A DNA stretch of 44,189 nucleotides, taken from the IMG/VR virus record IMGVR_UViG_3300032579_000032, positions 1 through 44,189 of that record; one strand, given 5' to 3'. This stretch comes from a virus. Shown piece after piece: positions 1 through 44,189 of the stretch. The notes beneath the pieces were generated by a model, which saw nothing but the letters and a program-made list of their open reading frames with translations, searched no databases and had not been told where the DNA came from. Made by a program: the position numbers and the translations under genes. How positions within the stretch are numbered: the first letter of the stretch is position 1; every line of letters starts with the position of its first letter.

Positions 1-117
1 ATCTGTTTTTACTGTTTTTAAACACTTCAAACACATATCAAGATAATCATTAGAATTAACCGACTTAATGGTCGCCTCATAATCAGATAATAAATTATTG
101 CAACAATAACATCTCAT
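1..117 (-). CDS. Partial duplicate of the zinc-ribbon gene (first 39 codons)
   Basis: This is the 5' part of the 70-residue gene at 43967-44179, repeated because the contig ends overlap. The reading frame starts with ATG at 117 and runs off the left edge. It is not a second gene: on the circular genome it is the same locus. The visible part carries both Cys pairs (CYCC near residues 3-6 and CLKC near residues 29-32). Confidence 0.85.
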   Translation of the reverse strand, partial: MRCYCCNNLLSDYEATIKSVNSNDYLDMCLKCLKTVKTD

Positions 118-126
118 GGTGTTCTC
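1..126. repeat. Left copy of 126-bp direct terminal repeat
   Basis: These bases are identical to 44063-44188; the next base differs (C at 127, A at 44189). Such an end overlap means the contig closes into a circle of about 44,062 bp. It could be an assembly overlap of a circular or permuted genome, or a real short terminal repeat like those of T7-like phages. The repeat lies inside a protein-coding gene rather than at a gene-free end, which favours an assembly overlap. Confidence 0.9.
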
Positions 127-185
127 CAATGCCTTTTAGAGGCGTTTTAAGGTGCTTTTTAGGCGTTTTTACGACTATTTGATAC

Positions 186-317
186 CTATGCGTCATCTTC
201 TTCTTCTTCGCCTCCTGGAGCTTCTCCTGAAACATTGTCACAATCCCAAATTACATATTCACAATCCATTTCTTCAGGTAAAAAAGTATTTGCACGATTA
301 ACTTCAGGCGTGTTCAC
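186..317 (-). CDS. Small acidic hypothetical protein (43 aa, GTG start)
   Basis: The frame opens with GTG at 317, inside the last codons of the upstream 60-residue gene, and ends at a TAG at 186-188. The product ends in a run of Glu and Asp (GGEEEEDDA), so it is strongly acidic. An internal ATG at codon 17 is an alternative start that would give a 27-residue product. No family is recognised. The coding claim rests on the overlap style, which matches the rest of this arm, so it is moderate. About 68 bases with no gene follow before the join. Confidence 0.45.
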   Translation of the reverse strand: MNTPEVNRANTFLPEEMDCEYVIWDCDNVSGEAPGGEEEEDDA

Positions 318-486
318 TATAATTACCATTATTATTATCTACATAATGTTTCATTTCATAATAATCCAAAAATACTTCTGCTAATTTATGCCATGTTGCC
401 ATGTTAGTTTCTCCGATTTCGCCTTCATAAAGAGACTCACCAATGCCACCACGATTTAATAATGATTTTAATTCTGCATCATTCAT
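304..486 (-). CDS. Hypothetical early protein (60 aa)
   Basis: ATG at 486 lies behind a GGAG ribosome-binding site (ggagtttataaa) and overlaps the stop of the upstream membrane peptide as ATGA. The product is soluble, with Leu-rich helices in its first half and an Asn-rich tail (DNNNGN). No family is recognised. Translational coupling to its neighbour and the clear ribosome site support a real gene in the leftward early operon. Confidence 0.6.
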   Translation of the reverse strand: MNDAELKSLLNRGGIGESLYEGEIGETNMATWHKLAEVFLDYYEMKHYVDNNNGNYSEHA

Positions 487-572
487 TTTATAAACTCCTT
501 ATATATACTTATAATAGTATCTATTACTGAGGATACTGCGAATATTATCAATAATAAATCTTCTCTGTTCAT
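483..572 (-). CDS. Small membrane peptide (29 aa)
   Basis: ATG at 572, stop at 483-485, overlapping the next start by four bases. The sequence begins MNREDLLLIIFAV and has one hydrophobic stretch (about residues 6-22) flanked by charged residues, so it should be a single-pass inner-membrane peptide. The function is unknown. It is one of three 29-residue membrane peptides in the leftward arm. Confidence 0.5.
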   Translation of the reverse strand: MNREDLLLIIFAVSSVIDTIISIYKEFIK

Positions 573-573
573 G

Positions 574-690
574 TTAATTCCTATAATATGCGTGAAAGGG
601 GTTATTTTTCATACTTTCTATCAATTCCTCAATACTCCAAAACCATTGTAGCATCTTTAGACCTTCTTTAGTGTAAATAGTAAAACTCAA
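574..690 (-). CDS. Hypothetical protein (38 aa, TTG start)
   Basis: A full-length Shine-Dalgarno sequence (GAGGAGG on the minus strand, plus-strand 698-704) sits seven bases before a TTG at 690, and that TTG overlaps the TGA of the upstream gene. This ribosome site decides the unusual start; the first ATG of the frame is at codon 12. The product is Trp-rich and aromatic (MLQWFWSIEE). No family is recognised. Confidence 0.5.
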   Translation of the reverse strand: MSFTIYTKEGLKMLQWFWSIEELIESMKNNPFHAYYRN

Positions 691-839
691 AATAGTGCCT
701 CCTCAAATACAAATTTAGGTGCTTTTCTTAATTCAATTGTCCATGCGTTAGTGCCTACATATTTCAAGGCCTCGGCTTTAGTGTAAAACCATCTTAACAC
801 AAAACCATCTTCATCACTAACCCAATATTTACTTAGCAT
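687..839 (-). CDS. Hypothetical protein (50 aa)
   Basis: ATG at 839 overlaps the stop of the upstream gene as TAATG, and the frame ends at TGA 687-689. The product contains WVSDEDGFVLRWFYTKAEAL, resembling the short phage proteins that describe an amphipathic helix after a two-strand start. The function is unknown. It belongs to the leftward early operon. Confidence 0.55.
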   Translation of the reverse strand: MLSKYWVSDEDGFVLRWFYTKAEALKYVGTNAWTIELRKAPKFVFEEALF

Positions 840-1183
840 TACTCTTTTACTGCTTTTTTATAGTCCTTCACCATCCAGGAATCTACTGCTTGATCCACGT
901 GATCGCCCGTAAGCCATACATGCGTAGCCATCTTCCCATCACATAAGACAATGGCTGGGGCTATTTCTTCTTGTGGGACATCCCAAGAGCCATCACGCAG
1001 CCACCTATATCGCTCTGCGTCTAAGAAGTTTTGACTATCTCCTAGCATCTTAGAGAAGAGAGCATTTCTATTGTCTTCTTGAGCCTCTAATGCGTCGCAT
1101 AGCTGATTTATTAGTGTGCGTGTGACCACATAGTCATCTTTTTCTGCGTAGGTTCGTGCCTTGCGTAGTAAGTTTTCAATCAT
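839..1183 (-). CDS. Conserved phage hypothetical protein (114 aa)
   Basis: The product has a helical N-terminus (residues 1-35, many Leu, Ala and Arg), then the segment DAERYRWLRDGSWDVP (about residues 55-70). Short phage proteins of unknown role often carry a very similar RYRWLRD motif followed by a C-terminal DQAVD-type helix, which is also present here. No catalytic motif is visible. The start at 1183 lies within the end of the upstream 56-residue gene, so the two are probably coupled. Confidence 0.7.
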   Translation of the reverse strand: MIENLLRKARTYAEKDDYVVTRTLINQLCDALEAQEDNRNALFSKMLGDSQNFLDAERYRWLRDGSWDVPQEEIAPAIVLCDGKMATHVWLTGDHVDQAVDSWMVKDYKKAVKE

Positions 1184-1346
1184 TTATTGCCTCCATAGAT
1201 TCGTACATATCAACCATATCATTTATCACTTTATCACGACCATATTTTAACATATAGGATACTGCGTCACACATCAAATTGTGGTAAGTGTATTCCTCCC
1301 ATGCGAGGCGAGCCTCTTCCTTATTTAACTCTAGTAAGCTATTCAT
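1176..1346 (-). CDS. Hypothetical protein (56 aa)
   Basis: ATG at 1346 overlaps the stop of the upstream gene by four bases, and the TGA at 1176-1178 overlaps the next start by eight. The product is largely alpha-helical by composition (LLELNKEEARLAWEEY at the N-terminus) with one Cys. Nothing in it identifies a function. Overlaps on both sides support coding. Confidence 0.55.
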   Translation of the reverse strand: MNSLLELNKEEARLAWEEYTYHNLMCDAVSYMLKYGRDKVINDMVDMYESMEAIND

Positions 1347-1558
1347 AATTTCCTCTTAGCTAAGAAAAGGGCTACATTGTACCAATACTCTGCAACTCTC
1401 TCAACCACTTCCATAGGTGCGTGGGAGGGCGTAGGATAATCTGCATCGCCATAACCACACTCACTCAAACCCTCATACCAATTTTCCAAGTTGTTTACAT
1501 TGCAATAGTCCACTAATAATTCCTCTGCGTATTGCTCTATGCGTTCTTGCTGATCCAT
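1343..1558 (-). CDS. Hypothetical protein (71 aa)
   Basis: The ATG at 1558 is preferred over the in-frame ATG at 1576, because an AAGGAG ribosome site lies between them, ten bases before 1558. The product is acidic and helical, rich in Tyr, Trp and Glu (ENWYEGLSECGYGDADY in the middle), and ends in a basic AKRKL. No known domain is visible. The 1558 start also gives the short overlap with the upstream gene that is usual in this operon. Confidence 0.6.
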   Translation of the reverse strand: MDQQERIEQYAEELLVDYCNVNNLENWYEGLSECGYGDADYPTPSHAPMEVVERVAEYWYNVALFLAKRKL

Positions 1559-1559
1559 T

Positions 1560-1724
1560 TTATATTGCTCCTTCATATTGTTCTATGGTAATGCCAATAG
1601 AGTCACAAAAATCCTCTAGATAATTTCCACTCTCAAAAGCATCTATCAGCATTGTGCCATTGCCTATTCTAGCATTAGCCTGAATATATTCCATGTATTG
1701 ATCTTCTAAGTTGTTTAAATCCAT
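1560..1724 (-). CDS. Hypothetical protein (54 aa)
   Basis: ATG at 1724 is preceded by a strong GAGGAGG ribosome site; the stop is TAA at 1560-1562. The product is acidic (DNNLEDQYMEYI, ESGNYLEDF) and probably helical. No family is recognised. It fits exactly between two other leftward genes, which supports coding. Confidence 0.55.
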   Translation of the reverse strand: MDLNNLEDQYMEYIQANARIGNGTMLIDAFESGNYLEDFCDSIGITIEQYEGAI

Positions 1725-1725
1725 T

Positions 1726-1908
1726 TTAATCCTCCTCTGTTACATTAAAGTTTAACAGTATATGGTGACCCGTCACAATAATTTTACAATCGCCTGCGTA
1801 GTAGGTAGCCCCGTTAGGTTCTATATGTTTTAAAATAGCATCGGGAAAATTCTCGTCGAGCCATTCAATTAGTAAATCCTTAGTATTAAAAAATATGTCG
1901 TGTTTCAT
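1726..1908 (-). CDS. Hypothetical protein (60 aa)
   Basis: The ATG at 1908 follows GGGAGA at a good distance and overlaps the upstream stop; a TTG at 1923 in the same frame is less likely to be the start. The product has an N-terminal helix (NTKDLLIEWLDENFPD), then beta-strand-like segments (ATYYAGDCKIIVTGHHILLNF), so a small alpha/beta fold is plausible. The function is unknown. Confidence 0.55.
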   Translation of the reverse strand: MKHDIFFNTKDLLIEWLDENFPDAILKHIEPNGATYYAGDCKIIVTGHHILLNFNVTEED

Positions 1909-2075
1909 TCTGTTATCTCCCAATTTCCAGTTTTATTTCCGTTAGAATCAAATACAATTCCTTCAGCGTCTCCCCAATTTATCTTTTTAATAATGTCCAT
2001 TAAGTTTTCTTGCACCTCTTCAGGATTACATGCATAAGCTGAATTGTCTAAGTTTATCTCTATGCTTAATTTCAT
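1905..2075 (-). CDS. Hypothetical protein (56 aa)
   Basis: ATG at 2075 follows the stop of the gene at 2076-2309 directly, and the TGA at 1905-1907 overlaps the next ATG. It starts MKLSIEINLDNS and contains INWGDAEGIVFDSNGN, a pattern of short strands around one helix. No family is recognised. Confidence 0.55.
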   Translation of the reverse strand: MKLSIEINLDNSAYACNPEEVQENLMDIIKKINWGDAEGIVFDSNGNKTGNWEITE

Positions 2076-2309
2076 TTAGCTAACCTCCAAAATAGTATTT
2101 ATGTCAAAACCTGGGGTAAACCCGTATCCTACTATTTCCCAATCGGCTTGATAAAAGGGGTATTGCTCGGCATAACCATGTTCTTGCGTAGGGTTGCCCT
2201 TAATAGCCTCTTTAATCTCCTCCTTGAGCGTATTAAGGCTCTCTATCGTGCCTACTTTCATCTTAATATGTATTTCCATATTATCAATAAATATTGCGTA
2301 TGTTTTCAT
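2076..2309 (-). CDS. Hypothetical protein (77 aa)
   Basis: ATG at 2309 overlaps the upstream stop by four bases. The N-terminus (MKTYAIFIDNMEIHIKMKV) looks like two beta strands and is followed by a Lys/Glu helix and an aromatic C-terminal half (YPFYQADWEIVGYG). The function is unknown. Its close coupling to both neighbours indicates that it is translated with them. Confidence 0.6.
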   Translation of the reverse strand: MKTYAIFIDNMEIHIKMKVGTIESLNTLKEEIKEAIKGNPTQEHGYAEQYPFYQADWEIVGYGFTPGFDINTILEVS

Positions 2310-2713
2310 TCTGCACCCACTTGTTTAACTGATACAAAAACGGCATTATCTCCTGCCAATTTCCTAGCCTCGGCAATGTTATTTGCGTAACAGTATTTTG
2401 TTGCAATAACTGCCACATGAAATTCATATAAAGTGCGTAGTTGTTTAGGTGCTTCCCATGCCTTATAGGTTGGGGCTTTTCTACAATCGGCATAATATAC
2501 GCTAAAGCGATCTGCAAATTGTGGCAAACACCAATTCCACCTATTATATTGCGTACGGGTATCTAAAGGGTTGTTGCGTTGTCCCCTATAGCGTACCCTT
2601 ATTTTAATGCCCTCTGCCTTAAATTGTTTTTTTACTTCATCAAGATAAGCTATAGGAATGTTTTTGTATATTGCAGATTCTGAATTAGTTTTGTATTGTT
2701 CTAAGTTAATCAT
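2306..2713 (-). CDS. Hypothetical protein (135 aa)
   Basis: This is one of the longer early genes. The middle is basic and aromatic (IRVRYRGQRNN near residues 37-47, then YNRWNWCLPQFADRFSVYYADCRKAP), which could suit nucleic-acid contact, but that is inference from composition. The C-terminus (AEARKLAGDNAVFVSVKQ) appears to be a helix and strand. There is no catalytic motif and no family is recognised. Start ATG 2713; it overlaps the next gene by four bases. Confidence 0.65.
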   Translation of the reverse strand: MINLEQYKTNSESAIYKNIPIAYLDEVKKQFKAEGIKIRVRYRGQRNNPLDTRTQYNRWNWCLPQFADRFSVYYADCRKAPTYKAWEAPKQLRTLYEFHVAVIATKYCYANNIAEARKLAGDNAVFVSVKQVGAE

Positions 2714-2714
2714 T

Positions 2715-2903
2715 TTATTTATTCCATCCTAAAGGTTGTTCTGCTTTTTTTTCTACAATGTAACCTAGCTTTTCAATTAGGTTGACAGTATCAATAGATA
2801 AGGTTTTTGTTTTAGCTATCTCCGCAAATAATCGAGAGGTGTCGCAAATAGGGTAATAAACCCATGAGCCATAATTTTTCTTAGCTTCTATAATAATTTT
2901 CAT
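2715..2903 (-). CDS. Conserved small phage protein (62 aa)
   Basis: The product begins MKIIIEAKKNYGSWVYYPICDTSRLFAEIA and continues with a Thr/Leu helix, a pattern that recurs in small phage early proteins (strand, YPxC segment, helix, closing strand). This recognition is from general memory of the family, and no function is known for it. It sits one base from each neighbour in the leftward operon. Confidence 0.6.
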   Translation of the reverse strand: MKIIIEAKKNYGSWVYYPICDTSRLFAEIAKTKTLSIDTVNLIEKLGYIVEKKAEQPLGWNK

Positions 2904-2904
2904 T

Positions 2905-3210
2905 TTATTTACCTATGTTTATAAATTGAATATGATCTTGCTTAAATTTTTTAATCTCTTCAAGGGCTTGCTTGCGTATAGAGTTTAACTCCTGAGCGAT
3001 ATCGTTACCACCTATAGTTTTTATCCATCCATAACCATACCATGCCTCATGACTAGGATGCCATTGTAATTCTATACAATTTTCTCCCCATGAGATATTA
3101 AAAGATTTACCACCTTGTTTTAAATACTCTGCGAGGGTTCGCATGATTACCGCCTTGCTTGGCTTACGGTTTTTATAGATAATATCTATCGTTTGAAATA
3201 ATTCACTCAT
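2905..3210 (-). CDS. Hypothetical protein (101 aa)
   Basis: The ATG at 3210, preceded by AGGGG, is chosen over an upstream in-frame start at 3279 that would overlap the previous gene by 68 bases. The product has a helical N-terminus (KAVIMRTLAEYLKQGG), a Trp-rich middle (ISWGENCIELQWHPSHEAWYGYGW) and a Lys-rich C-terminal helix. It is unrecognised but clearly protein-like. Confidence 0.6.
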   Translation of the reverse strand: MSELFQTIDIIYKNRKPSKAVIMRTLAEYLKQGGKSFNISWGENCIELQWHPSHEAWYGYGWIKTIGGNDIAQELNSIRKQALEEIKKFKQDHIQFINIGK

Positions 3211-3211
3211 T

Positions 3212-3463
3212 TTATAGCCCCTTAACTGATAAGATTGTGGCTTTATTGATAGCCCTATAAGCTTTAGACTGTAAGTCATATACGGTGATATATTTATTAG
3301 GGTTTAAGGTGCTTACGCCCCCTTTTAGGTGCTTTGTAACGCCTAATCTCCCATTCAGTGAGCGGATACTACCGTCTTTTTTAAGGAATTCTACTGTAAA
3401 GATTTTCCCATTAGAATTGAGAATATCATTGGCAAATAAATCCGATTTTGTGATTAATAACAT
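3212..3463 (-). CDS. SH3-like beta-barrel (DUF2693-type) protein (83 aa)
   Basis: The segment FTVEFLKKDGSIRSLNGRLGVTKHLKGG followed by NKYITVYDLQSKAYRAIN (residues about 22-75) matches my memory of small phage and bacterial proteins annotated as SH3 beta-barrel or DUF2693. In these a modified basic residue-rich barrel is predicted, with unknown function. The ATG at 3463 is chosen because the frame upstream overlaps another small gene. It could bind nucleic acid; that is not shown. Confidence 0.6.
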   Translation of the reverse strand: MLLITKSDLFANDILNSNGKIFTVEFLKKDGSIRSLNGRLGVTKHLKGGVSTLNPNKYITVYDLQSKAYRAINKATILSVKGL

Positions 3464-3464
3464 T

Positions 3465-3554
3465 TTAAAAACCCCCCGTAGATAATACATAAACAATAAT
3501 TGGAAAAGTAAAACATAATAAACCTAAAATCATTCCTTGCATAAATTTAATCAT
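3465..3554 (-). CDS. Small membrane peptide (29 aa)
   Basis: ATG at 3554 (an ATG at 3557 is possible in another frame) and TAA at 3465-3467. The product is almost wholly hydrophobic (GMILGLLCFTFPIIVYVL), so it should cross the membrane once. It lies exactly between two genes with two-base spacing, which supports coding. The function is unknown. Confidence 0.45.
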   Translation of the reverse strand: MIKFMQGMILGLLCFTFPIIVYVLSTGGF

Positions 3555-3566
3555 CATAAACCCTTA

Positions 3567-4295
3567 TTAGTTAATTACAAAACCGCTAAAATCTTTTATT
3601 GCCTTACCCTTAGCATATAACGCCACAATATGCCCTTGAGGCTCTACATGACGCACATCACTATCATCCCCACCAATAACGGGCATGCCCTTGAATGTTA
3701 ACGGAATATCAGCTTTAAAGCGAAAAACTGTCGCAATTCTAAACTGATTTTTAATGGCGATCTTATTATATTTATCAAAACTATCAACGCCACTATAAGA
3801 AAAAGTTAAGTCATAATTATTAGGTAAGTTTTTACGGTTAGGAATTTTTGTATAATCATACCATTGCACCAATGGAAAACGGCTCATAATATTAGCGTAG
3901 GTTTTACCGTCAAAATCAATAAAGCTAATATTCTCAAAGCGTATATCACTTGTGCCATTTAAGCGGATTAAAAGGGTTTGCCCTAGCTTATCTGCCTTGC
4001 GTTGACCTGCCTCCACATCTTTTACAATATTAAGCATAAAGTTGTTTTGATCTTCAAAAAAGGATTTTGTCTTATTTATTCTAGCTTGTTGGATAGAATT
4101 AAATGCGCCACGCCCTGCCGTATATAAGCAAGCTTTTTCGCATTGTGCTAGTTTTGCCATTGGGCATACTTGATGCCCTGAGATATCACTAGGGGCTAAG
4201 TATAGAATTCCTGTAAAGTAGCCAAGCTTTACGCCCTTTACGGTTTTGGCATTGGTATTAAAGCCTAATAATGATTTGCGTTTAAATATTGTCAT
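3567..4295 (-). CDS. Gene product 88 (gp88) family protein (242 aa)
   Basis: The N-terminal half contains KLGYFTGILYLAPSDISG followed by CPMAKLAQCEKACLYTAGRG (about residues 44-63) and QQARINKTKSFF. This series is characteristic of the phage family named after mycobacteriophage gene 88, found in many unrelated phages. Three Cys (in CPM, CEK and ACL) could bind a metal; no function is established. The C-terminal half (FRFKADIPLTFKGMPVIGGDDSDVRHVEP) is also typical. The ATG at 4295 lies just after the first gene of the leftward arm. Confidence 0.7.
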   Translation of the reverse strand: MTIFKRKSLLGFNTNAKTVKGVKLGYFTGILYLAPSDISGHQVCPMAKLAQCEKACLYTAGRGAFNSIQQARINKTKSFFEDQNNFMLNIVKDVEAGQRKADKLGQTLLIRLNGTSDIRFENISFIDFDGKTYANIMSRFPLVQWYDYTKIPNRKNLPNNYDLTFSYSGVDSFDKYNKIAIKNQFRIATVFRFKADIPLTFKGMPVIGGDDSDVRHVEPQGHIVALYAKGKAIKDFSGFVIN

Positions 4296-4296
4296 T

Positions 4297-4473
4297 TTAT
4301 ATCTCCAATTCTGTTAATGTTTTTCCGTCATAATCTGCAACTGAATAGCTTATAACATTCTCAATATGTTTACCATTGTAAATCCATTCCATGTAAGCAT
4401 TTGCCTCCTCTTTGGTGTTAAACTTGGCAATTGCTTGATTTTTTTCCACGGTATTTCTATATACATAATACAT
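4297..4473 (-). CDS. First leftward gene: hypothetical protein (58 aa)
   Basis: ATG at 4473 follows AAGGAAT on the minus strand; the stop is TAA 4297-4299. The product begins MYYVYRNTVEKNQAIAKF and has the helix TKEEANAYMEWIY, a common layout for tiny phage proteins (strand, helix, strand). The function is unknown. It is the promoter-proximal gene of the leftward arm: no gene lies between it and the control region. Confidence 0.6.
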   Translation of the reverse strand: MYYVYRNTVEKNQAIAKFNTKEEANAYMEWIYNGKHIENVISYSVADYDGKTLTELEI

Positions 4474-4592
4474 TTTGGTTATTCCTTGTTAGTTAATGTT
4501 AATTTGTTGCTATGTATTAACTATATAGAGGAGATACGTCATGGCCTATAGGGGTTTACCCTAGGTATCCAGGTTATCTCATATTGTGAAAT

Positions 4593-4607
4593 ATAACTAA
4601 AAGTTAT
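4593..4607. repeat. Inverted repeat ATAACT-AAA-AGTTAT
   Basis: A perfect 6-bp inverted repeat around three bases, directly beside the first 15-bp dyad. It could be a binding site or a short hairpin in the leftward leader RNA. Confidence 0.45.
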
Positions 4608-4733
4608 GACATATGGGATAGTTATACTTAGGGTTTACCCTTACTAAATAGAGATCAGGGCTGAGACATACTAACCCTAGGGAATGACTGAAAAGGGATG
4701 AGAGAGCCGATAAAGGGCTTTAGAATTGAATTT

Positions 4734-4754
4734 CATATAGTGGAATGCTATATG
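4734..4754. repeat. Perfect 7-bp stem hairpin CATATAG / CTATATG
   Basis: CATATAG (4734-4740) and CTATATG (4748-4754) pair perfectly around TGGAATG. The left arm overlaps the second 15-bp dyad. No T-run follows on either strand, so it is not a simple terminator. Confidence 0.5.
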
Positions 4755-4937
4755 CTTTATAGTTATAAAAGAAGGGACAACTACTCAATAATGATATAAG
4801 GATGGGTAGTGTCGAAGTAGTGTAAGTTGTTGATTTAATTTATCACGATATGAAACACCCTAAACTGCATCTCACATAGTGAAACATGCACAGCTTTGGT
4901 GCAGCCTATATAGTAATGGGGACAGACTCACCAGGAC

Positions 4938-5131
4938 TGTTGCGTAGAAACAACACTGTTGTATAATAACAACACTCTAACCTGACAAGCCTAGAGAGTG
5001 TGGTATAGAAACAACACATGGGATATACTGTGGTATAAATACAACACTATGTGGTGTAGATACAACACTGTTGCAAGAGAACAACGCTCCAGGATGACAC
5101 AGGCCCTCCCTAGTGTGGTATAGAAACAACA
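4938..5131. repeat. Array of seven 18-bp dyad repeats (iteron or operator array)
   Basis: Seven copies in the same orientation begin at 4938, 4957, 4999, 5029, 5050, 5069 and 5114. The consensus is TGTGGTATAGAAACAACA; copies at 4999 and 5114 are identical. The copy at 4957 is a perfect dyad, TGTTGT-N6-ACAACA, and the others have one or two mismatched pairs. Start-to-start distances are 19, 42, 30, 21, 19 and 45 bases, mostly near whole helical turns. I found no copy elsewhere in the window. Either replication-initiator iterons or cooperative operators would fit. The AT-rich centres (TATAGA, TATAAT) also resemble -10 boxes. Confidence 0.85.
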
Positions 5132-5238
5132 CAGGGTATTCCCTAGGGCGTGGGGGTAAAAAAGAATTATTTAATTATATATATAACGCTATTTATAACG
5201 CTGGCATAGTTTTTAAAACAGGGGGTAGGGTCTGAGGA

Positions 5239-5262
5239 GACATCGGCACAGACATCGGCACA
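5239..5262. repeat. Tandem 12-mer, GACATCGGCACA twice
   Basis: Two exact, head-to-tail copies at 5239-5250 and 5251-5262. They lie in the leftward leader between the dyad array and the hairpins. No role is evident. Confidence 0.6.
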
Positions 5263-5447
5263 GAACAACCCAGGACAGGTCGTTGTACTATAGAGAAGGG
5301 CTAGATAGCCAGAGATGTACTGCGTAGTCTTAGCGAGGCTGTAAAGAAGTATGTAGTAATAAAAACTAAGTGTCCACAGCACTGAACCGTACACGCAGCA
5401 CTAAGTAGTTGTTAGACACGAGTAGCACAGTACTGATATGTACTCTC

Positions 5448-5486
5448 TAGCTCTGAGTAGAGCTATGTAATAATAGTCTTTATTAC
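5448..5486. repeat. Two tandem perfect hairpins
   Basis: TAGCTCT-GAGT-AGAGCTA (5448-5465) and GTAATAA-TAGTCT-TTATTAC (5467-5486) are each perfect 7-bp stems and are separated by one base. They lie about 60-90 bases downstream of the leftward promoter at 5545-5573, so the leftward transcript would carry them near its 5' end. Neither is followed by a T-run. They could protect the RNA end, bind a protein or act at the DNA level. Confidence 0.6.
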
Positions 5487-5544
5487 TATATTAAAAACAT
5501 ACTATATTGCTACTAAGAAGATACTACATTGTTTCTATATAGTA

Positions 5545-5573
5545 ATTATAACACTACTTTGTTCTTTTGTCAA
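5545..5573 (-). promoter_or_regulatory. Consensus sigma-70 promoter, leftward
   Basis: On the minus strand TTGACA (plus 5568-5573) and TATAAT (plus 5545-5550) are separated by exactly 17 bases, and TGT precedes the -10 (extended -10). Transcription should start near 5538 and run left. The first gene on that side starts at 4473, so the leader would be about 1.06 kb and include the repeats, unless other promoters exist. Confidence 0.8.
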
Positions 5574-5679
5574 GTACTAATTACATGTCCCCTATATATT
5601 GGTGTTTTGTATCTCATATGTTACATAACGTAGGTATTTGTCTACAATGGTTTACATTTTGTAACAATTAAAATAAGTA

Positions 5680-5708
5680 TTGACAAAGTAACAAAAATAT
5701 GTTATAAT
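5680..5708 (+). promoter_or_regulatory. Consensus sigma-70 promoter, rightward
   Basis: TTGACA (5680-5685) and TATAAT (5703-5708) are separated by 17 bases, with TATGT just before the -10 (extended -10). It lies 34 bases before the small terminase start and should drive the packaging and virion genes with host RNA polymerase. Confidence 0.85.
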
Positions 5709-5741
5709 TACAGTCAATGAGTAAAGGTATGTCTAAAAGAT

Positions 5742-6269
5742 ATGACACGAAGAAAAAAGAGAGATGTAAAAGCTGTTGGAGCACATTGGTCTGATTCACA
5801 GAAGATCGAAGCTGTAACGACCTACTTAGCTCTTGGCAATGGAGCACAGACAGCAGCGGTGTTGAGTATACCAATTCAAACGTTTAATCGTTGGAGATAC
5901 TCAGATTGGTGGAAAAAGATTGAAGAAGACCTCAAGCGTGAGGAGAATCTTCATCTTAACGCCAGGCTAAGCAAGATTGTGTCTAAAGCTTTGGATGTCA
6001 CAGAAGATAGGCTAACTAATGGTAATTACCAATATGACCCTAAAACTTCTGAACTGATTCGTGTCCCTGTATCCATTAAGGATGCTACCAAGGTAGCTAC
6101 TGACATGTTGCAACGCAAAGACATTATTGAGTCTAAGCCAATGCAAGAACAGATTGAACGTACTGTAGATGATAGGCTTGCTAAGCTTGCTGAACAGTTT
6201 AAAACCTTTGCTAGACCAAAGGAAAAAGATATCACCCCTCTTCCATTGGTGATTGAGAACGAAGTTTAA
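5742..6269 (+). CDS. terS: Terminase small subunit (TerS)
   Basis: The product (175 aa) begins with a basic tail (MTRRKKRDVK), then a helix-turn-helix-like segment (residues about 18-55: YLALGNGAQTAAVLSIPIQT then FNRWRYSDWW), followed by a long helical region and an acidic end. This is the usual plan of a small terminase subunit, which binds the packaging site and hands DNA to the large subunit. Its place directly before the large terminase supports the call. ATG 5742 is the only start in frame; its ribosome site (aaaaga) is weak. It ends TAATG, sharing bases with the next start. Confidence 0.8.
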   Translation: MTRRKKRDVKAVGAHWSDSQKIEAVTTYLALGNGAQTAAVLSIPIQTFNRWRYSDWWKKIEEDLKREENLHLNARLSKIVSKALDVTEDRLTNGNYQYDPKTSELIRVPVSIKDATKVATDMLQRKDIIESKPMQEQIERTVDDRLAKLAEQFKTFARPKEKDITPLPLVIENEV

Positions 6270-7786
6270 TGGAACTCACCAACGAAGTTATCGAAGGTTT
6301 TAGTAATGCGTGTTTGGTTAAGAACTATGACTCAGCAACAAAAACACCTGAATTCCACAGAGAGTTGTGGTCACTTTGCTGTAATAAAGATAAGTTTGTT
6401 GCTATTGCTGCTCCACGAGGTCATGGTAAATCTACTGCAGTTACATACGCATATCTCTTAGCAGAGTTGTTATTTCGTAGGTCAAGGTATGCCTTGATTG
6501 TCTCAGACAGCTTCTCACAGGCTGGTTTGTTCCTAGGTGATATTATTAAGGAACTAAGGGATAATGAAGATATACATGGATTATTTGGTGAAATAACCTT
6601 TACAAAGTCCACAGAAGATGATATAATATGTAAATTCGATGATGGCTTTAGTTTTAGAGTACAAGCTAAAGGCTCTGAACAAAAGCTTCGTGGATTGAAA
6701 TGGTTAAATAAGCGTCCTGACTTAATCATTTGTGATGATATGGAATCTGATGAACAGGTTCTTAATAAGGACCGTAGAGAGAAGCTTAGACGTTGGTTTT
6801 ACTCTGCTCTTATCCCTGCCCTGTCAGTTACAGGAAAGATTCGTATTGTAGGTACTATTTTGCACCTAGACTCATTATTAGAACGTTTAATGCCTGAGTC
6901 TCAATTGTCTGCATTAGGCTCTAAAGCATTAAAGAATTTATTAACAGAAGATTTAAAGCAATATACAAACTTTAAGACTTCTTGGTTATCGATTAAGTAT
7001 CGTGCCCATACAGATGACTTTAGTAAGATTCTGTGGCCTGATAGATGGGATAAGAAGTCTTTGTTAGAACGTAAGGCTCAGTATGTGAGCCAAGGACTAG
7101 CAGACGTATATAGTCAAGAGATGTTGAATATTCCTCTTGATGATGCTAATGGTTTCTTTAAGAAGGGTGACTTTACTCCTTTAAAAGAAGAAGACCGTAA
7201 AAAGAATTTAAATTATTATATTGCTTGTGACTTAGCTATTAGTCAAAGGCAACATAGTGATTACAGTGTTTTTGCTGTGGCAGGAATGGATGAGAATCAG
7301 CACTTGCAGTGTGTGAACATCGTTCGTGAAAGAATGGATGCGATGCAGATAGTCGAAACCATTCTTGCCCTCCAGCGAACTTACAAGCCTGAGCTATTTG
7401 GAATTGAGGCTGGAACGATTCAGAAGTCTATCGGCCCTTACCTTAACGAAGCAATGATGCAGCAAGATACTTTCATCAACCTAGTGTTGCTCAAGCCTAG
7501 TGGTGATAAGTTAAGTCGTGCTAGGTCTATGCAAGCTCGTATGAGGGCAGGTGCTGTGAAGTTTGACAACTCTGCCGATTGGTATCAAACGTTTGAAGAT
7601 GAGCTACTTAGGTTTCCTAGAGATAGACATGACGATCAAGTTGACGCTTGGGCATATATCGGATTGTTACTCAATCAAATGCAAGTGGCATCAACTGCTA
7701 ATGAACTTGAGGATGAAGAGTACAGGCTTGCCCTTAAAGAATTTGGATATGACAACGTAGGACGAAACGCCACTACTGGATATTAG
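6269..7786 (+). CDS. terL: Terminase large subunit (TerL)
   Basis: This 505-residue motor packages DNA into the prohead and cuts it. The ATPase half shows a Walker A-like APRGHGKST (residues 48-56) and a Walker B DLIICDD (151-157, with M158-E159 after). The nuclease half shows a first acidic motif YIACDLAIS (D321), a central FGIEAG segment and a final DDQVDAWAY near residues 458-466, as in RNase H-fold terminase nucleases. The length is typical. It starts on the TA-ATG overlap with terS and is followed at six bases by the portal gene. The packaging type (headful or fixed ends) cannot be told from these motifs alone. Confidence 0.93.
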   Translation: MELTNEVIEGFSNACLVKNYDSATKTPEFHRELWSLCCNKDKFVAIAAPRGHGKSTAVTYAYLLAELLFRRSRYALIVSDSFSQAGLFLGDIIKELRDNEDIHGLFGEITFTKSTEDDIICKFDDGFSFRVQAKGSEQKLRGLKWLNKRPDLIICDDMESDEQVLNKDRREKLRRWFYSALIPALSVTGKIRIVGTILHLDSLLERLMPESQLSALGSKALKNLLTEDLKQYTNFKTSWLSIKYRAHTDDFSKILWPDRWDKKSLLERKAQYVSQGLADVYSQEMLNIPLDDANGFFKKGDFTPLKEEDRKKNLNYYIACDLAISQRQHSDYSVFAVAGMDENQHLQCVNIVRERMDAMQIVETILALQRTYKPELFGIEAGTIQKSIGPYLNEAMMQQDTFINLVLLKPSGDKLSRARSMQARMRAGAVKFDNSADWYQTFEDELLRFPRDRHDDQVDAWAYIGLLLNQMQVASTANELEDEEYRLALKEFGYDNVGRNATTGY

Positions 7787-7791
7787 AACGA

Positions 7792-9837
7792 ATGCAAATA
7801 AACACTGAATTTAAACTTGACGAGATTGTAGAACTTCCAAACATTGCTGAAGTAATGGATGAAGCTACAATTAATACAATTAGCTACAATGTCTGGAAAG
7901 GCTTTGAAGCTGATAAAGAGTCACGTTCAGCTTGGGAAAAACGTACTGAAGAAGCCATGAAGCTTGCTTTGCAAGTTGCAGAAGCTAAGTCATTTCCTTG
8001 GCCAGGTGCTTCTAACGTTAAGTTTCCTTTGATCACTATTGCTGCTTTGCAGTTTCATGCACGTAGCTATCCTGTCCTTATCAATGGTGAGACTCCTGTT
8101 CAATGTCGTACCTTTGGTGATGACCCTACAGGACAAAAAGAAGCACGTGCCCATCGTGTAAGTCAGTTCATGTCTTATCAGATTCTTGAGCAAGATACTA
8201 ACTGGGAAGCTGAGATGGACCGTGTATTGATTTCACAGCCTATCGTTGGTTGTGCTTTCAAGAAGTCTTACTTTGACCCTATCCTTAAGTACAACGTTTC
8301 AGAAAATATCCTTGCTAAGGACTTTGTTGTAAACTATTGGACTAAGCATTTAGACACATCCCCACGTATTACCCATGTACAGTACTTCTCTAAGAATGAC
8401 ATCTATGAGCGTGTAGCTCGTGGTTTGTTCTGTGAGATGACTGAAGTTATGCCTGCTGCTGTTCCAGAGTCTAATCTAACATTAGCTCAGAACAAAGCAC
8501 AAGGAATGACTGCTCCTAGTTCTATTGACGACTCCACACCTTACGAAATCCTTGAGCAACACTGCTACATCGACCTTGATGGTGATGGTTACGCTGAGCC
8601 ATACATCGTTTGGATGCGTCGTGATACAAAACAAATCTTACGTATCGTAGCTCGTTACTTTAAAACTTCTGTTGAAAAAGATGACAAAGGTAATATCTTA
8701 CGTATTATTCCTGAGACTTACTTTACTAAATTTCCTTTCATTCCATCACCTGACGGTGGTTTCTATGACTTGGGCTTTGGTGTATTGCTTGGGCCTCTTA
8801 ACCAAAGTATTGATACTATCCTCAATCAGTTAATTGACTGTGGCACTATGGCTAACACTGCTGGGGGCTTTTTGTCTCGTGGTATTAAGCTACGTGGTGG
8901 TAACATGAACTTTGCACCTTTGGAGTGGAAGCATGTTGATACCACTGGTGACGATCTCAGGAAAGGCATTGTTCCTCTTCCTGTTCGTGAGCCTTCTCAA
9001 GTTTTGTTTACTTTACTTAATTTACTTATTAACTACGGTGAGCGTATTGGTGGCTCTGTTGATATTCTTAGTGGACAAAATCCTGGTCAAAATACTGCAG
9101 CCGAAACTACACGAACAATGGCTGAGCAAGGAATGAAGATTTTCTCAGGTATCTTTAAACGTACCTACAGAAGTCTTAAAGATGAGTTCCGTAAGCTTTA
9201 TCGTTTGAATCAATTGTATCTCCAAGGTATTGAAGACTACAACAGCGATACAGGTCAAAACTTTATTGATGCTGATGACTTCTCAGGTCCTGTATCTGAT
9301 GTACGTCCTGCAGCAGACCCTAACATTGTTTCAGATACACAACGCATTCAACAAGCTACAGCATTGCTTCAACTAGCTTCTACCACGCCAGGTATGAACA
9401 TGTATGAGGTTCAAAAGAATTACCTCAAAGCAATGAAGGTTAACAATATTGATCAAGTGCTTCCTGATCCTAAAGGACCTAATGCTATTAAGCCAGGACC
9501 TTCAGAGAAAGTTCAAATTGAACAAATGAAGATGCAGGCTAAGCAAGCTGATATGGAATTACAAGCTAAATTAACAATAATGAAACTAGCTCAAAATGCT
9601 GAAGTACAACAAGCTAAGATTCATAAACTGGAAGCAGATGCTATCCTTTCTATTGAACAAGCTGGTGGTATTAAGACAGGACATGACCTTGCTATGCTTG
9701 ACGCACAGATTGGCATGGCTAAAGCAAAACATGCAGGTATGTTAGATTCATTAGAAGCTGTAATGGGGTTAGAAAAGCATTTAAAAGAAATGAGTGTTTC
9801 TGCCCCTGTAGAAAAGGATGTAAAAAAAGAGATGTAA
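7792..9837 (+). CDS. Portal protein (P22-like portal family)
   Basis: At 681 residues, this sits directly after the large terminase, where the portal is expected. The middle carries LDGDGYAEPYIVW (about residues 260-272) and the conserved portal-core region FIPSPDGGFYDLGFG, LLGPLNQSIDTILN and RGGNMNF. The C-terminal 130 residues are Lys/Ala/Gln-rich helix (KMQAKQADMELQAKL), as in large portal proteins of P22-like phages. The portal ring is the DNA channel at one head vertex and binds the tail accessory factors encoded at 21685-24143. The start, ATG 7792, has only a weak ribosome site (gaacga). Confidence 0.88.
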   Translation: MQINTEFKLDEIVELPNIAEVMDEATINTISYNVWKGFEADKESRSAWEKRTEEAMKLALQVAEAKSFPWPGASNVKFPLITIAALQFHARSYPVLINGETPVQCRTFGDDPTGQKEARAHRVSQFMSYQILEQDTNWEAEMDRVLISQPIVGCAFKKSYFDPILKYNVSENILAKDFVVNYWTKHLDTSPRITHVQYFSKNDIYERVARGLFCEMTEVMPAAVPESNLTLAQNKAQGMTAPSSIDDSTPYEILEQHCYIDLDGDGYAEPYIVWMRRDTKQILRIVARYFKTSVEKDDKGNILRIIPETYFTKFPFIPSPDGGFYDLGFGVLLGPLNQSIDTILNQLIDCGTMANTAGGFLSRGIKLRGGNMNFAPLEWKHVDTTGDDLRKGIVPLPVREPSQVLFTLLNLLINYGERIGGSVDILSGQNPGQNTAAETTRTMAEQGMKIFSGIFKRTYRSLKDEFRKLYRLNQLYLQGIEDYNSDTGQNFIDADDFSGPVSDVRPAADPNIVSDTQRIQQATALLQLASTTPGMNMYEVQKNYLKAMKVNNIDQVLPDPKGPNAIKPGPSEKVQIEQMKMQAKQADMELQAKLTIMKLAQNAEVQQAKIHKLEADAILSIEQAGGIKTGHDLAMLDAQIGMAKAKHAGMLDSLEAVMGLEKHLKEMSVSAPVEKDVKKEM

Positions 9838-9851
9838 TATAAGGAGGAAGT

Positions 9852-10079
9852 ATGGCAATCGTAGTAACAGAAGAAGAGTTTGTGCAGTGGAGAGATAGTA
9901 GGGCTACAAGAGCGTTTATGTTTGCTCTTAAACAAGATAGAGAATGGTTAAAAGAAATGTTGTTAGCAGGGACTGAAGATGATGCTGGTCTTCGTGGACG
10001 TGCCTCAGCAGTGACTCAAATCATTAACATCACCTATGAAGAGTTAATGGAATCAGTTAAGGAGAACCGTGATGTCTAA
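9852..10079 (+). CDS. Hypothetical virion-region protein (75 aa)
   Basis: A strong ribosome site (AAGGAGG) precedes ATG 9852. The product is mainly helical and charged (EEEFVQWRDSRATRAFMFALK, then a Glu-rich C-terminus). It lies between the portal and the co-chaperonin gene and overlaps the latter's start. The function is unknown; similarly placed small genes in related phages are annotated only as hypothetical. Confidence 0.65.
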   Translation: MAIVVTEEEFVQWRDSRATRAFMFALKQDREWLKEMLLAGTEDDAGLRGRASAVTQIINITYEELMESVKENRDV

Positions 10080-10413
10080 TGTATCAGGAATGACACCAAT
10101 ATTTAACAGGATTCTAATTAAGCCTTTAGAAGTAGAACAGAAAACAGCTAGTGGAATTATTATTTCTACAGCAGAGACAAGCGAAAGAGAACAACTTGCA
10201 AACACCACTGGTGAAGTTATTGCTGTAGGTGAAGAAGTTCCTGAAGGTATTGTTTCAGTTGGTATGAGAGTAGGTTACGCTAAGTTTGCTGGTTTAATGT
10301 ACAAAGGTAAAGATGGATTAGATTATCGCATGATTAATTACGATAACATAGTCTGTATATTAGATGACGATATGAAGTTAATTGATCCGCATTTAATGCA
10401 AGGAAGAAAATAA
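10072..10413 (+). CDS. GroES-like co-chaperonin
   Basis: The 113-residue product starts NVSGMTPIFNRILIKPLEVEQKTASGIII, the N-terminal strand of Cpn10/GroES proteins, followed by a mobile-loop-like stretch (STAETSEREQLANTTGEVIAVG) and GMRVGYAKFAGL, ending with DYRMINYDNIVCIL. Host GroES is about 97 residues, so this is slightly long, as in T4 gp31. It should cap host GroEL and help fold the capsid protein encoded downstream; that role is inferred from known phage co-chaperonins. ATG 10072 is preferred over a GTG at 10069 because GGAG ends eight bases before it. Confidence 0.85.
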   Translation: MSNVSGMTPIFNRILIKPLEVEQKTASGIIISTAETSEREQLANTTGEVIAVGEEVPEGIVSVGMRVGYAKFAGLMYKGKDGLDYRMINYDNIVCILDDDMKLIDPHLMQGRK

Positions 10414-11252
10414 TGAGTGAAGAACAACAACAAGAAGCACCACAGGAAGGCTCAGAAGCCTCTCAGTTCGAGTCCGAAGCTAGGGCGCAGGGTTGGGTAG
10501 GTTCAGAAGAATTCCGTGGCTCTGAGAGCGATTGGGTTGATGCTGAGACATTTGTACGTCGTGGCAAAGAAATTATGCCAATCCTTCGTAAGAATAATGA
10601 GAAATTGCTTAAAGAATTAGGCGAAGCTAAAAAAGATGCTTTGGAAGTACGGGAAGCTGCTAAAGAATTCCGTGAGTTTCAGAAGCAACAATTTGAGCGT
10701 AAAGCCAAAGACTTAGAAAGTCAGCTAGAGCAACTAAAGCAAGCTAAGCGTGATGCAATCACACAAGGCGATGGCGATAGGGCAATAGCAATTGATGATG
10801 CAATGGACGCTATTAAAGAAGAGCGTTTAGAAGCAAAACAAGACTTAAAAGTTGCTGAAGATAAAGCTAAAGAAGTTCCGCAGGCCACTCAAGACCCTAT
10901 CCTGAATTCATGGATGGATAAAAATGAATGGTTTGGTAAAGATTCAAGATTGACTAGTGTTGCTAATGGTTTAGGTGTATCCCTTCGACAGGAAAACCCT
11001 AATCTTAACGGACAAGCCTTCTTGGATAAACTAGATGCAGAACTTCAAGAAATGATGCCAGAAAAGTTTGGTAAGAAACGTGCACCTAACCCAATGGAAG
11101 GCTCTCCTAACGGAACAGCTAGACCAACGGTAAGTTCAGGTAAAAAATCTTACAATAACTTGCCTGCAGAAGCTAGAGCAGCATGTGATAAATTCGTTAA
11201 GCAAGGTCTGATGACCAAAGAAGCTTATGTTGCAGAATATGATTGGGAATAA
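10413..11252 (+). CDS. Scaffold-like protein
   Basis: The product (279 aa) has an acidic, Gln/Glu-rich N-terminus, a long predicted coiled coil (about residues 55-155, rich in Lys, Glu and Ala, as in EAKKDALEVREAAKEFREF) and a Pro/Gly/Ser linker near residues 225-245 before a basic C-terminal helix. Low hydrophobicity, a coiled-coil core and placement before the major capsid gene are typical of scaffolding proteins, which shape the prohead and then leave. There is no protease motif. It overlaps the co-chaperonin gene by one base (TAATG). Confidence 0.7.
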   Translation: MSEEQQQEAPQEGSEASQFESEARAQGWVGSEEFRGSESDWVDAETFVRRGKEIMPILRKNNEKLLKELGEAKKDALEVREAAKEFREFQKQQFERKAKDLESQLEQLKQAKRDAITQGDGDRAIAIDDAMDAIKEERLEAKQDLKVAEDKAKEVPQATQDPILNSWMDKNEWFGKDSRLTSVANGLGVSLRQENPNLNGQAFLDKLDAELQEMMPEKFGKKRAPNPMEGSPNGTARPTVSSGKKSYNNLPAEARAACDKFVKQGLMTKEAYVAEYDWE

Positions 11253-11264
11253 GGGAGAACAAAT

Positions 11265-11723
11265 ATGACTGAAATTAAAAAAGAAAAAGCTGTACCAGAG
11301 TCTACTAAGGTAGAGCGTCCTCGTGAACGTAAACGTGGCGTATTTAATGGGACTCAAGGTAAGCTGCAAGTAGGAAATCAAATTGAAGGATTTCACATGC
11401 ACATTTTCAACGACACGCCTGGACGTATTACGGCTGCCCAAGAAAACGGTTATGAGTTTGTTCACCCAAGCGAGGTAGGGGGCGTTACGGAGAATGTTAC
11501 ATCACGTAACACCGATATAGGAGATAAGGTTAGGTTCTTAGTAGGTGCTGGAGAAAAAGGCGAACCAATGTACGCTTATTTGATGAAAATCAGAGAAGAG
11601 TTTTGGCTTGAAGACCAAGCACAATTACAAGAGCGTAACGATAAAACTGATGCAGCTATTAGACAAGGCAAGACACCTGGTGTGGACTCTGCTGGGTTCT
11701 ATAATGCTGGTATTAAATATTAA
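11265..11723 (+). CDS. Conserved head-region protein (152 aa)
   Basis: The N-terminus is basic and charged (KVERPRERKRGVFNG), followed by GFHMHIFNDTPGRITAAQENGYEFVHPSEVGG and an acidic helix near the end. Proteins with this HIFND...AQENGYEFV pattern commonly lie between scaffold and capsid genes of podophages; their role is not established. A GGGAGAAC ribosome site precedes ATG 11265. It may be a minor head protein. Confidence 0.65.
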   Translation: MTEIKKEKAVPESTKVERPRERKRGVFNGTQGKLQVGNQIEGFHMHIFNDTPGRITAAQENGYEFVHPSEVGGVTENVTSRNTDIGDKVRFLVGAGEKGEPMYAYLMKIREEFWLEDQAQLQERNDKTDAAIRQGKTPGVDSAGFYNAGIKY

Positions 11724-11744
11724 CTTTCTAATTAAGGAAAAAAA

Positions 11745-12347
11745 ATGGCAAACGTAAATGCCGTATCAGGATTGTCGCCTAACGGCACAGTTACTGGTGC
11801 ACCTTTTAACGAGCAAGGCATCCTTTATGCTATCGCTAACGACGCTTCTAACACATACGCTATTGGCGATGTTGTAAAGTCTGCTCTCGGTAACGATGCA
11901 AATGGTGTAGCTCTTGTGACTAAAGCAGCAGCAACCGATGTTCCATTGGGTGTTATTGTTTCTATTCGTGTAGCTAATCCAGGTGTAAGCTTGGCTGGTA
12001 CAAACATTGATTTAGGTAAACTCTATATTAGTTTGTCTTCTGGTAGCTACTCTTATGTTTATGTTGTAACTGATCCTAACGTAGTATACCAAGTACAAGC
12101 TAACGCTTCTGCTGATACTAAAGTTGGCTCTACTGCTGTTCCTACAATTGTAGCGAATCAGACTTCAACATTGTCACAGTCATCACCATTCTCAAGCACA
12201 TATGTAACTGCTGACGCAGCCGCTACTGCTGCTTCTATGTTCCAAATCATCGGTATGTTCCAAGAGCCTACCAATGTACCAGGTGCTTACAATAACTTAT
12301 TGGTTGTGTTTAATCGCCACCAATACAAACAAGCCTTCGGTGCTTAA
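11745..12347 (+). CDS. Putative capsid decoration or structural protein (200 aa)
   Basis: The composition is rich in Ala, Val, Ser, Thr and Asn with few charges, typical of beta-sheet virion proteins. It starts MANVNAVSGLSPNGTVTGAPF. Segments such as YAIGDVVKSALGNDANGVALVTKA and PLGVIVSIRV suggest a beta-barrel resembling head decoration proteins. Position just before the major capsid gene and a GGAAAAAAA ribosome site support a virion role. The exact role is unknown. Confidence 0.6.
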   Translation: MANVNAVSGLSPNGTVTGAPFNEQGILYAIANDASNTYAIGDVVKSALGNDANGVALVTKAAATDVPLGVIVSIRVANPGVSLAGTNIDLGKLYISLSSGSYSYVYVVTDPNVVYQVQANASADTKVGSTAVPTIVANQTSTLSQSSPFSSTYVTADAAATAASMFQIIGMFQEPTNVPGAYNNLLVVFNRHQYKQAFGA

Positions 12348-12366
12348 TTAATAGGAGATATATAAA

Positions 12367-13281
12367 ATGGCTGGTGTAATTACAACTGGTACTCACCCAA
12401 AGGCTCTATGGCCTGGTATTAAAGCATGGTGGGGACAAACTTATGACGAGCATCCTGAAGAATACATTAAGTTATTCGACAAAGATACTTCACATCAAAA
12501 CTACGAGGAAGATGTTCAGTTAACTGGATTCGGTCTTGCTCCTGTTAAATCTGAAGGTGCTGGCGTTCAGTATGACTCAGAAGTCCAAGGTTTCGTAACT
12601 CGCTACACACACGTTGCATACGCTCTTGGTTACATTGTAACTAAAGAAGAGTTGGATGACAACTTGTATGAGCAAGTTTCTAAGCGTCGTGCTGCTGCTT
12701 TGGCAATGTCTTTCCGTCAAACCAAAGAAAACATTGGTGCTAACGTTTACAACCGTGCGTTTAATACTACCTACACAGGTGGTGATAATCAACCTTTGTG
12801 CTCTTTAGTTCACCCTAACACCTCTGGTGGCACATGGTCTAATACTCCTACTGTTTCAGTTGACCTTTCCGAAGCTTCTTTGGAAGATGCAACTGTAGCA
12901 ATTATGGGTTTCCAAAATGACCGTGGCTTGTTGATCAACGTAATGCCACGTAGCTTGATCGTAGCTCGTCAAGAATGGTATAACGCTAATCGCATTCTGA
13001 AGTCTGTATTCCAATCAGGTACTGCAAATAACGACATCAACGTTCTGAAGGCAACTAATGCCATTCCAGAAGGTATCGTTATGAATCATTACCTTACAAG
13101 TCCTCACGCTTGGTTCTTGCGTACTAATATCCAAAACGGTATGAAGTACTATGAACGTGCAGGTATCTCGTTTGACATGGATAATGACTTTGACACAATG
13201 AATGCCAAGGCTAAAGGCTACGAGCGTTATAGCTTTGGTTGGTCTGATCCACGTGCTGTATATGGAGTAAACGGCCCTTAA
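12367..13281 (+). CDS. Major capsid protein
   Basis: The 304-residue product, placed after scaffold and decoration-like genes, shows features of an HK97-fold capsid: an N-terminal part with few hydrophobic runs, a long helix (NLYEQVSKRRAAALAMSFRQTKE, residues about 99-122) and a C-terminal domain with GLLINVMPRSLIVARQEW and a closing aromatic segment (YERYSFGWSDPRAVYGVNGP). It forms the shell. A GGAGATATATAAA ribosome site gives efficient initiation. No protease-cleaved delta domain is apparent, in keeping with a separate scaffold. The gene is followed by paired hairpins and a promoter. Confidence 0.85.
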   Translation: MAGVITTGTHPKALWPGIKAWWGQTYDEHPEEYIKLFDKDTSHQNYEEDVQLTGFGLAPVKSEGAGVQYDSEVQGFVTRYTHVAYALGYIVTKEELDDNLYEQVSKRRAAALAMSFRQTKENIGANVYNRAFNTTYTGGDNQPLCSLVHPNTSGGTWSNTPTVSVDLSEASLEDATVAIMGFQNDRGLLINVMPRSLIVARQEWYNANRILKSVFQSGTANNDINVLKATNAIPEGIVMNHYLTSPHAWFLRTNIQNGMKYYERAGISFDMDNDFDTMNAKAKGYERYSFGWSDPRAVYGVNGP

Positions 13282-13290
13282 TGACTAAAT

Positions 13291-13309
13291 AGTTCTTTAC
13301 AAAAGAACT
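13291..13309. repeat. Perfect 8-bp inverted repeat overlapping a -35 box
   Basis: AGTTCTTT (13291-13298) and AAAGAACT (13302-13309) pair perfectly around ACA. The repeat covers the -35 box of the promoter at 13296-13324, so it could be an operator. In read-through RNA from the capsid gene it would be a hairpin. No T-run follows. Confidence 0.65.
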
Positions 13310-13324
13310 AACTTATGTTATAAT
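13296..13324 (+). promoter_or_regulatory. Sigma-70 promoter behind the capsid gene
   Basis: TTTACA (13296-13301) and TATAAT (13319-13324) are separated by 17 bases. The -10 is preceded by TATGT, exactly as in the promoter at 5680-5708. It should drive the tail genes independently of the capsid operon. Confidence 0.75.
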
Positions 13325-13368
13325 GGTGGGGTTAGGTACTTAAAACGTGCCTTTCCTCACCACCTTTT
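13325..13368 (+). terminator. Long hairpin with short T-run: partial terminator or attenuator
   Basis: An outer stem GGTGGGG/CCTCACC (13325-13331 with 13355-13361), a TT/TT internal loop and an inner stem AGGTAC/GTGCCT (13334-13339 with 13347-13352) form a 13-pair hairpin, including two G-U pairs. ACC and four T follow. RNA reading through from the capsid gene would form it. RNA begun at the adjacent promoter would lack part of the left arm. Confidence 0.5.
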
Positions 13369-13378
13369 AGGAAATAAT

Positions 13379-13570
13379 ATGGACTATCCAATTATTAAAG
13401 AGCCTACAGGTGCTATTGTTAAGGACAAGAAAAGCAGTATGTCTTCTCCTAAAGCAAAGATGCCTAACGGTCTCGGCAACACCCAAGCAGTAGAAAACAA
13501 AGAAGGTCAAGATTCAGGCTTCAAGAAAAAGCGTTTACACGCTGTTGAAAAACTGTCCTTCCCTAAGTAA
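13379..13570 (+). CDS. Small basic hypothetical protein (63 aa)
   Basis: ATG 13379 follows TAGGA. The product is Lys-rich, Gly/Pro/Ser-rich and probably disordered (KDKKSSMSSPKAKMPNGLGN), ending in a basic helix. It is the first gene after the internal promoter. Short basic proteins at this place in other podophages have no assigned role. The next 58 bases hold only a short imperfect hairpin and a GGAG site. Confidence 0.55.
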   Translation: MDYPIIKEPTGAIVKDKKSSMSSPKAKMPNGLGNTQAVENKEGQDSGFKKKRLHAVEKLSFPK

Positions 13571-13628
13571 TACTTTCCAATCCTAAACGTCTTAACTGAC
13601 GTGAACCCATCACTTTTAGGAGATATAA

Positions 13629-14330
13629 ATGGGCACACCAACAAGATTTACCTATGGCGTAGCAACAGTTCCACGTGGCTATCCTCTTTCAAGCTATCCA
13701 CTTCCTGATCCTTTCAATAGCACAAGCGACACAGGTTTTGGCGTAGCAACTTACTCTAACGATTTCATGTCTGTTAATACTGAAGACTTTACCATTGCTG
13801 GTACAAGCTCTACATTAGCAGTAGCTTCTGGTCTAGGCGGTTTAGCCGTATTGACACCAGGCGGTGCTACGACAGCTACTTCAGCTTTCAAACCAGGCAC
13901 GTCCTTTGGTTTCGTAGCTGGTCAAAAACTATGGTACACAACACGTTTAGAAGTTAGCGCAACTACTGCTGCATTTACTGCAGGTTTGTCTTCTGCTGGT
14001 ACTTCTGCAACTGACGGTTTGTACTTCTCTACTACAGGTACTACAGTTAACTTAGTATCACGTGTAGGCTCTACTTCTACTACTTTAGTAGCTGGTGTAG
14101 CTACTCTTGCTGCTAATACTTTTATTGAATTAGGTTTTGTTTATAACAATACTGATTTAGTAGTGTATGTTAACAATCAATTAGTTGCTCGTGTAACAAC
14201 ACCTACTATTGGTGCTTCTGGTACAACGTTAACTAGTGCATTGTTGTCTACAATCTTTACTGATACCCCAACTGCTACTGAAACAATGACCATTGATTAT
14301 GTATTGGCTGCTGTAGAAGTTTCACGTTAA
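13629..14330 (+). CDS. Putative virion protein, beta-sandwich-like (233 aa)
   Basis: The product is rich in Thr, Ala, Ser and Gly. The middle and C-terminal part (KLWYTTRLEVSATTAAFTAGL, TFIELGFVYNNTDLVVYVNNQLVARV) resembles concanavalin-like beta-sandwich sequences of phage virion proteins. It is probably exposed on the head or neck. There is no catalytic motif. A GGAGATATAA ribosome site precedes ATG 13629. Further identification is not possible from sequence alone. Confidence 0.6.
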   Translation: MGTPTRFTYGVATVPRGYPLSSYPLPDPFNSTSDTGFGVATYSNDFMSVNTEDFTIAGTSSTLAVASGLGGLAVLTPGGATTATSAFKPGTSFGFVAGQKLWYTTRLEVSATTAAFTAGLSSAGTSATDGLYFSTTGTTVNLVSRVGSTSTTLVAGVATLAANTFIELGFVYNNTDLVVYVNNQLVARVTTPTIGASGTTLTSALLSTIFTDTPTATETMTIDYVLAAVEVSR

Positions 14331-14342
14331 TAAGGGGCTGAT

Positions 14343-14762
14343 ATGACCACTACGTATTCAATTCAAACGTTAGTAGACGGTCCTCGTAACGTAGTTATTA
14401 AGTATGAAGGTACTTTAACATCGACAGATGCAACATACAAGCAAATCGTTCTTCCTTCTTTATTAAGTGATTTTGATATTAACGGAGTAAAGGCTAATCG
14501 CCTCCGTATTAACAAGATTATTTATGACGTTGAAGACCTTTTAACAGTTAACTTATTTTGGGAAGATACTACTCCTGCTAGTAATAAGATTATCTGGAAC
14601 TTGGCAGGTCGTGGTAAAGTAGAAGCTCGTCATTATGGTGGTATCATTAATAATGGTACACCTGCACCAACAGGCGGTATTACTTCAAGCTTTGATTATG
14701 AAGGAACAAGTCAAACATTGACTTTTACAATTGTTCTTGAATTGGTTAAACAACATACTTAA
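14343..14762 (+). CDS. Conserved structural protein (139 aa)
   Basis: The segment YKQIVLPSLLSDFDINGVKANRLRINKIIYDVEDLLTVNLFW, followed by GRGKVEARHYGGIINNG and a closing beta hairpin, is familiar from tail or neck regions of podophages, where it is listed as a structural or hypothetical protein. It lies downstream of the beta-sandwich protein with a GGGGC ribosome site and ends with TAATG into the next small gene. Confidence 0.6.
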   Translation: MTTTYSIQTLVDGPRNVVIKYEGTLTSTDATYKQIVLPSLLSDFDINGVKANRLRINKIIYDVEDLLTVNLFWEDTTPASNKIIWNLAGRGKVEARHYGGIINNGTPAPTGGITSSFDYEGTSQTLTFTIVLELVKQHT

Positions 14763-14914
14763 TGCAAACTAATCTAGACGCCAAAGAAATTCAACTTGTT
14801 GCCACCATCATTCGTGCTGATGGTAGTAAGGTGGAACTTGGCGTCATAGATTACTTTCATAAGAACCCAATCAAGAGAATTATTTGGAGAATTAAAACAT
14901 GGTTAGCCAAGTAA
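14762..14914 (+). CDS. Conserved small phage protein (50 aa)
   Basis: ATG at 14762 overlaps the upstream stop as TAATG; TAA ends at 14914. The sequence (NLDAKEIQLVATIIRADGSK, then VELGVIDYFHKNPIKRIIW) resembles a family of about 50 residues found in many podophage tail regions (strand, Asp-Gly turn, strand, then HKNP and a basic aromatic tail). The function is unknown. The following HNH gene begins inside its last codons. Confidence 0.6.
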   Translation: MQTNLDAKEIQLVATIIRADGSKVELGVIDYFHKNPIKRIIWRIKTWLAK

Positions 14915-15402
14915 AAATTTGTTCTAGATGTATTATAGAAAAAGATATTACTGGTTTCCATAAAAGGGCTAAGTCTAAAGACGGTTACGCTACAGCGTGT
15001 AAACAATGTATAAAAAAGCTAACTGATTCTTATTATAATAAAAATAAAGAAAAAGTAATTAAACAATCTTTAGAATATTATTATAATAATTTAGATAAAG
15101 CTAAGAAAACACAAAGACTCTGGGATGTAAACAATAAAGGCACTAGAAATGCCATTCGTGCAAAACGACGGGCAACTAAGCTTTTAGCGACCCCTTCCTG
15201 GGCTAATTTAACTGCTATAAGATGTAAATATCAATTAGCTGCTATGTTAAATAAAGAAGGTCTTGAAGCGTGGCATGTAGACCATATTGTACCTTTGCAA
15301 GGTGTAAATGTTTGTGGATTACATGTTGAATATAATTTAAGAGTTATTCCTGCAAAGGAAAACTTATCGAAAGGCAATAAACATGGCTACATTACTAGTT
15401 AA
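14899..15402 (+). CDS. HNH homing endonuclease (167 aa)
   Basis: The N-terminus has a zinc finger (CSRC at residues 8-11 and CKQC near 34-37), then a long basic linker (YYNKNKEKVIKQSLEYYYNN). The C-terminus holds the HNH core AWHVDHIVPLQGVNVCGLHV and NLRVIPAKENLSKGNK. Such enzymes nick or cut DNA and spread their own gene. The start overlaps the 50-residue gene by 16 bases, and the end overlaps the next tail gene by 20. It is more AT-rich than its neighbours, which fits insertion as a mobile gene. Confidence 0.85.
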   Translation: MVSQVKICSRCIIEKDITGFHKRAKSKDGYATACKQCIKKLTDSYYNKNKEKVIKQSLEYYYNNLDKAKKTQRLWDVNNKGTRNAIRAKRRATKLLATPSWANLTAIRCKYQLAAMLNKEGLEAWHVDHIVPLQGVNVCGLHVEYNLRVIPAKENLSKGNKHGYITS

Positions 15403-15748
15403 CACTGGTCGTGCCATTATTACCAACCGCCTCATTGGAAGTGGAACAGCCCCCAATTATGTAGCATGGGGAACTGGTGCTGGTACTACTGGTGCAACAG
15501 ATACAACTTTATTTACTGAAGTAACTCCTCGTGTTTTAGGGACAGCTACTCAGGTAACTACTTCAACAACTAACGATACATTACAAGTTGTAGGTACACA
15601 AACTGCTGGTACAGGTGAGACAATCACCAATGCTGGTTTGTTTGATGCTTCTACTTCTGGTAACTTGTTTGTTAAGGGTGACTTTACAGGTATTGCTTTA
15701 AATTCAGGCGATTCCATTCAGTTTACTTTTAAAGTTCAATTTAGTTAA
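15383..15748 (+). CDS. Tail-region structural protein (121 aa)
   Basis: The sequence (LLVNTGRAIITNRLIGSGTAP then NYVAWGTGAGTTGATDTTL) matches the pattern of small tail proteins that precede fibre genes in many phages: Gly/Thr-rich, with a GETITNAGLFDAST segment and a final strand (IQFTFKVQFS). ATG 15383 lies inside the end of the HNH gene, behind AAAGG, so the mobile gene left the start intact. It is probably a fibre attachment or baseplate-type component. Confidence 0.65.
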   Translation: MATLLVNTGRAIITNRLIGSGTAPNYVAWGTGAGTTGATDTTLFTEVTPRVLGTATQVTTSTTNDTLQVVGTQTAGTGETITNAGLFDASTSGNLFVKGDFTGIALNSGDSIQFTFKVQFS

Positions 15749-15761
15749 TATTTAGGATATT

Positions 15762-18206
15762 ATGGCTTTTATTTTAGCAGATCGGGTTAAAGAATCTACC
15801 ATTGTTGTAGGCACAGGAGCAGCTACTCTGCTTGGTGCTGCTTCAGGTTATCAATCCTTTTCTGCTGGAATAGGAGTCAGCAACACAACGTATTATACCA
15901 TTGCCGATCAAACTGGCGTAGATTGGGAAGTCGGCCTTGGTACTTTAGATGTTACAGGTTTAGTTTTAACTAGAACTACGGTATTATCTTCTTCAAACGC
16001 AGGAGCTTTAGTTAGTTTTCCTGCAGGTACTAAAGATGTATGGTGTGACTATACCGCCACTAAAGCAGTGTACAAAGATATAAATAACTTAGTAACACTA
16101 GCTGCTCCAACAACTACAGCAGCTTCTTTAAACCTTCCACAAGGTCCTCAACCTACTTCAAGTAATACAGGTGATATTTGGTCCACTGCTGAAGGTCTTT
16201 ACTATCATAATACTACTTATATTACTGCCTTAGATATTGGTGATAATACCGTAGGTACTTTAACAACTCCTACTATTACTGTTACAGGTAGCGGAGCAAC
16301 CATAAATGCTTCTTCAGTAGAAGCAGTATTATATTCTTTACCTAATTGGTTAGGAAACTTACAAAAGTATTTAATCCCTGCTGCAACAGGTTTAGCCCTT
16401 ACAGACCAAGCTGCTAATTATTTAGTTGTTAATTACAACTCAGGCAGTCCTATATACGCTATAACAACTAACGTAGCTACTATTGATAACTCCAGTATTG
16501 TAGGAGCAGCTTTATTATGGCGTAACGGTACTCAGGTACATTATCAACCTATTGATTGGGGTCGTTCTGCGGCCTCACGTCTTAACCGTAGATTAGTACA
16601 AACTAACCGTTACCAATGGGCTTCAGGGCTTGCACTAGGGGAGTCTACAGGAAGAATTATTACCTGTACTGCTGGTGTGGTTTGGTATGGCGTAACTTCA
16701 TATAGTGAAGCATTAACAGATTCATCTTCTTCTAATTCTGAGTTTTGGTATCACTCTGCAGGTGTTTGGACAAGCTCTACAGTATCAACATATAACAATA
16801 CGCAATATGATAATGGCACAAACCTTGTATCAACAGGTGGTCCAAACTATGTAGTAAACTGGGTTTACCGTTATTTAGACGGAGCAAGTTTACCTAAATT
16901 AGCTTATATATTAGGTAGTGCTAACTATAATTTAGCACAAGCACAGGCATCTACTACTCCTACGCCTCCTCCTATTTTGTCAACAATGGCAATATTAGTA
17001 GGACGTATTATTGTTAAAACAAATGCTGCTACTGCTACACAGATTGATTCAGCATTTACTCAAGTATTCTCAGGCACTACTGTAACTAACCATAATGACC
17101 TTGCTAACATTCAAGGTGGTGACGCTACCCCTAACTATTATCATTTATCATTAACAGATTACACTGGTAACGGTACTGGTACTTTAGTTAGGACAACAAG
17201 CCCTACTTTAGTAACTCCCTTGTTAGGAACACCTACATCAGCTACGTTAACTAACGCTACTGGGTTGCCTTTAACAACAGGTGTAACTGGTATTTTACCT
17301 GTATTAAACGGTGGTACAGGAGTAACAACAAGTACTGGTTCTGGTAATAATGTACTAAGTACAAGCCCTACATTAGTTACCCCTATTCTAGGAACACCTA
17401 CCTCAGCTACATTAACTAACGCTACTGGCCTTCCTGTAAGTACAGGTATTAGTGGTTTAGGTACTGGTGTAGCTACTGCTCTTGGGGTTGCTGTAGCTTC
17501 TGCAGGCTCTTTTGTAGTTAACGGTAACTCATTAGGGACACCTTCTAGTGGTACACTAACCAATGTTACAGGTCTTCCTTTAACAACTGGTGTTACTGGT
17601 ATACTACCTGTAGCCAATGGTGGGACAGGCTCTAACACACTAACAGCTAATAACGTATTGTTAGGTAATGGTACTTCTGCGTTACAAGTAGTAGCCCCAG
17701 GTACTTCAGGTAACGTTCTTACTTCTAACGGTACTACATGGTCTTCTACTACTCCTTCAGGAGGTGGTGCGACAATTACACCTACCACAACCAATGCAAC
17801 ATATTATATCATTGGTACTCCTTCAACATCAGGTACTAATACAGCAGATTATATTTCTAATACCAACGTTGTTTCATACAATGCTTCAACAGGTGCTTTA
17901 ACTGCTGTTTCAGTAGCTGGTACTTCTGATGAGCGTTTAAAGAAAGATTGGAAAGATTTACCTTCTACATTTTTAGCTAAATTATCTAAAGTAAAACATG
18001 GTATCTTTACTCGTATTAGTAGCGGTAACATAGAGCCTGGTGTATCAGCACAGTCTTTACAATTAGTATTACCTGAAGCAGTTATTGAAGGCGAAGACGG
18101 TATGTTAGCTGTTAACTATGGTGGTGCTGCTTTAGTGGCTGCTATTGAACTAGCTAAAGAAGTACAAGCTTTACGTGCTGAAATTGAATTACTGAAAGCT
18201 AAATAA
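15762..18206 (+). CDS. Tail fibre with C-terminal S74 chaperone domain
   Basis: An 814-residue fibre, probably the main receptor-binding fibre. The first 120 residues resemble fibre-base domains (WEVGLGTLDVTGLVLTRTTV). The middle is beta-rich, and residues about 470-640 hold repeats built on LVTPLLGTPTSATLTNATGL and GILPVLNGGTG. The last 93 residues begin with SDERLKKDW (S722), the hallmark of the peptidase S74 intramolecular chaperone, which trimerises the fibre and then cuts itself off; they end in a coiled coil (AKEVQALRAEIELLKAK). A TAGGATATT ribosome site precedes the ATG. It ends TAATG into the next gene. Confidence 0.85.
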   Translation: MAFILADRVKESTIVVGTGAATLLGAASGYQSFSAGIGVSNTTYYTIADQTGVDWEVGLGTLDVTGLVLTRTTVLSSSNAGALVSFPAGTKDVWCDYTATKAVYKDINNLVTLAAPTTTAASLNLPQGPQPTSSNTGDIWSTAEGLYYHNTTYITALDIGDNTVGTLTTPTITVTGSGATINASSVEAVLYSLPNWLGNLQKYLIPAATGLALTDQAANYLVVNYNSGSPIYAITTNVATIDNSSIVGAALLWRNGTQVHYQPIDWGRSAASRLNRRLVQTNRYQWASGLALGESTGRIITCTAGVVWYGVTSYSEALTDSSSSNSEFWYHSAGVWTSSTVSTYNNTQYDNGTNLVSTGGPNYVVNWVYRYLDGASLPKLAYILGSANYNLAQAQASTTPTPPPILSTMAILVGRIIVKTNAATATQIDSAFTQVFSGTTVTNHNDLANIQGGDATPNYYHLSLTDYTGNGTGTLVRTTSPTLVTPLLGTPTSATLTNATGLPLTTGVTGILPVLNGGTGVTTSTGSGNNVLSTSPTLVTPILGTPTSATLTNATGLPVSTGISGLGTGVATALGVAVASAGSFVVNGNSLGTPSSGTLTNVTGLPLTTGVTGILPVANGGTGSNTLTANNVLLGNGTSALQVVAPGTSGNVLTSNGTTWSSTTPSGGGATITPTTTNATYYIIGTPSTSGTNTADYISNTNVVSYNASTGALTAVSVAGTSDERLKKDWKDLPSTFLAKLSKVKHGIFTRISSGNIEPGVSAQSLQLVLPEAVIEGEDGMLAVNYGGAALVAAIELAKEVQALRAEIELLKAK
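17186..17640 (+). repeat. Internal repeats in the tail-fibre gene
   Basis: Three imperfect direct repeats (roughly 17186-17330, 17352-17470 and 17521-17640) encode LGTPTSATLTNATGLP-type units followed by GILPV(L/A)NGGTG in two of them. The DNA similarity is high enough to allow recombination between copies and change fibre length. Confidence 0.65.
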
Positions 18207-19258
18207 TGTTCGGACACTTTCCGAATTCAGGTGCTCCTATATCAGGACTAGCTAGTAAATTATACAAACAATCTTTAACATATTTAGTTACTAGTATTGT
18301 TAGTATTTTTTCAAGCCATGTTTTTCCTAAAGTTTTATCTGTATCAGTAACAGCTACATTAAGCTATGTAAGGGCTATTAGTAAATTAATGACTACTGTT
18401 ACAGAAATGACAATAGTAATATTAACAGAAATAGGATTACATTTAATTGCTTTATCTAAAGTAGTAACTGGTAGTTTTACTATAACAAAAGCTATTAGCA
18501 TAACTAAAACAATATCTTCTACAGCTACAGTCGCTTTAGTTAAATTAATTAGTTTAATTAAGTCTATTAGCCCTACAGTTATTATTTTATTAAAAACAAC
18601 CAGTGCACGTTTTAAAACTTTAACAATAACTGTAACAACTACTGTAATTAAATTAATAAGTAGGCTTATTACTTTATTTGTATTTATTAGTGGAACACCT
18701 TTGTATGCTCAATTAAGTGGCATAGTTAATGATGCTGTGCTTAATTTAGAAGTAATTAACGGTAATATATCAGCATATGCTAATGCTTATTACTTACAGT
18801 TATTTAAACAAGTTAATAAAATTACTAATATATCTGTAACAAGTACTTCTATTATTTTAAGAACTTGGTTAAGAACTTTAACTGTTTTAAGCACTGCCGT
18901 AATAAGCCTTAAAAAACAAATTAATAAGATATTAAATATTACTGAAGTAACTGTAGATACGTTACTTGAAATAGGACAACATGTATTATTATTTGCTATA
19001 AGCGTAACAGCAGGGGTAAGCATTAAAAAGGGTATAAATAAGTTGCTTTTTGCGTCAAGTTATGTTATAATAAAACTATCCAAGTTTTTACCTAAAACAT
19101 TAATAGTGTTAGTAACTGGCTTTACAAGTATGGTATCACAAGTTTCTCCTATATTTGGAGCAATTTCAAGTAATGTATATTATGCTATCCAGCGAGTACG
19201 CAAGATAGATTTGGTTAAAATTAGGACTATTTTCTTGGACAAAAATAATGGCAAATAG
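18206..19258 (+). CDS. Hydrophobic Thr/Val/Ile repeat protein (350 aa), unknown function
   Basis: The product consists of imperfect units of roughly 22-30 residues. Each has a Ser/Thr/Val strand (SVSVTATLSYV, TISSTATVALV, TLTITVTTTVI, ISVTSTSIIL, AISVTAGVSI) followed by a Lys-bearing hydrophobic turn such as K-L-I-S or K-Q-I-N-K. There are few acidic residues and almost no aromatic ones. It starts MFGHFPNSGAPISGLA. The alternation favours a solenoid or stacked-strand fibre more than membrane helices, but membrane insertion cannot be excluded. I recall similar repeats in tail regions of other phages, without a function. It overlaps the fibre gene and the next gene. Confidence 0.6.
   Translation: MFGHFPNSGAPISGLASKLYKQSLTYLVTSIVSIFSSHVFPKVLSVSVTATLSYVRAISKLMTTVTEMTIVILTEIGLHLIALSKVVTGSFTITKAISITKTISSTATVALVKLISLIKSISPTVIILLKTTSARFKTLTITVTTTVIKLISRLITLFVFISGTPLYAQLSGIVNDAVLNLEVINGNISAYANAYYLQLFKQVNKITNISVTSTSIILRTWLRTLTVLSTAVISLKKQINKILNITEVTVDTLLEIGQHVLLFAISVTAGVSIKKGINKLLFASSYVIIKLSKFLPKTLIVLVTGFTSMVSQVSPIFGAISSNVYYAIQRVRKIDLVKIRTIFLDKNNGK
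19043..19071 (+). promoter_or_regulatory. Possible internal promoter
   Basis: TATAAT (19066-19071) is preceded by TATGT, as in the promoters at 5680 and 13296, and TTGCTT lies 17 bases upstream (19043-19048). The -35 is weak. It lies inside the repeat-protein gene and would serve the genes from 19248 on. Confidence 0.45.
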
Positions 19259-19565
19259 CTTTACATACAAAATAACTAGTGAGAATGAGTTATTTACTTT
19301 TAATTATAGCCAAGTAATAGGGCCTGCAGAGACCATTGTTTCTGCTACTTGTGCAGCTATTACTTTAAACGGTATAGACCCTACTCCTTCCGCTATATTA
19401 TCAGGAACACCTATTATTAGTGGTTCTAATGTATCTCAGCGTGTCTACAATGGTTTAAATGAAGTTACTTATCGTTTAGAAATGACAGCAACAACTTCCT
19501 ATGGTAATGTATACACAGCCGTTGGAGATTTACCTGTTTACACAGCAGATTCTAGTTTAATTTAA
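19248..19565 (+). CDS. Ig-like tail protein, possible fibre-tail adaptor (105 aa)
   Basis: The sequence (FTFNYSQVIGPAETIVSATC, then PSAILSGTPIISGSNVSQRV and TYRLEMTATTSYGN) has the strand pattern of small immunoglobulin-like phage proteins that are often annotated as fibre-tail adaptors. It overlaps the end of the repeat-protein gene by 11 bases. Assignment is by resemblance and position only. Confidence 0.5.
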   Translation: MANSFTYKITSENELFTFNYSQVIGPAETIVSATCAAITLNGIDPTPSAILSGTPIISGSNVSQRVYNGLNEVTYRLEMTATTSYGNVYTAVGDLPVYTADSSLI

Positions 19566-19566
19566 T

Positions 19567-19854
19567 ATGTCATACACACCTAGTTATCTAAGAGGGGATT
19601 GGAAAGCTCTTTGTGATGTTTGTGGAAGACAAGTTAAAGCTTCTGAGCTTAGGCAACGTTGGGACGGTTTTAAAGTCGATGACCGTTGTTGGGAGCCTAG
19701 ACAGCCCCAAGATTTTGTAAGAGGCGTAGCAGATTATCAAGCTCCTCCTTTTACTAGACCTGAGCCAGAATGGATTTTTATTGAAATACTACCTCAAAAC
19801 GACAATTTAAAAGTTGTCAATGGGTATGAATTTAACACACAACTTTTAGGATAA
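19567..19854 (+). CDS. Zinc-finger-like conserved tail-region protein (95 aa)
   Basis: The N-terminal part reads GDWKALCDVCGRQVKASELR, followed by RWDGFKVDDRCWEPRQPQDF. This is a family widespread next to phage tail genes. Members usually have two Cys pairs; here the third Cys is replaced by Asp (DDRC in place of CxxC), which could weaken or alter metal binding. The C-terminal half is Pro-rich (DYQAPPFTRPEPEW). The function is unknown; a minor virion or assembly role is likely from context. Confidence 0.6.
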   Translation: MSYTPSYLRGDWKALCDVCGRQVKASELRQRWDGFKVDDRCWEPRQPQDFVRGVADYQAPPFTRPEPEWIFIEILPQNDNLKVVNGYEFNTQLLG

Positions 19855-19857
19855 ACT

Positions 19858-20478
19858 ATGGGCTATCCATTATTTACAAACAATGCAGCGACAGGGTTGG
19901 TAACACCAATTTCGTCTTCTGCCACAACGCTTACCGTTAATGGTGGTTCAGGGTCTTTATTTCCTAGTCCTATTAGTGGTAATTGGTTTATGTTGACTTT
20001 AATTAGTCAGTCTTCAGGTAACATGGAGATTGTACAATGTACTGCTAGAAGTGGTGATACATTTACTATTGTTCGTGCTCAAGAAGGAACTACAGCACAG
20101 GCTTTTGCTACTAGCGATGCTGTACAGCTTCGTATTACTGCAGGAGGTTTAAACGCTTTTTCTAACCCTACTACAGTTAATAGCGTCGCTGCAGGAACAG
20201 GTATTGGAGTATCTTCTGCTACAGGTAATGTAACTATTAGTAATACAGGCGTTACTAATCTAAACGCAGGTGCTGGAATTTCTGTATCATCTAATACAGG
20301 TACGGTTACTATTAGTAACACAAGCACTACTGCTGCTTCTTTAGTAACAGCTAACTTTACTGTACAACAAGTAAGCGGTAAACTTTATTTCTATTATGGA
20401 GCTACTCAGATTGCTTCATTAGATTCGTCTGGTAACTTTACTTCATTGGCTTCTGTAGTCAGTGCAGGCACACCTTAA
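19858..20478 (+). CDS. Tail fibre-like structural protein (206 aa)
   Basis: The N-terminal 90 residues form a beta-rich unit (ATTLTVNGGSGSLFPSPISG, MEIVQCTARSGDTFTIVRAQ) found at the start of many phage tail fibres. It is followed by repeats of the VAAGTGIGVSSATGNVTISN type and a short C-terminal tip. It may attach to the main fibre or form a second short fibre. The start ATG 19858 overlaps no gene and follows TAGGATAAACT. Confidence 0.6.
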   Translation: MGYPLFTNNAATGLVTPISSSATTLTVNGGSGSLFPSPISGNWFMLTLISQSSGNMEIVQCTARSGDTFTIVRAQEGTTAQAFATSDAVQLRITAGGLNAFSNPTTVNSVAAGTGIGVSSATGNVTISNTGVTNLNAGAGISVSSNTGTVTISNTSTTAASLVTANFTVQQVSGKLYFYYGATQIASLDSSGNFTSLASVVSAGTP

Positions 20479-20498
20479 TTTTTAGGAGTTAATTAAAT

Positions 20499-21155
20499 AT
20501 GGCATCAACATCAATTGGTAGCACAGGGGTAATCTTTCCTGATGCTACAACACTTGCAACATCTGCAGGTATTATTCCTGGTATAAAAGGACAAGCCTTC
20601 ACAGCTAACGGTACTTTTACTATCCCTGCTGGTGTAACAGCTTTAAAAGTTACAGTAGTTGGAGGCGGTGCTAACGGTGTAGCAGGAACTTCTGGAGACG
20701 GTGGTGGAAATAGTGGGGGTGGTGGTAATGGAGGGGCAGGAAGTGGTGTTGCTATATCTTATTTAACTTCACTTACTAGTGGAAATACTTTGGCTATTAC
20801 TGTCGGAGCAGCAGGAGGAACATCAAAAGCAGCCTCTGGAACCCAAACAATAACAACTATACAAGCATCTACAGCAGGTGGTAGTGGTGGCTCAATAAAT
20901 ATGATTTCTGTAAGCGGAACAGCAGGAGGGACTAATGCTAGTGGACTGGATTTGGCTGGTGGTGGTGGTTCTAGTTTCGGCGGTGGTGGTGGCGGCGGTA
21001 TTGGCGGCTATGGTAGTGGCGGTGGCGGTGCTGGCGGTGCTGGTGGATATGGTGGTGGTGGCGGTGGCGGAGGTGGTGGTGGAGCAGGTGGCGCAGGTGG
21101 GCCAGGTGGTGGTGGCGGCAGTGGCGGTGCTGGAATTGTAATAATTGAATGGTAA
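20499..21155 (+). CDS. Glycine-rich tail tip or adhesin (218 aa)
   Basis: After a fibre-type start (STSIGSTGVIFPDATTLATS) comes a domain typical of phage tail-tip proteins (GTFTIPAGVTALKVTVVGGG, GNTLAITVGAAGGTSKA). The last 60 residues are almost only Gly with some Ala, Ser and Tyr, closing with AGIVIIEW. Such runs can form polyglycine-type helix bundles, as in the T-even gp38-type adhesins, and the domain is known from many tail proteins. It is probably a receptor-contact part. The DNA here is GC- and G-rich on the plus strand, unlike the rest of the genome. Confidence 0.7.
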   Translation: MASTSIGSTGVIFPDATTLATSAGIIPGIKGQAFTANGTFTIPAGVTALKVTVVGGGANGVAGTSGDGGGNSGGGGNGGAGSGVAISYLTSLTSGNTLAITVGAAGGTSKAASGTQTITTIQASTAGGSGGSINMISVSGTAGGTNASGLDLAGGGGSSFGGGGGGGIGGYGSGGGGAGGAGGYGGGGGGGGGGGAGGAGGPGGGGGSGGAGIVIIEW

Positions 21156-21168
21156 TGGGATAAATAAA

Positions 21169-21438
21169 ATGACAACTCAAAATTACTTAATGGTTGAAAA
21201 CGGTGTAGTAGATAATATTTCTATTTGGGATGGTGATGTTAATACTTGGACACCCCCAGCAGATGCTACGATGTTAATTCAAGCTACAACAAATGCAATT
21301 ATTTGGACTGCTGTAATAACAGATAAAAAGATTACTGATTGGGTTCTTACAGAAGTTATGGGTGCTGGCGATATTGGCTTTACTTATAACGGTACATTAG
21401 TAACAACTAATCAACCTAAACCAGCTATTCCAGCTTAA
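21169..21438 (+). CDS. Tail-region hypothetical protein (89 aa)
   Basis: ATG 21169 (MTTQNYLMVENGVVDNISIW) is chosen over a TTG 24 bases upstream that lies inside the adhesin gene. The sequence NYLMVENGVVDNISIWDGDVNTW followed by a Pro-rich end is common in small proteins after fibre genes; they may be assembly helpers, but no role is proven. Confidence 0.55.
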   Translation: MTTQNYLMVENGVVDNISIWDGDVNTWTPPADATMLIQATTNAIIWTAVITDKKITDWVLTEVMGAGDIGFTYNGTLVTTNQPKPAIPA

Positions 21439-21453
21439 CCGAAAGTATTAAGT

Positions 21454-21681
21454 ATGCCTGATCCACTAGAAACCCGTGTAGTACGCCTTGAAGTTACACA
21501 AGCTAACCACGCAGAAGACATTAAAGAACTTCGTGATACCACTGTTGATTTAGCTAGTACTATGCACTCAATAGAAAAGAATCTATCTCAGATTAAGTAT
21601 ATTGCTGTGGGGGCTTTAGTGGTTATTGTTGCACAAACTATCGGCTTAGATAAAGCTGTTCGTATTTTATTTGGAAGCTAA
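21454..21681 (+). CDS. Coiled-coil and membrane protein (75 aa), possible holin or haemolysin-XhlA-like
   Basis: The first 45 residues form a coiled coil (RVVRLEVTQANHAEDIKELRD), and the C-terminal 28 residues hold one transmembrane segment (YIAVGALVVIVAQTIGL). This layout (coiled coil, then a membrane anchor) is that of XhlA-type proteins, which aid lysis in some phages. It lies far from the lysis cassette at 30496-31732, so a lysis role is uncertain. A tail-anchored virion protein is the alternative. Confidence 0.5.
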   Translation: MPDPLETRVVRLEVTQANHAEDIKELRDTTVDLASTMHSIEKNLSQIKYIAVGALVVIVAQTIGLDKAVRILFGS

Positions 21682-21684
21682 CTA

Positions 21685-22434
21685 ATGTCTACAACGTTTA
21701 CTGTAACTCGTGATCAGATTATTCAACTTGCACTTCGTAAGTTAGGTGTTCTTGAACTAGGAGACACACCTGATGCAGCAACGACTGCCAATGCTTCTTT
21801 AGCTTTAAATCTTTTAGTCAAGCAAATGGCTACGCAGGGTTTAAAGATATGGAAAGTAAACGAACTTAGCATTTCAATTATTAACGGGCAGACTTCATAC
21901 TCTATAGGACCTGCTAGTCTAAACCCTGCTACAGCTTTAGATACAGCCAAGCCTTTAAAGGTTATCCAAGCATGGCTACGTCAGTACACTGTATCGCCTC
22001 CTATTGATACACCTATGCAGATTCTTAGTAAGCAAGAATATGACACATTAGGTTCTAAGTTTTCTACAGGTGTTGCTAACTCTATATATTGTAATGTACG
22101 GCAAAACTGGAGTGACTTATATGTCTATTTAACTCCTGATCAAAATGCCGCATCACAGTATCAATTGTTCTTTGTATGTCAACAACCAATGGATGACGTT
22201 AATACAGGTAGTCAAGTCCCTGACTTTCCTGCTGAGTGGATGAATACATTAGTATGGAATTTAGCTGATCAACTCGCTATTGAATACTCTGTACCACAGA
22301 ATCATCGTCAAGAGATTGCTGCTAGAGCTAAAACATATCAAGACCAGTTATGTGATTGGGACGTTGAAGCTACTTCTACATTCTTTCAAGCTGATCTTCG
22401 TATGGCTAATACAACCTTTGGAAGGCCTAACTAA
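21685..22434 (+). CDS. P22 gp4-like tail accessory (DNA stabilisation) protein
   Basis: The product (249 aa) starts FTVTRDQIIQLALRKLGVLELGDTP and continues with ALNLLVKQMATQGLKIW. This N-terminal series is shared by P22 gp4-type head-completion proteins, which bind the portal after packaging and keep DNA in. The rest carries NWSDLYVYLTPDQNAASQYQLFF and a Trp-containing helix (FPAEWMNTLVWNLADQLA). Position directly before a gp10-like gene strengthens the call. It overlaps the next gene by one base. Confidence 0.75.
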   Translation: MSTTFTVTRDQIIQLALRKLGVLELGDTPDAATTANASLALNLLVKQMATQGLKIWKVNELSISIINGQTSYSIGPASLNPATALDTAKPLKVIQAWLRQYTVSPPIDTPMQILSKQEYDTLGSKFSTGVANSIYCNVRQNWSDLYVYLTPDQNAASQYQLFFVCQQPMDDVNTGSQVPDFPAEWMNTLVWNLADQLAIEYSVPQNHRQEIAARAKTYQDQLCDWDVEATSTFFQADLRMANTTFGRPN

Positions 22435-24143
22435 TGCCAATAGCTCGTCTACCTCTTAGCCAACCTATCGAGACTCGTGATGGAACACTAACGAAAGACT
22501 CTAAATGTGTTAATGGTTATTTTGAGATGATGAATGGCAAACGTGAGTTTGTTAAACGTTCTGGCTTAGCTATTGTTTCCAATGCCCTGCCTAATGCACA
22601 AGGACAAGGCCTTTATTACTTTAACGGTTTCTTAGTTGCAGTTGTTAACAACGTTGTTTATTCTATTAACCCTACTACCTATGCTGTTACCACTATTGGG
22701 ACAATGACAGGTACTATTGGTGGGGTAGTTCAACAAGTTTACTTTGAACAGACATTAAACAGTACTTATTTGTTTATGCACAATCAAGTAAACGGTTATA
22801 CATATAATCCTGCTACAAGTACCTTTAAAATAGTCGATAATAGCTCTATAGGCGGTACTACGATCATTACAGGTGGTTCAGGCTACCTAGCCCCTACAGT
22901 AACCTTTTCAGCCCCTTCAGGAGGCGGTACAACAGCCACAGGTACTGTTAACATTATTTCAGGTATTGTTACTAGCATTACTATTACCAATGGTGGTACA
23001 GGCTACACAACTAGCGATACTTTAGTAGTTACTATTAATGATAGCGCAGGCACAGGAGCCACTGCTACTGCTTTATTAACTGGGTTTCCTTCAGGTCCTT
23101 TAGTTGCAGGTGTTGCTTATTTAGACACTTACACTGTTATTGCTAGTCCTAACGGTGAGATTTATACTTCTAACCCTAACGATCCCACATCGTGGAATGC
23201 TTTAAACTACATTACTGCTGAGTCTGAGCCTGATTCTTTATTAGCTATTTGTAAACATTTAAATTACATTGTAAGCTTTGGTCAATGGTCTATTGATTGG
23301 TTTTATGACAATGGTACTTATCCAGGCTCTCCTTTAGCTAATTCTCCTACGTACAAGACTGAATTAGGTTGTGCTAACGGTAACTCTGTAGTTCCTTTTG
23401 AGAACATTGTAGTATGGGTAGGTACTTCTAAAGATGCAGGACCTTCAGTGTACGCTATTGCAGGTGTCTCTCCTTCTAAAGTATCTACACCGTATATTGA
23501 CCGTATTCTACAAAATAGCACTTTAACTGATGTTACTGCTTATTCTATACGCTCTAATGGACATACATTTTATATCTTGACTTTAGGTGATTTAAATGTT
23601 ACAATAGTATACGATGTAAATGAGAAAGTTTGGACTCAATGGACCATGTGGGCTATTGGGGATGCTGACTCTGGCGTTCCTGGTATTTATGCTGAGCAGT
23701 ACTTTCGTCCTAGTTACTTTGCTTCGGTAGGTGAAACATACTACATGCTAGATGATGATAACGGTACTTTATATAAATTCTCTGATAGCATATACACAGA
23801 CGATAATGCTCCTATTTACTACCGAGCAGTAACTGACTTACAAGACTCAGGAACTACTAAACGTAAGTTTTATCAACGTGTTGAAATTGTAGGAGATAAA
23901 GTTCCTGCAACCATGCAGATTAGACATACTGATAATGATTATCAAAGTTGGTCTCCTTATCGCTCAGTAGATTTAAGTAAACAACGTCCACAGACTTACC
24001 AAAATGGTGCATCACGTAGAAGAGCTTGGGAATTCCTAAGTACAGATAATCAACCAATTAGATTGCTTGCCGTTGAAATAGACTTTGAGATTGGTGAAGT
24101 AGATGAAAATACTCAAACAGGACAAGTGCAATATAGGAGTTAA
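22434..24143 (+). CDS. P22 gp10-like tail hub (DNA stabilisation) protein
   Basis: The 569-residue product starts PLSQPIETRDGTLTKDSKCV and continues NGYFEMMNGKREFVKRSGLA, the conserved opening of gp10-like proteins of P22-type tails. Many short strands follow (FNGFLVAVVNNVVYSINP, GQWSIDWFYDNGT, TQWTMW), as in a propeller-like hub, and an inserted Gly/Thr-rich section (about residues 140-215) has the GGTGYT type of repeat seen in phage tail proteins. It closes the tail channel below gp4 and carries the tip proteins. The last part (KRKFYQRVEIVGDKVPATMQ) is also typical. Confidence 0.8.
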   Translation: MPIARLPLSQPIETRDGTLTKDSKCVNGYFEMMNGKREFVKRSGLAIVSNALPNAQGQGLYYFNGFLVAVVNNVVYSINPTTYAVTTIGTMTGTIGGVVQQVYFEQTLNSTYLFMHNQVNGYTYNPATSTFKIVDNSSIGGTTIITGGSGYLAPTVTFSAPSGGGTTATGTVNIISGIVTSITITNGGTGYTTSDTLVVTINDSAGTGATATALLTGFPSGPLVAGVAYLDTYTVIASPNGEIYTSNPNDPTSWNALNYITAESEPDSLLAICKHLNYIVSFGQWSIDWFYDNGTYPGSPLANSPTYKTELGCANGNSVVPFENIVVWVGTSKDAGPSVYAIAGVSPSKVSTPYIDRILQNSTLTDVTAYSIRSNGHTFYILTLGDLNVTIVYDVNEKVWTQWTMWAIGDADSGVPGIYAEQYFRPSYFASVGETYYMLDDDNGTLYKFSDSIYTDDNAPIYYRAVTDLQDSGTTKRKFYQRVEIVGDKVPATMQIRHTDNDYQSWSPYRSVDLSKQRPQTYQNGASRRRAWEFLSTDNQPIRLLAVEIDFEIGEVDENTQTGQVQYRS

Positions 24144-24145
24144 TA

Positions 24146-24598
24146 ATGATCACATATCAGGAAGAAAAGTATTCAGAAGTAATACCTGAATTAGCTTTAA
24201 TATACCCTGAACATTACGAAGAATTAGAAAGTTTTGTAAGCGGTGGTTATGCTCTTGATTTAGATTGGGATCAATATAAGAATTTAGATAATGCTGGTTT
24301 AATTCAGCTTATTACATGTAGAAAAGATAAAGAATTAATTGGATATATTCTTTATATTGTATCTAGGCATTTACATGTTAAATCATGTTTAACTGCTTAC
24401 GAAGATATTTACTTTTTACGTAAACAACATAGAAAAGGTAGGACAGGTATAAAAATGTTTCAGTTCGCTGAACAACATCTTAAAAACCTAAGTGTTAATA
24501 AAATCCTGTGTTCAACAAAAGTACATCAAGATAACTCTAAGTTATTTGAATACCTTGGATACAGTTTCATAGAAAAGCTATTTGCTAAATATATTTAA
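24146..24598 (+). CDS. GNAT-like acetyltransferase (150 aa)
   Basis: The layout is that of a small GNAT fold: GLIQLITCRKDKELIGYILYIVSRHLH is the central sheet, then YEDIYFLRKQHRKGRTGIKM, where RKGRTG is a candidate acetyl-CoA loop, and a C-terminal DNSKLFEYLGYSFIEKLF. Phages with P22-like tails often carry such a protein next to the DNA-ejection genes. Its target is unknown; a host protein or a virion protein are both possible. It lies between the tail hub gene and an internal-protein gene. Confidence 0.65.
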   Translation: MITYQEEKYSEVIPELALIYPEHYEELESFVSGGYALDLDWDQYKNLDNAGLIQLITCRKDKELIGYILYIVSRHLHVKSCLTAYEDIYFLRKQHRKGRTGIKMFQFAEQHLKNLSVNKILCSTKVHQDNSKLFEYLGYSFIEKLFAKYI

Positions 24599-24607
24599 GG
24601 AGTTATC

Positions 24608-25243
24608 ATGGGTTCAGTAGTAAGTTCAATTTTTGGTGGCGGTGGTGGTGGCGGTGCACAAGCACCTTCTCCTTTACAACAATCTCAAACAGACCCATAT
24701 GGTGCTATAGGTGGGCGCACACAGGCTGCTAATCAATTACAGTCTTTAATGGCTAACCCTTCTATGGCAATGTCTATGCCTGGTTATCAGCAACAGTTGC
24801 AACAAGGAACTAATGCTGCTCAAGCCGCAGGAGCTGCATCAGGTACTTTGCAATCAGGGCAACAATCTGCTGCGCTACAAAATCTAGGACAAACTAGTTT
24901 TAACAGTTATTACAATCAAATGTTTAATCAACTAGGAACTTTGTCTGGTGCTACTACCCAAGCTCCTGCACAAGCAGGAACAGCACAGTATAATACTCAA
25001 TTACAATCAGCTTCTTTACAAAACCAAATAAACCAACAAAATGCTCAAACTGGTGTTTTTTCTGCTTTAGGTTTAGGAAATGCTTTATCTTCTTCAGGGC
25101 TGTTTGGTGGTGGCGGTTCTGCAGGTGGCGCAGCAGGTGCTGCAACAGGCTTAGGGGGCTATGATGCTTCTCAGATAGCAGCAGGAGCATTAAACCCAGT
25201 ATCAGCCTCAGATGCTGCTTCTTACATGGCATTGATGGTATAA
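24608..25243 (+). CDS. Putative internal (DNA-ejection) protein, gp7-like (211 aa)
   Basis: It starts MGSVVSSIFGGGGGGG and is rich in Gln, Ala, Gly, Ser and Asn with almost no charge (QQQLQQGTNAAQAAGAASGT), plus a Gly/Ala hydrophobic stretch near residues 155-190. Small, flexible, Ala/Gln-rich proteins of this kind precede the larger ejection proteins in P22-like and other podophages, and are ejected into the host envelope with the DNA. Identification is by composition and place. Confidence 0.6.
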   Translation: MGSVVSSIFGGGGGGGAQAPSPLQQSQTDPYGAIGGRTQAANQLQSLMANPSMAMSMPGYQQQLQQGTNAAQAAGAASGTLQSGQQSAALQNLGQTSFNSYYNQMFNQLGTLSGATTQAPAQAGTAQYNTQLQSASLQNQINQQNAQTGVFSALGLGNALSSSGLFGGGGSAGGAAGAATGLGGYDASQIAAGALNPVSASDAASYMALMV

Positions 25244-25252
25244 GGATAAATT

Positions 25253-27025
25253 ATGGCAAGCTTTGCAGAATCAGCAGTAGCTGGTTACAAACTAGGCGGT
25301 GAAATTGGTACAGACATTGCTCAAAAAAGTATTCTTAGTGATGTTTACGCAGGTGTCGACCAAGCATCAGTAACGCCTGAACAACAACAATCAGTACTTC
25401 AAAAAGCATCTGTTCTTGCTGGCCAAAAAGGATTAAATTCTTTATCTTATTCTTTTCAAAAACAAGCTACTGAATTAGGAAAAGCTAATAACGAACAAGA
25501 ATTAGGAAAATTAAAGATTTCCCATGAACAAATGGTTAATGCTTCTCAACAACTTCCTTTAGCTAATAGTATTGAAGATATTCGTAGTATTGTTAATACT
25601 AATGTTACAGATACAAATACTAAGATGATGATTGAGCAAATGCTTAAATCACCTAATGCTGAACAAAATATTCCTGCTATTAAACAAAAATTAAAAGAAG
25701 CAGCAATGACTGAGGCAGATACTATTAAAGCCCAACAGTTAACTATTACTGCAATGACGGCTGCTGAAAAAAGAAAAAATACTGATGTAGATAATGACAG
25801 GGCTGATTTAAGAGTAGCTTTTGAATCAGGAGCACCTATTCCTCGCTCCAAATATGTTAATATGTATGGAGAAGCTGCTACCAAAGCTTTTGAAGATAAA
25901 GGTATGGTTTTTGTTGATGACTCTAAAAAACCTACTACTGGTGAAGGAACAGCACCTTCTACTTTCTTAGCAGGAAGAGGTGTTGCAGAAGCCCCTAGTT
26001 ACGAAACTGTAGCCACAGGAGGTGCTTTAGGTAAGTATGGAATGAAACCTAAGACTCTTGATTTACTTCGTAAAATAGACCCATCATTACCTAAAACTAA
26101 TGAAGAGTATTTAAAAGACCCTAAAGCTCAGGATAAAGCTGCTTCTATTCTTGAAAAAGAAAATGAAAAAGAAATTAAAAATTCTGGAAATAAAGTAACA
26201 CAAGTAAATAAAGATTTATTTTATCGCTTTGGTGCTCCTGACGGAACTAAAATTCTTAATGCTTACGACAAAAATCCTAATACTAAAATTGAAGATATTG
26301 TTGGTTCTCAAGTTATTAAAGAGAATCCTGAATTGGCTGGAAAAACAGTTGCTCAAGCTATTGCAAGTAATGTTTCTGTTGATAAGCAACCTGATAAAGA
26401 ACCTACGCCATTTACTAAAATAGTTAAGCCTACTGCTGCTTCTATTGACAGAGCAGGTAATATTGTAGAAAACTTTATGCAAGCTTCTAAAGATATTACA
26501 AGCATGGCTAGATTGCCTCAAGAATCAAGACTTGGTGGGTTATCTGATTTAGGTAGTAAAAAGGGCGAGTCTTTAACTTCTGCTTTATCTACGTATACAG
26601 CTAGAAATGCTACTACACTTGAAGAAGAATCATTTAAACGATTTGCTAGTGGTTTTGATGCTGCAATGGCTACAGCTATTGGCGGTGGTTATGCAACATC
26701 TAGTTCTGCTGCTCGTATGAAAACATTTGAATCACAGCTACCTAAAGCAGGTCAAAGCATGTCTGCTGGTATAGAATTTTTAGCACGTGCTAGACAGGAA
26801 TTAGAAACTGTTAATGAAGGTTTCCAAACTCGTGCAGGTGCTTCTGAACCACAAAAGAAACAAATGCAAAAGTTTTTACAAGAGGTACAAAACGCAGTTC
26901 CTTTTACTATTGAAGACGTTGAAAAAGCTCGTTTTGGTGGAAAAGAATCAGGAACAACAGCAGGAAAGAAATTTACAGGTGGTAATAAAAAAGCTGCTGA
27001 TGAAGCTGCTGCGGCAGGGTTTTAA
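25253..27025 (+). CDS. Putative internal virion (DNA-ejection) protein (590 aa)
   Basis: It starts MASFAESAVAGYKLGGEIGT and is rich in Ala, Lys, Gln and Glu, with long helices (EQQQSVLQKASVLAGQKG; NNEQELGKLKISHEQMV). A central region (about residues 240-320: YGMKPKTLDLLRKIDPSL and NKDLFYRFGAPDGTKIL) hints at a small folded unit. No muramidase motif is clear. It is the second of three consecutive large helical proteins, as are gp7, gp20 and gp16 in P22. It ends in a Lys/Ala-rich tail. Confidence 0.6.
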   Translation: MASFAESAVAGYKLGGEIGTDIAQKSILSDVYAGVDQASVTPEQQQSVLQKASVLAGQKGLNSLSYSFQKQATELGKANNEQELGKLKISHEQMVNASQQLPLANSIEDIRSIVNTNVTDTNTKMMIEQMLKSPNAEQNIPAIKQKLKEAAMTEADTIKAQQLTITAMTAAEKRKNTDVDNDRADLRVAFESGAPIPRSKYVNMYGEAATKAFEDKGMVFVDDSKKPTTGEGTAPSTFLAGRGVAEAPSYETVATGGALGKYGMKPKTLDLLRKIDPSLPKTNEEYLKDPKAQDKAASILEKENEKEIKNSGNKVTQVNKDLFYRFGAPDGTKILNAYDKNPNTKIEDIVGSQVIKENPELAGKTVAQAIASNVSVDKQPDKEPTPFTKIVKPTAASIDRAGNIVENFMQASKDITSMARLPQESRLGGLSDLGSKKGESLTSALSTYTARNATTLEEESFKRFASGFDAAMATAIGGGYATSSSAARMKTFESQLPKAGQSMSAGIEFLARARQELETVNEGFQTRAGASEPQKKQMQKFLQEVQNAVPFTIEDVEKARFGGKESGTTAGKKFTGGNKKAADEAAAAGF

Positions 27026-27027
27026 TT

Positions 27028-28749
27028 ATGGCATACGCTAGTCTTTCTGAAGCAGTAAAAAGCAGTGCATTTTCTACGCTGTCTCCTGAAGCTAAACAAG
27101 TTGTTTTTGATAAATATTCAAAAGATGATTCAGCTTACGGTGGTTTATCTGCCGAAGCTAAACAACATGTACAAGAAACTTATTTAGGTAAAAAAGAAGA
27201 ACAAGCACAGACTGAAAAAAGTATGGTTAATAAAGGTGCTGAGGCTGTTTTTGGGGAAGGCCCTAAAGCAACTATGGACCCTATGGAACGTATTAAACGT
27301 GTTGGTGAAGCTGGTGTTGCTGGTATGGGGGCTGGTGGTATTATTGGAGGCGGTGTAGGTGCTTTAGCAGGTGGTGTGGGAGCAGTGCCTGGAGCAGCCA
27401 CAGGAGCAGTTATTGGAGGTGTTGGTGGTGTATTAGGTGAAATAGCTGAACAAGCAACATCTGCGTTAGGAGGAGGCCGTTTATTGCAAGTAATGAGTGG
27501 TTTAGTAGGAAGTGCTCCTGCAGAAGCAGTGTCTAAAGCTATTCCTTCAATGATTGAGCATTTACTTCCTTCTAAAGCTAAATACGCATTAAGTTTATTA
27601 CAAAACCCTGAAACAAGAGCTGCTGCAGAAACTGCTAAATTAACAGCAGGGCAAGAAAAACAATTTGGTCCTAAAACTCCTGGATATACAGCAGGACAAG
27701 ATTTAGGTGAAAATGCCGCAGAGACACAAGCACGGCTACAAAAAGAACACAAGTTTGGCGAGGCTCGTTCTTACGCACCTTCAGGAAAAACTACTGAAGA
27801 AGCTGTAAAACCTAGTACTGCATTAGCTACAGGTAAAGAAGATTTAAATGTTCCAGGTAATGTAAAACGTGCTCAAGGATATACTGAAAAGTTAGAGCCT
27901 ACAGGAATTAGAGAAGTTAAAATTAATCCTAAAACTGGACAACCACAAAAAGTATCAGAAGTATTGCGTAATGAAATGTATGACGAAGTCGGCAATGTTA
28001 CTGTTAAAAGCCCAGCACAACGCTTTTCTTCTAGTGATCAATTCAAAACTTTATCAGCTAAACTTGATGAACACGTTGCTGAGGGAACAATTAGTAAAGC
28101 AGATAAAAATCATCTTCTTACTATTTTAAAATCAGATGAAGGTTCTATAGGCTCTCAACAACGTTATGGTCAAACTGTAGATAATCAAATTCGTAGCTGG
28201 GCTGGTAAGCCTGGTGCTGAAGGTAAAGGAGCACTTACGCAACAACAACGTAATGTTGTTCGTAATGATCTTAGAGATAACTTTGCTGAGTGGACAGATA
28301 AACAAGGATTTGGTAAAATAGAAAAAGATTACCGTTCTGCCTTTACTCAAGAAAAGATTGCTGAAGCTAAAGATTACATTCCAAGAATGTTATCTGAATA
28401 TGATGGTAAAGCAGAAGCTACACAATTTGCTCGTCAAATGGTTAATGAAATGCCTGAAACTAAACAAATAGTTAAATCAGAAATTAAAAAGTATTTTGCT
28501 AATTTAGACCCAAAAGATATTCCATCTAATTTAAAACGTATTGATAAATTATTAGTTAACACAGAAATATTTAAACCTGAAGAACTTAATTATTTACGAC
28601 AACAAGTATCTGATGTTGAAAAAGGGGGAGACCCTGTAGCTATTGGTACACGCATTAAACGAATGATTAATACACAACTTAAAGTTGGCCTTCCTACTCA
28701 AGTTGTTCGTTCTGCAGTAGTAGGACAATCTACAGATAAAAAAGAATAA
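27028..28749 (+). CDS. Putative internal virion (DNA-ejection) protein with glycine-zipper segment (573 aa)
   Basis: The N-terminus repeats a short motif (SSAFSTLSPEAKQVVFDKYS, then YGGLSAEAKQHVQETYLG), seen at the start of ejection proteins. Residues about 95-150 form a long Gly/Ala/Val run (GAGGIIGGGVGALAGGVGAV), a glycine-zipper-type membrane segment. The rest is charged and helical. Such proteins enter the host envelope and help DNA pass the membranes. The gene lies immediately before the ATP-grasp gene, whose ATG follows its stop. Confidence 0.65.
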   Translation: MAYASLSEAVKSSAFSTLSPEAKQVVFDKYSKDDSAYGGLSAEAKQHVQETYLGKKEEQAQTEKSMVNKGAEAVFGEGPKATMDPMERIKRVGEAGVAGMGAGGIIGGGVGALAGGVGAVPGAATGAVIGGVGGVLGEIAEQATSALGGGRLLQVMSGLVGSAPAEAVSKAIPSMIEHLLPSKAKYALSLLQNPETRAAAETAKLTAGQEKQFGPKTPGYTAGQDLGENAAETQARLQKEHKFGEARSYAPSGKTTEEAVKPSTALATGKEDLNVPGNVKRAQGYTEKLEPTGIREVKINPKTGQPQKVSEVLRNEMYDEVGNVTVKSPAQRFSSSDQFKTLSAKLDEHVAEGTISKADKNHLLTILKSDEGSIGSQQRYGQTVDNQIRSWAGKPGAEGKGALTQQQRNVVRNDLRDNFAEWTDKQGFGKIEKDYRSAFTQEKIAEAKDYIPRMLSEYDGKAEATQFARQMVNEMPETKQIVKSEIKKYFANLDPKDIPSNLKRIDKLLVNTEIFKPEELNYLRQQVSDVEKGGDPVAIGTRIKRMINTQLKVGLPTQVVRSAVVGQSTDKKE

Positions 28750-30087
28750 ATGAAAATATTAATTATTGACCCATCAGGGTGTGGTTGTGGCTTATCCTTT
28801 GGTCTTCGTAGCATGGAAGCAGGCCATGAAGTAAAGCTGTTCCTTAGACACAATAAAGATGGCTCTCGTCCTGAAGCAGGTGACGGTGGTTTAATCAAGC
28901 GAGTTAGTGCTTGGGAAGATCATATGAACTGGGCTGATTTAATCTTTGTTACAGATAACATTTACTACATTCATTCTTTAGAGCGTTATCGTGATCAAGG
29001 CTATCCTATCTTTGGTGCAAACTTAGAAGGAACTAAGTGGGAACAAGCTCGTGACTATGGTGAAAGTATTCTTAACAAAGCAGGTGTAGAAACTATTCCT
29101 AGTCAAACATTTACTAACTATGACGATGCTATTGCTTATGTCAAAGAAAACCCTAACCGTTTTGTGTCTAAGCCTATTGGTGACGGTGATAAGACTTTAT
29201 CCTATGTAGCTAAGTCTGCTGCTGATATGCTTTACATGCTTGGCTACTGGAAGAAAAAGAACTCCTTTAAAGGTAAGTTTATTCTACAAGAGTTTCGCCC
29301 AGGTATTGAGTTTGGTGTTGGTGGTTGGTTTGGTGCTGGTGGTTTTTCTAAGAACTTTTGTGAGTCTTGGGAACATAAAAAACTAATGGATGGTGAGCTT
29401 GGTGTCACTACTGGTGAGCAAGGTACTATTGTCCGTTACACACAAGATTCTAAACTAGCTGATCAGATGTTAAAGCCATTAGAAGGTATGCTTCATGGCA
29501 TTGGTTATACAGGCTACATTGACGTTAACTGTATTGTAGATAAGAAAGGCAAAGCATGGCCTTTAGAGTTTACTACTCGTCCTGGTTGGCCTTTATTTAA
29601 CATTCAAATGTCTTTGCACAAAGGTGATCCTGCTCAGTGGATGCTTGACATGATTGATGGTAAAGACACTTTAAAAGTATCAGATAAGATTGCTTGTGGT
29701 GTTGTAGTTACTATTCCTGATTATCCTTATAGTCGTTTAACTAAGAAAGAAAACTCTGGTTATCCTATATGGGGTTTGACAATGGAAGACGCTGTCAACG
29801 ATGTGCATCTTTGTGAAGTTCAGTGGGGTAAAGGTCCTGCAATGGTTGATGGAGACCTTAAAGAAAATGTACCTATGTTTGTTACTGCTGGTGATTATGT
29901 ATGTACTGTTGTAGGCTTAGGCGATAGTATTGAAAAGTCTCGTGAAGCTGTTTACGGTAAGATTAAAAAGAAGATTGAGATTCCTAACTCTATTGCTTAT
30001 CGTACTGACATTGGTGAAAAAGTACAAAAGTGTTTAGATGATTTACAAGGCTGTGGCTATGCTCAAGGAGTAGAAAGTGGCAAGTAA
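28750..30087 (+). CDS. PurD-like ATP-grasp ligase (phosphoribosylamine-glycine ligase family)
   Basis: The 445-residue length and domain order match PurD: an N-terminal alpha/beta domain (MKILIIDPSG), an ATP-grasp part with FVSKPIGDGDKTL (K141) and ILQEFRPGIEFGV (E181), a metal-binding YIDVN...WPLEFTTR (D258, E273, R277), and a C-terminal GLGDSIEKSREAVYGKIKK with YRTDIG (residues 418-423), close to PurD's YRRDIG. But PurD's EFN.RFGDPETQ is replaced by EFTTRPGWPLFNIQ, so the phosphoribosylamine site has changed. It probably joins a carboxylate to an amine using ATP, with a substrate other than PurD's. It sits between ejection and fibre/lysis genes, not with nucleotide genes. Confidence 0.75.
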   Translation: MKILIIDPSGCGCGLSFGLRSMEAGHEVKLFLRHNKDGSRPEAGDGGLIKRVSAWEDHMNWADLIFVTDNIYYIHSLERYRDQGYPIFGANLEGTKWEQARDYGESILNKAGVETIPSQTFTNYDDAIAYVKENPNRFVSKPIGDGDKTLSYVAKSAADMLYMLGYWKKKNSFKGKFILQEFRPGIEFGVGGWFGAGGFSKNFCESWEHKKLMDGELGVTTGEQGTIVRYTQDSKLADQMLKPLEGMLHGIGYTGYIDVNCIVDKKGKAWPLEFTTRPGWPLFNIQMSLHKGDPAQWMLDMIDGKDTLKVSDKIACGVVVTIPDYPYSRLTKKENSGYPIWGLTMEDAVNDVHLCEVQWGKGPAMVDGDLKENVPMFVTAGDYVCTVVGLGDSIEKSREAVYGKIKKKIEIPNSIAYRTDIGEKVQKCLDDLQGCGYAQGVESGK

Positions 30088-30499
30088 TTTATTACCCCCA
30101 ATTCCTCAGACTGAAATAGGTGAAAACTTTCCTTGGAGAACTTGGTTTAATAACATAGGGACTTACATACAACAGACTCAAACAGGTAAGAATGTTTTAT
30201 CCATTATTCAAGGTGGTACAGGAGCGTCCTCGGCTGCAGGTGCTAGAGCTAACTTAGGTCTCGGTAGTATGTCTCAAGAGAGCTCTAACAACGTAGCAAT
30301 CACTGGCGGTACTATTACAGGAGTTGCTATTACAGGGGTTTCTATTCCTTATACTGATGTAACAGGACTAGGAACAATGGCTACACAAAACGTAGGCATT
30401 ACTCATACTATTACTACTGCTAAGTTAACACCTACAGGTGCTAATGGTAACATGGTATTTACTAACGGTATATTAACTGCACAGACACAGGCAACATGA
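30077..30499 (+). CDS. Short tail-fibre or spike-like protein (140 aa, GTG start)
   Basis: AAGGAG (30065-30070) precedes GTG 30077, which decides the start; the gene begins inside the end of the ATP-grasp gene. After an N-terminal PIPQTEIGENFPWRTWFNNIGTYI comes a fibre-type unit, SIIQGGTGASSAAGARANLG, and Thr/Gly strands. The product is probably a fibre, or a shaft without the receptor tip. It ends four bases into the lysozyme gene. Confidence 0.6.
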   Translation: MASNLLPPIPQTEIGENFPWRTWFNNIGTYIQQTQTGKNVLSIIQGGTGASSAAGARANLGLGSMSQESSNNVAITGGTITGVAITGVSIPYTDVTGLGTMATQNVGITHTITTAKLTPTGANGNMVFTNGILTAQTQAT

Positions 30500-30945
30500 A
30501 AACTTCTGATAAAGGCGTTGAACAGATTAAACACTTTGAAGGCTTTCGTACAATGCCTTATAACGACGGTGTTGGTAAGATGACTGTTGGTTATGGTCAT
30601 ATGATTATTCCTAATGATGGCTGTGTAGTAGGAAGCCCTATTACTATGGGACAAGCTACACAGCTATTAGTAAATGATTTGCACCTTGCTGAAAACTGTG
30701 TAAACTCCGCATTTGCGGAGATTAACCAAAATCAATTTGATGCTTTAGTATCTTTTGTATTTAACTTAGGCTGTGGTGCTTTTAAACGATCTAGCTTATT
30801 TCAGTTTTTACAAAAAGGAAATATGGAAGCTGCTGCACAGGAGTTTCCTAAGTGGTCTATGGCTGGTGGTAAACCTAATGAAGGTATTAAACTACGCAGG
30901 CTTGCTGAACAAGTTTGTTTTCAACATAATATTTATAGAGGATAA
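30496..30945 (+). CDS. Endolysin: T4-type lysozyme (GH24)
   Basis: The 149-residue enzyme cleaves the glycan strands of peptidoglycan. Catalytic residues are at the expected spacing: E15 (HFEGFR), D24 (YNDGVG) and T30 (KMTVGYGH), nine and six apart as in T4 lysozyme. NQFDALVSFVFNLGCG and LRRLAEQVCF complete the family pattern. No signal peptide or signal-anchor is seen, so release should depend on a holin. ATG 30496 overlaps the fibre gene by four bases (ATGA). Confidence 0.9.
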   Translation: MKTSDKGVEQIKHFEGFRTMPYNDGVGKMTVGYGHMIIPNDGCVVGSPITMGQATQLLVNDLHLAENCVNSAFAEINQNQFDALVSFVFNLGCGAFKRSSLFQFLQKGNMEAAAQEFPKWSMAGGKPNEGIKLRRLAEQVCFQHNIYRG

Positions 30946-30948
30946 ATC

Positions 30949-31110
30949 ATGCCGTTAAAAACTGGAAGTTCTAAAAAAGTAGTATCTAAAAACATCAAGA
31001 CTGAAATGAAAGCTGGAAAGCCACAGAAACAAGCTGTAGCTATTGCTCTTTCTAAAGCTGGTAAATCTAAGCCTAAAAGCAAGATTGCTACTAAAAAGAA
31101 GATGAAATGA
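30949..31110 (+). CDS. Conserved small basic phage protein (53 aa)
   Basis: ATG 30949, TGA 31108-31110. The product ([20 protein letters not shown], then [15 protein letters not shown] and a Lys-rich tail) belongs to a small family found in many phages and unrelated to lysis; its role is unknown. It is extremely basic, so it may bind nucleic acid. GAGGATAAATC provides the ribosome site. The stop overlaps the next ATG. Confidence 0.75.
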
Positions 31111-31313
31111 TGAAACAATTATTGCAAGGTGCTTGGAAATCAAGAACTATGTGGCTGTCTGGTTTTCTTGTTATTCTTGGTGCTATCTCTGATAATTCTA
31201 CTTACATACAAGATTTGATAGACCCTAAAGTATACAGCATATCCATGTTTGTTATTGGTATTTTGTTAGCTTACTTACGGGCTACAACTAATAGACCATT
31301 GGAAGAAAGATAA
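31107..31313 (+). CDS. Probable holin (68 aa)
   Basis: Two hydrophobic segments ([14 protein letters not shown] near residues 15-28 and [16 protein letters not shown] near 43-58) with a charged C-terminus ([11 protein letters not shown]) resemble small class II holins. There are two ATG codons in a row (31107 and 31110), so the protein may begin at either. Holins form the membrane lesion that releases the lysozyme. Position between lysozyme and spanin genes supports the call. Confidence 0.65.
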
Positions 31314-31732
31314 TGTTTCCTTTATCAATATTAACTTATGTCAAAATTGGACTTATTACTGTGGTTTTATGTGGTGCTTTTTACTTTGGGTATCATATTG
31401 GCAATAATAAATATTTATCGCTTAAACAAAGTACCGAACTACTTGCCAAAGAACAAGAAGCAAAAGTAGAATCTATTAATAAACAACAACAACTAGCTAC
31501 AAAAGGAATACAAGATGAATATGATGCGAAACTTAGTGCTGTTAGGAATTATTATAAGTCTACAAGCTTGTGGAACAACCCCAGTAGCAGTAAAGTGTCA
31601 GGACTTTCCACAGCCCCCAACGTCACTGATGTTATCACCGCCTACAATGTTCTTGCTGGACAATGCGCTGAAACCACAGCCCAAGTAGTAGAATTACAAA
31701 AATGGATACTAGAGCAAGTAGGTATTAAATAA
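31313..31732 (+). CDS. Rz: Inner-membrane spanin subunit (Rz-like)
   Basis: The 139-residue product has an N-terminal membrane anchor (IGLITVVLCGAFYFGYHIG, residues about 12-30) and then a charged, Gln/Lys-rich coiled coil (LLAKEQEAKVESINKQQQLA) reaching into the periplasm. With the lipoprotein encoded inside it (31515-31688), it should fuse inner and outer membranes in the last step of lysis. It starts TAATG with the holin stop. It is the last gene of the rightward arm. Confidence 0.75.
   Translation: MFPLSILTYVKIGLITVVLCGAFYFGYHIGNNKYLSLKQSTELLAKEQEAKVESINKQQQLATKGIQDEYDAKLSAVRNYYKSTSLWNNPSSSKVSGLSTAPNVTDVITAYNVLAGQCAETTAQVVELQKWILEQVGIK
31515..31688 (+). CDS. Rz1: Outer-membrane spanin lipoprotein (Rz1-like), nested in Rz
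   Basis: A 57-residue frame lies wholly inside the Rz gene in the +1 frame. It starts ATG 31515 behind AAGGA and ends TAG 31686-31688. The product MNMMRNLVLLGIIISLQACG has a lipoprotein signal with the lipobox LQAC (Cys19), followed by a Pro-rich mature part (DFPQPPTS, SPPT, KPQPK). Nesting, lipobox and Pro content are the known features of Rz1. The mature part should sit in the outer membrane and bind Rz. Confidence 0.85.
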   Translation: MNMMRNLVLLGIIISLQACGTTPVAVKCQDFPQPPTSLMLSPPTMFLLDNALKPQPK

Positions 31733-31827
31733 GTCAAGATGGCACGAGGGCATCAAGAACCTAGAGATTTTCCATCTTTCTAACTAGGGCATCAACGAAT
31801 TGGCAGGCGAGTTTGTAACCCCTCACC

Positions 31828-31885
31828 TTAACTTTACAATACAACCTATAGCATGTATTTTAACTTTACAGTCTATAACATGTAT
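31828..31885. repeat. Near-direct repeat TTAACTTTACA...CTATARCATGTAT
   Basis: Copy one: TTAACTTTACA (31828-31838) and CTATAGCATGTAT (31846-31858). Copy two: TTAACTTTACA (31860-31870) and CTATAACATGTAT (31873-31885). The spacers differ (seven and two bases). The second copy leads into an ATGTATA/TATACAT inverted repeat. Confidence 0.6.
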
Positions 31886-31919
31886 AGTATTTCAATATTT
31901 TTATACATATCACTGACGT

Positions 31920-31942
31920 AAAAAGACCCTCCGAAGAGGGCC
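31920..31942 (-). terminator. Rho-independent terminator for the leftward arm
   Basis: Read on the minus strand: GGCCCTC, a TTCG tetraloop, GAGGGTC, then TTTTT. The stem has seven pairs with one G-U. It lies about 26 bases after the stop of the last leftward gene. On the plus strand no T-run follows the stem. Confidence 0.85.
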
Positions 31943-31967
31943 GTAAAATACAACTACTAAGAAACTA

Positions 31968-32246
31968 TTACAGAATATCTTCTGGGTTAGGAAAGCTAGG
32001 AGCATTAGGTGGCTGTAGTTCTCTAAAGAACGCTACCGTCTGTAGCTCTAACAACTTATCGTTAAGAGGCTGTATTATTTTAATCAAGTCTTGAACAAGC
32101 AACATACTCTGAATAGGGTCTAAGTCTTTAGCACTTAATCCTGTTTCAGTGCAACGATTAAACACCATAGGCATAAGCTGATCTGCTGTGTTAAGAACAT
32201 CTTCAAGTCGTTTCAATCCTACAAATACTGTATCTAAATCAATCAT
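31968..32246 (-). CDS. Hypothetical protein (92 aa), last leftward gene
   Basis: The product is helical (FVGLKRLEDVLNTADQLMPM; VQDLIKIIQPLNDKLLELQ) with a Pro-rich end (LQPPNAPSFPNPEDIL). No family is recognised. It lies between the ribonucleotide reductase and the terminator and has a GGAAAAGAAA ribosome site before ATG 32246. Confidence 0.6.
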   Translation of the reverse strand: MIDLDTVFVGLKRLEDVLNTADQLMPMVFNRCTETGLSAKDLDPIQSMLLVQDLIKIIQPLNDKLLELQTVAFFRELQPPNAPSFPNPEDIL

Positions 32247-32257
32247 TTTCTTTTCCT

Positions 32258-34159
32258 TTATTTAACGGGACATGCACCACTACTACATTCTAAATCACCT
32301 TCAAAGGAAGCATCTTCCACTTTGGTAATCAATCTTGTACTAGCAACTAACGCATCGTAAGCTTCTTTAGTAATTTCTTCAAGAGGAGCTTGTTTAAAAC
32401 CATGTTCATTATGAAGTAAGAACGATAAAGATTTATGATTGTTTTTGTAGTTCTTAGCCAAGTACTTCTTAATCTCTGGTAACTCTTCCTTACGATAATA
32501 CACAGTACAGCTTACGCTATTATCTGACCAGTTATCTTGCAACCATTTAACTGTTTCTAGTTGGTCAATAGCTGTCATTTCTGAAGCAATTTTAGTGCCT
32601 GCAGGATAAGCAAATGGGAACGAAACAACCATTGTACTGTAGTCATCTGTACCATCAAAGTTACGTTGGTATTCTACAGGATACCCATGATCACGACATA
32701 CTTGAACTAAGCTATGGTCTGCAGCAATACGGATACGTCTAATCATATAATGACTATAAGCAGGGTGGCATCCTGAAGTTACACCTGGTAACAAAGACAA
32801 TGTACCTGAAGGTTTAACCGTTGTTAGCTTAATAGATTCAGGGAAACCATGCAAAGCAGAGTATTCTTTATCAAAGGCACGTAAGTCTACATAAGCTTCT
32901 TTTAACCAAGAACGTTGCTCGTCAGAAGCTTGCAGAACACCAGTAACCCCAATACCCATACGCATGTTCTTGTGAACGATGTCGGCTGTTTCCTGCAAAT
33001 GACAAGGCAAAGCAAGGCTATGCTTGTTAATACGATATAAAAGTTTACAGATGTCAACGAATTGCTCCTTAGATTCTACGTTAGATAAATAAACTTCTGC
33101 TAAACAGCAAGTTTCATAAGCTGCCAAAGATTGTTCAGCACAAGGGTTATATCCCATAACATCAGGATCAGGATAGTTAGTGTCACCAAGCCTACCAATC
33201 TTCCTACTAAGGCGTAAGTTAATAAGACCGTAAGGCTCTCCTTTTCCTTCGTATCCGTCCCAAAAATATTCATGCAAATCTTTAATATCGTTACACACAA
33301 CGCTATTATTAGACATGGCCCTCCAACTAGGAATATTACCCATATCCCAACGTTTAGCAAGAAGGTATTCGACATCGTCTGCATCTCCAATGGCAATCTG
33401 TGCTGATCTTCGTACATTACCTGCTACGACAATTGCACCAATAATGTTCATAATATCTAAGCAATCAATAGGACGTAGCTTTTTACCAGCCCTTTTAGAT
33501 AAGATAGTACTTACCTTAACTATGCCTTCACAAAGGTCTTCAGGGCCTGATGCAGTGCCTCCAAAGCCCTTAATAACAGCCCCACGACCACGTACAAGAA
33601 CAGTGCTATAGCTAAACGTGTTGTTTTTATCACTTAGGAACGCTGCCTTAAGCGTTTTGCCCAGTAGCTGTACCCAACCCTCCCTCGAATCAGGGACAAT
33701 AAAATCCGCATCATTGCTATCCACACGAGTAGGGGCACTAAAATTAATATTGACTTCAGGAAGTTTTTCAACGTTTTTCTTTTGTATGTTATAACCTACG
33801 CCTGAGCCTAACATCAATAGGTCCATAGCCCAAGTAAAGGGACGAACAGGCTCATCAATTACAGTAAAGGCACAGTTTTGTAATGAAGCTAATCCTAGCT
33901 TGTTTACAGTGTCTGTTCCTAATTGCCAAAGAAAACGGCCTGCTACTGTTCCCTTTAACTCTGTTAAATACTTACGCAAACGGTCTTGTTCTGCTTCTGT
34001 AAAGTTACAACCTAATTGTTCATTTGTTGCTTTTACTACTCTTTCTACTGTCTGTGGGAACTCTTCTGTTTTACTAGTAATGTCTGCTTCGTCTAAACGA
34101 CGTGCATAAGTTCTTTTATAGGTGATATAACCTACTGTGCTAAATGGTGTTGTGTACAT
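32258..34159 (-). CDS. Class II (adenosylcobalamin-dependent) ribonucleotide reductase, monomeric type
   Basis: The product (633 aa) reduces ribonucleotides to deoxyribonucleotides for phage DNA synthesis. The key residues of the Lactobacillus leichmannii enzyme are all present: redox Cys C96 (LQNCAF) and C351 (ETCC), radical Cys C340 and Glu E342 in NPCAEQ, and the tail pair C625/C630 (CSSGAC). The C340 to C351 spacing equals that of C408 to C419 in the model enzyme. At 633 residues it is about 100 shorter than that enzyme. No small subunit is needed, and none is encoded. It needs vitamin B12 coenzyme from the host or surroundings. Confidence 0.88.
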   Translation of the reverse strand: MYTTPFSTVGYITYKRTYARRLDEADITSKTEEFPQTVERVVKATNEQLGCNFTEAEQDRLRKYLTELKGTVAGRFLWQLGTDTVNKLGLASLQNCAFTVIDEPVRPFTWAMDLLMLGSGVGYNIQKKNVEKLPEVNINFSAPTRVDSNDADFIVPDSREGWVQLLGKTLKAAFLSDKNNTFSYSTVLVRGRGAVIKGFGGTASGPEDLCEGIVKVSTILSKRAGKKLRPIDCLDIMNIIGAIVVAGNVRRSAQIAIGDADDVEYLLAKRWDMGNIPSWRAMSNNSVVCNDIKDLHEYFWDGYEGKGEPYGLINLRLSRKIGRLGDTNYPDPDVMGYNPCAEQSLAAYETCCLAEVYLSNVESKEQFVDICKLLYRINKHSLALPCHLQETADIVHKNMRMGIGVTGVLQASDEQRSWLKEAYVDLRAFDKEYSALHGFPESIKLTTVKPSGTLSLLPGVTSGCHPAYSHYMIRRIRIAADHSLVQVCRDHGYPVEYQRNFDGTDDYSTMVVSFPFAYPAGTKIASEMTAIDQLETVKWLQDNWSDNSVSCTVYYRKEELPEIKKYLAKNYKNNHKSLSFLLHNEHGFKQAPLEEITKEAYDALVASTRLITKVEDASFEGDLECSSGACPVK

Positions 34160-34167
34160 CTTTATCC

Positions 34168-34401
34168 TTAGTGTCGTGTATTTTTCTTGTATTTTTCTGC
34201 CATCATTGCATCTGCCATTGCATATGAAAAATGTGCAATTACTTCACAATACTCATCTACATTAGTTTCTGGTACTCCTGCTGCAGAGATTGCTCCTGAT
34301 AATACTGAAGTAGCAAAGAAATCTCTTAAATTAGCAATAGCAGTTGATTCTAAATACTCTATTCTTTGTTCAATGGTTTGTTTTTTATCTTCTAGTTTCA
34401 T
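34168..34401 (-). CDS. Hypothetical protein (77 aa)
   Basis: A helical, mostly acidic product (MKLEDKKQTIEQRIEYLEST, then ISAAGVPETNVDEYCEVIAHFSYAMADAMMAEK). Its start overlaps the HNH gene's stop as ATGA, and its end lies eight bases before the reductase start. The function is unknown; the context suggests the nucleotide module. Confidence 0.6.
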   Translation of the reverse strand: MKLEDKKQTIEQRIEYLESTAIANLRDFFATSVLSGAISAAGVPETNVDEYCEVIAHFSYAMADAMMAEKYKKNTRH

Positions 34402-34910
34402 GCTCTTCCTTGAAATTTTTCTAAAATACTACGAGCGAAAGAAAGTAATTGTTGTTTATTAGCTCCTTGTTTCATTGTATTTGCTAAGTAAGAAATAACT
34501 TCAATATTTCCTTTTATGTATCCTTTAGAAGAATCTATACGGTCAACTGAAGGGTTTGTCCACACTACGCCTTTACCATGTATTTTAGTAATAGGTGTTT
34601 TTAAATAAGGACAAACATCAGGTATAATTATATCACATACTTCTATGTTAAATTCAAATTCTTTTTGAATTGCTCTCCTTTTAACACTATTAAATAAATA
34701 TTTTTCCCAGTCTTTTAAACGATTGTCTATTACTTTTTGTTTAGAATTTTGTGAATCTCTACACTTTTTTGTAATTTCTTTTCTTTTTTCTGGGTTATCT
34801 TTAGCCCACTTTGCTGCTTTATCTTTATATTTTTGTTTATTTTCTACATATTGTTGCTTTGCTTTTTGTAAAATAATTTCTTTATGCGCTTCGTAATAAT
34901 CAGGAGTCAT
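34398..34910 (-). CDS. HNH-type homing endonuclease (170 aa)
   Basis: The long basic N-terminal helix region (KAKQQYVENKQKYKDKAAKW) is followed by a nuclease core: CPYLKTPITKIHGKGVVWTN, then PSVDRIDSSKGYIKGNIEVI and SYLANTMKQG. The SxDRI...KGY..N pattern is that of an HNH/endonuclease VII-like subfamily, shared with the gene at 43251-43820. Its start overlaps the 56-residue gene by 11 bases and its stop overlaps the next gene by four, so insertion left the neighbours intact. Base use is AT-rich. Confidence 0.75.
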   Translation of the reverse strand: MTPDYYEAHKEIILQKAKQQYVENKQKYKDKAAKWAKDNPEKRKEITKKCRDSQNSKQKVIDNRLKDWEKYLFNSVKRRAIQKEFEFNIEVCDIIIPDVCPYLKTPITKIHGKGVVWTNPSVDRIDSSKGYIKGNIEVISYLANTMKQGANKQQLLSFARSILEKFQGRA

Positions 34911-35070
34911 CTTCTTCCTTTAGTAGTTGTTCTAGTACATCTGCTTTCTCTTCTATTATATCAGAAAATCTATCACAGATATCCTCAGTAGTTAAACCAA
35001 GAATATCTGTAATATCAATCTCATCTAATTGTTTCAGCCGATAGATTATATCAGTTAGTGTCAAACTCAT
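34900..35070 (-). CDS. Small acidic protein (56 aa)
   Basis: ATG 35070, TGA 34900-34902. The product (MSLTLTDIIYRLKQLDEIDI, then TDILGLTTEDICDRFSDIIEEK and an acidic end) resembles short phage proteins that follow a consensus DE.TL.ELLEI...D.V.RF. The function is unknown. It overlaps the DUF3310 gene by 20 bases and the HNH gene by 11. Confidence 0.65.
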   Translation of the reverse strand: MSLTLTDIIYRLKQLDEIDITDILGLTTEDICDRFSDIIEEKADVLEQLLKEEDDS

Positions 35071-35443
35071 CAATCATCCTTTGAATATACCATACTGCTT
35101 TTTTTAAATCTTCAGCGCCGTTCTTATGTTTCCAACGCCATAGATATTTTATAGCGTTACCAGTACACATTGCTTCCATGCCTTTAAGATGTTTAACTAC
35201 TTCTTTAATAGCATCAATACATTCTATTTCTCCTGCTGTGTAATGACTAGGAGAGTTTACCATATCTTTTTTCTTAACAAGAGGTTTCCAGTTAACTTCT
35301 ACTTTTTGACCTGCTCCTGATTTGTGTTCTTTACCTGCACCAGGAGGGTAATAAGTATCAGTAGGCCCTGCACTGTAAGCAGGGCTTCCCAATTGACAAG
35401 GTACACAAAGAGTATGATATTCTCCATGTAAATGACAATACAT
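35051..35443 (-). CDS. DUF3310 protein (nucleotide-kinase-like) with N-terminal Cys/His segment
   Basis: The C-terminal 70 residues (VNSPSHYTAGEIECIDAIKE, GNAIKYLWRWKHKNGAEDLKKAVWYIQRMI) are a clear DUF3310 domain, related to T7 gp1.7, which acts as a nucleotide kinase. The N-terminal 30 residues (MYCHLHGEYHTLCVPCQLGS) hold Cys and His that could bind zinc and are not part of the domain; a Gly/Pro-rich linker joins them. It overlaps the exonuclease stop as TAATG. It is likely to act in nucleotide supply. Confidence 0.75.
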   Translation of the reverse strand: MYCHLHGEYHTLCVPCQLGSPAYSAGPTDTYYPPGAGKEHKSGAGQKVEVNWKPLVKKKDMVNSPSHYTAGEIECIDAIKEVVKHLKGMEAMCTGNAIKYLWRWKHKNGAEDLKKAVWYIQRMIDEFDTN

Positions 35444-36180
35444 TATGCAAGCCCTTTCACTTCTACAGATGCTTTAAGAGACTTTGTTCCTTGACTCCAA
35501 GTGCCACAATCTTTGCACTGATAACGCTGATACGTTGAGGTAGTGGTAACTGCCTGTCCACGCTTCTGTAACTTAGTAGAAGAACAAGTTGGACAAACAT
35601 GCCCATCAGCATACAGATTATAATTAGGATGATGTTTAATCCAAGGAAGAATACGATGGTATACATTCTCAAGCAGAGTGACATCTTGCTTATTATACTT
35701 TTCCATAATCTTCCAAGAAGCTACATCGCCTGCCATACACTTAGTCCACAATTCCATACCTGCATGAGCCGTCTTTTTACCTAGTCCTAGACGCTGAGCA
35801 ACGTAGTCCAATTTGTTAGAAGGAAAACGAAACTGGCTGCGAGCAACACGCAAAAGATCAATTTGTTTATAAGGTGATGGTGGAGTAAAACTATGTAAAA
35901 GGAATTCCTTGTTAAGAGTAGGAATGTCAAACTTAGTACCATTATAATGAACGACTGCGTCTGCATCATTGAGGAGGTCATAGATACCCTTTAGCATCTT
36001 TTTAGGTGTAGAGTTATGGACAGAATCAAACATAATTTCTTTACCGTCAAGCCACTTAGCAGCCCAACAAAGAATTTCTGATGAATCAATAATATGATTA
36101 GGGTTAATGTTTTGTTCCCAAATCCCCCAAACATATGCTGTCATAGGGCTTGTTTCAATATCAAGAAGAAGAATCTTCAT
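35443..36180 (-). CDS. DnaQ-like 3'-5' exonuclease with C-terminal zinc ribbon
   Basis: The 245-residue product starts MKILLLDIETSPMTAYVWGI, with D7 and E9 of the ExoI motif; VVHYNGTKFDIPTLN (ExoII) and KYNKQDVTLLENVY (ExoIII) follow. It fits the RNase H-like (YprB-type) exonuclease family. The C-terminus adds a zinc ribbon (CPTC...CKDC near residues 197-223). It degrades DNA or RNA from 3' ends; the ribbon may aid binding. It is separate from the proofreading domain in the polymerase. It overlaps the next gene by four bases. Confidence 0.8.
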   Translation of the reverse strand: MKILLLDIETSPMTAYVWGIWEQNINPNHIIDSSEILCWAAKWLDGKEIMFDSVHNSTPKKMLKGIYDLLNDADAVVHYNGTKFDIPTLNKEFLLHSFTPPSPYKQIDLLRVARSQFRFPSNKLDYVAQRLGLGKKTAHAGMELWTKCMAGDVASWKIMEKYNKQDVTLLENVYHRILPWIKHHPNYNLYADGHVCPTCSSTKLQKRGQAVTTTSTYQRYQCKDCGTWSQGTKSLKASVEVKGLA

Positions 36181-36503
36181 TTCTTTTTACCTTTCTTAGG
36201 TACTGGAAAAGGAATATCTTCTTTATCAGCTTTAGCTTCTAAAGTACGAAGTAGTGTTAAACGTGCTTCTTTTACTTCATCACTAGCATGTTCATTAAGC
36301 TCAAACACTTGACAAAAAGTATCCATTAACTTAGAACAGTTTAATTCAATAGCATATTCAATAGCCATGATGTGATTATGCTCTTCATCTTCTGACATCA
36401 ATTCAGGATGATCGTACATTCTCCAACGTAATGTTTGTACCTGGTCTTTAATGGCCCAAACATTCATAATGGCATTCTCTAAATCAAATCTATTCTTTTT
36501 CAT
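36177..36503 (-). CDS. Hypothetical protein (108 aa)
   Basis: A helical product (ENAIMNVWAIKDQVQTLRWR, then HPELMSEDEEHNHIMAIEYAIELNCSKLMDTF) with a very basic end (KKGKKK). Similar helical proteins lie in the replication modules of T7-like phages, with no known role. It overlaps the nuclease gene by 14 bases and the exonuclease gene by four. Confidence 0.6.
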   Translation of the reverse strand: MKKNRFDLENAIMNVWAIKDQVQTLRWRMYDHPELMSEDEEHNHIMAIEYAIELNCSKLMDTFCQVFELNEHASDEVKEARLTLLRTLEAKADKEDIPFPVPKKGKKK

Positions 36504-36837
36504 TTGCTTTCCTAACTAGTTCTACAAAATGTTCTAAATCTACAATTGCTAATGGTTTACTTCTATTTTGTTTTACTACCACTAACGGCTCTGCATCACC
36601 ATGCGTCATTGCTTGCTCATAAAACTTATATACTGCTACCTTTGCTAAATTCTTACATTCAATTCCATAAGGAAAGGCTTTTAAACCAGCCTCGGATAGT
36701 TGCACGTCTTCGCCTTGCGCCCCCATCGATGTGCTTTTCACGTCTCGTTCCGTCAGCGTCGGAAAAGAGCGAAGTATCGAGTCCCTTACCGTTTGTTGCA
36801 ACAGTCGGCCTTTTTGCTTTGCTGAACTGGTTTTCAT
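36490..36837 (-). CDS. PD-(D/E)XK-type endonuclease (115 aa)
   Basis: The pattern GRLLQQTVRDSILRSFPTL, ERDVKSTSMGAQGEDVQLS, then FPYGIECKNLAKVAVYKFYE matches a small phage nuclease family with a D...ExK core (D50, E72, K74), possibly a junction resolvase like T7 gp3. The C-terminal strand and helix (AEPLVVVKQNRSKPLAIVDL) complete the fold. ATG 36837 lies far inside the upstream metallopeptidase gene, so the first 60 codons share DNA with it in another frame. The conserved N-terminus supports this start. Confidence 0.75.
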   Translation of the reverse strand: MKTSSAKQKGRLLQQTVRDSILRSFPTLTERDVKSTSMGAQGEDVQLSEAGLKAFPYGIECKNLAKVAVYKFYEQAMTHGDAEPLVVVKQNRSKPLAIVDLEHFVELVRKANEKE

Positions 36838-37342
36838 CTTTCCACCCTATCGGAACAGGCTCAACAGGTGTATCAGGGTTGACTGTACCTTCGAAGACAT
36901 TCCAGAGAGATTCTTTTTTAGAGAAGTTATTCCAAAGTCCTGCTTCTCTGCCATAAGCTTCGATTTCCCAAGGCAGTTCGAAATAGTCCATTGCATCACT
37001 GTCGATGGGTTCACCTTGCCACTGCGTCTGCTCTTCATTTAATTCCTCATGTACATACTGTTTAACATGCACAAATTCATGTGCAAGAGTTTTTAATATT
37101 GCTTTACCTGAAATATAAGGATGTAATTCAATTAAGAATTCCCTTGCCTTTTTCTTACTGTTTCTTTTTTCAACACTAGTGTATCCATAAGCATCCAAAT
37201 GCTTGTTAAACTTAACAGTAACAACAATGTGTCTAAGGAGTTTCTTAGGGAATAACTGTTCAGCATAAAACTGAGAAGCTCGTTGAACATATTCGTTAAA
37301 CCTTTCGTCAGGGTGTCCGTGGTTATTTAGAAGTACAATCAT
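36659..37342 (-). CDS. SprT-like zinc metallopeptidase (227 aa)
   Basis: A HExxH motif (HEFVH, H88-E89-H92) lies in TLAHEFVHVKQYVHEE, followed by PWEIEAYGRE (E126), the expected third-ligand region of SprT-like proteases. ATG 37342 overlaps the exonuclease stop as ATGA and is preferred to a GTG 15 bases upstream. The C-terminal part (after about residue 165) is basic and low in structure (GARRRRATIRG) and shares 179 bases with the nuclease gene in another frame. It may clear proteins from DNA, as Spartan proteins do; that is inference. Confidence 0.7.
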   Translation of the reverse strand: MIVLLNNHGHPDERFNEYVQRASQFYAEQLFPKKLLRHIVVTVKFNKHLDAYGYTSVEKRNSKKKAREFLIELHPYISGKAILKTLAHEFVHVKQYVHEELNEEQTQWQGEPIDSDAMDYFELPWEIEAYGREAGLWNNFSKKESLWNVFEGTVNPDTPVEPVPIGWKDENQFSKAKRPTVATNGKGLDTSLFSDADGTRREKHIDGGARRRRATIRGWFKSLSLWN

Positions 37343-38019
37343 CTTGGGGATTCCCACATTTCATTTGCTGTCCGTCGCAAGTGGAGCAATCTACAGTTTT
37401 CAATGACTCTGTCTTCTGCACCATCGTAAGCTTCGACACAAGCAAGATACATTTCTGTTGCACTTTCACGTCCTGCGAGCCTTTGTTTAGCCTTAACAGG
37501 GCCGATGCCTTTGAGACCAATGATGTTATCAACTCTGTCACCTGTAAGTACCTGTAAGTAAAAGTTAAGAAGTGCTTCTGCTTCGTTTACTACTGTCATT
37601 TCTTTTTTAACAAAATTCCAATGATTTCCTGGAAGCTGTAAAAAATCTTTATCAATACTAGCAATTATACTTTCATAATTTCTAGCAGTGTGTTCTATCG
37701 CAATTGAATCATCTGCTTCTTGCCCTACAGAGATTGTAGCACCCCAGGCTGAAACAAGATAATTTCGGAGGGTCTGCAAATGTTTAGGTTTAGGTGAAGT
37801 GCGGTTACCTTTATAGGGCGCAGTTATTGCAATGTCGTTTCTAAAGTTTTCTTTTCCTGTCAAATAACATTGGTAGGTTTCAACATTTTCTAAATCTTCC
37901 CACAACATTGATTCAATAAAATAAGCACAACGTGAGATAGCAATTTTTTCATTTTCTTCCTCGGTTGAGCAGGCTATACGATAACAGATAATGTCAGAAT
38001 CTACCAATACGTGCATCAT
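37339..38019 (-). CDS. 5'-3' exonuclease (FEN/PIN type, T7 gp6-like)
   Basis: The 226-residue product starts MMHVLVDSDIICYRIA (first metal-binding Asp), carries QEADDSIAIEHTAR and SIDKDFLQLPG (middle acidic cluster), and ends with GDRVDNIIGLKGIGPVKAKQRLAG, a helix-hairpin-helix (H3TH) of flap endonucleases. Such enzymes remove RNA primers and degrade host DNA in T7-like phages. Two ATG codons in a row are at its start. It is followed by the metallopeptidase with a four-base overlap. Confidence 0.85.
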   Translation of the reverse strand: MMHVLVDSDIICYRIACSTEEENEKIAISRCAYFIESMLWEDLENVETYQCYLTGKENFRNDIAITAPYKGNRTSPKPKHLQTLRNYLVSAWGATISVGQEADDSIAIEHTARNYESIIASIDKDFLQLPGNHWNFVKKEMTVVNEAEALLNFYLQVLTGDRVDNIIGLKGIGPVKAKQRLAGRESATEMYLACVEAYDGAEDRVIENCRLLHLRRTANEMWESPR

Positions 38020-38058
38020 AAACTTTCTAAATGAGGAGCCGAAGCTCCTCTGTTATTG

Positions 38059-38484
38059 TTACAGTACGTCGTCCATTAGTTCGTCGTCTTTAGCACCTTT
38101 GTACTCAACCAGATTAGTGATTGTAAGTTTCTTCAACGAAGGGCTAACACCTTTTTTACCACGATAATCCCACTCATAAGAAGAGACAATTGCTGTGCAT
38201 TTACTGCCGTTAGCAATCTTCTTAGAAGCTGGTACTTGCTCACCATCTTGATCAAATGCTTCAATTTTATAATTACTTTTACAAGTAATATAATTACCTT
38301 CAGCTTCACGCTTTTCAGGATTATTTAATACTTTGATGCCTAATTCTTTTAAGGCTGCTACTGCTTTGTCTGATAGATTAGACAAGTTAATTGTGTACTG
38401 TTCTTTATCCGATGATGGATTAGGAGTCTGTGTACAAGCCCAAAAAATGTCTGCCTGTACTGCGATTGATTTACCTGTACTCAT
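38059..38484 (-). CDS. Single-stranded DNA-binding protein (T7 gp2.5-like)
   Basis: The 141-residue product has a beta-rich core (YITCKSNYKIEAFDQDGEQV, GSKCTAIVSSYEWDYRGKKG, SLKKLTITNLVEYKGA) and an acidic tail (KDDELMDDVL), the hallmark of T7 gp2.5-type proteins, whose tail contacts the polymerase and helicase. It lies between exonuclease and DNA polymerase genes, as expected in such modules. A GAGGAATC ribosome site precedes ATG 38484. Confidence 0.75.
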   Translation of the reverse strand: MSTGKSIAVQADIFWACTQTPNPSSDKEQYTINLSNLSDKAVAALKELGIKVLNNPEKREAEGNYITCKSNYKIEAFDQDGEQVPASKKIANGSKCTAIVSSYEWDYRGKKGVSPSLKKLTITNLVEYKGAKDDELMDDVL

Positions 38485-38528
38485 AATGTTGATTCCTCTT
38501 AATTTAGTTAAATTTATACTGCATAGCT

Positions 38529-38537
38529 ATTATACCA
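38529..38537 (-). promoter_or_regulatory. Possible extended -10 promoter before the SSB gene
   Basis: The minus strand reads TGGTATAAT in the 57-base gap between the polymerase and SSB genes. No good -35 lies 17 bases upstream. The TGTGGTATA core resembles half of the 18-bp control-region repeat. Confidence 0.3.
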
Positions 38538-38541
38538 CAAC

Positions 38542-40194
38542 TTAGTGACTACCTGCCCAGTTTTCTGCAACACCATACTCAGCCCCTACTGGACAACGGA
38601 ACTGTAGTATTTCTCCTGCTTCTTTGGCAGAGTGAACAACCACTTCACCTATTATACTACCATATTGCTTAGGGCACTCTATTTGAACTTCATCGTGGAC
38701 CCAAGCTACTAGCTTATATGGTATGCCTTTAGTACGCAAGTTTTTTTCTATTTGAACAAGCCATTGTTTTGCAATGATGGCGGCTGCACTTTGTAAAAGC
38801 GTGTTAAGCGACGAATGAGCCGACCTGACCGTAAGTGAATAACCGCCAATCCCTGATATCCTTCCTTTTTCAGAAATACGTTCAACTTTGGCTTTAAGCC
38901 TTTGGTAAGACGGAACTGCTTTACAGAAGTTATCGATAATTTTGGCTCCTTCTTTTGGAGTAGAACCAATAACCGAACCGATCTTGGAAGGAGAGGCTCC
39001 GTACAAAGTCGCATAAAGGACAGTTTTCGCAAGGTCTCTCGTTTCAACCCCAAAAGCTTGCTGATTTCTAGTGTGGACATCACCGTAGACTGTTTCATTT
39101 ATATATTCCTGGTCATTAAGGTAATGAGCAAAGCATCGAAGCTCAATACCGCTAAGATCGACACCCACCAATACGTTTCCGCTTTCAACAGTCCAGCAGG
39201 ACCTAAACTCTGTTCCCAACACCGCCCTAGTTGAAGGGATTTGTGCCATATTAACGCTAGAATGAGTAGCTCTGCCAGTAACAGCACCAAAACCAATAAC
39301 TTTACCATGTACTCTCCCATCTTCTTTTACATGTTCTAACCAAGAATCTAACTGCGAAGCTCTTTTTTGTAGCATTAAATACTTTGCTATTGGTTTAGCC
39401 TCTGCAATTGATACTTCACTAAGTATAGTTTCATCGACAATAATTTGCCCTTTTTCCGTCGTCTTGGTAGGCTTCCAACCCTTGGAGATAAGCCGTTTTG
39501 CAATTTGCTGACGGGACCCCACATTAAATACTTCCACGTCGTCCTTGAGCCTCTTACCAGTTTTCTCCGATACACGCTCAGTCGTAATCGGTGGAAAGAT
39601 AGTCTGTAAGGCTTCTTCAATCTCTGCCATTTCTGTCTTAATCTCACAGAGCATCGTCTGTGCATAGGGTATGTCAAGCTTGAATCCATTACGTTCCATC
39701 CTTGATAAGATAACCTGTACTTCATACTCCAGCTTTACAGCTTGTTCTTGTATATTAAACTTTTGTAATTCTTGAATAAGAATGTCATATACCTTAGCCG
39801 TTAACTCTACGTCACGAATACAGTACGTCACCATTTCTTCGGTAAGGCCACCATCATAATCAGAAAAGTTTATCTTCTCAAATCCTAGAGTCTTCCCCCA
39901 AGAATCTAAAGAGTGACCACCATCACGAGCAGAATTACAAAGGCGAGAAAGTAACAAAGTATCTCCACATTGTGTCCCCTTGATTGTTGTTTTCCATACC
40001 CTATTAAGAATAGGAGCATCAAAGGCAATAAGATTGTGTCCCACGATGGTATCAAATTCATTTAAATATTCCTTTAGCCCTTCTGCTGAACGCCATACAA
40101 TTAAGTCTTTCTTTTGGATGTCAAGAGTCACGCAGCACCAAATTGTATCGTGTGCTAAGTTAGTCTCAATATCCAAAATTAAAGTCTTTTTCAT
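38542..40194 (-). CDS. DNA polymerase, family A (T7 gp5-like)
   Basis: The product is 550 residues from ATG 40194, which overlaps the upstream stop as ATGA. The N-terminal 3'-5' exonuclease has LILDIETN, VGHNLIAFDAPIL and YCIRDVELTAKVY. The polymerase part has motif A VGVDLSGIELRCFAHY, motif B RDLAKTVLYATLYGA and motif C AWVHDEVQIE. The Tyr in KTVLYATLYG matches T7 Y526, the residue linked to weak discrimination against dideoxynucleotides. At 550 residues it is shorter than T7 gp5 (704). It copies the genome with the primase-helicase. Confidence 0.92.
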   Translation of the reverse strand: MKKTLILDIETNLAHDTIWCCVTLDIQKKDLIVWRSAEGLKEYLNEFDTIVGHNLIAFDAPILNRVWKTTIKGTQCGDTLLLSRLCNSARDGGHSLDSWGKTLGFEKINFSDYDGGLTEEMVTYCIRDVELTAKVYDILIQELQKFNIQEQAVKLEYEVQVILSRMERNGFKLDIPYAQTMLCEIKTEMAEIEEALQTIFPPITTERVSEKTGKRLKDDVEVFNVGSRQQIAKRLISKGWKPTKTTEKGQIIVDETILSEVSIAEAKPIAKYLMLQKRASQLDSWLEHVKEDGRVHGKVIGFGAVTGRATHSSVNMAQIPSTRAVLGTEFRSCWTVESGNVLVGVDLSGIELRCFAHYLNDQEYINETVYGDVHTRNQQAFGVETRDLAKTVLYATLYGASPSKIGSVIGSTPKEGAKIIDNFCKAVPSYQRLKAKVERISEKGRISGIGGYSLTVRSAHSSLNTLLQSAAAIIAKQWLVQIEKNLRTKGIPYKLVAWVHDEVQIECPKQYGSIIGEVVVHSAKEAGEILQFRCPVGAEYGVAENWAGSH

Positions 40195-40409
40195 TTTATC
40201 CCTATGATACCACCCCAAACCCTATATGGGTAAACGGTTTTTTTATAAAAACAATATTCTATTCCAGTATGTATTGAATAGAACGCTTGATAATCTATTG
40301 TATCATGACACCTTGAATCACCTACTTGACTATTATACACTACATCTTTGTGTACTATAAGCAACCCAATAAGACACCCGATTAAACCTGTAAAAATTAA
40401 CCTACGCAT
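40191..40409 (-). CDS. Small membrane or secreted protein (72 aa)
   Basis: ATG 40409 (TAATG with the upstream gene) is chosen over an earlier TTG in frame. The N-terminus (MRRLIFTGLIGCLIGLLIVH) is a membrane anchor or signal peptide, and the rest, with three Cys and many Tyr (CHDTIDYQAFYS; CFYKKTVYPY), would face the periplasm. The function is unknown. Confidence 0.5.
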   Translation of the reverse strand: MRRLIFTGLIGCLIGLLIVHKDVVYNSQVGDSRCHDTIDYQAFYSIHTGIEYCFYKKTVYPYRVWGGIIGIK

Positions 40410-40576
40410 TAGAAATACCAATTCTTTTTAACTGTTACTTCTTCAGAATCATTTTCAATACTAACTTCTACTTCAATACTTTTTTGATCTTGTTCTTTGT
40501 TTAAGTTTTTATCAAAGATTTCATCCCAATTGTTACGGTATATATCTGTTACTTTCTTTTGTTTTTCATTGGTCAT
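40409..40576 (-). CDS. Small acidic protein (55 aa)
   Basis: ATG 40576 overlaps the upstream TGA; TAA 40409-40411. The product (MTNEKQKKVTDIYRNNWDEI, then a Lys/Glu-rich stretch and KSIEVEVSIENDSEEVTVKK) is charged, probably a helix followed by a strand. Its first four residues equal those of the next gene upstream. The function is unknown. Confidence 0.5.
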   Translation of the reverse strand: MTNEKQKKVTDIYRNNWDEIFDKNLNKEQDQKSIEVEVSIENDSEEVTVKKNWYF

Positions 40577-40731
40577 TTACGCTTCTCCATATCTTTTTGC
40601 CAGGCTTCCATAGCCTTGTTAAATAATGTTTTTAACTCCTCTATTTCTTTCATTAATTTTAATACTTCTTTTTGCTCTGCAATTAAAGCATCTTGAAGTT
40701 GTGTAATCTTTTGAAATGTTTCATTGGTCAT
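40573..40731 (-). CDS. Small coiled-coil protein (52 aa)
   Basis: ATG 40731 follows AAGGAG; TGA 40573-40575. The whole product (MTNETFQKITQLQDALIAEQ, then KEVLKLMKEIEELKTLF) reads as one coiled coil with heptad spacing. It overlaps the next gene by four bases. The function is unknown. Confidence 0.55.
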   Translation of the reverse strand: MTNETFQKITQLQDALIAEQKEVLKLMKEIEELKTLFNKAMEAWQKDMEKRK

Positions 40732-40737
40732 TAGTTT

Positions 40738-40965
40738 TTACTCCTTTACTTGGTGTTGTTTAACAAAGTCTACTGCATCCCAAAAGCCGTTCTCATACTC
40801 CTCAGAGTTTGTGCCTGTCATGGTAATGTCTTGATACCAGACAATCATCTTCTCTAGGTGTTCAAGCCTGTCTTGTTGCTGGCGTAGCATAGTGGCTGCT
40901 TGTTCTCTTGTGCCACCTTCCCAATGACCCTGTTCCAACTTATTAGCTAGTTCTAGTGCGTTCAT
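40738..40965 (-). CDS. Hypothetical protein (75 aa)
   Basis: The start MNALELANKLEQGHWEGGTR at 40965, behind AAAGGCACAAAA, is chosen over an upstream start that would read through a separate membrane-peptide gene. The product has EQAATMLRQQQDRLEHLEKM (coiled coil) and an acidic C-terminal half. Similar proteins (ALELA..LE....E..AAAMLRRQ) are common in phages; their role is unknown. Confidence 0.65.
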   Translation of the reverse strand: MNALELANKLEQGHWEGGTREQAATMLRQQQDRLEHLEKMIVWYQDITMTGTNSEEYENGFWDAVDFVKQHQVKE

Positions 40966-40981
40966 TTTTTTTGTGCCTTTC

Positions 40982-41071
40982 TTAAATAAATCTAGCAATG
41001 ATATAAACAATAACCGCACCAAGTAACCACCATTTAAAACTGCCATCAAATACCCAGTTTATAAAGTTCAT
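40982..41071 (-). CDS. Small membrane peptide (29 aa)
   Basis: ATG 41071 overlaps the upstream TGA as ATGA; TAA 40982-40984. The product MNFINWVFDGSFKWWLLGAV then IVYIIARFI is a single membrane-crossing peptide with a Trp-rich interface. It is read from sequence only; the overlap and the AAAGGCACAAGAGAA ribosome site support it. Confidence 0.55.
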   Translation of the reverse strand: MNFINWVFDGSFKWWLLGAVIVYIIARFI

Positions 41072-41433
41072 TTCTCTTGTGCCTTTCTTAGTATTGCTCT
41101 AGCAAACTCTATTTGATACTTGCGATAATCTCTGTAATCTTTAAATAGCTCTCTAGATATTGCAGTTATTTCAAAGTCTGTTAGTGTCTTTGCTGGTGGT
41201 TTTTGCCATAACACTTCCACAATCCTATGCTCATCATCTGTATAAGTAACGGCTAATAGTTCACCTGTTTCTTTACTTTTTTGAAGTGATAAGTGTAGTT
41301 CTTTTGCTGAATGAGTGTAGAGTGGCACAACATCGTGAAATTCATCACCATAATTTAAATTGCTTTTATCCCAATCTAAATTATTAGGCTCGCCCTTATA
41401 AGTTTCCATCCACGCTACTGGTTCATTGTTCAT
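41068..41433 (-). CDS. Conserved phage hypothetical protein (121 aa)
   Basis: The N-terminus EPVAWMETYKGEP, followed by DVVPLYTHSAKEL, is typical of a large family of phage hypothetical proteins, and the C-terminal DYRKYQIEFARAILRKAQEK is also a common ending (FARAI). No function is known. It overlaps the upstream gene by 11 bases and the next by four. Confidence 0.65.
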   Translation of the reverse strand: MNNEPVAWMETYKGEPNNLDWDKSNLNYGDEFHDVVPLYTHSAKELHLSLQKSKETGELLAVTYTDDEHRIVEVLWQKPPAKTLTDFEITAISRELFKDYRDYRKYQIEFARAILRKAQEK

Positions 41434-41692
41434 CTTGTTTAACTCCTATTTTGTGTGCCGCTTCTACTGCACGAATGATGTACATTAGGTTTGGCATACT
41501 ACAGTCTTCTCCTTGCCAGCATTGACCATTACCAAGTATGAATTTAATTTCTTGCTCAAGTAAAGGTATCTTTGGTTCTTTCAACGCTTCTATTTCAGCT
41601 TTACTAGCCCTTATTCCCTCTGCGTAGCCAACCATCTTGCCACGCTCGAAAGCATCTAACACCGCTTGTTCTGCCTCTGTTGTATCGCTCAT
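41423..41692 (-). CDS. Hypothetical protein (89 aa)
   Basis: The product is helical at the N-terminus (EAEQAVLDAFERGKMVGYAE) and carries a short segment with Cys and Trp (GNGQCWQGEDCSMPNLMYII). ATG 41692 overlaps the primase stop as ATGA. The function is unknown. Placement right after the primase-helicase suggests the replication module. Confidence 0.6.
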   Translation of the reverse strand: MSDTTEAEQAVLDAFERGKMVGYAEGIRASKAEIEALKEPKIPLLEQEIKFILGNGQCWQGEDCSMPNLMYIIRAVEAAHKIGVKQDEQ

Positions 41693-43281
41693 AATGCTTC
41701 CTCCATTTCCAACATACGGCCTGTGTCTTTATTGTAAAGCAAACTAGCACAATGCGGAGAAGTTAAACCACTAAAACGATTCTTGAGAATACTAACTCGT
41801 GTCGTGTTACGCTCAATAGGGTCTTCATGTTGTGCGTTACGGACCAAACCAATAACAATATCGGATAACTGAGCAATACTCGCAGAGCCTCTAAGTTGTG
41901 AAAGACTTGTTGCAGCCCCTTCCTCGTGACCTTTACTTTCTGGACGCTTCAGGTGCGATACTGCAATTAAACACACCCCAGTTTCTTGTACCAACATACG
42001 CAATTTAGTCATCAACTCATCAATTGCTTTTCTCTCATCTCCATTAGACTGTGATGAAATAATCATAGAAATATGATCTAAGAAAATGTATTTACAATCT
42101 GAAGCTTTTGCAAAGTAACGAATACGGTTAATCACATTATCAATATCAGTAGAGCCAAAGTTATCCCACAAGTAAATCCTATCTGTTCCCATTGTTGCAT
42201 CAAAGGATTGTTTCAACTCTTCAGGGCTAACGAGTGTATCAGGTAAGTGTAATGGCTTATTCAAGTGTAGCGACATAATGCTTCGTGCTGTTTTTCGTAC
42301 TGACTCTTCCATAAACATTAAGCCAATATTGGAATCGGTAGTCTGAATCAAGTGCCATAGAATCTCACGCAAGAACTGTGACTTACCTAATCCTGACCCT
42401 GCACAAACCGTAATCAACTCCGCAGGTCTAATGCCATAAGTTAAATCATTAACACCAGCCCAAGGATATAAAGCAGAAGACTTTTCTACAGGTTTATTAA
42501 CTTCTTCCCATAAAGTAGAGCCTGCAATAATGCCATCAGGTGTCCATTGTTCTGCTGACCACCATTGCTTAACATAGTCTGCTCCTTTTCCTACTGCAAG
42601 GTAGTCACAAGCATCTTTATAGCCTGAAATATGCTTAACAATCTTACATTTATTACCTAATATCTCAGCAACTTCATTCGCAGCCTTGCGTCCAGGCTCA
42701 TCAGCATCAAAGGAAATATAGATACTCTCAAATGAAGATAACCACTCATAGTTCGCTTTAACGTCCTTTAAGGCAGCTTGTGCGCCATTGCGTACAGAGA
42801 CATTGGCGTACTTCGATCCTGCCATCTGAAAGCCTGCTAACGCATCTAATTCGCCTTCATGAATAGTGACTGTCTTACCGCCTTTAGCAAACAACTGCTG
42901 ACCAAATAATGTTGTGTCTTTCCATTGGCCTGTGATACCAAACATCTTGCCCTCAACAATACGATTCTTAGTGGCAACAACTACGCCATCATCGTTTGCG
43001 TAAGGGTAGTATTGTGTTGTAGCGTCTTGCGTAACACCGTAGTGCTGACAAGTATCGCGAGTAATACCTCTCTCGCTGATTGACTTTACTTCTCCCTTAA
43101 TTTCTAACATGTTTTGCTTTCTTGTTGGTGCAACATAACTTTCTGTTCCATCGCCTTTAATATATGTTTGACATCCGTAACAATACTGATGCCCGTCTGT
43201 AAAAAGAGCATTAGCATCCGAACTTCTACATTTATCGCAGGGAAGGTGCTTTATGAATTGTGATTCACTACTGCTTTGCAT
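41689..43281 (-). CDS. DNA primase-helicase (T7 gp4-like)
   Basis: The 530-residue product joins primase and replicative helicase. It has an N-terminal zinc motif (C15, C18, C34, C37 in CDKC...CYGC), a TOPRIM domain (HEGELDALAGFQ near 130-142; SFDADEPGRKAA near 188-200), and a RecA-like helicase with Walker A GSGLGKSQF, Walker B IFLDHISMI and a later LRGSASIAQLSD. It unwinds DNA and lays down primers for the polymerase. ATG 43281 lies 31 bases inside the upstream HNH gene. Confidence 0.92.
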   Translation of the reverse strand: MQSSSESQFIKHLPCDKCRSSDANALFTDGHQYCYGCQTYIKGDGTESYVAPTRKQNMLEIKGEVKSISERGITRDTCQHYGVTQDATTQYYPYANDDGVVVATKNRIVEGKMFGITGQWKDTTLFGQQLFAKGGKTVTIHEGELDALAGFQMAGSKYANVSVRNGAQAALKDVKANYEWLSSFESIYISFDADEPGRKAANEVAEILGNKCKIVKHISGYKDACDYLAVGKGADYVKQWWSAEQWTPDGIIAGSTLWEEVNKPVEKSSALYPWAGVNDLTYGIRPAELITVCAGSGLGKSQFLREILWHLIQTTDSNIGLMFMEESVRKTARSIMSLHLNKPLHLPDTLVSPEELKQSFDATMGTDRIYLWDNFGSTDIDNVINRIRYFAKASDCKYIFLDHISMIISSQSNGDERKAIDELMTKLRMLVQETGVCLIAVSHLKRPESKGHEEGAATSLSQLRGSASIAQLSDIVIGLVRNAQHEDPIERNTTRVSILKNRFSGLTSPHCASLLYNKDTGRMLEMEEAL

Positions 43282-43820
43282 AGTTCTAATACCTCTCTAT
43301 CTGTATATCTTTGTTTTGCCATGTTATACCACCAACAAACAACTTGTATATTATTTTTTGTATAACCTTTTGTTGGGTTTATTTTGTCAATACTAGGAGT
43401 TCTTGCATTTCTATTAGAATAATCACTTCCTTTATTTACTAATTCAAATTTAAGACCTGTTTTAGCACAAACATCTTTTAAAAGTATCTCATGTATATAT
43501 TCACTGGTTAAGTCAAAATCTATATTATGTTTCTCAGCTCTTTGTTTACAAGCATGATAAAGATTGTAAGCAGTTCTATAAGAAGGATAGCAAGCATCAC
43601 AAAGATTTTTTGTTCTTTTCGCAGAACCTGCTTTTACTTTCCAATTACAACCACATTGCTCGCATACTTTATGAACTCTACTTTTTCTTTCTTCTCTTCC
43701 TTTAGCTGCTCGACATTGTTTACAGTATGGAACATAAATCATGTTTCCTGCTTTTGATTTAGACATACCAAACAAACTAACATCTTTACTTTCATTACAT
43801 TTTTTACAACTCTTTTCCAT
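43251..43820 (-). CDS. HNH-type homing endonuclease with zinc fingers (189 aa)
   Basis: Two Cys-rich segments (CKKC...CKQC, residues 5-36, and CEQC...CDAC, about 53-77) precede a nuclease core (CAKTGLKFELV, then TPSIDKINPTKGYTKNNIQV and CWWYNMAKQR). The SIDKI...KGY..NN signature matches the gene at 34398-34910. A consensus promoter and an AAGGAG ribosome site lie directly before it, so it is the first gene of the replication operon. The primase starts within its last 31 bases. Confidence 0.8.
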   Translation of the reverse strand: MEKSCKKCNESKDVSLFGMSKSKAGNMIYVPYCKQCRAAKGREERKSRVHKVCEQCGCNWKVKAGSAKRTKNLCDACYPSYRTAYNLYHACKQRAEKHNIDFDLTSEYIHEILLKDVCAKTGLKFELVNKGSDYSNRNARTPSIDKINPTKGYTKNNIQVVCWWYNMAKQRYTDREVLELCKAVVNHNS

Positions 43821-43840
43821 AAAATCTCCTTAGATGGTCT

Positions 43841-43869
43841 ATTGTAACATAAAACATCTAATTTGTCAA
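43841..43869 (-). promoter_or_regulatory. Sigma-70 promoter for the replication operon
   Basis: On the minus strand TTGACA (plus 43864-43869) and TACAAT (plus 43841-43846) are 17 bases apart, and TATGT precedes the -10. Transcription should start near 43834, giving a leader of about 14 bases before the HNH gene. Confidence 0.75.
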
Positions 43870-43945
43870 GATGTAACAATATATATGATAATCTCTTTAC
43901 TTAGTTAATTTAGTTTTTAAAAACAATAATAATAATATTAATACA

Positions 43946-43974
43946 CTACTTAGTAATACATACTACTTAGTAAT
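43946..43974. repeat. Direct repeat CTACTTAGTAAT, twice
   Basis: Exact 12-base copies at 43946-43957 and 43963-43974, the second containing the stop codon of the zinc-ribbon gene. They lie some 75-105 bases upstream of the replication-operon promoter. A perfect GTTTTTAAAAAC palindrome is nearby (about 43912-43923). Confidence 0.55.
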
Positions 43975-44179
43975 CATCTAGATTACTTAAATCATCTAAA
44001 TAATAATCAATGTCATCTATGTCATTACTATTTAGTAAATCTATTCTATCGTGATAAAGTATATCTGTTTTTACTGTTTTTAAACACTTCAAACACATAT
44101 CAAGATAATCATTAGAATTAACCGACTTAATGGTCGCCTCATAATCAGATAATAAATTATTGCAACAATAACATCTCAT
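43967..44179 (-). CDS. Small zinc-ribbon-like protein (70 aa)
   Basis: Two Cys pairs (CYCC near residues 3-6, with CLKC near 29-32) suggest a zinc ribbon, followed by an acidic tail (DIDDIDYYLDDLSNLDDY). Small phage proteins starting MRC..C with a second C..C are common and of unknown function. The gene spans the contig join: its first 39 codons are repeated at 1-117. Confidence 0.7.
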   Translation of the reverse strand: MRCYCCNNLLSDYEATIKSVNSNDYLDMCLKCLKTVKTDILYHDRIDLLNSNDIDDIDYYLDDLSNLDDY

Positions 44180-44188
44180 GGTGTTCTC
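44063..44188. repeat. Right copy of 126-bp direct terminal repeat
   Basis: Identical to bases 1-126 (see the left copy). The final base of the window (A at 44189) does not match the C at 127. Confidence 0.9.
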
Positions 44189-44189
44189 A

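Follow-up and report, generated by a model that had tools for sequence, protein, structure and literature searches.

What reads an array of near-identical dyads that a phage keeps between its two transcription arms, and what does the phage gain from being read? We asked this of one IMG/VR virus record, the 44,189 nucleotides of which are called the window here. Bases 1-126 of this record are identical to bases 44063-44188, and this 126-bp terminal overlap means that the window is a circular, complete 44-kb phage genome. A leftward operon runs from 4473 across the circular junction to about 32 kb, a rightward structural arm starts at 5742, and the 1.27 kb of non-coding DNA between the two arms, the divergent control region, holds the array. 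The junction itself is spanned by the gene of a small CxxC..CxxC protein.

The array and its control region

The control region carries, at 4938-5131 and on the plus strand only, seven 18-bp dyad copies starting at 4938, 4957, 4999, 5029, 5050, 5069 and 5114, putative operators of a host outer-membrane-protein regulator. With up to three mismatches to TGTGGTATAGAAACAACA, six copies are recovered (4938, 4957, 4999, 5029, 5050 and 5114, all on the plus strand), as opposed to a mean of 0.07 and a maximum of 1 in shuffled sequence; the seventh, TGTTGCAAGAGAACAACG at 5069, is degenerate, with one half-site mismatch. The copy at 4957-4974 (plus strand) is a perfect TGTTGT-N6-ACAACA dyad and an exact match to the host operator TGTTGY-N6-RCAACA introduced below, and four of the seven copies contain the half-site TGTGGT, which is rare in hosts. 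The original prediction of seven same-direction copies, one of them a perfect dyad, is thus borne out, as is its statement that they occur nowhere else: the same scan of the whole window found no match beyond the six array copies, and a reversed-pattern control gave none. The proposed spacing near whole helical turns did not hold up. The copies are 19, 42, 30, 21, 19 and 45 bp apart, their coherence with a 10.5-bp period is not significant (p ~0.075), and the phasing is not kept in relatives.

Two divergent sigma70 promoters, each with a 12/12 match to the consensus and a TG-extended -10 element, recur in most relatives. The leftward one occupies 5545-5573 on the minus strand (-35 at 5573, -10 ending at 5545), the rightward one 5680-5708 on the plus strand, before terS. 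Given this position of the leftward promoter, the array falls within the leader of the leftward transcript, about 410-610 bp in; this leader passes first through a conserved element and then through the array. The leftward operon opens with a 58-aa gene (4297-4473, minus strand), followed by a phrog_1617 gene (3567-4295, minus strand) that is an early gene in other array phages too; neither has an assigned function. The first gene of the rightward arm (5742-6269, plus strand) is terS, the terminase small subunit, so named from its position before terL.

The conserved element, AAAAAGAATTA..AACGCTATTTATAACGCTGGCATAGTTTTTAAAACAGGGG, is non-coding and lies directly right of the array at 5155-5223. 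It is the best-conserved stretch of the control region, with a conservation of 0.79 over 5150-5235 versus 0.52 for the whole region and 0.47 for the array, and it is kept in all TerS relatives, with and without the array; the contig L012 has three tandem 40-bp copies of it (4469-4585). It is a possible candidate for an origin or a packaging site. Left of the array, a second repeated motif, YCAYAWNRTGAAA, occurs at 4579-4591 and 4872-4884, where 0.27 copies would be expected per whole window. With two to four copies per genome, it is found within the array clade also in L005 (2363 and 2392) and L007 (3966-4313), and it was not found in array-less relatives or in the other lineages scanned. A AGGGTAAACCC-like inverted repeat is present near the start of the leftward operon (4553, 4632 and 5134 in the window, 3938 in L007), and similar sequences are seen in relatives.

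A search by TerS gathered 17 related contigs. Two of these relatives, L005 and L007, together with L008, which is near-identical, carry five or six copies in the same place, and the array is absent from all other TerS relatives read, including L001, the relative with the closest TerS (84% identical), which keeps both promoters and the conserved element. The array is therefore an accessory part of the control region. L007 has an extra copy of the motif in the opposite orientation near its leftward genes (3914-3931). In three lineages of small phages, the position of the array upstream of terS and its orientation relative to terS are constant, while its distance to the rightward promoter ranges from 268 to 553 bp.

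The same dyad in unrelated phages and in host genomes

The repeat is not confined to this family. Phages whose terminases differ, and larger phages too, carry it in pairs or arrays. Two copies within 31 bp of each other occur in 31 viral contigs from several unrelated lineages, but in not one of the 84,980 bacterial genomes (species) scanned. The logo built from 88 phage sites is sharp, TGT[TG]G[CT][AG]TA[AG]AAACAACA. In several larger phages (L035, L159, L168, L151/L158), a sigma70-like promoter follows the sites, 5-46 bp downstream and in the same orientation. No array was found in the known phage and plasmid collections scanned, nor in the cultured OM43 phages MEP401, MEP402, MEP301 and Melnitz or the first 30 of 38.6 kb of Venkman; since it is absent from these five, the array is not general among phages of that family.

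A single-site scan of bacterial genomes, in which non-proteobacterial matches were put down to chance in AT-rich genomes, over-represented the Methylophilaceae among the matches listed. The exact motif has 38 sites in 187 Methylophilaceae genomes (reversed control: 0), and the relaxed dyad TGTTGY-N6-RCAACA (TGTTGYNWWWNNRCAACA) is present in 170 of the 187, compared with 13 for the reversed control, at one to four sites per genome. With genes taken from simple ORF calling, the gene immediately downstream of nearly all of about 60 sampled Methylophilaceae sites encodes an outer-membrane protein (porin, OmpA, OmpW or MlaA). The dyad nearly always lies 40-230 bp upstream of the gene, often at fixed distances, namely 156 or 186-192 bp for porins and 64-84 bp for mlaA. 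Pfam searches of representative downstream proteins returned MlaA, Porin_O_P, OmpW, OmpA, TonB receptor, inverse autotransporter and Porin_4; L382, a porin-like protein, matched no Pfam family. Weaker motif matches in four genomes precede the same kind of gene, and 56 of 120 sampled Burkholderiales genomes carry the dyad, often before porins, versus 11 for the control. The TGTGG half-site variant that dominates the window copies precedes mlaA, ompA and ompW in hosts. The phage repeat is thus the very dyad that precedes porin, OmpA, OmpW and MlaA genes in hosts.

At the host loci L347 and L348, the dyad stands about 30 bp upstream of PhoB-looking (porin O/P) and FNR-looking (ompW) boxes, an arrangement that suggests a general co-regulator of outer-membrane genes. 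A literature search for the motif string returned no relevant paper, and we found no published description of this Burkholderiales operator; the analysis exposes a conserved outer-membrane operator of this order. The dyad also serves as a sequence signature by which uncultured phages from freshwater can be linked to Methylophilaceae and other Burkholderiales.

The reader of the array and its possible effects

From the identity of the sites, the phage copies are very likely bound by a conserved, host-encoded envelope regulator. Of the two readers that the original prediction offered, a small unknown early protein and a host factor, the evidence strongly favors the latter: the same dyad stands before host outer-membrane genes, and unrelated array phages have no reader gene in common. 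Going by the motif alone, the phage probably infects a freshwater member of the Methylophilaceae or of related Burkholderiales.

But which regulator would it be? In the streamlined hosts G121 and G041, the OmpR family comprises just two regulators, one PhoB-like and one OmpR-like by sequence, and OmpR, likewise assigned by sequence, is present in the dyad-carrying genomes G121, G133, G041 and G073. In G073, one dyad (L430, G073:C59:779810-779827) has a porin gene on one side and, 66 bp downstream, an ompR-like gene on the other; no dyad was found upstream of ompR in G121, G133 or G041. By function, and by exclusion within the OmpR-family and HTH_8 regulators, OmpR is the leading candidate, a tentative assignment that may yet go to another protein. 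NtrX, with its NtrYX envelope regulon, was rejected because every HTH_8 protein of G133 is either NtrC-like or Fis-like. Fis and NtrC themselves were set aside on their motifs. The CtrA box is TTAA-N7-TTAA, which TGTTGY-N6-RCAACA is not, and the hosts here are Burkholderiales, so CtrA was dismissed as well.

On balance, we favor the explanation that the array consists of high-affinity operators of a host outer-membrane regulator, most likely OmpR of an EnvZ/OmpR system, in a host that probably belongs to the Methylophilaceae or related Burkholderiales. Such a regulator would occupy the phage array, and the bound array would then, for example, block the leftward leader or act on the arms from a distance, so that the phage programme would track the state of the cell surface through host-state-dependent transcription. 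The coupling to surface state is proposed because of the analogy with CtrA-site arrays discussed below. Whether binding of the regulator decides when, or how strongly, the phage transcribes from its divergent control region is a nearly even call, leaning slightly against; a cooperative switch for both arms, as first envisaged, is plausible. The variable distance between the array and the rightward promoter argues against simple contact activation and would allow a roadblock, looping or a sponge.

The sponge is the foremost of the rivals, though an unlikely one: multiplied by phage replication, the array would titrate the host regulator and shift porin levels with no phage promoter being regulated, for example lowering a receptor and preventing superinfection. 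It would fit small-phage arrays that keep no fixed distance from a promoter, several near-consensus copies per phage genome where a host genome has so few, and host targets that are surface proteins of the sort phages use as receptors. However, the sites of the larger phages stand right upstream of promoters, where mere pairs would titrate little, and a local role is suggested by the array's conserved place between the divergent arms. That unrelated Burkholderiales phages independently gathered porin-regulator operators as a protein-free decoy, thereby reshaping the receptor repertoire of infected cells, seems a shade less likely still. It is improbable in our view that the repeats control replication in the manner of iterons, set next to an AT-rich unwinding element and recognized by a protein of host or phage, and the originally suggested origin is weakened accordingly. 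The direct repeats do abut the conserved AT-rich element, and the GC-skew analysis that had been proposed places a minimum in the control region, but the skew merely follows gene direction, the control region has no DnaA-like box, and the same repeat marks host porin promoters. An iteron origin would show the repeats beside the element in all members; every relative has the element but most lack the array, and L001 retains promoters and element without it. Loss of the repeats in close relatives that keep the rest of the region had been named in advance as evidence against the prediction; such loss is what we see, and it counts against a core origin and not against an accessory regulatory array.

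Two further readings would keep the array within the phage's own machinery. Many small early genes lack an assigned function, and a 77-aa protein (34168-34401) weakly matches a PHROG named transcriptional regulator (E 1.7e-4), which might favor an operator for a phage-encoded repressor or activator, a small early protein. This is quite improbable, since an all-against-all blastp of array and array-less phages revealed no gene common to the array lineages yet absent from the others, the site is strongly enriched in host genomes, and the P2 Ogr/Delta family is absent. Sites of P2 Ogr and P4 Delta are 18 bp long, TGT-N12-ACA-like and located upstream of promoters, a likeness to the present motif that was used only as a lead: the annotated activator sites of P2 do not resemble the motif, and an Ogr_Delta (PF04606) search of the array phages tested gave nothing above the family cut-off and one weak match, in G015 only; this late activator was therefore rejected. 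Least probable of all, and by a good distance from being likely, is a packaging site of the cosB or pac type, in which the small terminase would bind the repeats upstream of terS. The placement and constant orientation in the three small-phage lineages would suit it, but the array does not co-vary with TerS, as L001 has an 84%-identical TerS and no array and phages with unrelated terminases do have one.

Comparison with known systems

Having returned to a host outer-membrane regulator as the favored reader, we would like to place the array in the context of known systems. In the E. coli EnvZ/OmpR porin regulon, as here, the regulated genes encode porins and further outer-membrane proteins, and the streamlined hosts have an OmpR-like regulator. 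The sites differ: E. coli OmpR sites are tandem direct repeats of KWWGTTACAT (PMC5438342), whereas the sites here are the inverted dyad TGTTGY-N6-RCAACA. Phages reading a host master regulator through sites in their own DNA have a precedent in the lytic phi29-family phages, which, as cited in PMC9437464, exploit host Spo0A; in that account, the regulator is one of sporulation, the host is Gram-positive, and the motif is different.

The closest parallel is the 'lytic deferment' of phages of Alphaproteobacteria, several of which carry regions dense in CtrA sites, where CtrA binds and transcription changes (Mascolo et al. 2022, PMC9437464). CtrA controls pili and flagella, which phages use (PMC9437464). 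What characterizes such host-regulator arrays is found here as well: the copies form one intergenic cluster, the motif is a host operator enriched upstream of its regulon, and it recurs in several phage lineages. Shared, too, are the large intergenic region and a regulator tied to surface structures, with outer-membrane proteins here in place of pili and flagella; the regulator, the motif and the host class differ. Binding was demonstrated for CtrA, whereas our case is read from DNA sequence, and the sites of the small phages lie hundreds of base pairs from strong promoters. If the favored explanation is true, this would be a second case of phages wired to a host cell-surface regulator, with another regulator in another bacterial group, which would point to a general strategy.

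Follow-up and report, generated by a model that had tools for sequence, protein, structure and literature searches.

The locus described here raises the question whether a viral gene that ordinary annotation would label purD, or phosphoribosylamine-glycine ligase, has anything to do with purine synthesis. The gene lies in IMG/VR virus record IMGVR_UViG_3300032579_000032, positions 1 to 44,189 of which were analysed and are referred to as the window. The label invites a reading as a phage purine boost, of the kind argued for purD and GART in catalogues of viral auxiliary genes.

Results

Identification of the ligase gene

An open reading frame on the plus strand at positions 28750–30087, beginning with ATG and encoding 445 aa, was identified as the gene of an ATP-grasp ligase with a PurD fold by its domain matches and predicted structure. 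The protein matched Pfam GARS_A at 27.6 bits (cut-off 27) and GARS_C at 30 bits (cut-off 34.8), and it was classed as an ATP-grasp ligase on the GARS_A score and on the invariance of K141 and E273. NCBIfam model TIGR00877 (purD) matched with an E value of 8e-24 and 84.1 bits against an equivalog cut-off of 288; it was the sole NCBIfam family matched, and this by all 37 members scanned. Six relatives scored 48–84 bits with this model, and 13 of 14 control genomes passed the cut-off. Significant sequence matches of the window protein were to solved PurDs only, and the identity between phage proteins and PurD was 21.7% on average with a maximum of 25.8%. A scan of PHROGs gave no match for the window protein and weak matches only for its relatives, while BacD/YwfE was matched with an E value of about 1 and a lower fold score.

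Predicted fold

The AlphaFold2 model of the ligase, ligand-free and built on 36 aligned sequences, had a pLDDT of 93.8 and a pTM of 0.92. A fold search (VIA) placed all 13 solved GARS entries on top, with Z scores of 31.8–35.1 over 378–396 aligned residues at 17–23% identity, followed by PurK (Z 24.6) and PurT (Z 23.6), and the Foldseek ranking agreed on the PurD fold. As the N, A, B and C domains of the GARS fold were all represented at full length, the protein is predicted to be a complete GAR synthetase (PurD) fold. A search of the viral models in BFVD returned no PurD-like viral protein (TMq ≤0.45 among the matches listed), an absence that is not proof. The initial annotation, made from the sequence alone, had assigned the whole PurD layout including a C-terminal YRTDIG; GARS_A, GARS_C, TIGR00877 and the whole-length fold match bear this out.

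Residues of the active site

A QM/MM study of A. aeolicus (Aquifex) PurD, according to which a structure with bound phosphoribosylamine (PRA) is not known, assigned K103, K143, E185, E192 and K214 to ATP, D212, R287 and E292 to glycine, and E100 and K214 to Mg (PMC8880213). These residues were transferred to the ligase through alignments. The ATP residues correspond, in the same order, to R101, K141 (29170–29172, plus strand), Q180, E187 and K210, and the glycine contacts to E208, R277 and L282, so that only R277 is kept out of three; E208-H209-K210 occupies 29371–29379 on the plus strand. The Mg-site E100 is E98 in the ligase. K141, E187, K210, E98 and E273 are invariant in 36 of 36 phage proteins. 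K141, E187, K210 and E98, together with the likewise invariant R277, are the same as in PurD, whereas at R101, Q180, E208 and T275 (for N285) the phages do not vary among themselves and differ from PurD; D290→W280 and E292→L282 are nearly fixed. The C-terminal YRTDIG is present, with R418 and D420 unchanged throughout the phage family and PurD.

At the position of EFNxRFGDPExQ in PurD the ligase reads EFTTRPGWPLFNIQ (E273–Q286, 29566–29607, plus strand), a changed donor-pocket/Mg motif that keeps E273 and R277 and carries the replacements N285→T275, D290→W280 and E292→L282. The loss of the FGDPETQ segment, on which the initial annotation had been built, was confirmed across the family: the signature R-[LF]-G-D-P-E-x-[EQIM], the PROSITE pattern of PurD, was present in all 29 bacterial PurDs and in none of 36 phage homologues. 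In deep relatives the segment is RFG[WYNV]P, and what stays constant is N→T together with the loss of D-P-E; the PGWP form is derived, with Pro for Phe a later change. Of the two features for which a search of phage homologues had been suggested, the place of the gene proved conserved and the changed motif fixed in the family, its PGWP form excepted.

The PGWP change had been placed at the phosphoribosylamine site. This did not hold, since the equivalents R287 and E292 bind glycine in A. aeolicus PurD (PMC8880213), and by this one published model the motif seems to mark a rebuilt donor (glycine) pocket next to the Mg site. That the PRA site is unlikely to be intact stands on another observation: the N-terminal GGREH loop (GxGGREHA), which in PurD would be expected to hold the PRA phosphate, was found in 28 of 29 PurDs and in 0 of 144 phage proteins, and its loss disfavours phosphoribosylamine as a substrate. 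In its place the ligase has a loop of residues 7–16 (28768–28797, plus strand) with an invariant D7, and D69-N70 (28954–28959, plus strand) stands for P-E of the PurD GPE motif, D69 being invariant and N70 present in 35 of 36 proteins. The residues invariant in the phage family alone, D7, H26, D69, W193, E205, T226, S234, D258, I285 and W297, are what would be expected of an enzyme of new specificity and not of a decaying PurD. The idea that D258 is a regained metal ligand was dropped because the strand register is ambiguous.

Gene neighbourhood

The ligase gene directly follows the last ejection-type gene by position, an open reading frame of 573 aa (27028–28749, plus strand) whose stop codon TAA at 28747–28749 abuts the ATG at 28750. 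In relatives the upstream gene is large and very variable, and it overlaps the ligase gene by 4 nt in 119 of the 142 that have an upstream reading frame in reach. When more than 60 distinct upstream reading frames were compared, their C-termini had in common only what follows from the ATGA overlap; a ligation target at the end of this protein was rejected, as these termini are not conserved and no peptide target stands out. Downstream, as the initial annotation had it, follow a fibre-like gene (30077–30499, plus strand), which overlaps the ligase gene by 11 nt, and the lysis genes, namely a phage lysozyme (30496–30945, plus strand), a holin-like gene and a weak Rz-like match. A pattern scan found no terminator-like site on the plus strand after 25959, and the total for the region was no more than chance.

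In 101 of 144 cases the ligase is followed by the fibre-like gene; deep members have other genes there, such as one for a small zinc-ribbon-like protein. The fibre-like gene and its relatives combine a fixed LPPIPQ...WRDWF start with a highly variable remainder, from 56 to more than 900 aa in length, and resemble an anchor with exchangeable tips. The zinc-ribbon-like protein is encoded in the tail block of the window (19567–19854, plus strand) and directly behind the ligase in the deep relatives (loci L083, L091, L092 and L099), where it has the motifs CxxC, HWxGxxVC and EPRxPQDFVR. An HNH-like endonuclease gene (14899–15402, plus strand) has relatives at different places, as a mobile gene would, and in L012 and L016 one stands directly after the ejection-type gene and ahead of the ligase; the upstream reading frame of L016 is 182 aa. 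Elsewhere in the window, a GroES-like co-chaperonin gene (10069–10413, plus strand) lies in the head block two genes past a portal-like protein and is also present in MW202796 and Alcaligenes phage QDWS535, and two endonuclease VII-like genes (34398–34910 and 43251–43820, both on the minus strand) both match phrog_3322.

The statement that the ligase is not with nucleotide genes is true of its own strand only, as a ribonucleotide reductase gene is located 2.2 kb beyond on the opposite strand. This gene (32258–34159, minus strand) is 95% identical in L034, 86% in the ligase-less L271 and about 28% in L070, the polymerase genes beside it being about 70–82% identical to those of the window in L034 and L070, and it has been swapped among relatives. 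Among 20 carrier records no PurN was found and no PurF over the cut-off. A glutamine-amidotransferase domain probably accounts for the single weak PurF match (record G132), which adjoins an Amidoligase_2 match.

Eight sister phages (L210, L211, L219, L242, L262, L264, L271 and L310) share the replication block, the reductase and the late layout and are without the ligase; a GNAT acetyltransferase of the late block (24146–24598, plus strand) also occurs in ligase-less sister phages. When loci were anchored on the DNA polymerase exonuclease subunit, 13 had the ligase and 19 had room for it and lacked it; anchoring on the head-closure gene gave 13 with and 1 without. The ligase is therefore a clade-fixed addition that is not needed by every such phage, and an essential role in particles of this kind was rejected because sister phages of the same layout do without.

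Distribution, phylogeny and selection

Scanned three times, with the protein or with alignments as queries, IMG/VR yielded 85, 227 and 503 matching stretches, and the family comprises about 500 sequences there, in podovirus-like phages. A single scan covering bacterial and archaeal genomes returned only locus L083, which is a 6.9 kb contig in an Armatimonadetes bin and shows the gene order of the phages. No phage-type gene besides this phage-like contig was found in 101 sampled cellular genomes (Armatimonadetes); the phage profile gave 651 bits for the contig, and the ordinary PurDs of these genomes scored no higher than 58. The same bin contains a full-score PurD, and compensation for a host without PurD was rejected for this reason. 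In the annotated collection the only related phage record was MW202796.1, in which the gene is 67% identical and unannotated; the other matches there were ordinary PurDs, annotated so where annotated, and most likely lie on bacterial contigs, judging by score and source. A host search of the window yielded no tRNA and no host-linked contig. A weak hint is that, among the cultured phages found, Alcaligenes phage QDWS535 is nearest by its terminase (54%).

In a tree built from 36 phage and 29 PurD sequences the two groups separated cleanly, with support of 100/100 and a very long branch. By its sequence the ligase is not a PurD and belongs to a separate family. With dN/dS values of about 0.02–0.16 the gene is being maintained: genuine and intact, it is subject to strong purifying selection, and these values together with some 500 homologues put the observation far beyond chance.

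Discussion

Proposed function

From these data we infer the catalysis, the time of expression and the class of substrate of the ligase. The preferred reading, to which a probability of about 60% is given, is that of a carboxylate-amine ligase of the ATP-grasp type, specific to viruses, which is expressed late and acts on new substrates. By homology with PurD, K141, E187, K210, E98 and E273 would bind ATP and Mg2+. A carboxylate held by R277 and E208 would be phosphorylated by ATP. The rebuilt N-terminal domain, with its invariant D7, H26 and D69, would hold an amine, which would then attack the acyl-phosphate to give an amide. The lost contacts suggest a donor other than glycine and an acceptor other than phosphoribosylamine. 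As the gene stands directly behind the last ejection-type gene in the late block, the product would probably be used at particle assembly or lysis. The residues peculiar to the family and the low dN/dS argue for a working enzyme; E185→Q180, K103→R101 and N285→T275 alter residues on the ATP/Mg side, and catalysis may be weak or lost.

Since the ligase is constantly linked to the last ejection-type gene, the first guess for the target is a late phage (virion) protein, at somewhat less than an even chance, and the ligase-less sister phages indicate that particle assembly in general needs no ligase. More speculatively, a purine ligase turned virus-only could modify a virion or ejected protein by attaching an acid to it, which might be a bulky amino acid; if true, this would be a modification not known from podoviruses.

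The main rival to a late phage protein as target is synthesis of a small molecule by the ligase, or its action on the host envelope or cell wall to bring about lysis or keep out other phages. Enzymes of the PurD type act on small molecules, lysozyme and holin-like genes are near, and a role in cell-wall modification has been suggested for phage amidoligase clusters (PMC10580990, citing Iyer 2009); yet in deep members the downstream gene differs and the ejection-type gene upstream stays constant, and no other envelope enzyme was seen travelling with the ligase, so that this role is possible but on the unlikely side. It is improbable that the protein is a catalytically dead PurD fold serving as a particle or assembly protein, which would suit the late-cluster place, the close coupling with the ejection-type gene and the loss of the Mg-side Asn, because the ATP-site Lys, Glu and Arg are invariant down to about 40% identity and a purely structural role would not need them. 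Least tenable is a divergent but working PurD that as an auxiliary gene speeds purine supply for phage DNA: the full-length PurD fold, TIGR00877 as the one NCBIfam family of all 37 members and the viral purD/GART auxiliary genes of snow and ocean viruses (PMC11097641, PMC11360552), which may or may not belong to the phage ligase family, are set against 84 bits where the cut-off is 288, a signature missing from all 36 homologues, changes in two of three glycine contacts and in the GGREH loop, the absence of PurF and PurN beside the ligase in 20 records and the ordinary PurD of the bacterial bin that holds one relative.

A virus-specific carboxylate-amine ligase preserves from the initial interpretation an ATP-grasp ligase of PurD shape for which GAR synthesis is very unlikely, and departs from it in the assignment of the pocket. 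The family shows how a purD label can mislead, and its members are not to be taken for purine genes. Its product, if found, would be a new phage-made amide bond, for which the residue map gives direct tests.

Comparison with known systems

Clusters of ligase genes that include ATP-grasp and amidoligase members have been described in phages (PMC3890496, PMC10580990), in UFV-P2 within the early region. The LUZ24-like clusters, also early-region ones, and that of Alcaligenes phage QDWS535 (L095, OK172329.1), where ATP-grasp, GATase, amidoligase and COOH-NH2 ligase genes occupy 35678–40026 in the early region and the PurD-like ligase is absent, likewise hold phage carboxylate-amine ligases, but apparently of other ATP-grasp branches. 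An Amidoligase_2 query matched in 5 of 32 phage records, including 2 of 19 ligase carriers, and gave no match in the window, nor in the control genomes of the same search. The ligase as a stand-in for the QDWS535 amidoligase cluster was rejected, as 2 of 19 carriers have both and most non-carriers lack the amidoligase.

The L-amino acid ligase BacD/YwfE is an ATP-grasp dipeptide ligase with weak similarity in sequence and fold, for which no shared specificity motif was shown. PurK and PurT share the ATP-grasp core and the domain order (Z about 23–25) and are clearly more distant than PurD. With PurD/GAR synthetase (TIGR00877; PDB 2yw2, 2qk4 and 1gso) the phage ligase has in common the fold including the GARS C domain, the ATP-site Lys and Glu, the equivalent of R287 and the C-terminal RxDIG. 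It differs by an identity of about 22%, by the lack of the RFGDPE signature and the GGREH loop, by D→E and E→L in the glycine pocket and N→T next to Mg, and by a late virion/lysis gene place where purine genes were not found. The phage branch thus combines the PurD architecture with a changed donor pocket and acceptor loop, in a gene set among those for the particle and lysis.
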